Source: Omnitrophica WOR_2 bacterium RIFCSPHIGHO2_02_FULL_48_11 (GTDB lineage Bacteria; Omnitrophota; Gorgyraeia; Zapsychrales; GWA2-47-8). From it: 35,324 nucleotides of DNA. Every line of letters starts with the position of its first letter. The stretch's first letter is position 1. The notes beneath the pieces are model-generated. The model did not search any database. It was not told the DNA's origin and worked only from the letters and a program-made list of their open reading frames with translations. This document shows positions 1 to 35,324 of this stretch, in pieces. The DNA lies in NCBI GenBank assembly GCA_001805615.1, contig MHGP01000017.1:11900-47223 (forward strand), given 5' to 3'. The position numbers were made by a program, and so were the translations under genes.

Positions 1-576
1 TGCGCTGTGGCAGACCGTGACCGTCGCGTGCTGCTGCAGCAAGAGCAGGATCAGCGGTTTACCAACGATGTCGCTGCGGCCCACGATCACCGCTTCCTTG
101 CCGCGCAGGCTCACACCGGTTGACCGGAGATGCTCCATGACCGCGGCCGGTGTGCAGGGAATGATGCTCGCCTCGCCCAAAAAAATTTTGCCGATATTCG
201 TCGCATTGACCCCTTCCAGATCCTTGACAGCCGCGATACAATTGCTCACCTCCCGGTGATTGATCTGTGCCGGAACAGGTTTATACACCATGACCCCGTG
301 CACGCCGGGATCTTTATTTAATTTATTAATATACTGAATGAGTTCGGACTGTGTAGTGCTCTGCGGCAGATTGACCAATTCGTAATGAAGACCTATCTGC
401 TCGGCGATCTTTTTTTGTGAATTGGCATACGCGCCGGCGCTTGGGTCATTGCCGACCATGACATTGACAAGATGCGGCACCGCCCCGGTCGTCTGCTTAA
501 GCTTTTCAACTTCCTTTTTCAAAGACTCCTTAAGATTCCCTGCCAAAACTTTTCCGTCCAAAAGCTGGGTACTCAT
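1..576 (-). CDS. folD: FolD-type methylenetetrahydrofolate dehydrogenase, 5' 192 codons (3' end beyond window)
   Basis: N-terminal 192 residues of a FolD-family protein; the C-terminus lies beyond position 1. FolD normally oxidises 5,10-methylene-THF with NAD(P)+ and then hydrolyses the methenyl-THF formed. The fold is clear: a DGK segment at residues 7-9, VGNDPSAG at 41-48, PCTPAAVMEHL in the middle and the nucleotide-binding GRSDIVGKPL. Numbering matches E. coli FolD without gaps, which makes the catalytic positions readable: Y50 is kept, but K54 is Q (YANSQ), Q98 is Y (VMVYKPVP instead of VQLPLP) and D121 is E (KDLEG). K54 is the residue most tied to cyclohydrolase activity in characterised FolD. 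I infer a dehydrogenase-only enzyme working with the cyclohydrolase-family gene 11 nt upstream. The ATG at 574-576 has an AGGA about 10 nt upstream. Family assignment is firm; the loss of function is inference. Confidence 0.9.
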   Translation of the reverse strand, partial: MSTQLLDGKVLAGNLKESLKKEVEKLKQTTGAVPHLVNVMVGNDPSAGAYANSQKKIAEQIGLHYELVNLPQSTTQSELIQYINKLNKDPGVHGVMVYKPVPAQINHREVSNCIAAVKDLEGVNATNIGKIFLGEASIIPCTPAAVMEHLRSTGVSLRGKEAVIVGRSDIVGKPLILLLLQQHATVTVCHSA

Positions 577-587
577 GACCGCATCCT

Positions 588-1073
588 TCACTTATTGATC
601 TCCACATTGATCATCGCCGATTTAAAAGCCGCCAGCAAAAATTCCACCGCCACCTGAACGTCGCTGATCAGATACCGGTTCCCGTACTTGACGAGATCCG
701 GCGCCAGCTGAACCGCGCTATAACACAAACGCCCCACCTCTAAAGGAACCGCCCGTGCCCCTTTCAAGGCCGCCTTTTTCGCCTTGGCATCGCCTTGACC
801 GGCCTGCGCCACTTTCAAATAAGCCTCCGCGTCCAGGTCCACCAGTTCCAAAAACCTTTTTCGCAGCTGTTCGCTTTTATTTAAAATTTTCTGGATTTTA
901 TTCTCGATAGCCTGGGGTTTCCCCTTGCCCAAAGAATAATTGGCGACCATCGATAAAAGCGCCGCGCCTAATGCCGCGGTCAGTGCCGCGGCCGAGCCTC
1001 CCCCGGGAACAGGCGTCCGCTGCGAAAGAACGTCGAGGTATTGTGTAAGCGTAAAACTTTTAAAATTTGACAT
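588..1073 (-). CDS. fchA: Cyclodeaminase/cyclohydrolase family protein (FchA-like methenyl-THF cyclohydrolase)
   Basis: A 161-aa protein of the formiminotransferase-cyclodeaminase C-terminal family. It shows the signature TPVPGGGSAAALTAALG near the N-terminus, then the mainly helical body typical of the family (about 180-210 aa, so this one is short). Members include formimido-THF cyclodeaminase and the stand-alone methenyl-THF cyclohydrolase FchA. The gene directly precedes a folD that has lost the cyclohydrolase residues and lies in the same transcript, so a cyclohydrolase role fits best; cyclodeaminase remains possible. I start it at the ATG at 1071-1073, which gives MSNFKSF and has AGGAAAA about 10 nt upstream. 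A TTG 27 nt further upstream would add a poor N-terminal extension. No formiminotransferase domain is attached. Confidence 0.85.
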   Translation of the reverse strand: MSNFKSFTLTQYLDVLSQRTPVPGGGSAAALTAALGAALLSMVANYSLGKGKPQAIENKIQKILNKSEQLRKRFLELVDLDAEAYLKVAQAGQGDAKAKKAALKGARAVPLEVGRLCYSAVQLAPDLVKYGNRYLISDVQVAVEFLLAAFKSAMINVEINK

Positions 1074-1100
1074 TACTGGTCTTTTCCTAACCAATAACAA

Positions 1101-1316
1101 TGATGGAAACCAGTATTAGACCTTTGCCATCTGGAAGAAAAGGCCTGGTATTGACTTCCTTATTATTTGGTTGTACAAAGGTCAATAAGGTTCAACCGGC
1201 GGAAGCGAAGATATTGTTAGCACGGGCCTGCACAAAAATAGTAATGAATTTATGATAGCGTAAAGCATTATCCTTTTCAACAACTACCTGGAAATTTTCT
1301 CATAAGAAAAATAATC
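1101..1316. other. Leader/intergenic region between yraN and fchA
   Basis: 216 nt without an ORF that looks coding. On the minus strand, just upstream of fchA, a weak stem can be drawn from ACCAG/CTGGT with an inner GCCTTT/AAAGGT (about 1092-1155). I could not match it to a folate riboswitch. The plus strand carries a TTGACT-17-TACAAA arrangement at 1152-1180 that resembles a promoter, but no gene lies downstream in that direction. Confidence 0.3.
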
Positions 1317-1688
1317 TCAGCAAGGAAAATCAAAAGCATTTTTGATGATCTCGACCTGTTCTGCCTCGCCGGCATTGGGCGAGACCGCCATCACATCAAA
1401 ACGCGCCGGCCGCTCCAGCAATCTTTTGTATTTCAAATAACTCAGGGCCAGCCGGGCGAGCTTGAACTGTTTGGGCCGGGAGATCGCCTCGAACGGCGTG
1501 CCGCACAACGCCGTGCGGCGGGTCTTCACTTCGATAAAACAGATGACACCCGCATCCAGCGCAATGATATCCACCTCACCCAGTTTGTTGCGAAAATTCC
1601 GCTCCAAAATTTTATAACACTGACGCTGCAAGAATTCCACCGCCAGATCTTCGCCATGCTGCCCTAATTCTTTTTTAGATCGGTTCAT
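1317..1688 (-). CDS. yraN: YraN/UPF0102 endonuclease-like protein
   Basis: A 123-aa protein of the UPF0102 (YraN) family, a restriction-endonuclease-like fold related to Holliday-junction resolvases; the cellular role is not settled. Visible hallmarks are GQHGEDLAVEFLQ at the N-terminus, LERNFRNKLGEVDIIA (the GEID core) around residues 28-43 and FIEVKTRR (the ExK motif) around 50-57. Length is typical. Its ATG overlaps the rnhB stop by one base (TAATG at 1686-1690), so it is translationally coupled to rnhB. The rplS-rnhB-yraN order is the common bacterial one. Confidence 0.93.
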   Translation of the reverse strand: MNRSKKELGQHGEDLAVEFLQRQCYKILERNFRNKLGEVDIIALDAGVICFIEVKTRRTALCGTPFEAISRPKQFKLARLALSYLKYKRLLERPARFDVMAVSPNAGEAEQVEIIKNAFDFPC

Positions 1689-2332
1689 TAAACAGAGTTA
1701 AATGTCTTTCGATGAATTTGCGAAAGGCCGTGTTTTTTGATGGCTAATTTATGCTCCGGGGTCGGATAACCTTTGTGTTTGCTAAAACCATATTGCGGAT
1801 ACACTTTATCATACTCATTGAGGATACGGTCCCGGGTCACCTTGGCGATGATCGAAGCGCAGGCGATCGAAAGGCTCAGATCATCCCCACCGATAATCGT
1901 CTTGTAGGCAACCCGCAAATCTGTTTTGAAAGAATTTCCGTCGATCAAAAGGCATACCTTGCGCCGCAGATCAGGCGCGGCTTCATTGGTCAAAATTTTT
2001 CCCAGCAATTCCGTTACCGCGATGTTCATCGCCTGGTAGGTCGCCTGCAAGATATTGCATTGGTCGATGATGCCTTCGCTCACCAGGCCCACACCCACCT
2101 GGGCATTGGCCTGGATCTCGTCAAAGGCTTTTTCCCGCTGCAGAGCACTGATCTTTTTGGAATCCCGGATGGTGTTCTGGAAAGATTCACTTTTAAGAAA
2201 AACCGCGGCAGCGACCACCGGCCCGGCAAGCGGACCGCGGCCTGCCTCGTCCACGCCGATAATAAAATCAAATCCTTCCCGTTTGGCTTGCTGTTCGTAT
2301 GTCAGCATCGAGAAAGCTGTTGATTGGGTCAT
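1688..2332 (-). CDS. rnhB: Ribonuclease HII
   Basis: A 214-aa RNase HII, which nicks the RNA strand of RNA/DNA hybrids and removes misincorporated ribonucleotides. The active-site motif GVDEAGRGPLAGPVVAAAV supplies D28 and E29; LLIDGNSF gives D131 and the IIGGDD segment gives D150. ASIIAKVTRDR and GFSKHKGYPTPEH are the usual C-terminal family motifs. The ATG at 2330-2332 is used; a second Met at residue 9 is possible, since residues 1-8 are not conserved. It follows rplS after a 63-nt gap and overlaps yraN by one base. Confidence 0.95.
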   Translation of the reverse strand: MTQSTAFSMLTYEQQAKREGFDFIIGVDEAGRGPLAGPVVAAAVFLKSESFQNTIRDSKKISALQREKAFDEIQANAQVGVGLVSEGIIDQCNILQATYQAMNIAVTELLGKILTNEAAPDLRRKVCLLIDGNSFKTDLRVAYKTIIGGDDLSLSIACASIIAKVTRDRILNEYDKVYPQYGFSKHKGYPTPEHKLAIKKHGLSQIHRKTFNSV

Positions 2333-2395
2333 GGATAAAAACTTAAGGATTAAACCGCTGAATTTTTACGAAGGGAATGACCTGCAAAAAAACTA

Positions 2396-2794
2396 TTAGG
2401 CCGCAGGCTGTGCCGGTTGTGCCGGCTTTGCCGTTGGTTCGGCATGATCGGTTTTTACACTGACTTTATTGCCCACGCGGTCACGCAGATAATATAATTT
2501 GGCGCGTCTGACCAGGCCCTTATGGACAACTTTGAGGCTTTCGATCACCGGTGAATGGATGGGAAACGTTCTTTCCACCCCTTCCCCGAATGAAACTTTT
2601 CTCACCGTAAAGGTGGATTTGACACCGCTGCCGGTCTTACGGATGACAATTCCTTCAAAAGGATGCAGACGGACTTTATCGGATTCCGCGACCTTAACTT
2701 TCATTTTGACGGTATCGCCGACGTTGAAGGCGGGCAGATCCGCGCGCAGATATTGTTTTTCGATATTTTTGATTGTTTCAGCTATACTGACCAT
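2396..2794 (-). CDS. rplS: 50S ribosomal protein L19
   Basis: A 132-aa L19, a component of the large subunit near the interface with the 30S. Family features are [15 protein letters not shown], the [23 protein letters not shown] block, [13 protein letters not shown]-like text (here [13 protein letters not shown]) and [13 protein letters not shown]19 is usually about 115 aa; the extra length is a C-terminal Ala/Pro-rich tail ([15 protein letters not shown]), probably disordered. The start has a strong Shine-Dalgarno (GGAAAGGA, 6 nt before ATG). trmD, its usual upstream neighbour, lies about 5.9 kb away beyond an accessory island. Confidence 0.97.
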
Positions 2795-2844
2795 TTTAAA
2801 TCCTTTCCATGAAGCCCCACAGCTAAAGCCGTAAGACCTAAATT

Positions 2845-2992
2845 ATGACCCGTCTTCGCCCAATGGCTTATGCGTTGGGCTTCGCCGGGTTCATCCGCCT
2901 TATTCAGATAAGGGCGAACATCCGCCGAAGCCTCTTTCTTCTTTCGCCTTCCTCGACCGGTAAGCTCGCGGTATTCGGCGTAGGCGGATGAA
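2845..2992 (-). repeat. Structured palindromic repeat, copy A
   Basis: A compact hairpin module at 2848-2890 (outer stem ACCCG/CGGGT, inner stem GCCCAA/TTGGGC) is followed by a segment bounded by the 10-bp inverted words TCATCCGCCT (2891-2900) and AGGCGGATGA (2982-2991). Nested CGCCGAA/TTCGGCG arms lie inside. The same layout in the opposite orientation occurs at 4915-5056. It fills most of the non-coding gap between rplS and the 70-aa gene. I see no ORF in it. Confidence 0.6.
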
Positions 2993-3075
2993 TACTTGGC
3001 TTATCAAGGCCGCTTTTTTCTGCGATTGAGTGAACAAATTTAACACATAAGTCAGCCTCTGTCAATTCGGATTTT

Positions 3076-3288
3076 TTACAACTTAAAATTCTTGCCGGAG
3101 GACTTCAGGCTGGATATTTCGACTCTTGAAAAAACCTTATGGACGGTCGTTAAGAATTTCAGATAAGCATCAAAGGAAGGGTTGGACGCTGCTGTCTCGA
3201 CGCTGCTTTGGGCTCTGCGGAAAGAATCCCTTCTCTTCGCGCACCCGGCGTCTTGGAGCATTTCTTTTTTTTCTTTCGTGCTAAGCAT
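3076..3288 (-). CDS. Small hypothetical protein coupled to a nucleotidyltransferase
   Basis: A 70-aa charged protein I do not recognise: MLSTKEKKEMLQDAG, then a basic CAKRRDSFRRAQ stretch, then a helix-like FDAYLKFLTTVHKVFSR. Its ATG is one base after the stop of the nucleotidyltransferase gene (3290-3835), so the two are translationally coupled. The arrangement recalls two-gene toxin-antitoxin modules with a nucleotidyltransferase partner, but the small protein has no HEPN motif (no RxxxxH) and no recognisable DNA-binding domain. Real-gene status rests on the coupling and clean reading frame; function is unknown. Confidence 0.6.
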   Translation of the reverse strand: MLSTKEKKEMLQDAGCAKRRDSFRRAQSSVETAASNPSFDAYLKFLTTVHKVFSRVEISSLKSSGKNFKL

Positions 3289-3289
3289 C

Positions 3290-3835
3290 TTATGTTCTCT
3301 TCAGCAGTTCGGCCAATTCTTTTTCACGGCCGAACAATGCGAAATATTCCTTTAAAAGTTTGAGGTCCAACCGGTCTTTGTGGAGTTTCAGGAGCTTTTC
3401 AATGTCCGCCGAATCCTGCGTATGCCGGGCGGGGTCATTGGCCATGGCTTGAACTTTTAAGCCGATAATGTCCTCGGGGATCAGGACCTTGACCGTCAAT
3501 TTGTTGTTTAGTATGCCACATTCCTGCGCCCTTTTCAACATATTCTTCGTGTAGTGCCGGTGGGCGTGCAAAAAGTCGATCTGGCCCAATTCCGTGAGCG
3601 CCCCCTTAAAATTCGAGACATCCGCGCTTTCATGCAGCAGCTCATAGCCCAAGCTGAGGAGCAATTTCTTGACCTTGGGCATATCCTCTTTCAGGATCAA
3701 GATATCGATATCCTGGGTCGCCCGGGTATATCCGGCGGCATGCAGGGCGAACCCTCCCATCAGGGCGTAGCAGACCCCCTGCTTTTCAAAATTCTCCAGT
3801 AAAAACTTAAAAACCTTCTCGAAATCCATGGGCAT
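3290..3835 (-). CDS. Nucleotidyltransferase-fold protein (AbiEii/DUF6036-like)
   Basis: A 181-aa protein with the minimal nucleotidyltransferase signature: ALMGGFALHAAGYTRATQDID near residues 23-43, where the GG and the TxDID acidic pair are the core, and a third acidic residue is probably the D of GQIDFLHA. The C-terminal half (LIPEDIIGLKVQAMANDP...DSADIEKLL) is typical of AbiEii-like and related nucleotidyltransferases. The long version begins at a TTG with no clear Shine-Dalgarno; I chose the ATG at 3833-3835, with another ATG six bases later as an alternative. It is followed one base downstream by the 70-aa partner. Family fold is likely; a toxin or defence role is only inferred from context. 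Confidence 0.8.
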   Translation of the reverse strand: MPMDFEKVFKFLLENFEKQGVCYALMGGFALHAAGYTRATQDIDILILKEDMPKVKKLLLSLGYELLHESADVSNFKGALTELGQIDFLHAHRHYTKNMLKRAQECGILNNKLTVKVLIPEDIIGLKVQAMANDPARHTQDSADIEKLLKLHKDRLDLKLLKEYFALFGREKELAELLKRT

Positions 3836-3914
3836 ACAGAGGGCTATTCTACCGTAAAGCAAAATTTTCGGCAAATGTATCTTTGTGCTAAAAAATCAGA
3901 GGAAGGAGCTCCCT

Positions 3915-4010
3915 ATGGCTTGGCTGCATAAATTTTTCCTGGAACTTGTTTCGGCTGGTCATTACGCCGGAACGCTTATTTTTCCCAGCGTGAAAAATTT
4001 CGCTCGATGA
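3915..4010 (+). CDS. Possible 31-aa small ORF with a strong Shine-Dalgarno
   Basis: The only plausible plus-strand start in the window: AAGGAG at 3903-3908, a 6-nt spacer, then ATG at 3915 and a 31-codon frame ending at TGA 4008-4010. The peptide starts MAWLHKFFLELVSAG and has no recognisable domain. Part of it overlaps the left arm of the palindromic element at 3943-4325, so the frame may be accidental. Confidence 0.12.
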   Translation: MAWLHKFFLELVSAGHYAGTLIFPSVKNFAR

Positions 4011-4325
4011 AAACCTTCGCTCGTCCCCACTGCTTCGCTTTGCGAAGCAAAGCGTTGGGGACACCTTGCCCGTTTCGGCCTCGCAACATCCTGAAAAAAT
4101 TTATTCCGCCAATCCATTTTTTATCTCAAGATTCTGGATTGCTTTTGTAGGGACGTTTGTCCGACAAGCGGGCACGGTCTCCGCCACCAGCGGAGGAGCG
4201 CGGAGGACAACCGAACGCAGTTTTGTCTCGCCGGGACAAAACAAGTGATCCCGAAAAAAGCAATTCAGAATCTTTTTATAGCCAATGAGCATTCCGGCGT
4301 AAGGGCTAGCCGAAACAGTCAAGTG
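3943..4325. repeat. MITE-like palindromic element rich in hairpins
   Basis: Imperfect terminal inverted repeats at 3943-3972 and 4292-4325 share TTCCGGCGTAA and AGCCGAAACA as arms. Inside lie a near-perfect palindrome at 4023-4062 (arms CGCTTTGC/GCAAAGCG, flanked by CCCCA/TGGGG), a second inverted pair at 4130-4148/4256-4274 (AAGATTCTGGATTGCTTTT against AAAAGCAATTCAGAATCTT), CTCCGC/GCGGAG around 4180 and TTTTGTC/GACAAAA around 4223-4243. No transposase and no convincing ORF are present. It fills the 585-nt gap between the nucleotidyltransferase gene and the YwqK-like gene. Confidence 0.5.
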
Positions 4326-4420
4326 CTCCCACGCAACTTAAAGGCTAGCCGAAATGTTCAAGTGTTCCCGCGCAACTTTAGGGCTAGCCGAAACATTCAA
4401 ACATTCCCACAAAAAAATTT
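4304..4420. repeat. 39-bp tandem repeat, about three units
   Basis: Three units begin with the 8-bp palindrome GGCTAGCC at 4304, 4343 and 4382, giving an exact 39-nt period. Each continues with GAAA, then a CAAG/GTGTTCCC-like block; units 1 and 2 end in GCAACTTWA, and unit 3 decays into an A/T tract. The first unit overlaps the right arm of the palindromic element, as if that arm had been amplified. Confidence 0.8.
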
Positions 4421-4795
4421 TCATTTTCCCCGCATCAGGACTCTGGAGAATAAAAACCAACCCCCCGTCCCTAAAACGGCAACAATGATCCAGAACCACG
4501 GACGGAACAGGAAAGCGATCGCTCCCATATCCCGGGCCGGATCATTGGCTCTTTTACTGATAAGAATATCGTCTTTAAAATAAAATTTGTCTTTAACCGT
4601 TCCGTCTTTTTTATACTCCGTGGTCAACCCTTCCAATTTGCCGTCTTTATACTTGGAATCATATTGTTTTTCACCCGTGTCATAGTAAGTCTTATGCTTG
4701 CCGTCGCTCATTGGTTCCTCGCCATAAGCTAAACCGCCGGCCAGCAGGCTTAATCCTACGCCCGCCAACAACAGCCAAACATAATTTTTATGCAT
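4421..4795 (-). CDS. Exported YwqK-like repeat protein with a C-terminal membrane anchor
   Basis: From the ATG at 4793-4795 this is a 124-aa protein with a signal peptide (MHKNYVWLLLAGVGLSLLAG, cleavage near AYG), two short repeats of the YwqK/MORN-like type (KTYYDTGEKQYDSKYKDGKLEG, then TTEYKKDGTVKDKFYFKDD), and a C-terminal hydrophobic helix (FRPWFWIIVAVLGTGGWFLF) followed by basic residues. YwqK-type repeats are often labelled antitoxin-like, but the exported topology argues for an envelope role. A GTG start 63 nt upstream would put a basic extension before the signal peptide and is less likely. No strong Shine-Dalgarno is visible. Function unknown. Confidence 0.7.
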   Translation of the reverse strand: MHKNYVWLLLAGVGLSLLAGGLAYGEEPMSDGKHKTYYDTGEKQYDSKYKDGKLEGLTTEYKKDGTVKDKFYFKDDILISKRANDPARDMGAIAFLFRPWFWIIVAVLGTGGWFLFSRVLMRGK

Positions 4796-4914
4796 ATCAA
4801 AGAGAATAAATCCGCTCCTCCGTGGGAAATTCTTAAAGGGGTGAATCTTACGAAGCACTTTTATTATAACAGAAGCGGGTGGAAAGCAATGCGGAAAAGA
4901 GGATAATTACGGGG

Positions 4915-5056
4915 TCATCCGCCTTCGCAGGAGATCATTGCGCGTGGAGGAATGCCAAAAGATGGATCAATGGCTACGGCGGATTCCGCCAATAATATTG
5001 AGGCGGATGAACCCGGCGAAGCCAAAAGTGAAAACATTTTGGCGAAGACGGGTCAT
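4915..5056 (+). repeat. Structured palindromic repeat, copy B (inverted relative to copy A)
   Basis: Same architecture as 2845-2992 in the opposite orientation: TCATCCGCCT at 4915-4924 and AGGCGGATGA at 5001-5010 bound a segment with an internal GGCGGA/TCCGCC palindrome, followed by the hairpin module at 5011-5053 (ACCCG outer stem, inner GCCAAAA/TTTTGGC). The outer text is shared with copy A, but the inner stem differs in sequence while keeping its pairing. Part of the 363-nt gap between the YwqK-like gene and the first ORF6N gene. Confidence 0.6.
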
Positions 5057-5057
5057 A

Positions 5058-5135
5058 TCCAGGTGCCCCGGGCTTTGCCCGTGGGACTCCATTTTCCTGG
5101 GATCTGCCGCAACTTAAAGCCCGGAGGCAAAGTTG
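5058..5135. repeat. Two further hairpins downstream of the ORF6N gene
   Basis: The first hairpin (5058-5102) has an outer CCAGG/CCTGG stem enclosing an 11-bp imperfect stem around GGGC-TTT-GCCC, with 9 of 11 positions paired. The second (5110-5135) pairs CAACTT with AAGTTG and has an inner GCC-CGGA-GGC stem. Neither is followed by a T-run on the minus strand, so they are not classic terminators. Confidence 0.45.
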
Positions 5136-5158
5136 GAAACGATTTAAATTATTCTCTA

Positions 5159-5677
5159 CTAATCAGTATGAAATCCTATCTTTCGCTTGGACGTCTCCGG
5201 TGGCGGCGTCATGAGCTGACGGATAGCATCGAATACCACTTTAAATTGGGTGTCATATTTCTTTTCCATCTGCTCAAATTTACGAGCCAAATCCTTATGG
5301 CTTGCGAGTATTTCACGCAACTTCACAAAAGCCCGCATAATAGCGATGTTCACATCAATCGCCCGCTCGCTGTTTAAAACACTGGAAAGCATGGCAACTC
5401 CCTGCTCGGTAAAAGCAAAAGGGCGATATTTAATATTTTGACCTTGTTTCAAGGTCGCAAATTGCGACCTTGAAAGTAAAGTCTCGGCCTCAGTAGTAGT
5501 CAACTCAAACATAAAATCCTCAGGAAATCTTCTTAAATTTCTTCTGACTTGTTCCTTTAACCGCTTCGTCGACACGCCATAAAGCTCCGCCAAATGCTTA
5601 TCCAGCATCACCTTGTGCCCACGGATGAAAAAAATTTTGTTTTCGATGATTTCAGATGGAATTGAGACAGGCTTCAT
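5159..5677 (-). CDS. ORF6N (KilA-N-like) domain protein, paralogue 1
   Basis: A 172-aa protein with an N-terminal ORF6N domain (residues about 8-95): IENKIFFIRGHKVMLDKHLA, then RRNLRRFPEDFMFELT and FAFTEQGVAMLSSVLNSERA. ORF6N is a DNA-binding domain first seen in phage antirepressor-like proteins. The C-terminal half is a probable coiled coil (FVKLREILASHKDLARKFEQM). A close paralogue lies at 7994-8515 with the same ends (MK..SIPSE at the start, KRKIGFHTD at the end). The ATG has AAGGGGAATCTT directly before it, and both paralogues share this leader. A 27-bp-plus palindrome sits inside the coding sequence at 5447-5475. Targets are unknown. Confidence 0.9.
   Translation of the reverse strand: MKPVSIPSEIIENKIFFIRGHKVMLDKHLAELYGVSTKRLKEQVRRNLRRFPEDFMFELTTTEAETLLSRSQFATLKQGQNIKYRPFAFTEQGVAMLSSVLNSERAIDVNIAIMRAFVKLREILASHKDLARKFEQMEKKYDTQFKVVFDAIRQLMTPPPETSKRKIGFHTD
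5447..5475. repeat. Perfect palindrome inside ORF6N paralogue 1
   Basis: 14-bp arms (TTTCAAGGTCGCAA and its complement) around a single central A. It overlaps an extra ACCTTG-TTT-CAAGGT hairpin at 5441-5455. It encodes the SRSQFATLKQ segment. The paralogue keeps a palindrome at the same codons with compensating base changes. Confidence 0.85.
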
Positions 5678-5760
5678 AAGATTCCCCTTTCGTTAAAACA
5701 AATTGCCGGCAGTGGAGGACTGCCAGTTATAGGGAAATCGAGGAGCGTTTAAATAATATC
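5678..5760 (-). promoter_or_regulatory. Upstream region of ORF6N paralogue 1 (shared element and hairpin)
   Basis: The 17-nt word CTCCTCGATTTCCCTAT (minus strand, plus positions 5729-5745) also occurs upstream of the second ORF6N gene. Its end forms a -10-like TATAAC, with TTTAAA 16 nt upstream as a weak -35. Between this and the Shine-Dalgarno lies a perfect GGCAGT-GGAGG-ACTGCC hairpin (5708-5724) that could be an operator; the second copy lacks it. Confidence 0.45.
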
Positions 5761-5855
5761 ACTTAAATCTACGCGAGGCAAAATAATTTTTGGGGAGGAA
5801 AATTTTACAGGAGCTCTACGATTGAAAAACAGAACCGTCGCCTTTTCTACAGCAG

Positions 5856-6383
5856 TCAGCGTGTTGCCAGATAAAATATAGTAAATAGGATCGCAAAAAT
5901 TATAGCCGCGGCCGGAGTTATTTTTTGAAGAGAATGCATTCTCGTTTCCATTTCCTTCCTCTTTTCCAACGGCAAAGCATCATATTTTACGCTTCCGCCG
6001 AATTTCCACCAAAGAGAAGTTATCGGATAGAGAAGAAAGAACACTCCTCCGGCCAATAACAGCTTCCGCTCGAACGGAGAAATATCCGCCATTTCCACAA
6101 GACCTAAATATAAAGAAATACCGCCAAAGATCAAGCTGCCGACAAGATATAAAGAAGACTGAGCCTTGTTCGGGGATAAAATGGGGAGAAGCCCGTTGTT
6201 GACGCTCCGGCGCATCTGATACAGTTCAAAGACGATCACGTACCCGCAAAACAGCACCGTTATGATGAAAACATCAAGTGTTAGTTTCCCGGCAACGAAA
6301 TAAGCCCAAAAAACGATCAGCGCAACGGCCAGGCACACGACACACACGAATAAAAAAAATATTTTTGAGAATGTTTTAATCAT
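5856..6383 (-). CDS. Hypothetical integral membrane protein
   Basis: A 175-aa protein I do not recognise. About five hydrophobic segments are visible: FFLFVCVVCLAVALIVFWAY near the N-terminus, FIITVLFCGYVIVFELY, LYLVGSLIFGGISLYLGL, LLLAGGVFFLLYPITSLWW and AAAIIFAILFTIFYLA at the C-terminus. Short basic loops (QMRRS, LEKRKEMETR) suggest cytoplasmic segments. I use the ATG at 6381-6383, preceded by AGGGAAAG; an ATG ten codons upstream is in frame. It lies downstream of the attC-like site at 6442-6501. Function unknown. Confidence 0.7.
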   Translation of the reverse strand: MIKTFSKIFFLFVCVVCLAVALIVFWAYFVAGKLTLDVFIITVLFCGYVIVFELYQMRRSVNNGLLPILSPNKAQSSLYLVGSLIFGGISLYLGLVEMADISPFERKLLLAGGVFFLLYPITSLWWKFGGSVKYDALPLEKRKEMETRMHSLQKITPAAAIIFAILFTIFYLATR

Positions 6384-6441
6384 ATTTATCTTTCCCTTCT
6401 CCTTTCCCGTCATTTCCAGGTACCCAGTCCTTAGGTCTTAG

Positions 6442-6501
6442 GTTAACCGGCTGAAGGAGCGCGCAATGACCCGAAGGTCAATGTTGAACGCGGGGTTAGG
6501 T
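6442..6501 (-). repeat. attC-like recombination site (integron cassette type)
   Basis: Read on the minus strand, directly after the lipoprotein stop (6 nt), the order is ACCTAAC (fits R'' consensus RYYYAAC, 6495-6501), CCCGC spacer, GTTCAAC (L''-like, 6483-6489), a TGACC-TTCG-GGTCA stem-loop, then GTTAAC (L'-like, 6442-6447), which pairs with L'' leaving one extrahelical base as in genuine attC sites. The expected R' (GTTRRRY) is absent downstream, but the cassette's 5' side carries GTTAGGT at 6839-6845, the exact complement of the R'' box. Confidence 0.5.
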
Positions 6502-6507
6502 GGTAAA

Positions 6508-6807
6508 TCACCAGTTCCTAACAAATCTAGGGCAGCCAGTATAAGACCACGTAACTATTTTTCCTGTAGAGTCAGTTACGAACGTTTGTCGGCATTGTTG
6601 AACACCATACTGGTTGGAACTAAAAGTGGTCCAAGTATAGGTGGCTCCACCATCAGTGCGGTTGATTCTTAACTCAGGCGCACCCCATGCAGCGGTTACA
6701 TCGTCAATAGAGCGACCCTCCCAAGAACTCATTACGGTGTTCATCGAAGCGCAGCCCACCATAAATGCAACAGCAAGCAGCATCGGCGTGCAGTATCGAG
6801 TCATCAT
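6508..6807 (-). CDS. Small lipoprotein, putative integron-cassette gene
   Basis: A 99-aa protein beginning MMTRYCTPMLLAVAFMVGCASM, a signal peptide with a lipobox-like MVGC, so probably a lipoprotein. The mature part (SSWEGRSIDDVTAAWGAPE, then YTWTTFSSNQYGVQQCRQTF) resembles small proteobacterial lipoproteins with a WxGxxxxDxxxxWGxP motif; function unknown. GGAG lies 4 nt before the first ATG and 7 nt before the second, so either may be used (6807 or 6804); a GTG further upstream is unlikely. The stop is 6 nt from an attC-like site, the typical packing of an integron cassette. Its style differs from neighbouring core genes, consistent with transfer. Confidence 0.75.
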   Translation of the reverse strand: MMTRYCTPMLLAVAFMVGCASMNTVMSSWEGRSIDDVTAAWGAPELRINRTDGGATYTWTTFSSNQYGVQQCRQTFVTDSTGKIVTWSYTGCPRFVRNW

Positions 6808-6838
6808 CGTTCTCCGTGTTGTTCTTAACAATGCGGTC

Positions 6839-6845
6839 ACCTAAC
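6839..6845 (-). other. Candidate 5' cassette junction (GTTAGGT core site)
   Basis: GTTAGGT fits the integron R' consensus GTTRRRY and is the exact complement of the ACCTAAC box after the lipoprotein gene. If cut between G and TT, the sequence from here to the downstream attC-like site would form one cassette of about 400 bp. Confidence 0.4.
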
Positions 6846-6881
6846 AATTAATATACGACTGGCCCAACGGCTATCGCGAAA

Positions 6882-6906
6882 GGGTCTGACCCCAAATGGG
6901 ACACCC
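6882..6906. repeat. GGGTCAGACCC palindromic motif
   Basis: GGGTC-T-GACCC (6882-6892) followed by CAAATGGGACACCCC. On the minus strand it reads TTTGGGGTCAGACCC, a motif I recall seeing repeatedly beside Y1 (IS200/REP-associated) transposase genes in other genomes. No such transposase is in view. Confidence 0.4.
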
Positions 6907-6945
6907 CTTTGCATATGAAAACTGAGGCAGCACCCGATTCCCTAT

Positions 6946-7953
6946 TTAAAATTTTACCGCCAAGCGTTCGTTTAATAACTCCTGATTGAGAAAGACAGTG
7001 TTTAGTATATCGTCTTTCGTATGTCGTGAAAAATACCACACGTCCACTAAATACCGTCCGTATTTGTCGTCCTTATGCGTCTTAATAATCACAAAATCAT
7101 TCGGCTTGATCTTGGATTCGATGAAACGTTTAGCGCGCTGGCCTGCCGCCGTCAAAATTTCCGCGCAGTCGATGCCGCGCAAGCGCAATTTTTGTTTGGT
7201 CCAGGTGTTAAAACCCAAATCAATGTGAGCTACCAGCGTGTCAGCGTCGATAATCCGTTCGACCGTGACTTTAAAGGTGTAGAGATCTTTGACCGCGCGG
7301 TCAGTGGATTTTATTTTGTAAGTCTCGTCCGTTTTCACCGATTCGACGATCGTACCATTGTCGAATTTCGTTAAGGATTGAGTTGGAATTTGCCGCCAGA
7401 CGTCAAACCCGCAATCGACAAATTTGTAACCTTCGACCGGCTGTAATGAAGGGGGTTCGATAATTGCGTAGGTGTAGAGTTCTCCACGCTCGCTTTTAAG
7501 TTGCGGAATCGGCGCGTTGGGGTCGATCGCAAACGGTTTGCGCACGGTTATTTCTTTTTGCAGTTCCCGGCTGGTCAAATTTCTATTGAGGGCTTTTTGA
7601 ATCAAAGCGCGCCTGTCAGCTGGATTCGGTAAGGTTAAAAGACTGCGATAATGGGTCCAGGTCAATTTCTGCCGCGCGGCGGAAATTGGGAATTCCTTGG
7701 AAAACCGGACAGCCCGCTGCAGAACATCAACACTGACATCCAGATCTTTGGCCAGCCGTTCATAAAGATGAACGCCGTACTGCGCGCGGTCTTTGCCCTG
7801 CAAAATATAACCGGAAATATATTTTCCGACTTTCCAGTACATTTGGGCTTGGGTTTGTTGGATTATTTGACGGCCGGAGGCGATTTCGTTCTTGATCGCC
7901 TTGACCAGCTGCGGGTAAGATTGGCGGGAGGCTGTGAGGACCGAACTTTTCAC
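6946..7953 (-). CDS. DUF1016 (YhcG-like) N-terminal domain fused to a staphylococcal-nuclease domain
   Basis: A 335-aa fusion. Residues about 10-140 match the DUF1016/YhcG N-terminal domain (IIQQTQAQMYWKVGKYI, YGVHLYERLAKDLDV, LTWTHYRSLLTLPN). Residues about 225-335 form a staphylococcal-nuclease-like domain: RIIDADTLVAHI, LRLRGIDCAEI and DDKYGRYLVDVWY. The equivalents of nuclease D21, R35, D40, E43 and R87 all appear present, so it should be catalytically competent; only T41 is changed (to C). DUF1016 proteins usually carry a C-terminal PDDEXK nuclease, so this one has exchanged its nuclease module. No signal peptide, hence cytoplasmic. It begins with GTG; AGGCGA precedes it. It lies between the two ORF6N genes. 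Confidence 0.88.
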   Translation of the reverse strand: MKSSVLTASRQSYPQLVKAIKNEIASGRQIIQQTQAQMYWKVGKYISGYILQGKDRAQYGVHLYERLAKDLDVSVDVLQRAVRFSKEFPISAARQKLTWTHYRSLLTLPNPADRRALIQKALNRNLTSRELQKEITVRKPFAIDPNAPIPQLKSERGELYTYAIIEPPSLQPVEGYKFVDCGFDVWRQIPTQSLTKFDNGTIVESVKTDETYKIKSTDRAVKDLYTFKVTVERIIDADTLVAHIDLGFNTWTKQKLRLRGIDCAEILTAAGQRAKRFIESKIKPNDFVIIKTHKDDKYGRYLVDVWYFSRHTKDDILNTVFLNQELLNERLAVKF

Positions 7954-7993
7954 TCGCCTAATCTAGCATTTCAGAGGAAAAATGTAAAGCTAC

Positions 7994-8515
7994 CTAATCG
8001 GTGTGAAAACCAATCTTCCGTTTAGGCGGTTCCAGCGGTGTTGCCATAAGCCGGCGAATAGCATCAAAAATAACTTCTATTTTTTCATCGTGCTTGCCGA
8101 GCCGCGCCTCAAGATCTTTAAATTTAAGCGCCAGCTCCTTGTGACTGGAGAGCACTTCCCGCAACTTCACAAAGGCCCTCATAATGGCGATGTTCACATC
8201 AATCGCCCGCTCGCTGTTAAGAACACTCGAAAGCATGGCAATCCCCTGTTCGGTAAAAGCGTAGGGTAAATACTTAATATTTTGCCCTTTCTTCAAGGTC
8301 ACAATTTGTGACCTTGAAGATTGCGCCTCTTTCCAGGTTAACTGAAACATAAAGTCTTCAGGAAATCTTCTTAAATTCCGCTTAACCGCCTGAATTAAGA
8401 CTTTTGTTTGTACATCATATAACTCAGCCAAATGTATGCTGAGCATCACCTTGTGCCCACGGATCAAATAAATTTTACTTTCGACTACTTCAGATGGAAT
8501 TGAGGCAGACTTCAT
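7994..8515 (-). CDS. ORF6N (KilA-N-like) domain protein, paralogue 2
   Basis: A 173-aa paralogue of 5159-5677. ORF6N domain at residues about 8-93: VESKIYLIRGHKVMLSIHLA, VKRNLRRFPEDFMFQLT, YAFTEQGIAMLSSVLNSERA. The coiled-coil C-terminus ends in the same KRKIGFHTD. The region from FTEQG to FVKLRE is almost identical between the two, while the recognition-like segment differs (DVQTKVLIQA against GVSTKRLKEQ), so the DNA targets may differ. ATG with the same GGGGAATCT leader. Like its paralogue it carries a long palindrome within the coding sequence (8290-8320). It lies immediately upstream of the DUF1016-nuclease gene (40-nt gap), possibly in one transcript. Confidence 0.9.
   Translation of the reverse strand: MKSASIPSEVVESKIYLIRGHKVMLSIHLAELYDVQTKVLIQAVKRNLRRFPEDFMFQLTWKEAQSSRSQIVTLKKGQNIKYLPYAFTEQGIAMLSSVLNSERAIDVNIAIMRAFVKLREVLSSHKELALKFKDLEARLGKHDEKIEVIFDAIRRLMATPLEPPKRKIGFHTD
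8290..8320. repeat. Perfect palindrome inside ORF6N paralogue 2
   Basis: 15-bp arms (TCTTCAAGGTCACAA and its complement) around one central T, encoding SRSQIVTLKK. Compared with paralogue 1, G is A on one arm and C is T on the other, so pairing is kept. Confidence 0.85.
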
Positions 8516-8657
8516 GAGATTCCCCTTTCTAATGTGGTAGCAGCTTGCGAATAGGGAAATCGAGGAGGGAACTACAAAACAAATTTACCACGCGATTTTG
8601 CGAATGTCAAATGTGTACTTTCCCAGGCGACTGTCTTGAGGTTCCCGGTCCAACCGC
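8516..8657 (-). promoter_or_regulatory. Upstream region of ORF6N paralogue 2
   Basis: The 17-nt word CTCCTCGATTTCCCTAT (plus positions 8551-8567) is identical to that upstream of paralogue 1. A TTGTAG 18 nt before TATTCG could be a weak promoter. The rest of the gap to the trmD stop shows nothing I can name. Confidence 0.4.
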
Positions 8658-9329
8658 TTATTTCAATAAATCCGGCCTAAATTTTTTAGTGCGTTTGAGG
8701 GATTCTTGATGACGCCAGGCATGGATGTCTTTATGATTGCCGGAAAGTAAAACCGCCGGCACTTTCATCCCTTTAAAATCCGCCGGACGGGTGTATTGCG
8801 GATACTCCAATAAATTATTTTCAAAAGATTCGGACTCCAGCGAGGCTTCTTTGCCCAAAACACCCGGGATAAGCCGCGTGATGGCATCGACCACGACCAT
8901 CGCCGGCAGTTCTCCCCCGGTCAACACATAATCGCCGATCGAAATACTCTCATCCACCAGCGCCGCCACCCGCTCATCCACGCCTTCATAATGGCCGCAG
9001 AGGATGATAAGGTTTTTTTCCTTGGCTAAATTTTTCGCGATCTTTTGACTGAAAGGTTTTCCGCTCGGTGTGGTCAGGATCACTTTGGCCTTGGTGCGGC
9101 CTTTGATCTTTTTTATCGCGCTAAAGATCGGTTCCGGCAGCATCACCATGCCCGGCCCGCCGCCAAACGGCCGGTCATCGACGCTGCGGTGTTTGCCCTT
9201 GGTGTAATCGCGCAGGTCGTGGACTTTGATCGCGACCTTTTTCTTCTCTTGCGCGCGCTTGATGATGGACTCATCCGTCAACGCCGAGAACATGTTGGGA
9301 AAAATCGTTAGGATATTGAAAGTGAGCAT
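8658..9329 (-). CDS. trmD: tRNA (guanine-N1-)-methyltransferase
   Basis: A 223-aa TrmD, the SPOUT-family enzyme that methylates G37 at N1 using S-adenosylmethionine and thereby prevents frameshifting. Hallmarks are [17 protein letters not shown] at the start, [45 protein letters not shown] (the trefoil-knot SAM site) and [17 protein letters not shown] start at the ATG at 9327-9329, which matches the usual N-terminus; a GTG four codons upstream is in frame. Normally trmD sits beside rplS; here 5.9 kb of accessory DNA follows it. Its leader is a long inverted repeat of 8-bp words. Confidence 0.96.
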
Positions 9330-9334
9330 ATGTA

Positions 9335-9416
9335 ATGTCACAAGGTCACAGAGTCACAATGTCACATGTAAAACTTTGCAACAACTTGTGACCTTGTATC
9401 TTTGTGACTTTGCGAC
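9335..9416. repeat. Inverted array of 8-bp repeats between tgt and trmD
   Basis: Four tandem octamers of the form GTCACANN, a 16-nt centre, then four octamers of the inverted form NTTGTGAC (some degenerate, including TTTGCGAC). Together they form an imperfect hairpin of about 80 nt that fills the gap between the tgt stop and the trmD start. The AAGGTCACA word also occurs in the palindromes inside the ORF6N genes. Confidence 0.75.
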
Positions 9417-10657
<1,241 letters not shown>

Positions 10658-11665
10658 TCATTTAATCACCATTGCATCGCCGTAACTATAAAACCTGTAT
10701 TTTTCCTCAATTGCCTCTTGATACGCCCGGCGCAGCAATTCCGGCGAGCCAAAGGCATACACCAGCATGAGAAGTGTACTATACGGCAGATGAAAATTGG
10801 TAATTAAAATATCCGCCAGGCGAAAACGGTAGCCGGGATAAATGAACAGATTTGTCTCCCCGGCGTGCTTCCCTGTTGCTGCGACACTTTCCAAAACACG
10901 GCAGCTCGTGGTCCCGACAGCAACGATCGCCCGGCCGCTCTCCTTCGCTTTTAAAATTTTCTTAAAAGCCGGGACGGACACGCGGTAATCTTCAAAATGC
11001 ATCGGATGCTGCGTGATGTCATCGGTTTCGACCGGCTTAAACGTCCCCTGATTGACGTGCAGGGTCACCTTCGCCAGGTCATGTCCTTGGCGTTTTAAAC
11101 TTTTCAAAAGCGATTCGGTAAAATGCAACCCCGCGGTCGGCGCCGCGACCGAGCCGGGATTTTTCGCGTAAACGGTCTGATAAAAGATGCGGTCGCTCAC
11201 CTCATCTTTCCGTTTGATATACGGCGGCAAGGGCATATGACCGATCTTATCCAGATACTTTTCGATATTGGTATTGAACGAAACGACCCTTTCTTTCGCG
11301 TCTTCAAGTGTCGCCCAGACACTATTCCCATTCAACAAGATCTTCTCACCAATCTTTAATTTCTTCAGCGGACGGATCATGGTGCGGTATGAATTACTCT
11401 GGGCGAGGCGTTTCAGCAAAAAAATTTCCACCTGCCCGCCGGTTTTTTCCCGTCGGCCAAAGAGCCGCGCCGGGATGACCTTGCTGTCGTTTAAAACGAT
11501 CTGGCTTTGGGAGGGCAAATATTTTTCAAGATTGGCAAAAACATCATGAGTGATCTTCTTGGCGCGGCGGTCCACCACCATCAGGCGGGCCTGGTCGCGG
11601 GAAACAAGCGGCTGCTGGGCAATAAGCCCTTCAGGAAGTTCATAAAAAAATTCGGCGCGCTTCAT
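10658..11665 (-). CDS. queA: S-adenosylmethionine:tRNA ribosyltransferase-isomerase
   Basis: A 335-aa QueA, which transfers and isomerises the ribosyl part of S-adenosylmethionine onto preQ1-tRNA to make epoxyqueuosine. Family text is plentiful: FFYELPEGLIAQQPL and RDQARLMVVDR at the N-terminus, NDSKVIPARLFGRRE, PLPPYIKR, AAPTAGLHFTESLL, TLHVNQGTFKPVETDDI, AVGTTSCRVLES and TNFHLPYSTLLMLV. Length is typical. The ATG at 11663-11665 is 6 nt after the spoIID stop, so the two are co-transcribed. With tgt it forms the queuosine-insertion pair. Confidence 0.97.
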   Translation of the reverse strand: MKRAEFFYELPEGLIAQQPLVSRDQARLMVVDRRAKKITHDVFANLEKYLPSQSQIVLNDSKVIPARLFGRREKTGGQVEIFLLKRLAQSNSYRTMIRPLKKLKIGEKILLNGNSVWATLEDAKERVVSFNTNIEKYLDKIGHMPLPPYIKRKDEVSDRIFYQTVYAKNPGSVAAPTAGLHFTESLLKSLKRQGHDLAKVTLHVNQGTFKPVETDDITQHPMHFEDYRVSVPAFKKILKAKESGRAIVAVGTTSCRVLESVAATGKHAGETNLFIYPGYRFRLADILITNFHLPYSTLLMLVYAFGSPELLRRAYQEAIEEKYRFYSYGDAMVIK

Positions 11666-11671
11666 AAAATT

Positions 11672-12892
11672 TTATTCTGCCGGAAGAGGCTTGGGTTGGG
11701 CAAACGAAGAATCGGCAAACTCCGGTGATTGGTAGTCAACGATCGCAATGCCGGGATAATAATATTGGAGAATCTCGGAGTAAGAATATTTTTTGAGCGC
11801 CATGCCGTAGGCCCCCCATTGGCACAGCCCCACCCCGTGTCCCCAGCCTCGGCCATAGGCGTCAAAATAATATCCCTGCATGACGATCTCATAATTATTG
11901 CTTTTTAAAACATTCGGCCCGACGATCTCGCGAAAATCCTTACCGGCCACCGTCAGCACCTGGCCGCTGCGGTCTTTGATCTGCAACCGTCTGATCCGGC
12001 CGCTGGCGTTACGCTCTAAAACAGCGATCTCCTGGATCAGGCCGATGGCATGGCCGTGCGCGTTCAATTTTTCCTGAATGTCTTTGGAACGAAAATTTTT
12101 TTTCCAGCGGTAGTGCGGCGATTTCTTACAGAATTCGCAGATATTCCCTTTCAAAGGCGGCAGGTCCAGTTTCCAGAGCTCGCTGACATCTTCCGTTGTC
12201 CCGCCGCAGGTCGCGTGAAAATACGCCGGCAGAATTTTTTTATTATAAAACATGACCAAGCCTTTGGTTTGATCAACGGCGAGATTGCTGCGGTACCGTT
12301 CCGCGCTGCGCCCGCCATAGACCTGAGAATAAATATCATTCGTGACATCGTACTTCTGTTTGGCACTGCGTTCCATGCGGTAAAGCGCGTAGGTGCGGGC
12401 CGCGATGGCCTGCACCTTAAAAACTTCCAGGGGCCAGCGGTGCGAAACCTCATGATAGAGGATCCCCCGGATATAATCTTCTAGCTCGACCGTGTTGATC
12501 ACCAAAAGCCGGCCGTCTTTTTCTTTAAAAATATCAATGGCGCCGCGAAACCGCTTGTCCTTCTTTCCGATATGCACCGTGACATCTTTGTTGGAAACAA
12601 GTTTCACCTGATCCAGGGGATATTCCACCTGGCCGATGTTTATGCCGCCGGGACTGGCCGCGATGGATGTCCGACGGAATCTTCGCCCCTGCAATAAAAT
12701 ATCCTGCGTCTTCGGATCACTGATCTCATAACGGCCGCGGATCTCAATATTGAGCTTATCCACATGCCGCAAGACCGCCACCCGGATAAATTTTTGCTGA
12801 GGCGATTCCGGCACGGCGGCCGAAACGACCAGCAGTTTAAAAGAACAAAAGATCGCGCCGGCAAGAATGCTATTTTTAAAGAATCGAGTCAT
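11672..12892 (-). CDS. spoIID: SpoIID/LytB-domain protein
   Basis: A 406-aa exported protein with a signal peptide or anchor (FFKNSILAGAIFCSFKLLVVSA) and a SpoIID/LytB domain, the peptidoglycan lytic transglycosylase family that cuts stem-less glycan strands. Motifs are GILYHEVSHRWPLEVFKVQ, AQAIAARTYALYR-like text (QAIAARTYALYRME), HATCGGTTEDVSELW, CEFCKKSPHYRW and GRGWGHGVGLCQWGAYGMA. The catalytic Glu is probably the E of HEVS. No other sporulation gene is present, and the envelope genes in the window indicate a Gram-negative-type cell, so a role in wall remodelling or division is more likely than sporulation. The ruvB-DUF2905-spoIID-queA-tgt order is known from other bacteria. Confidence 0.92.
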   Translation of the reverse strand: MTRFFKNSILAGAIFCSFKLLVVSAAVPESPQQKFIRVAVLRHVDKLNIEIRGRYEISDPKTQDILLQGRRFRRTSIAASPGGINIGQVEYPLDQVKLVSNKDVTVHIGKKDKRFRGAIDIFKEKDGRLLVINTVELEDYIRGILYHEVSHRWPLEVFKVQAIAARTYALYRMERSAKQKYDVTNDIYSQVYGGRSAERYRSNLAVDQTKGLVMFYNKKILPAYFHATCGGTTEDVSELWKLDLPPLKGNICEFCKKSPHYRWKKNFRSKDIQEKLNAHGHAIGLIQEIAVLERNASGRIRRLQIKDRSGQVLTVAGKDFREIVGPNVLKSNNYEIVMQGYYFDAYGRGWGHGVGLCQWGAYGMALKKYSYSEILQYYYPGIAIVDYQSPEFADSSFAQPKPLPAE

Positions 12893-12905
12893 CGTCGGAT
12901 AAAAT

Positions 12906-13121
12906 TTATCGCCGATTAAAAAAGAAAAGGACCAAGCTGATAATGATGCTGATAAGAATACTCGTGGTGAGCGGAAAATAAAAGGTAAAATTCTCGCGTT
13001 TAATCAGGATATCGCCCGGGAGTTTGCCGAATCCGGGAATTTTTCCGAGCAGCAGCAAGACACCCCCCACCACGATCAACACGATCCCGAAAAAGATCAA
13101 TATTTTTGCAAAGTCTCCCAT
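12906..13121 (-). CDS. DUF2905 family small membrane protein
   Basis: A 71-aa protein with two hydrophobic segments (ILIFFGIVLIVVGGVLLLLG and LTTSILISIIISLVLFFF) joined by the family motif IPGFGKLPGDILIKRENFTFYFP. This matches DUF2905, a small inner-membrane family of unknown function commonly found next to ruvB. I favour the ATG at 13119-13121, because the GGAAGGA Shine-Dalgarno overlaps the ATG at 13130 and is well spaced for the second. It lies between ruvB and spoIID with short gaps. Confidence 0.85.
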   Translation of the reverse strand: MGDFAKILIFFGIVLIVVGGVLLLLGKIPGFGKLPGDILIKRENFTFYFPLTTSILISIIISLVLFFFNRR

Positions 13122-13163
13122 AAACGTCATTTCCTTCCTGACAGCTGGAAAGATATGGAAATT

Positions 13164-14216
13164 TTAATGATTAAAGAATTCTTTCTGCAGGCTTTCTTTA
13201 ATACGGGAGGTGCCGCGAATATGCTGTACCGCCGCTTCGGTCAATTCACGGCCGCGGGAAGTGCGTTTTAATAATCCTATTTTTAACAAGTACGGCTCAA
13301 CCACATCCACGAGGGTATCGACTTCTTCGTTCAAGGTCGCCGCCAGAGACTCGATCCCCACCGGCCCTCCTTTATAATGCTCATCGATCAATCTTAAAAG
13401 GCGCCGGTCGATATCGTCCAGGCCTTTAGCGTCGATATTTAAAGTCTGCATGGCTTGCTGCACAATATCTTTGTTGATGCGGGATTCTGTGCTTTTGACC
13501 TGGCTGAAATCCCTCACCCGGCGAAGCAGGCGATTGGCGATCCGCGGCGTGCCGCGGGCGCGCTGCGCGATCTCTAAGGCAGCCTCTGCATCAACCACAA
13601 CGTTCAGCCGGCCGGCGGACTGGAGAATAATTTTTTGCAGGTCTTCGACGTGATAAAAATCCAAATGATAAAAGATACCGAAACGGTCCCGCAAAGGAGA
13701 CGCCAGCAGGCCGCTCCGGGTCGTGGCGCCGATCAGCGTGAAAGGTTTCAGATTAAAATTGATGGTCTTGGCGTAAGGGCCTTTATCGACGACAAAATCG
13801 ATCTTATAATTTTCCATCGCCGGATATAAAAATTCTTCCACGACCTTGGAAAGCCGGTGGATCTCATCGATAAAAAGAATGTCCCCTCGCTCCAGATTGG
13901 TTAAGATCCCAATCAAATCTCCTGCCCGCTCGATCGCCGGACCGGACGTGATCGTGATCCGCGCTCCCATCTCATGCGCCACGATATAGGCCAGCGATGT
14001 TTTCCCCAAACCCGGCGGACCGGAAAGCAACAAATGCTCCAACGGCTCCTGACGCTGCTGGGCGGCCTGGATAGAAACTTTAAGATTTTCTACCAGATCT
14101 TTCTGTCCGATAAAATCATCCAACTTGCTCGGCCGCAGCGACAGGCTGATGATGTTGTCTTCTTCGGTCTCCTGGGTGATGATCAACCGTCTTTTTTCTT
14201 CCATGGAATCTGACAC
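13164..14216 (-). CDS. ruvB: Holliday junction branch migration ATPase RuvB
   Basis: A 350-aa AAA+ helicase that drives branch migration with RuvA. Visible are [19 protein letters not shown], the Walker [21 protein letters not shown], Walker [13 protein letters not shown], sensor 1 [21 protein letters not shown], and the C-terminal winged helix ([20 protein letters not shown], ending [16 protein letters not shown]). The GTG at 14214-14216 has GGAG 8 nt upstream; an ATG four codons in lacks one. ruvA and ruvC are not adjacent. It starts 5 nt after the scpA stop. Confidence 0.97.
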
Positions 14217-14221
14217 GGGGA

Positions 14222-14971
14222 TTACTCCGGATTGGTATTGGACAGAATATTTTCTTTATTGCGCATCACCACAATCTCTTCAAACATCCTCTTTTGCATC
14301 GCCACAATTTCCCGCAAACGGATCAATTCCAGGATCGACATAAAGGTCACAATGATCTCGACTTTGCTGCGGCACCGGGCAAAAAGCTCGTTGAGCCGGA
14401 GCGTGGCCTGATCCATCAATAAATGCAGGATCTCATGGATTTTCTGATCGACGGTAAATTCTTCTCTAACGATCTTGTGGACGGCATCGCCGGGAACTTT
14501 CTTGAGGGCGGTCGTAAGCGCGCTGATAAGATCGAACAGCGTCGATTCAAAATAAACTTCCTTGGCGTCCGCGATCAATTCCTTGGTCGTGGCCGCATCG
14601 ATCTGCCGCGCAAAAAGGTCCTGCCGGGCGGACTCGCGCACCTTTAATTCTTCGGCGATCTGTTTGAACTGCTGATATTCCTGCAGGCGGCGGACCAATT
14701 CATCGCGCGGGTCAAATTCCTCTTCTTGCTGTTCGGAAGGATCCGGGGGCAGGAGCATTTTAGATTTTATCTGCATAAGCGTCGCGGCCATCACCAGGAA
14801 ATCTCCGACGATATCCAGGTCCAACAGTTTCATCATTTCAATATATTCCATATACTGCTCGGTGATAGCGGCAATGGGAATATCTTTGATATCAATGTCG
14901 TCCTTCTTGATCAAATATAACAGCAGATCCAGCGGACCTTCGAAAATATCCAGCTTCAGTTTATAACTCAT
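14222..14971 (-). CDS. scpA: Segregation and condensation protein A
   Basis: A 249-aa kleisin, the ScpA subunit that bridges SMC heads in bacterial condensin. The N-terminus has the family text [37 protein letters not shown]; the middle has [19 protein letters not shown] followed by an acidic linker; and the C-terminal winged helix includes [19 protein letters not shown]. The start overlaps the trpS 3' end by 11 nt. scpB, its usual next gene, is missing here; ruvB follows instead. Confidence 0.95.
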
Positions 14972-15950
14972 GTTTAAAGACCGCCTTTTTTACTTCCTGT
15001 ATGGTTTTTTGCGCGATCGCACTCGCCTTTTTACGGCCTTCCTCTAATATATCACGAATGCGGTCCTTATCCTTAGCTAAATGTTCTCTTTTTTCCTGAA
15101 TAGGCTTGAGTTTTTCCCACAAGGCATCGCTTAAAATTTTCTTACAATCGGTGCAGCCTTTCTCGGCCTTCGTGCACCAGGCATACACGTCCTTTTCTTT
15201 CTGAGGAGCAAAAATTTGATAGTAGCTATAGACGTTGCATTCGTTCGGATGGCCGGGATCGCTCAACTTAATGCGTTTAGGATCGGTGAACATGCTTTGC
15301 GTCTTGGTACGCACCATTTTTCCCGGATCAGAAAGATTGATGGCGTTCTGATAGCTCTTGCTCATCTTGCGGCCGTCGGTCCCTAAAAGGCGCGGCGTTT
15401 TTGTCAAGATCGCTTCGCAGTCGGAAAAAAGTTCTTGCTTATAAATGTGATTGAACCGGCGGGCGATCTCCCGCGTTAATTCCAAATGAGGCAGCTGGTC
15501 TTCGCCGATGGGAACAAGGCTGGCCTTATAAAGCAGAATATCCGCGGCCTGCAAAACCGGATAGCCTAAAAAGGCATAGGTCTGCAAGTCCCGCGTGGTG
15601 ATTTCACGTAATTGTTCTTTGTAGGTAGGGTTCCGTTCCAGCCAGCCTAAGGGCGTGAGGCAGGATAAGATCATTTGCAGTTCAAGATGTTCGGGAACGT
15701 GCGACTGGACGAACAGGATGGATTTTTTGGGATCAATACCGCAGGCGAGCCAATCGATCGCCATGTCCAGCGTATTGTCGGCGATCTCGGCACTTTGTTC
15801 ATATTCGCCCATCAGCGCATGCCAATCCACGATACCAAAAATGCAGGAATACTTCTCTTGCAGCTCTAACCAATTCTGCAAAGCGCCCACCAAATGCCCC
15901 AAATGCAACTTTCCGGTAGGACGCATGGCGCTGAAGACAGTCTTTTTCAT
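14961..15950 (-). CDS. trpS: Tryptophanyl-tRNA synthetase
   Basis: A 329-aa class I aminoacyl-tRNA synthetase. HIGH-type motif PTGKLHLGHLVGALQNW, the tryptophan-pocket region IVDWHALM and GIDPKKSILFVQSHVPEH, GEDQLPHLELTREIARRFN, and the KMSKS loop GRKMSKSYQNAI. A CxxC pair (GCTDCKKI) occurs in the C-terminal part. The ATG at 15948-15950 gives the standard MKKTVFSAMRPTG start; a TTG nine codons upstream is in frame but adds unconserved residues. It overlaps scpA and is separated from infB by a 98-nt inverted-repeat spacer. Confidence 0.96.
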   Translation of the reverse strand: MKKTVFSAMRPTGKLHLGHLVGALQNWLELQEKYSCIFGIVDWHALMGEYEQSAEIADNTLDMAIDWLACGIDPKKSILFVQSHVPEHLELQMILSCLTPLGWLERNPTYKEQLREITTRDLQTYAFLGYPVLQAADILLYKASLVPIGEDQLPHLELTREIARRFNHIYKQELFSDCEAILTKTPRLLGTDGRKMSKSYQNAINLSDPGKMVRTKTQSMFTDPKRIKLSDPGHPNECNVYSYYQIFAPQKEKDVYAWCTKAEKGCTDCKKILSDALWEKLKPIQEKREHLAKDKDRIRDILEEGRKKASAIAQKTIQEVKKAVFKHEL

Positions 15951-16048
15951 AAAACACTTATTAAGTTTAAAACGCAAAAATAAAAATTAAAAACTGCAGA
16001 ATCGCTTCGCGATACCTCAATTTTAATTTTTGACTTTTGCATTTTGAG
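15951..16048. repeat. Inverted repeat between infB and trpS
   Basis: A/T-rich arms at 15971-15992 and 16021-16043 are imperfect complements built from AAAAATTAAAA-type words. The apex carries ATCGC-TTC-GCGAT (16001-16013). There is no clean T-run after a GC stem, so it is not a standard terminator. Confidence 0.65.
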
Positions 16049-18484
16049 TTATAATTTTCTCGTGATCTGCTCTAATTCGTAAGTCTCGATAATGTCGCCG
16101 ACCTCAATCTTGTCAAATCCCGTGATCGTGATACCGCACTCCATGCCTTCCGTAACATCCCGCACATCATCTTTGAATCTTTTCAAACTCGACAGGACCC
16201 CGGAGAAGATCACTTCGCCGTTACGCACGATATCCATGCGGTCTTTGCGCTGCACCCGGCCTTTTTGCACATAACACCCGGCGACAATCCCGGAGCGGCT
16301 CAACTTAAAGACCTGCCGGATCTCAACGCGCGCGGCAAATTTCTTTTTTGTCCGCGGTTCGAGCAAACCTTCCAAGGCATTGCGGATATCATTCACCGCA
16401 TCATAAATAATACGGTACTGGCGGATATCCACCGGATTTCTTTCCAGTTCTTCTTTGGCGCGGGGCTCAATGCCGACGTGAAACGCCATAATGATCGCCG
16501 TCGATGCCACTGCCAGAAGGACATCGGAGAGATTGACATCCCCGACCCCGACATGGATGAATTTCAGCTTCACCTCATCGCTGGGGATCTTCCCTAAAGA
16601 ATCCCGCAGCGCCTCCACCGACCCCTGCACATCCGCCTTGAGGATAACGTTCAGTTCTTTCATATATCCTTTTTGGATTTGCGCGTACAAATCTTCCAGC
16701 GTGATCTTTTGGTTCAAGGACAATTTTGCGTCCTTGAGCTGCTGTTCCCGGCGTAAGGCAATTTCCCGAGCCTGGCGCTCATCCGACATGACATAAAAAA
16801 TTTCTCCGGCATCAGGCACGCCCGGCAGACCTAAGATCTGAACCGGCATGGAAGGTCCGGCCTCTTTCACGGCCCGGTCCCGGTCATCAAACATCGCCTT
16901 GATCTTTCCGTAATAAGGCCCTACGACGACGAAATCTCCCTCGTGCAAAGTTCCGCTCTGCACGATCAGATCAGCCACGGCTCCGCGGCCGCGGCTCAAT
17001 TGCGCCTCCACGACGATCCCCGAGGCTTTTTTATCCGGATTCGCTTTCAATTCCAAAAGCTCGGCTTCCAGCAAAATCATTTCCAGCAAACTGTCGATAC
17101 CTTCGCCCGTTGTTGCGGAAACACCGGTCACCACAGTTTTTCCTCCCCAGTCTTCCGGCGTCAAGCCATGTTCCATAAGTTGCTTTTTGACCCGATCGGG
17201 ATCCGCATTCTTTTTATCAATTTTATTTAAGGCAATAACGATCGGCACTTCCGCCGCCCGGGCATGATCCAAGGCTTCTTCCGTCTGCGGCATGATCCCT
17301 TCGTCGGCGGCAACGACCAAAACGACCAGATCCGTAATGTGCGCTCCGCGGGCCCGCATCGCGGTAAAGGCTTCGTGACCCGGAGTATCAAGAAAAGTGA
17401 TCTTTCCCTTCGGGAGTTGCACAGAATAGGCCCCAATGTGCTGCGTAATCCCGCCGTGTTCGGAATCCGCGATCTTGCTTTTGCGTATTTTATCCAGCAA
17501 GGACGTTTTTCCGTGGTCGACATGCCCCATGAATGTCACAACCGGAGCCCGGGGCTTTAATAATTTAGGATCCTGCTCTTCGACTTGATGGGACTCGAGG
17601 AGTTGCTGTTCCTGTGTTCTAATTTTTGCAATATTAAATCCAAACTCGGTCGCCAGCTTGCGGACGATCTCTTCTCCTAAACTCTGATTAATGTTGGCCA
17701 GCATGCCCATCTGCATCAACTTCGTCAAAAGAATGCTGGGTTTTTGTTGAAGACGCGTGGCTAGATCTTTTATCGTGATCGGAACGCTCACTTCGATTTC
17801 CGGGAAATGTGAGGTGTCTCTAGCTTCAGCAAGCGAAGCTTGTCCGGATTCCGGCGCATGAGATTCTACGCCTGCTCCAGCCGCGGCTGCACCGATATCA
17901 GAAGTTGACTCCGGCGCCCCGGGCATACCCCGCTCCGGAAATCTTTTTCTCTTTTTAGGCAAAGGCTTGAGGGTGACAAAAGGTTCGGCACTGATCTTGG
18001 ATTTGGGTTTGACCGGCTCAACCGCTTTCACGACCGGGACTGCGGCGACGGGAGGAGCTTTTACCTCAACGGTTTTGGGAGGCTCAACGGCGGCAGGTTT
18101 CTTCTCAACCTTCTCGGTTTTCTCAACAGCCTGCACGGCGGGCTTGGCGGCTTTTTTGACTACGGGCGTCTTGGTTTTTTCTACTTTCTCTTTTCCCGTT
18201 TTTTTCTGCGCGGTCTTGGGCTCTTCTTTTTTGGAAATTTTTATTGCGGCCTTTTCTTGCTTGGGCTCGGGGGCCTTGACCTTAGACTCTTTGGCAGCGT
18301 TTTTTACGGAAGCCGCAGCGGGGAAATCCTTAGGATTTTTCTTATGCTCGCTTTTCAGAACACTTAAAACCACTGAATTTAATTCTTGCTCGCCGCCTTT
18401 GGCTTTGAGCTTCAGGGCCTTCAACTTGGCCAAGATCGCCGCGTCCGTCGTATTTAATTCTTTTGCTAAATCAGCAACACGCAT
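16049..18484 (-). CDS. infB: Translation initiation factor IF-2
   Basis: An 811-aa IF-2, the GTPase that places initiator tRNA on the ribosome. An IF-2N domain at the N-terminus ([21 protein letters not shown]) is followed by a long Lys/Ala/Pro-rich linker to about residue 200 and a second IF-2N-like segment ([21 protein letters not shown]). The G domain starts near residue 320: [16 protein letters not shown] (G1), [10 protein letters not shown] (G2), [18 protein letters not shown] (G3), ALNKIDKK (G4). Domains II-IV follow to the end ([34 protein letters not shown]). It follows nusA after 17 nt, within the conserved rimP-nusA-infB operon. Confidence 0.98.
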
Positions 18485-18501
18485 AAAATGACTTCTTTCT
18501 A

Positions 18502-19722
18502 TTATTCTTTCAATAATTTTTTAGCTTCTTTAATGAGTTTAGCCGCCTTGATTTTACCCAAACCCTTGACCTGTGTCAAATGTTCGACATCCGCTTTGGC
18601 GACTTTTTCGAGACTGTCAAAACCGGCTTCTTGGAGAGCCTCCAGAACTTTATCGCCGACACCGCTCAAATCGACCAGCGAAGGTTCCCGCTGATCTTTG
18701 GCTGCTTTTTCTTCCGGCACTTTTTTCTCTTCCTCTTGGCCGGACTGACCTTCTTCCGCCTCGACCTCTTTCAATTTTTCCTGCCATTGGGCAGCGGAAA
18801 AAATATCCAGTTCCCAGCCGACCAGCTCGCTGGCCAAACGGACATTCTGTCCATGACGGCCGATGGCCAAAGATAATTGGTCGTCGGCAACGATGATATT
18901 GGCTTTTTTATCCTGGTGATTCACCTGGATCTGCGAAATCTCCGCCGGAGACAAAGCCGCCTGAATGTACTCTTTGATATCCGAAGAATAACGGACGATA
19001 TCGATCTTTTCTCCCTGGATTTCCGAGACGATGTTCTTGACCCGGGCCCCGCGCATTCCCACGCACGCCCCCACGCAATCGACCTTATCGTCCTTGGAAT
19101 AGACGGCGATCTTGGTCCGCTCACCGACATCGCGGGAAATGGCTTTGACCTCCACGATACCTTCATAAATTTCCGGAACCTCCAGCTCAAAAAGCCGGCG
19201 AATAAAATTCGGATTGCCGCGCGAGAGGATCACCTGCGGGCCTTTGTTTTCCCGCCGCACGTCGAGGATATAGGCACGGACGCGGTCTCCCTGACGGAAC
19301 TCTTCCCGCTTGGACTGCTCACTGCGGGGAATATAGGCCTCGGTTTTACCCAAATCCACAATGATGCTGCCTTTTTCAAAACGATAAACGCTCCCGCTGA
19401 TGATCTGTCCGATCCGCGCTTGGTACTCGGCAAAGATCACATCCTTCTCTGCCTCGCGGATCTTTTGCACCACCACCTGTTTGGCGGTCTGGGCGGCGAT
19501 CCGGCCGAATTCACTGGAGCGGATCTCTTGTTCACCGGCAAAAGCGGTCAATTTTCCCGTTTTACGATTTAAGACGACCTTAATTTCTTCTTCTTTGCCG
19601 ATCGTCCAAATTTTTTTGGCGGCCGAAGCCACCGCTGACTCGACAGCCTGGATCAAAATCTCTTTATTGATCCCCTTGTCGCGTTCTAATTGTTCAAGAA
19701 TTCCTAATAATTCGCTTTCCAT
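18502..19722 (-). CDS. nusA: Transcription termination/antitermination factor NusA
   Basis: A 406-aa NusA, which binds RNA polymerase and nascent RNA. The N-terminal domain (LEQLERDKGINKEILIQAVESA) is followed by an S1 domain (about 130-200, starting IISGSVYRFEKGSIIVDLG), KH1/KH2 (VGACVGMRGARVKNIVSEI, DDQLSLAIGRHGQNVRLA), an acidic Glu/Gln-rich linker, and a C-terminal helix-hairpin-helix segment (LSGVGDKVLEALQEAGFDSL, QVKGLGKIKAAKL) of the kind seen in some lineages in place of acidic repeats. Standard operon position between rimP and infB. Confidence 0.97.
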   Translation of the reverse strand: MESELLGILEQLERDKGINKEILIQAVESAVASAAKKIWTIGKEEEIKVVLNRKTGKLTAFAGEQEIRSSEFGRIAAQTAKQVVVQKIREAEKDVIFAEYQARIGQIISGSVYRFEKGSIIVDLGKTEAYIPRSEQSKREEFRQGDRVRAYILDVRRENKGPQVILSRGNPNFIRRLFELEVPEIYEGIVEVKAISRDVGERTKIAVYSKDDKVDCVGACVGMRGARVKNIVSEIQGEKIDIVRYSSDIKEYIQAALSPAEISQIQVNHQDKKANIIVADDQLSLAIGRHGQNVRLASELVGWELDIFSAAQWQEKLKEVEAEEGQSGQEEEKKVPEEKAAKDQREPSLVDLSGVGDKVLEALQEAGFDSLEKVAKADVEHLTQVKGLGKIKAAKLIKEAKKLLKE

Positions 19723-19751
19723 AATTCAATCCTTCCTTCTTCATCATTGAT

Positions 19752-20219
19752 TTAATCATTAATCACTTGTACGGCTTTATTAATAGTGTTCAAAGGAATG
19801 GTGACTTCTCCGTAATCCGAGATGATCACAACACTTCCATTCTCCGCCTTATTGACCAATCCCTCATGGTCCAGCTTATCGTGAATCGGACTTGCCAAAT
19901 GAAAATGCACCAGCCGGTTAATCACCCGCAAAAAGTCCTGCTGTGTTTTCAACGGCCGATCCAACCCGGGAGAGGAAACTTCCAAAATATAATCCTCACG
20001 AATAGCACTGACCATCCCCAATTGTTCATTCAAACGCTTATTGACGATTGAACATTCCGCGATCGTGATCCCGCCCGTCGGCCGATCGAGAATGACTTCA
20101 ATGTAATACTCTTTCTGGCGGCGTTTCACCACAAGATCCACCAAAACAAGATTCAATTCTGCTAAAAACGGTTTCAGCAGATCGCTGACTTTAACTGTTA
20201 ATTCTTCCCGGATATCCAT
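19752..20219 (-). CDS. rimP: Ribosome maturation factor RimP
   Basis: A 155-aa RimP, needed for 30S maturation. MDIREELTVKVSDLLKPFLAELNLVLVDLVVKRR is the N-terminal alpha/beta domain; RPTGGITIAECSIVNKRLNEQL and YILEVSSPGLDRPLKTQQDF are family signatures; the C-terminus is the Sm-like barrel. I use the ATG at 20217-20219 rather than an in-frame TTG 33 nt upstream, because family proteins start near here. It opens the rimP-nusA-infB run. Confidence 0.95.
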   Translation of the reverse strand: MDIREELTVKVSDLLKPFLAELNLVLVDLVVKRRQKEYYIEVILDRPTGGITIAECSIVNKRLNEQLGMVSAIREDYILEVSSPGLDRPLKTQQDFLRVINRLVHFHLASPIHDKLDHEGLVNKAENGSVVIISDYGEVTIPLNTINKAVQVIND

Positions 20220-20248
20220 GGTCGTGTTCTCTTTAATAAAATGGGTTA

Positions 20249-21502
20249 TCAAAGGACTTCCTGCAACTTCTGCTGGACTGCCTCTTTGGCCACGGATAAA
20301 GTCTCTCCGGTCCGGCGATTCTTGAGCTCGACCTTACCTTCGGCCAAATTGCGCTTGCCGATCGTTACCCGCCAGGGAATTCCGACGAGATCGGCGTCAT
20401 TAAATTTCCGGCCGGCACTCTCCTCGCGGTCATCCATAAGGACTTCCCAGCCGTTTTTCCGAAAATCTTGGTAATATTTATTCGCCAGATCCATGATCGC
20501 TTTTTCCGCCGCCTGCACCGGCAGAATTTCCACATCAAAAGGCGCCACGTCTTGCGGCCAGATGATGCCGGCCGCGTCATAATTTTTTTCGATCACGGCG
20601 GCAATAAGACGGCTCACTCCGATCCCGTAACAGCCCATGATCATCGGCTGCTGCTTCCCCTGATCATCGAGAAATACCGCGCCCTGGGCCTGACTGTACT
20701 TTGTTCCCAATTGAAAGATATGTCCCAATTCGATCGCGACCTGTTTCTCCAGTTTTCCCTTGTGGCATTGCGGGCAGGTCTTGCCTTCTGCATGTTTGTC
20801 ATCGGCGCCGCTCATGGCTTTACACGACGGACACTGCATGATGGCATCCTCCCCGATCATCGCCGGCACCATAAACTCATGCGAAACATCCCCGCCCATG
20901 GCACCGGAATCCGCCTTGATGATCGCCACATCCAACCCGCAGCGCTGAAATATTTTCTGGTAGGCCCCGTACATCAATTGATAATTTCTTTCCAAACCGG
21001 CTTTATCCCGGTCAAAGCTGTAAGCATCCTTCATGATAAACTCGCAGGCCCGGACAATACCGAAACGCGTGCGGATTTCGTCCCGGAATTTAGTTTGGAT
21101 CTGATACAGCACGACCGGCAGCTGCCGATACGAATGCACATGGTCCTTCACCAAATCCGTGATCACCTCTTCGTGCGTGGGGCCCAAACACATTTTGCGG
21201 CCGCGCTTATCTTCAAAACGGATCATGACCTCTTTCATCGTCTGATCCCGGCCGGTCTTCTGCCAAAGTTCGATCGGCTGCAGGCACGGCAAGAATAATT
21301 CTTGCGCCCCGATGGCGTTCATTTCTTCGCGGATAATCGTCTCGATCCGTTTGAGGACACGGTATCCCAAAGGCAGATAGGAATACACGCCCGAAGTCAG
21401 CATGTGAACGAGCCCGGCGCGCAGCAGGAGCTGATGGCTCACCGCCTCGGTCCCTAAAGGAACTTCTTTCATCGTCGGAAGATAATATTGTGACCAGCGC
21501 AT
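20249..21502 (-). CDS. proS: Prolyl-tRNA synthetase lacking the INS editing domain
   Basis: A 417-aa class II ProRS, shorter than the usual bacterial form of about 570 aa. Motif 1 (SGVYSYLPLGYRVLKRIETIIREEM), motif 2 (FRDEIRTRFGIVRACEFIMKDAYSF) and motif 3 (MGCYGIGVSRLIAAVIEKN) are intact, as is the anticodon domain (DDREESAGRKFNDADLVGIPWRVTIGKR). Where bacterial ProRS carries the INS domain that deacylates Ala-tRNAPro, there are only about 45 residues with two CxxC pairs (CPSC ... CPQC), leading straight to ELGHIFQLGTKYS. INS-less ProRS is known elsewhere, for example in some alphaproteobacteria. Editing would need a separate protein. It sits upstream of rimP as usual. Confidence 0.95.
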   Translation of the reverse strand: MRWSQYYLPTMKEVPLGTEAVSHQLLLRAGLVHMLTSGVYSYLPLGYRVLKRIETIIREEMNAIGAQELFLPCLQPIELWQKTGRDQTMKEVMIRFEDKRGRKMCLGPTHEEVITDLVKDHVHSYRQLPVVLYQIQTKFRDEIRTRFGIVRACEFIMKDAYSFDRDKAGLERNYQLMYGAYQKIFQRCGLDVAIIKADSGAMGGDVSHEFMVPAMIGEDAIMQCPSCKAMSGADDKHAEGKTCPQCHKGKLEKQVAIELGHIFQLGTKYSQAQGAVFLDDQGKQQPMIMGCYGIGVSRLIAAVIEKNYDAAGIIWPQDVAPFDVEILPVQAAEKAIMDLANKYYQDFRKNGWEVLMDDREESAGRKFNDADLVGIPWRVTIGKRNLAEGKVELKNRRTGETLSVAKEAVQQKLQEVL

Positions 21503-21517
21503 AATTTTAATTCTGCA

Positions 21518-22783
21518 TTAAACAAAAAATCCGTCGGGCATAGGAACATTGCGTTTGGCAAATTTTTTCAAAAATTCGGGTTTGCGGGGATTCAATTTCC
21601 AATGACCGATAATTTCTTTTTCGGTACGCCGCTCTTCTTCAAATGTCAAAATATCCGTAAGCGTGACCTTGTCCTTGTCCTCATCATAATAAATATCCGT
21701 AACATTGGCGATGCGCCGTCTTCCGTCTTGATACAATTCGATATACACGATCAGATCGATGGCATTGGCGATCTGGCGCTTGATTTCTTCGGTGCTCAAG
21801 CGGATGCCGGTCATCAAGGTCATCATGACCATGCGGCTGAAGCAATCGTCGGGAGAATCCGAATGCACGATCGCCAACGAACCGGAGTGGCCGCTGCTGA
21901 TGGCCTGAATCAAATCCAACATTTCCTCCCCGCGGACTTCGCCGATGATAATGCGGTCCGGACGCATGCGCAAAGAGTTCACAAAAAGATCACGGATGGT
22001 GATGACCCCCCGGCCTTCGATATTCGCCGGCTTCGACTGCAAGGTCACCACGTGCTTCTGCATCAAACGCAATTCCGGCGTATCTTCGATCGTAATGATA
22101 CGTTCCTCTTCCGGGATATGCCGCGAAAGAACGTTTAAGGCGGTGGTTTTCCCGGTTCCGGTCGATCCGCAAAAAACAATATTGAGTTTTGCCTTCATGG
22201 CAGCGATCAAGAGCGTCGCTATTTTTTTATCAAGCATCTGCAGCTTAAGAAGATCATCCACCGTAGCGATTTCGGAAGAAAATTTTCGAATCGTTACCAC
22301 CGGCCCAATCAAAGAACACGGCGGTAAAATCACATTCACGCGCGATCCATCCGGGAGGGAAAAATCCACAAACGGCGATGATTCATCCACCCGCTTATTG
22401 GAGCCGGAAGCCGCCAGAATCTTTTGAACCGTATGACTCAAATGCTGATTGTCATTGAATTTGATCTTGGTTAATTCAATCTTTCCGCTTTTTTGGATAT
22501 AGACCGCATTGGCACCGTTGATCATAACTTCGGAGATGGATTTATCTTCCATCAGCGGCCGCAAAGGCCCCAGGCTCATGACCGCGCTGACCAATTCACG
22601 GATCAAAGCAATCCGACTCTCCGTCGTCAAAACAATATTCAGATCCCTGCATAATTCGGAAATCGCCCGATCAACGAAAACCCGCAGCTGGTCTTCGTTG
22701 AGCCGGTCTTTGACCTGAAGAAAATCTGTTTTCTGAATGAGGTACTGATGGATTTGCGACCGCAGATCTTTATCAATATCCAT
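21518..22783 (-). CDS. CpaF/TadA-type secretion or pilus assembly ATPase
   Basis: A 421-aa type II/IV secretion ATPase of the CpaF (TadA) group. An N-terminal helical domain is followed by GPLRPLMEDKSISEVMINGA, VDESSPFVDFSLPDGSRVNV, Walker A CGSTGTGKTTAL (about residues 203-213), the Asp box IEDTPELRL, Walker B RPDRIIIGEVRGEEMLDLIQ and the His box SSGHSGSLAIVHSDS. CpaF proteins power Flp/Tad pili, usually beside tadB/tadC; here the gene stands alone between rseP and proS, a location normally without it. GGAGAGGG precedes the ATG. Which machine it serves cannot be told from here. Confidence 0.92.
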   Translation of the reverse strand: MDIDKDLRSQIHQYLIQKTDFLQVKDRLNEDQLRVFVDRAISELCRDLNIVLTTESRIALIRELVSAVMSLGPLRPLMEDKSISEVMINGANAVYIQKSGKIELTKIKFNDNQHLSHTVQKILAASGSNKRVDESSPFVDFSLPDGSRVNVILPPCSLIGPVVTIRKFSSEIATVDDLLKLQMLDKKIATLLIAAMKAKLNIVFCGSTGTGKTTALNVLSRHIPEEERIITIEDTPELRLMQKHVVTLQSKPANIEGRGVITIRDLFVNSLRMRPDRIIIGEVRGEEMLDLIQAISSGHSGSLAIVHSDSPDDCFSRMVMMTLMTGIRLSTEEIKRQIANAIDLIVYIELYQDGRRRIANVTDIYYDEDKDKVTLTDILTFEEERRTEKEIIGHWKLNPRKPEFLKKFAKRNVPMPDGFFV

Positions 22784-22814
22784 AATAATGTCCCTCTCCT
22801 GTTAAAGATGTTGA

Positions 22815-23918
22815 CTAACGCCAAATATTGGAAATTTTCTCGAACAGACCAAAGCGCGAAAAATCACTATAGAAAACAAACAGCGCCAAACAGATAATGA
22901 GACTGAACCCTAGCCGGGCGATCGCCTCATCAACTTTTTCAGGCAAAGCCTTGCCGCGGATCTTTTCAAGAGCCAATAAAAATAAATGCCCGCCGTCCAA
23001 GGGAATCACCGGCAACAAATTAAAAATAGCCAAACTCGCGCTGATAATCCCCACAATATACAGCAAGTGCGAGAACCCCATATCCGCAGCGGCTTTAACA
23101 ATATAAAATATTCCGATGGGCCCGGTCATCGATTCTTTAGCGGACATGGATCCGGTGATCATATAATAAATGGATTTATAGGTCAGCACCGTAACCTCGA
23201 CCAGCTTCTTATAGGCGCGGACCAGCGATTCCCCAAAAGGATATTTAAAAACGACAATCTCCTCTTCCGGGACAATGCCCACGGCGGGAGTTGTTTTTCT
23301 CTGCCCGAAAATATTTTTTCTATCCTCAATTTTGGGTTTAATGGCTTTCTGAATTTCTTTATCGTCACGCAAGATAACGAACACGATCTCAGAGCCCTTG
23401 GATTCCGCGATATTTCTCTGCACGTCCGTCCAGGTTTCCACCGCTTGCGTGTTGACGCTGAGGACTTTGTCTCCCGGCTTTAAACCAGCCGCCTGTGCCG
23501 GGTAATTCTCCAAAACCTTACCGATCTTAGGGGCCAAGTCCGGATATCCCAGCATAAAAACAAAACACAAACAAACATAAGCCAATACAAAATTGACCAC
23601 CGGCCCGTTCAGGACAATGAGGGCGCGCTGCCCAGGCGACTTTGAAAAAAATTCATCCGGCGCGCCATGATAATTCGCCCGTTCATCACCAGCCATCTTC
23701 ACATAACCACCCAAAGGGATGAGACAAAGCAAAAATTCCGTTCCATCATAAACCCACGAAAACAATTTGGGGCCAAATCCTAAGGCAAACCGTTCGACCT
23801 TTACCCCCAGCTTGCGGGCCGTAATAAAATGTCCCCACTCATGGACGACGATCAAGACGCTTAAAACAGCAGCAAAGATCCCTGTATTTTTTAGAAAACT
23901 TAAAATGGCAATATCCAT
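22815..23918 (-). CDS. rseP: RseP/S2P-family site-2 intramembrane metalloprotease
   Basis: A 367-aa membrane zinc protease. The first transmembrane helix carries the active site VLIVVHEWGHFITARKLGVKVERFALGFGP; a PDZ domain occupies about 125-200 (AAGLKPGDKVLSVNTQAVETWTDV); and the second metal motif NLLPVIPLDGGHLFLLALE lies near residue 290. The C-terminal helix (GFSLIICLALFVFYSDF) completes the usual four-helix layout. It cleaves anti-sigma factors or signal peptides in related bacteria. Position next to dxr and cdsA is the widely conserved one. Confidence 0.96.
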   Translation of the reverse strand: MDIAILSFLKNTGIFAAVLSVLIVVHEWGHFITARKLGVKVERFALGFGPKLFSWVYDGTEFLLCLIPLGGYVKMAGDERANYHGAPDEFFSKSPGQRALIVLNGPVVNFVLAYVCLCFVFMLGYPDLAPKIGKVLENYPAQAAGLKPGDKVLSVNTQAVETWTDVQRNIAESKGSEIVFVILRDDKEIQKAIKPKIEDRKNIFGQRKTTPAVGIVPEEEIVVFKYPFGESLVRAYKKLVEVTVLTYKSIYYMITGSMSAKESMTGPIGIFYIVKAAADMGFSHLLYIVGIISASLAIFNLLPVIPLDGGHLFLLALEKIRGKALPEKVDEAIARLGFSLIICLALFVFYSDFSRFGLFEKISNIWR

Positions 23919-23933
23919 ATCACCTTTCCACCA

Positions 23934-25088
23934 TTAATTATAGATAAAACGTTTCGCCTCTTCCCGGGCCCAAACATCCGCCGATAAAATATCGCTGAGT
24001 TTCGGGCGTGCGGTGTTTTTATGATTTTTTACGACCTTCTCGACCGTACGGTAAATGCCGGAAAATTTCAACTGACCGTTTAAAAAAGCCTCCACGGCTT
24101 CTTCATCCGCCGCGTTAAGGACCGCCGGCAACGTCCCGCCGCGTCTTGCAACATCAAAGGCCAAAGCCAGAGCAGGGAATTTTTTGAAATCCGGCTTTTT
24201 AAAAGTCAGCGTCCCCAATTGCGCAAAATCGATCTGCGCCAGGCCTGATTCCCACCGGTCCGGATAGGTCAAGGCATATTGAATAGGAAGCCGCATATCG
24301 GTCACCCCTAACTGGGCGAGGATCGAACCGTCTTTAAACCCTACCATCGAATGAATGATCGCCTCCGGATGGATCACCACTTCGATATCCTCAACCCGCA
24401 GTCCGAACAAACGCGTCGCTTCGATCACTTCAAAACCCTTATTCATCAGCGTCGCGGAATCGACGGTGATTTTTTTCCCCATTTTCCAGCGCGGATGATC
24501 CAAAATCTGTTTCACGGACAATTGGTCAAACTTGGTTTGCGGGACGTTATTTAGCGCCCCGCCCGACGCCGTCAGATAAATTTTCTTTAATTGTTCGCGC
24601 TTTTGTCCTTCCAGGCATTGAAAGATCGCGCTTTGTTCGCTGTCCACCGGGATGATCCGCGCCTCGTGCTTTCTCGCCTCCTGCATAAGGATATCCCCGG
24701 CGATCACCAACGCCTCTTTGTTGGCCGGCGCGACGGTTTTTCCGCAACGGACCGCTTTAAGAAATGGCGCCAGCGCCGCACTCCCCCGCATCCCGATGAC
24801 GACAACATCCACCGCCGGCAAACTCACGAGATCCTCAAGATCATGGTGCACATCCCATATCTTTATTTTTCTCAAAGAAGCATGCCGCTTGAAATATTTG
24901 ACCCCTTCATCGGCAACGGCAACGTGCGTCGGCTGATATTTCCTGATCTGCTCTTCCAACAAGCGAATATTATGATACGCGGTCAGGCCAACGACTTTAA
25001 ACCGGTCCGGAAACCGATCAATGACTTTCAGCGTATTGATCCCGATCGATCCGGTTGATCCGAGAATGACGACCTGCTTACGTGGCAT
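23934..25088 (-). CDS. dxr: 1-deoxy-D-xylulose-5-phosphate reductoisomerase
   Basis: A 384-aa Dxr, the committed enzyme of the MEP isoprenoid pathway. The NADPH site is QVVILGSTGSIGINTLKVI; PANKEALVIAGDIL, PVDSEQSAIFQCL, LTASGGALNNVP (the flexible loop), HPRWKMGKKITVDSATLMNKGFEVIEA and IHPEAIIHSMV supply the metal- and substrate-binding residues. Length is typical. It ends 15 nt before rseP and starts 2 nt after the cdsA stop. Together with uppS, it supplies polyprenyl carriers for wall and LPS synthesis. Confidence 0.97.
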   Translation of the reverse strand: MPRKQVVILGSTGSIGINTLKVIDRFPDRFKVVGLTAYHNIRLLEEQIRKYQPTHVAVADEGVKYFKRHASLRKIKIWDVHHDLEDLVSLPAVDVVVIGMRGSAALAPFLKAVRCGKTVAPANKEALVIAGDILMQEARKHEARIIPVDSEQSAIFQCLEGQKREQLKKIYLTASGGALNNVPQTKFDQLSVKQILDHPRWKMGKKITVDSATLMNKGFEVIEATRLFGLRVEDIEVVIHPEAIIHSMVGFKDGSILAQLGVTDMRLPIQYALTYPDRWESGLAQIDFAQLGTLTFKKPDFKKFPALALAFDVARRGGTLPAVLNAADEEAVEAFLNGQLKFSGIYRTVEKVVKNHKNTARPKLSDILSADVWAREEAKRFIYN

Positions 25089-25090
25089 AA

Positions 25091-25933
25091 TTACATTCTA
25101 TATACGGTATTAAGGGTCGCGCTCATGTACAAATAAAAAGCCGGGGCCGCAAACAGCAAACTGTCGATCACATCCAGAACGCCGCCCATGCCCGGCAAAA
25201 TTTTCCCGGAATCTTTCACCTGACAATCGCGTTTGATCAGGGACTCGTAAATATCGCCCAACTGGCCCATCCCGCCAAAGAAAGCGCCCATCAAGGCCAC
25301 TTGGATCAACGGGAACGGCGGATGCTCCGGCAGCCAAGAGCGGCTCAACACGGCCGCCGTAACGCTAAAAACAAAACTTCCCAAAGCCCCTTCCACTGTT
25401 TTATTGGGACTGATCCTGGGAAATAAGGGATGTTTGCCAAAACGGCTGCCGACCAACAAGGCCCCGATATCACCGACTTTGGTGACCAACAGGATAAAGG
25501 CCAACAGCTTAACCCCCTCATCTCCCGGCAGTAAGAACCGGATCTTAATGAGAAAACTGAAGAACCAAGAAACATACAGGACGCCGAAAGACGTCACCGA
25601 AATCCCGACGGTGGCATTGTTGTTGTCATTTCTTCCCAGCTGCAAAAGAAATATCAGCAAGAAAGCCAGAACGATAAATAACAATTCCCAATTCTTCGTA
25701 AATTCAAAACTATGATAAATCGAAAGCGGAATAAGCAGGCCGATAAAGATCCCCACATAACTGTAGATAGGGACACCCTTCTTCTTTATCATGTAAAAAA
25801 ATTCGTATAACCCGCCGACGGTTAAAGCCAAGATCACCAAAATAAAAACCCACTCATTGACGACGGCCATAATCGTCAGCAAGATCATCAAACTGGAACT
25901 CAGCAAACGGTTATACGGCATCACTTTGCTCAC
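25091..25933 (-). CDS. cdsA: Phosphatidate cytidylyltransferase
   Basis: A 280-aa integral membrane protein that makes CDP-diacylglycerol from phosphatidate and CTP. Seven or eight hydrophobic helices are evident. The C-terminal signature SLIKRDCQVKDSGKILPGMGGVLDVIDS is diagnostic; GDIGALLVGSRFGKHPLFPRISPNKTVEGALG precedes it. The GTG at 25931-25933 has GGAGG about 10 nt upstream, within the end of uppS; an ATG four codons later is the alternative. It overlaps none of its neighbours but is packed within 2 nt of both. Confidence 0.95.
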   Translation of the reverse strand: MSKVMPYNRLLSSSLMILLTIMAVVNEWVFILVILALTVGGLYEFFYMIKKKGVPIYSYVGIFIGLLIPLSIYHSFEFTKNWELLFIVLAFLLIFLLQLGRNDNNNATVGISVTSFGVLYVSWFFSFLIKIRFLLPGDEGVKLLAFILLVTKVGDIGALLVGSRFGKHPLFPRISPNKTVEGALGSFVFSVTAAVLSRSWLPEHPPFPLIQVALMGAFFGGMGQLGDIYESLIKRDCQVKDSGKILPGMGGVLDVIDSLLFAAPAFYLYMSATLNTVYRM

Positions 25934-25935
25934 GC

Positions 25936-26661
25936 TCAGGATCCCTCCTCGACCTTTCCGTAACGTCTTTCCCGGCTTTGAAAATCTTCCACCGCTTTTT
26001 TAAATTCCTCCTCATCAAAATCCGGCCAACATTTTTCCGTAAAATAAAACTCGGCGTAGGAACATTGCCAAAGCAGAAAATTGCTGATCCGTTTCTCTCC
26101 CGAAGTTCTGATCAACAGATCCGGATCCGGCAATCCCCTGGTGTACAAGGCCTGGTCCATCGTCGCTTCGTCAATATCCTCGACCTGAAGCTTGCCTTCC
26201 TGAACGGCCTTAACAATTTTCTTAACGGCATCAAGGATCTCCACGCGCGCACCGTAATTGAAGGCCATATTCAAGATCATCCCCGTATTATCTTCCGTGC
26301 GTTTCATCGTCGTATGGATACTCTGCCAGACTTCTTTGGGGATCCCGGCTTCACGGCCGATCAGTTGAAAACGGATATTTTTTTGATTGAGCTTACCGAT
26401 TTTCTGGACCAACACCTCACTCAAAGTCCGCATCAAAATAGCGACTTCCGCCTGAGGCCTATTCCAATTTTCCGTCGAAAAAGTAAATAAAGTCAGGACT
26501 TTAATGCCCAGGGCGCTGGCCGCGTCAATGATCTCTTCAACCCGTCTCACTCCCTCCATATGACCGCGCGTACGGGGAAGATTGCGATTCTTTGCCCAAC
26601 GGCCGTTCCCGTCCATGATAATGGCTACATGTTGAGGGAGATCTTCCTTGTCCGGTTTCAC
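25936..26661 (-). CDS. uppS: Undecaprenyl (isoprenyl) diphosphate synthase
   Basis: A cis-prenyltransferase of about 241 aa that builds the lipid carrier for peptidoglycan and LPS. HVAIIMDGNGRWAKNRNLPRTRGHMEGV holds the catalytic Asp; LTLFTFSTENWNRP, NMAFNYGARVEI and LLIRTSGEKRISNFLLWQCSYAEFYF are the other family blocks. I prefer the GTG at 26659-26661, which has AAAGGA 9 nt upstream; a TTG 18 nt further up overlaps that Shine-Dalgarno. A terminator lies just upstream, so uppS may start a transcript through dxr, rseP and beyond. Confidence 0.96.
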   Translation of the reverse strand: MKPDKEDLPQHVAIIMDGNGRWAKNRNLPRTRGHMEGVRRVEEIIDAASALGIKVLTLFTFSTENWNRPQAEVAILMRTLSEVLVQKIGKLNQKNIRFQLIGREAGIPKEVWQSIHTTMKRTEDNTGMILNMAFNYGARVEILDAVKKIVKAVQEGKLQVEDIDEATMDQALYTRGLPDPDLLIRTSGEKRISNFLLWQCSYAEFYFTEKCWPDFDEEEFKKAVEDFQSRERRYGKVEEGS

Positions 26662-26677
26662 CTTACCTGTTCCTTTC

Positions 26678-26710
26678 AAAAAAAATGAGGGATATCTCCA
26701 TCCCCCATCA
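26678..26710 (-). terminator. Intrinsic terminator before uppS
   Basis: Read on the minus strand: a GGGAT-GGAGA-TATCCC hairpin within G/C-rich flanks, followed after TCA by eight Ts. It ends the OmpA/coiled-coil transcript and lies only about 17 nt before the uppS GTG. Confidence 0.6.
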
Positions 26711-26789
26711 CCACAAGCTCCTTAAAAATAAAGACAACAGAATCAACTTAGCATAAAATCACTTCTTTTGGGTCTGCGGCTGATTGGAC

Positions 26790-27161
26790 TTACCTGTTCC
26801 GGGATTCCCCGCCCGCCGGAACATTTCCTGCAGAAAGTTCTAATTCCTTTAATCTTTGCTCCAAAGCTGCTTTCTCTTGGCTGACACTGTCAATCTGTGA
26901 AACTAAATCGTCTTTTTCTATCTCCCCCTCTTGCAAGACTTGCTGGATTTTTTCTAACTTAGAGCGGGTACTATTAATTTCTCCCTGCAGGCTGCTGACC
27001 TTCATCTCAGTTTGCTGCAACTTCTCTTCTGCCGTGATCCTTTGATAGCGCTCCAAATCCAAGGCTTTTTTGGCATTTGTTTCTGTCTGATAAGCCTTGA
27101 ACATCAAGAGGCACGCCAAGAGCACCGCGACCACAGCAATAGGAACAAGAGTGTTTTTCAC
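26790..27161 (-). CDS. Membrane-anchored coiled-coil protein of unknown function
   Basis: A 123-aa protein with one N-terminal transmembrane helix (LVPIAVVAVLLACLLMF) and a long heptad-rich coiled coil from about residue 30 to 108 (ITAEEKLQQTEMKVSSLQ, EKAALEQRLKELELS). The C-terminal tail is short and Gly/Arg-rich. It begins at a GTG with a weak purine-rich Shine-Dalgarno. It lies 20 nt after the OmpA-type gene and before a terminator, so the two form a small envelope operon. A periplasmic scaffold role is possible; nothing more specific can be seen. Confidence 0.75.
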   Translation of the reverse strand: MKNTLVPIAVVAVLLACLLMFKAYQTETNAKKALDLERYQRITAEEKLQQTEMKVSSLQGEINSTRSKLEKIQQVLQEGEIEKDDLVSQIDSVSQEKAALEQRLKELELSAGNVPAGGESRNR

Positions 27162-27181
27162 AAACTTTTCTCTATCTCAAA

Positions 27182-27823
27182 TTACTTTAAATTCTCTGCA
27201 TCCGAGTCGCTTGTTTGGGCGGCTTCTTTGACCACATTGGGCAAAATGACGATCTCCACCCGGCGGTTCTTCTGTCTTCCCTCTACTGTCTCATTATCAG
27301 CGACCGGTTTATATTCACCATAACCCGTCCCGGATAACCGAGCCGGCTCGACATCCTGATCATCAATCATGTAATGCAGTACACTCATGGCCCGGGCCGA
27401 AGAAAGCTCCCAGTTCGATTTCCATCCGGAGTGTCTGATCGGAACATTATCCGTGTGACCCTCGATCCCGATGTTAAGGTCCCGCACCGTCGTGTTGAGA
27501 ACACCCGTGACTTTGGCAAGCTTTTCCAAAGAATCCTCACGCAATTTGGCTTTTCCGGAATCAAATAACACCTCTGAGACGAATGTCACCACCAACCCGC
27601 GGTCTGTCATATCGACCCTGGCTTGCTTGCCGTCAATTTCGCTACGCAGGCGGTCTTCGAGTTCCTTTTTGGCTTGTTCAAGTTCGCTCAACTGGGTTTT
27701 CAATTGAGTGATTTTTTCAACATCCGTACGCCGTCCTTTTTGGAAAATAAGCGTACAGCCGCTTAATGCCAAACTTAAAAAAATGATTAAAAATGAAGTT
27801 AAAATTGTCTTTGCGTTATACAT
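27182..27823 (-). CDS. OmpA/MotB-domain lipoprotein
   Basis: A 213-aa lipoprotein starting at the ATG at 27821-27823, which has a near-perfect AAGGAGG 5 nt upstream. Signal peptide and lipobox are MYNAKTILTSFLIIFLSLAL-SGC. A coiled-coil spacer (KITQLKTQLSELEQAKKELE) leads to an OmpA-C domain with the peptidoglycan-binding residues in EGHTDNVPI and QKNRRVEIVI. It probably tethers the membrane to peptidoglycan. The layout (lipoprotein, coiled coil, OmpA) resembles Pal/YiaD-type proteins. Confidence 0.92.
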   Translation of the reverse strand: MYNAKTILTSFLIIFLSLALSGCTLIFQKGRRTDVEKITQLKTQLSELEQAKKELEDRLRSEIDGKQARVDMTDRGLVVTFVSEVLFDSGKAKLREDSLEKLAKVTGVLNTTVRDLNIGIEGHTDNVPIRHSGWKSNWELSSARAMSVLHYMIDDQDVEPARLSGTGYGEYKPVADNETVEGRQKNRRVEIVILPNVVKEAAQTSDSDAENLK

Positions 27824-27853
27824 TACATCCTCCTTTTTCCAGGATTTCAAGTT

Positions 27854-27881
27854 AACATAGCCCCAAATCAAAGTCAAGCAA
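27854..27881 (-). promoter_or_regulatory. Predicted sigma70-type promoter for the OmpA gene
   Basis: On the minus strand TTGCTT, a 16-nt spacer and TATGTT precede the OmpA-type gene by about 30 nt. The fit to consensus is moderate. Confidence 0.4.
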
Positions 27882-27948
27882 TTTCTCTTTCAACTCAATG
27901 TGTTTTAATAAGATATGAGATTTTCGCTGAAACGAAACATCCTCAAAA

Positions 27949-29220
27949 CTAACGGATAATGATCTCATCCCTTTTTGAGCCTACCGAAATATACTTTACT
28001 CTAATTCCCAAAATCTTTTCCAACCGTTCAATATATTTTCGTGCGTTTAAAGGAAGTTTTTTGTAACTGCGCACCCCCCGGGTTGAGGCCTGCCAACCGG
28101 GAACACTTTCATAAACCGGCTCGGCGTGACTTAAGACCTCAAAATCCATGGGGAAATCCTTAAACGTCTTTCCCTTATATTTATAAGCCACACAAAATTT
28201 AATATCCTTTAAATCATCCAGGACATCCAATTTCATGACAGCGAGTTCCGAAATACCGTTCACCATGACCGCGTATTTCACCATAACGCTGTCGAACCAC
28301 CCGCAGCGTCGGGGCCGGCCGGTCGTGGCGCCGAACTCGTTGCCTTTGCAGCGGATCTCCTCTTCCAGTTTGTCGGAGAATTCGGTAGGGAACGGCCCTT
28401 CACCCACCCGTGTCGTATAGGCCTTGATCGCCGCGATGGCTTTATCGATCTTGGTCGGGCTCACCCCTGTCCCGGCACAGGCCCCGCCAACAATCGAATT
28501 CGAAGAAGTCACAAACGGATACGTTCCAAAATCAATATCCAAAAATGTCCCCTGGGCCCCCTCGAAAAGGACCGTTTTTCCCTTTTCGATCTCCCGGTTG
28601 AGATACAAAGAAGTATCGCAGACATACGGCGCAAGCTTGCGGCCGTATTCCAAATACTCATTATAGACATCGCCGAACGAAAAATCCTTCTGCCCGTAGA
28701 CCTTGGTAAAAATTTCGTTCTTTTCCTTAATATTATCTTCCAGCTTGCTTTTCAAAACCTGCGGATTCAAAAGATCAATGATCCGGATACCGCAGCGGGC
28801 CACTTTGTCCGCGTAACAAGGCCCGATACCCCGTCCGGTCGTGCCGATTTTGTTAACCCGGATGGACTCGCGCAGGCCGTCTAAGATCCGATGGTACGGA
28901 AGGATCACATGGGCGTGCCCCGAGATCTTCAGCTGTTTGGGTGTCACAGTGATCCCGCGCTTCTTTAAAGCATTGAGCTCTTCCAAAAGAACTTTAGGGT
29001 CAACCACGACACCGTTGGCAATGACCGAAACCTTACTCTTGTGTAAGATCGCCGACGGAAGCAAATGAAAAACATATTCCTGATCTCCCACAACGACCGT
29101 ATGCCCGGCGTTGTTGCCGCCCTGGTAACGCGCGGTAATATCGGTATCCTGCGAAAGGATATCGATCAATTTTCCCTTGCCTTCGTCGCCCCATTGGGCG
29201 CCCACCACAACAATATTCAT
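27949..29220 (-). CDS. purA: Adenylosuccinate synthetase
   Basis: A 423-aa PurA, which joins IMP and aspartate using GTP in AMP synthesis. GAQWGDEGKGKLIDILS is the P-loop-like N-terminus; ARYQGGNNAGHTVVVG, GTTGRGIGPCYADK, FEGAQGTFLDIDFGTYPFV, GEGPFPTEF and TGRPRRCGWFD cover IMP and GTP binding. Length is typical. It is separated by 11 nt from the membrane-protein gene upstream; the following gap contains a promoter for the OmpA gene. Confidence 0.98.
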   Translation of the reverse strand: MNIVVVGAQWGDEGKGKLIDILSQDTDITARYQGGNNAGHTVVVGDQEYVFHLLPSAILHKSKVSVIANGVVVDPKVLLEELNALKKRGITVTPKQLKISGHAHVILPYHRILDGLRESIRVNKIGTTGRGIGPCYADKVARCGIRIIDLLNPQVLKSKLEDNIKEKNEIFTKVYGQKDFSFGDVYNEYLEYGRKLAPYVCDTSLYLNREIEKGKTVLFEGAQGTFLDIDFGTYPFVTSSNSIVGGACAGTGVSPTKIDKAIAAIKAYTTRVGEGPFPTEFSDKLEEEIRCKGNEFGATTGRPRRCGWFDSVMVKYAVMVNGISELAVMKLDVLDDLKDIKFCVAYKYKGKTFKDFPMDFEVLSHAEPVYESVPGWQASTRGVRSYKKLPLNARKYIERLEKILGIRVKYISVGSKRDEIIIR

Positions 29221-29231
29221 TGCCGGATCCT

Positions 29232-29948
29232 TTATCTAAAAATTTGAATAAGACCCATCCCTAAAGAAATTAAAGCCGTCGCACTGATAATTTTTACTTT
29301 TGTGATAACCGAGCGTAAACGCGCCGACCAGTCTGGAGAATTCACCACCGCCAGCGTTGCGCCCAAAATAAGGATCAACGGCCAAACCGACACGATCCCA
29401 TAAACGCCAAAGCCCATGACCGACGGAAAACGCTGCCCGGGAAATAACAATCCGTAATACAACGACGCCAAAAAATAATGAGGCGGCCAAACCGATTCCA
29501 GAACGGCAGCGGCAATGCTTAGGATAATGGTAAGGAAAACGAATTTCCCGGTTTTGATTTGCGGCGCGGAAACTGCGGTATCGCGTGGCCCTAAGAAAAC
29601 AGGCATTTTTATCAATAACCGCCGGACATCAAGATACCGCCAATACGTCACCCAATCATAAAAATGCACCAAACCCAACCCAATAAAAAAGACAGCCACC
29701 AAAAGCTGCCCAAACCGCAAGTACATCTGCACTTTTAAAGGCCCCAACGCAAAATCAAATAACCCTAGAATCAACACCAGCTTCGTTAAGAAAAACGCAA
29801 TGATGAACGTAATCCCACCGACCCGAATATATTTTTCTGTCACTCCAAAGACCGATAAAAAAATGATAAAAAGAACACTCGTCGCTAACGCACACGGGTT
29901 GACGCTGTCGGTTAATCCCGCAGCAAAGGCTGGAATCAGATCACCCAT
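29232..29948 (-). CDS. CcdA/DsbD-like membrane protein with a single cysteine
   Basis: A 238-aa protein with about six hydrophobic helices. The first has AAGLTDSVNPCALATSVLFI, matching the first-helix PC motif of the CcdA/DsbD transmembrane family. CcdA-type proteins use a second cysteine in the fourth helix; here the comparable place reads AVLESVWPPHYFL and no other Cys exists in the protein, so thiol-relay activity is doubtful. It starts 7 nt after the serA stop and ends 11 nt before purA, hence probably in the same transcript. Function uncertain. Confidence 0.75.
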   Translation of the reverse strand: MGDLIPAFAAGLTDSVNPCALATSVLFIIFLSVFGVTEKYIRVGGITFIIAFFLTKLVLILGLFDFALGPLKVQMYLRFGQLLVAVFFIGLGLVHFYDWVTYWRYLDVRRLLIKMPVFLGPRDTAVSAPQIKTGKFVFLTIILSIAAAVLESVWPPHYFLASLYYGLLFPGQRFPSVMGFGVYGIVSVWPLILILGATLAVVNSPDWSARLRSVITKVKIISATALISLGMGLIQIFR

Positions 29949-29955
29949 AACCAGA

Positions 29956-31539
29956 TTAGACCTTAATAAATTTTACGGACAAAATATTCTTGGTCTTACG
30001 CAATTTTTCCAGCGTTGCCTCGGGGACTTTGCTGTCTACATTCACCAGGCTCATGGCTTCGCCGCCTTCGGCCTCGCGTCCTAACGTGATACCGGCAATA
30101 TTGACTTTGCTCTCCCCCAGGATCGTCCCTACAGCCCCCACAAATCCCGGTTTATCATTATTTTTGACAAGAAGCATATAGCCGTCGGGCAAGGCTTCCA
30201 CATAAATATTATTCACTTTGACGATGCGCGGCTTATTATTGTTCGAAAGGGTTCCCCAGACAGAAAAGGTCTCTTTGTCCGTCTTCACCTCGGCGCTCAC
30301 CCGGTTCACAAATTCCTGTTCCGTCGTGGATTGGATCGCCTGAACGTTGATGCCCCGCTCTTTTGCCAGGTCCAAGGCATTGATGCGGTTGACCGTATCC
30401 CCCAAGATCGGCGACAAAACTCCGTACACCAGCGCCATGGTAAGCGGTGCAACTTTTTGCTGCGTGACAACTCCACTGTAGGTAATTTTGACTTCCTCAA
30501 GGCGCCCCGCGACCAGCTGACCGGCAAATTTTCCCATCCGCTCGCTGAGATCGAGATAAGGCTCCAGGACCCGGTATTCTTCGGCGTTCACCGACGGAAA
30601 ATTCGCGGCGTTGACGATCCCGCGTCCCAAAAGCGCGTCCCGCACCGTCTTGGCGATCTCAATAGCGACGTTCACCTGCGCTTCGGATGTGGAGGCCCCT
30701 AAATGCGGCGTGACCACGCAATTCTCCAATTTTAAAAGCGGCAAATTGGGATCCGGCGGCTCCTGCTCAAAAACATCCACCGCACAGCCGGCGATCCTAC
30801 CGCTCTTTAATGCCTCCGCCAAATCATCTTCTTTGATGATCCCTCCCCGGGCGCAGTTGATGATACGCACGGTTTTTTTCATCTTAGCGATCTCTTTGGC
30901 CGTGATCAGGTGCGTCGTTTCATCACTCTTGGGGATGTGAATGGTGATATAGTCGGAATTGCGGAACAGATAATCCAACTCGACCATTTCAATGCCCATT
31001 TTAGAGGCGATCTCCAAAGACAAGAAAGGATCATACGCCAAGATCTTCATACCAAAACCTTTGGCCATCCGTGCGACCGTCGAGCCGATCCGCCCCAATC
31101 CGACAATGCCTAACGATTTATCAAATAATTCGACGCCGTTAAATTTATTGCGTTCCCATTTGCCGCTTTTAAGAGACGCACAGGCCTGCGGAATATTGCG
31201 GGACAAGGCCAGGATCAGGCTCATCGTGTGTTCGGCGGTGGACGTGGTATTCCCGCCGGGCGTGTTCATCGCCACGACCCCGCGTTTGGTGGCGGCCTTC
31301 AAATCCACGTTATCCAGTCCCACACCAGCGCGGCCAATCACTTTCAAACGGCTGGCAGCTTCCAAAATATCAGCGGTAACGGTCGTGCCGCTGCGTACGA
31401 TCAAGGCGTCATAATCCTTGATGATGCGCTTCAACTCTTCCGGCTTTAAATTGTATTTACAATCTACCTGGAACTCTTTAACTTCTTTTAAGATCGCAAT
31501 GCCTTCGTCGGCTAATTTATCGCTGATGAGAATTTTCAT
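29956..31539 (-). CDS. serA: D-3-phosphoglycerate dehydrogenase
   Basis: A 527-aa long-form SerA, first enzyme of serine synthesis. The substrate domain begins MKILISDKLADEGIAIL; the NAD site is GLGRIGSTVARMAKGFGMKI; the catalytic residues lie in INCARGGIIKE (Arg), FEQEPP (Glu) and TPHLGASTSEAQ (His). An intervening allosteric-substrate-binding domain and a C-terminal ACT domain (about 455-527; DKPGFVGAVGTILGESKVNIAG) follow, so serine feedback is likely. It lies 12 nt after a class V aminotransferase gene likely to perform the next step. Confidence 0.97.
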   Translation of the reverse strand: MKILISDKLADEGIAILKEVKEFQVDCKYNLKPEELKRIIKDYDALIVRSGTTVTADILEAASRLKVIGRAGVGLDNVDLKAATKRGVVAMNTPGGNTTSTAEHTMSLILALSRNIPQACASLKSGKWERNKFNGVELFDKSLGIVGLGRIGSTVARMAKGFGMKILAYDPFLSLEIASKMGIEMVELDYLFRNSDYITIHIPKSDETTHLITAKEIAKMKKTVRIINCARGGIIKEDDLAEALKSGRIAGCAVDVFEQEPPDPNLPLLKLENCVVTPHLGASTSEAQVNVAIEIAKTVRDALLGRGIVNAANFPSVNAEEYRVLEPYLDLSERMGKFAGQLVAGRLEEVKITYSGVVTQQKVAPLTMALVYGVLSPILGDTVNRINALDLAKERGINVQAIQSTTEQEFVNRVSAEVKTDKETFSVWGTLSNNNKPRIVKVNNIYVEALPDGYMLLVKNNDKPGFVGAVGTILGESKVNIAGITLGREAEGGEAMSLVNVDSKVPEATLEKLRKTKNILSVKFIKV

Positions 31540-31551
31540 GTACGGCTCCGC

Positions 31552-32694
31552 TTACTTAGTGTTAAAAAATTTCTGAGCGGCTGCCACACCTGCGCCCAGT
31601 TGAAACTTGTGTCCCATTTCGTGCAAAACCTTTTCCAAACAGGCAATGCCGGTGAGCATGTCATATTCGTCCAGACAACCCATATGAGAAATACGAATGA
31701 TCTTCCCTTTCACCGCGTCCTGGCCGCCAGCGACCGTGATCCCATGCGTATCCCGCATGATCTTGGCGAGCTTTTCTCCATCGATCCCCACCGGAAGATT
31801 GATCGGCGTGACGGCATTCGAAATGCAGGAATCCTCGGCCAGCAGGCTCAGCCCCAAGGCTTGGGCCGCCGCCCGTGTTCCCTTGGCCAAACGCGCGTAA
31901 TGACTAAAAAGTTTTTCCAGGCCCGCGGCCTTCATCAATTTGATACTTTCGTTCAAGGCTATGACAATTCCGATCGCCGGGGTAAAGGGCGTATCGGTTT
32001 TTTCCGCGGCCTTTTTGGCTTCCTTTAAATTAAAATAGTATTTCGGATTGGTGGATTTTTCCATGAGCGCCCAGGCCTTGGAGCTGACACTGACAAAAGC
32101 CAATCCCGGCGGCAGCATCAGTCCCTTCTGTGAGCCGGCAACGACCACATCGACTCCCCAGTTGTCCGTCTGCAAATCCACCGCGCCTAAACCGCTGATG
32201 GCGTCGACGACTAAAACGGCGTTGGTCTTTTTAACCACTTCGCCGATCGCCTTGATATCCGTCGTGACACCCGTTGAAGTTTCCACCAGTGTAACAAAAA
32301 CGGCTTTGATATTTTTTTCCTCATCCAAAATCTGCTTGATCTGAGCGGCAGTCGGCGCCTGACCCCATTTAATCTTGAGGACTTTTGCGTCCACGCCATA
32401 AGCTTGGCACAATTCTGTCCAGCGCTCGCCAAACTTTCCCCCGTCCACCGTGATCGCTTGATCTTTCGGGGACAGCAAATTGCACACCGCGGCTTCCATC
32501 CCCCCGGTCCCGGAAGAGGTCAGAATCAACACATCGTTCTTGGTTTGGAAAATATGTTTGAGACCGTCCACGGCCTCTTTGAGGATCGCCTGAAATTGCG
32601 GCGTGCGGTGATGAATGATCGGCCGGCCTAATGCCTCACATACCGGCGCGGGCAGCTGTGTCGGGCCCGGCGTAAGTAAAAGATTTCTTTTCAT
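31552..32694 (-). CDS. Class V aminotransferase (serine-glyoxylate/alanine-glyoxylate or phosphoserine type)
   Basis: A 380-aa PLP enzyme of the AGXT/SGAT group. N-terminal LLLTPGPTQLPAPVCEALGRPIIHHRTPQF, TSSGTGGMEAAVCNLL, VDAISGLGAVDLQTDNWGVDVVVAGSQKGLMLPPGLAF with the PLP lysine in GSQKG, and the C-terminal RISHMGCLDEYDML. It is directly upstream of serA, and no canonical serC is in the window. In several lineages a class V enzyme next to serA is thought to act as the phosphoserine aminotransferase; serine-glyoxylate or alanine-glyoxylate exchange is the alternative. The sequence alone does not decide. Confidence 0.92.
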   Translation of the reverse strand: MKRNLLLTPGPTQLPAPVCEALGRPIIHHRTPQFQAILKEAVDGLKHIFQTKNDVLILTSSGTGGMEAAVCNLLSPKDQAITVDGGKFGERWTELCQAYGVDAKVLKIKWGQAPTAAQIKQILDEEKNIKAVFVTLVETSTGVTTDIKAIGEVVKKTNAVLVVDAISGLGAVDLQTDNWGVDVVVAGSQKGLMLPPGLAFVSVSSKAWALMEKSTNPKYYFNLKEAKKAAEKTDTPFTPAIGIVIALNESIKLMKAAGLEKLFSHYARLAKGTRAAAQALGLSLLAEDSCISNAVTPINLPVGIDGEKLAKIMRDTHGITVAGGQDAVKGKIIRISHMGCLDEYDMLTGIACLEKVLHEMGHKFQLGAGVAAAQKFFNTK

Positions 32695-32715
32695 GACATC
32701 ATTCCTTTAACGTAA

Positions 32716-33324
32716 TTATTTCTTTTTATTGATATTGTCCAAAACTTCGTCGACCAAACCGTATTCTTTAGCTTCTTCCGCGGACATGAAGAAATCCCTG
32801 TCGGAATCCGCCTGAATTCTTTCCAGCGACTGACCGCTGTGCCGCGCTAATATTTTATTCAAATCCTCTTTGATTCTTAAAATTTCGCGAGCCTGGATAG
32901 AAATATCACTGGCCGTTCCCTGCGTTCCGCCCCAGGGCTGATGGATCATGATGCGCGAATACGGCAGCGCAAAACGTTTGCCTTTGGCGCCCGCCGTCAA
33001 CAGCACGGCCCCCATGCTCGCCGCCTGGCCCATGCAATACGTGCAAACGGCCGGTTTAATGAACTGCATCGTATCATAGATCGCCAGTCCGGCCGTAACC
33101 GAGCCGCCCGGCGAGTTGATATACAAATTAATATCTTTCGTGGCGTCCTCCGACTGCAAAAAAAGCATTTGCGCGATGATCAAGTTGGCAATGACGTCAT
33201 CGATCGGGGTACCGATAAAAATGATCCGCTCTTTAAGCAAGCGTGAAAAAATATCATACGCCCGCTCGCCGTGACCTGATTTTTCAATGACAATAGGAAC
33301 TAACGCTTGTGATTTTGGTTCCAT
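32716..33324 (-). CDS. clpP: ATP-dependent Clp protease proteolytic subunit
   Basis: A 202-aa ClpP. From the ATG at 33322-33324 the catalytic triad is S103 (GQAASMGA), H128 (MIHQPWGG) and D177 (SDRDFFM); [19 protein letters not shown] is the strand-turn that binds substrate. The chosen start has a perfect AAAGGAGG with 7-nt spacing; a longer frame would overlap tig. The usual order is tig-clpP-clpX, but clpX is absent here and the aminotransferase gene follows. Confidence 0.97.
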
Positions 33325-33353
33325 GCCGTAACCTCCTTTAAGGGTCGCTATCG

Positions 33354-34250
33354 CTATTTCGTTTCCCACTGGGCCTCTTTTAATAAAAGTTCCATAACCT
33401 TCCCCGGCATATTCTCGCCTTCCTGAACTTGAATATTTTCCAATTCCGCGATCTTATCAAAAATCAAATAAACTTTGATATCTTTCTGCACGCCTGCCTG
33501 CAATTTTTTATCCTGGCGGAGCTCTTCTTCTTTCTTGGTGATCTCTGCTTCCGAAAGACGGTGCGAGCGCCAATGTTTTTTGGCATCCGCCACCCGCCGC
33601 TCGATCTGTTTTTTCACCAAAGACTGCGGGACATCGAAGCTGCCCTGTTTCAGCAGGTCTTCGACGATCTGGTTCTCGACGTCAATGCGATTTTGCCGGT
33701 CTTTATCCGTTTCCATCTGGCGCGCTAAAAATTTTTTAAATTCTTCCAGGTTCGGATAACCCAGACCGTGGGCAAATTGATCGTCGATGGTGACTTCCTT
33801 ATCCTGCCCTTGGCCTTTTTTAATAAAATCCAACGTCTTGTTGATTTCTTCTTCCGTCACTTGCGAGCTCTTACGCTCCACCTTGATACCTTTATATTGC
33901 TTTAATTTGATCTCCGGCTTGATGTCCAAAGTCGCCGTAAAAGTGATGATCCCGTCCTTAAAAAGCACATTCTCGATTTCCGGAAAATCCAGGGGATTGA
34001 TCTTCTCTTTTTGAATTCCTTCGTGATAAATTTCCGGGATCAGCTTTTTAAGCGCCTCTTCTTCAGCCAGTTTATTGTGATGTGTTTCAACCACGTGCCG
34101 GGGAGCTTTTCCGGGACGGAATCCTTTGATCTTGGCCACGCGGCCGATCTCGTCATAAACCTGACGCATCGTTTGCGAAACCCGGTCTTTAGGGATCTCG
34201 AATTTGAGTTCTCTTCTTAAACCATCCAACTTCTTCACTTCAATTTTCAT
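33354..34250 (-). CDS. tig: Trigger factor lacking the PPIase domain
   Basis: A 298-aa trigger factor; the usual length is about 430. The ribosome-binding domain is present with its signature [12 protein letters not shown] (residues about 43-54), as are the linker to about residue 150 and the C-terminal chaperone arms ([35 protein letters not shown]). Between [11 protein letters not shown] and [16 protein letters not shown], where the FKBP-type prolyl isomerase normally sits (about 100 residues), there are only about ten residues. The deletion is in frame and clean at domain borders, so the protein should still be a nascent-chain chaperone. AAGGAG precedes the ATG. Confidence 0.94.
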
Positions 34251-34273
34251 GCCACCAACTCCTTGCTTGTATT

Positions 34274-34996
34274 TTACATCGTGAACTTTTCGCCTAGATA
34301 GATCTTGCGCGCCCGCGGGTCATTGATCAAATCCTGCGCGGATCCGGAGATCAAAATCTTTCCATCCGCGATCAAATAGGCCCGGTCCGTGATAGAGAGC
34401 GTTTCCCGCACATTATGATCCGTTAATAATATACCTAATCCCTTTTTTTTCAAATCTTTTATTATTTCTTGTGCTTCCGCGACCACGATCGGGTCGATCC
34501 CGGAAAACGGCTCATCCAAAAGCAGAAACGACGGATTGGTCACCAGGGCCCGGGTGATTTCCAATCTGCGGCGCTCCCCGCCGGAAAGCGTATAGGCCTT
34601 GCTTTTTGCCAGATGAGCGATGTTCAATTCTTCCAAAAGCGACTGCAGCCGTTTACGGCGCTCGCGCGGGCTGATCTTCTGGGTTTCCAAGATCGCCAAG
34701 ATATTTTCTTCCACGGTCAGTTTGCGAAAAATCGACGATTCCTGAGCCAAGTACCCCATCCCCAAATGGCAGCGCTCGTGGATCGGCTTTTGGGTGACAT
34801 CCTCCTGGTCAAAAATAATTTTTCCCTCGCCCGGAGAAATGATGCCCACGGCCATATAAAAAGTGGTGGTCTTTCCGGCACCATTCGGCCCCAAGAGACC
34901 GACAATTTCTGAGCGCCCGACGGAAATGCTCAACCCGTCAACCACCCGTCGACCGCCATACTGTTTGACTAATCCACGCGCTTCAAGAAGGTTCAT
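34274..34996 (-). CDS. lptB: LPS export ABC transporter ATPase LptB
   Basis: A 240-aa ABC ATPase. Walker A GLLGPNGAGKTTTF (residues 33-46), Q-loop region MGYLAQESSIFRKLTVEENI, signature LSGGERRRLEI, Walker B LLLDEPFSGIDPI and the switch His in LLTDHNVRETL. The combination of YLAQESSIFRKLTVEENI and FSGIDP is typical of LptB (YhbG), which powers LPS extraction with LptFG. It lies 12 nt after the LptA-like gene, supporting the assignment and the presence of an LPS outer membrane. Confidence 0.96.
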   Translation of the reverse strand: MNLLEARGLVKQYGGRRVVDGLSISVGRSEIVGLLGPNGAGKTTTFYMAVGIISPGEGKIIFDQEDVTQKPIHERCHLGMGYLAQESSIFRKLTVEENILAILETQKISPRERRKRLQSLLEELNIAHLAKSKAYTLSGGERRRLEITRALVTNPSFLLLDEPFSGIDPIVVAEAQEIIKDLKKKGLGILLTDHNVRETLSITDRAYLIADGKILISGSAQDLINDPRARKIYLGEKFTM

Positions 34997-35008
34997 TGTT
35001 TCCTTACG

Positions 35009-35324
35009 TTATTGTGAAAGGTTTCCGAAAATATTGATATCATTACCGCCTTCGGTCGACATGATCAGCTTGGGACGTCCCGTCAAAATGAGTTTTTGGT
35101 CATCCGCCGAATACACCGCAATTTCCGAATAGCTTTTGTTTTCGCCTTGCGTCACTTCCACATGGCCCGTGCAGACCACTTTTTGAATTTTTTTCGATTG
35201 CGGATCAAAAAAAACTTCCATCTTGTCTGCCTTTAATTCCCGGCCGGTTTGGATCGCCACCACGTTATCATTGAAGACAGCGCTGTTGTTGAGCTGGTCG
35301 ATTTCCAACGGACCGTCGCAGGTG
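35009..35324 (-). CDS. lptA: LptA/OstA-domain LPS transport protein, C-terminal part
   Basis: Open to the window edge, so only the last 104 or so residues are seen. Text such as CDGPLEIDQLNNSAVFNDNV, TGRELKADKMEVFFDPQSKK and VVCTGHVEVTQGENKSYSEI has the beta-jellyroll repeats of the OstA/LptA family, periplasmic bridge proteins in LPS transport. Adjacent lptB supports this. It could instead be the C-terminal part of an LptC-LptA fusion; the missing N-terminus prevents a decision. Confidence 0.85.
   Translation of the reverse strand, partial: TCDGPLEIDQLNNSAVFNDNVVAIQTGRELKADKMEVFFDPQSKKIQKVVCTGHVEVTQGENKSYSEIAVYSADDQKLILTGRPKLIMSTEGGNDINIFGNLSQ

Follow-up and report, generated by a model that had tools for sequence, protein, structure and literature searches.

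A probable stranded gene cassette with a 3'-truncated attC site in an Omnitrophota chromosome

The lipoprotein gene and the boxes around it

The window analysed here, a 35,324-nt stretch of contig MHGP01000017.1 of Omnitrophica WOR_2 bacterium RIFCSPHIGHO2_02_FULL_48_11, belongs to a genome (G000) of 2.01 Mb in 95 contigs that is 85.7% complete. The genes rplS and trmD, adjacent in 25 of 29 relatives, stand 5.9 kb apart here, with an accessory stretch between them that contains the candidate cassette described below. The genes of this stretch (window positions 2795-8657) code for an AbiEii-like nucleotidyltransferase, two ORF6N-domain paralogues, a DUF1016+SNase protein, a MORN-like protein and orphans. 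G029 and the same-family genome G001 likewise have rplS and trmD apart from each other.

The candidate cassette holds a single gene for a 99-aa lipoprotein, read from the minus strand like all of its features (Table 1), with a GGAG Shine-Dalgarno motif at 6815-6812 and GGAGAACG before the ATG. No Pfam or NCBIfam family was found for the protein, and its predicted fold (pLDDT 71, from a two-sequence alignment) is weakly similar to BamE (best E 0.044). The nearest relative is a protein of a Nitrosospira MAG (L012; 53% identity), whose gene has no attC nearby and lies outside any recognisable cassette. Searches of plasmids, phages and viral contigs yielded distant relatives only, one of the weak phage relatives being annotated as an outer membrane assembly factor, and a nucleotide search of the cassette against plasmids returned nothing useful. 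The gene is absent from 334 genomes of the same phylum save for two very weak matches. It looks like a small lipoprotein gene acquired in this phylum, of a family that is not confined to cassettes.

Table 1. Features of the candidate cassette and its edges (window coordinates), and the two intact lone cassettes of the same order
Feature	Position	Strand	Remarks
R' box GTTAGGT, putative cassette 5' boundary	6845-6839	-	exact reverse complement of R'' ACCTAAC (6495-6501)
99-aa lipoprotein gene, ATG 6807, stop codon 6510-6508	6807-6508	-	lipobox MVGC; BamE-like fold, weak
R'' box ACCTAAC	6501-6495	-	6 nt past stop codon; fits RYYYAAC
L'' box GTTCAAC	6489-6483	-	5 nt past R''; same letters as L'' of the IMP-13 attC (L073) and of 26 viral contigs
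Central stretch, 35 nt, hairpin TGACC-TTCG-GGTCA	6448-6482	-	does not continue the L''/L' stem
L' box GTTAAC	6447-6442	-	pairs with GTT-c-AAC of L''; GCCG directly before L' fits the class (p=0.003)
Repeat A CCTAAGACCTAAGGACTGGGTACCTGG	6416-6442	-	in place of attC spacer and R'; copies on C38 (two) and C90
Repeat B GGGGTCAGACCC	6882-6893	-	just outside 5' boundary; three genome copies: C17, C38, C90
G008 intact cassette, HNH-like cargo	contig C68 (284 kb) 156504-156564; L173 2505-2565		R1 45.7 bits
G027 intact cassette	contig C17:10319-10373; L182		R1 30 bits

An earlier sequence-only reading had proposed an isolated integron-type cassette at this place. The boxes that it named all occur on the minus strand with exactly the letters given, including the exact complementarity of the upstream GTTAGGT to R'', a word that occurs in 3 of 942 ORF upstream regions. 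If this is a cassette, it would start with TTAGGT, and its 5' junction is compatible with a crossover at G/TTAGGT. The lipoprotein ORF is bracketed by an RYYYAAC-type R'' and its complementary R', and the L''/L' pair carries a single unpaired base and is separated from R'' by the 5 nt CCCGC (allowed range 4-7 nt). The length of the central stretch falls within the 16-40 nt seen in attC sites with the same L boxes. The downstream R', which the earlier reading had called unrecognisable, is indeed absent: no GTTRRRY was found at the expected 5-7 nt 3' of L', nor anywhere through the end of the next gene.

In the place of spacer and R', L' is followed by host repeat DNA, CCTAAGACCTAAGG. This dispersed repeat A (CCTAAGNCCTAAGGACYGGGTACC) begins directly after GTTAA and has further copies on contig C38 (CCTAAGTCCTAAGGACCGGGTATCCGG and CCTAAGCCCTAAGGACCGGGTACCTGA) and a partial one on C90. 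Since the bases after GTTAA belong to the repeat, CTAAG is most likely host DNA and no part of an attC spacer, with L' as the end of the cassette. The missing R' would be most simply explained by a deletion or replacement at this junction in association with the repeat. Repeats A and B occur together at three places of the genome, on C17 (the window), on C38 at about 8337-9902 and on C90 at about 864-4059. On C90, repeat A is followed after ~0.15 kb by a partly masked ORF resembling the start of a REP-associated transposase; a Pfam search with its 38 readable residues did not confirm this assignment.

attC models, folding and sites with the same L boxes

A full-site attC covariance model built from 35 attCs (R1) detected attCs in 16 of the 18 integrase-bearing genomes of the phylum, with scores up to 57.7 bits. 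The site at the lipoprotein gene was the best R1 match in the window, yet with 12.5 bits and an E-value of 0.37 in 35 kb; it was not significant when the whole genome was searched, and no second attC was found elsewhere in this genome. With a half-site model from which spacer and R' were omitted (R2), the same site reached 23.8 bits (E 1.6e-4), a score among those of genuine sites and well apart from the next match in the window (10.8 bits), albeit with a biased score, many of the sites used to train R1 and R2 having been selected by the window's own L letters. The site was listed by a direct R2 search of the contig and not listed by the genome-wide search, in which 150 of 467 candidates were scored. 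Because R2 had been trained partly on the L letters of the window, a de-biased half-site model (R3) was built from 87 attCs, none of them with GTTCAAC or a terminal GTTAAC. The site was again the best match in the window, and its significance was gone (10.3 bits, E 0.39, background), whereas most genuine sites of the GTTCAAC class retain about 20-40 bits with R3. This result lowered our confidence in the cassette reading. When put to attC models, as the earlier reading had proposed, the site is therefore background for R1 and R3 and real for the class-specific but biased R2; with the model evidence split in this way, the site is at best damaged.

The strand of the window site does not form the attC hairpin with extrahelical bases, its minimum-energy fold being a different local hairpin, whereas with the same settings the attC of the IMP-13 cassette folds fully. 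The proposed R''-L''-L' layout accordingly holds for the boxes and their order and not for a recognisable attC. A strong local hairpin, GTTAGGAACTGGTGATTTACCACCTAAC (6522-6495, minus strand; GTTAGG...CCTAAC; z -4.05), spans the stop codon of the lipoprotein gene and has R'' as its 3' arm. A search of the window and the region against Rfam returned no match.

The L boxes themselves recur in genuine attC sites. The attC of the IMP-13 cassette of the Pseudomonas aeruginosa plasmid pCHUAC-04_IMP (L073 5128-5188), which was located before any window-derived pattern was used, contains GCCTAACCTGCGGTTCAACTCGGACG...CCCGCCGGTTAACCTCAACGTTAGGC, and a pattern scan retrieved 26 viral contigs carrying GTTCAAC/GTTAAC attCs with intact R' boxes. 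GTTCAAC and GCCGGTTAAC are common to the window site and this class. Of the flanking letters, those before L' fit the class (the p value is in Table 1), those after L'' do not (p=0.30), and the combined value is p=0.006. By sequence, the IMP-13 attC is the closest known site: it too belongs to a cassette with one short ORF, R' at the 5' edge and R''-5 nt-L'' right after the stop codon, and it shares GTTCAAC/GTTAAC, the same single unpaired base and GCCG before L'. In contrast to it, the window site is devoid of spacer and R' 3' of L', its central stem is broken and no integron surrounds it. The 26 viral-filed contigs (L076-L101) carry genuine attC sites, several of them as multi-site arrays, and could represent either cassettes on viral DNA or misfiled cellular contigs.

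Integrases and lone cassettes in the phylum

As the earlier reading had it, the putative cassette stands without an integrase. No protein of this genome exceeded the TIGR02249 cut-off, the best two matches being XerD and XerC; at 85.7% completeness, absence of IntI from the organism is unproven. Genuine integron integrases were found in 18 of 384 genomes of the phylum, and attCs in 8 of the 54 genomes of the order. Of these 8, at least two, G008 and G027, each contain a single intact cassette with an exact R'/R'' pair bracketing one ORF (Table 1), and both are listed without IntI. They resemble the locus in the window in the single cassette, the bracketing pair and the lack of a listed IntI, but their attCs are complete and their cargo genes are unrelated to the lipoprotein. 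We entertain, with considerable doubt, the broader idea that genomes of this order regularly harbour lone cassettes without an integrase, which would arrive routinely through transient integrases or another recombinase, and that the window displays an end stage in which the site decays and the gene stays.

Alternative explanations and a likely history

In order to estimate how often such an arrangement arises by luck, we searched for ORFs with RYYYAAC no more than about 50 nt from the stop codon, its exact complement upstream of the start, and a six-pair L''/L' with a bulge at the fourth base. This ORF-anchored layout was found at 1 of the 142 ORFs of the window, namely the lipoprotein ORF, and at none of 19,460 ORFs whose upstream regions had been permuted. 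Multiplying the separate rates gives 4.4e-5 per ORF, and luck would yield roughly 0.1-0.2 cases per genome if the letters of the L boxes are disregarded. Real arrays display the layout at 10 of 260 ORFs in Gemmatirosa and at 5 of 684 in integrase-bearing relatives. The layout at the lipoprotein ORF is thus moderately above chance.

This expectation bears on the possibility that a native or acquired small lipoprotein gene merely has flanks with short attC-like words, picked out of much scanned sequence. Such a coincidence would agree with the coarse layout being expected at that rate by luck, with the background scores of R1 and of the de-biased R3, with the failure of the attC fold, with the finding of neither IntI nor a second attC in the genome and with a nearest homolog devoid of an attC. 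It would have to accommodate L boxes that are those of a genuine attC class, with a fitting GCCG before L', four correctly ordered boxes packed closely around a single short ORF, and an order in which lone cassettes are demonstrably present, and we regard it as unlikely. Far less probable still is a reading in which a small non-autonomous transposable element has GTTAGGTG and CACCTAAC as its terminal inverted repeats, or in which ACCTAAC is an arm of a gene-end hairpin. The two repeats are identical over 8 bases, the hairpin at 6522-6495 folds strongly and other dispersed repeats lie on both sides, all of which would suit these readings; however, the outer flanks show no target duplication (AATT versus CCCG), no second copy of the stretch exists in the genome, no T-run follows the hairpin, and neither reading explains GTTCAAC/GTTAAC at attC spacing. 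A MITE was rejected on the first two of these grounds.

The reading that we favour, and consider reasonably probable, is that of a stranded lone cassette with a 3'-truncated and probably dead attC. The earlier proposal of an isolated, decayed cassette without integrase thus remains the best available reading, backed by the R'/R'' bracket, the genuine-attC L boxes, the failure to find IntI and the lone cassettes of the order; an intact attC is not part of it. We do not class the locus as a functional cassette because R' and the hairpin were both tested and neither was found, and it is probably a fossil, not a working mobile gene. The suggested insertion at a secondary G/TT target is not shown: the right-hand junction falls within a dispersed repeat beyond L' and is not an integrase crossover. 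For an attG-type insertion, in which both junctions are expected at G|WT-type recombination points, the 5' junction G/TTAGGT is compatible and the 3' junction is lost in repeat A.

Under the stranded-cassette reading, one cassette would have integrated alone into the chromosome, outside an integron, when an integrase supplied from elsewhere recombined its attC with a non-integron target; alternatively, the cassette might be the remainder of a longer array. The integrated cassette would have been bounded by G/TTAGGT on its 5' side and by R''-L''-L'-spacer-G on its 3' side. Spacer, R' and some adjoining DNA would later have been lost or replaced at the junction with repeat A, while the centre of the attC would have diverged. 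The gene would be stranded because it is without R', foldable hairpin or integrase, and probably either persists or is decaying as an ordinary gene for an outer-membrane lipoprotein with a BamE-like predicted fold. No empty site could be demonstrated since the flanking ORF (5856-6413) is unique, nothing in 53 relatives matching it, and since the rplS-trmD region has itself been rearranged in the same-family genome G001.

The locus is a decayed new case of phenomena that are already known, namely CALIN and single-attC elements (PMC9024848), truncated attCs and attG insertion. Integration of cassettes outside integrons at attG sites is attributed to Loot et al. (2024, Nat Microbiol 9:228) where that work is cited in PMC12901181 and PMC12444791. 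Such insertions, as described in these citing sources, and the CALIN and single-attC elements (PMC9024848) share with the window a lone cassette in a chromosomal place without an integrase; in comparison with attG insertions as cited there, the 3' junction of the window is not at the recombination point, which makes an attG insertion unreadable, and its attC is not intact. In fused cassettes with a truncated attC (PMC4670013), partial loss of the attC likewise deprives a gene of its mobility as a separate unit, but in that case two cassettes of an integron are joined by the truncation, whereas in the window it abuts a dispersed host repeat.

If our reading is right, a cassette gene became fixed in the chromosome once its recombination site had decayed, and the intact lone cassettes of the order can serve as the state before. 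Remnants of this kind would be missed by standard attC searches, which depend on both R boxes and, in their default setting, report a cluster only from two sites up. The weight of a single example is modest; with the order-wide pattern, the way in which cassettes spread outside integrons could become open to testing beyond laboratory E. coli.
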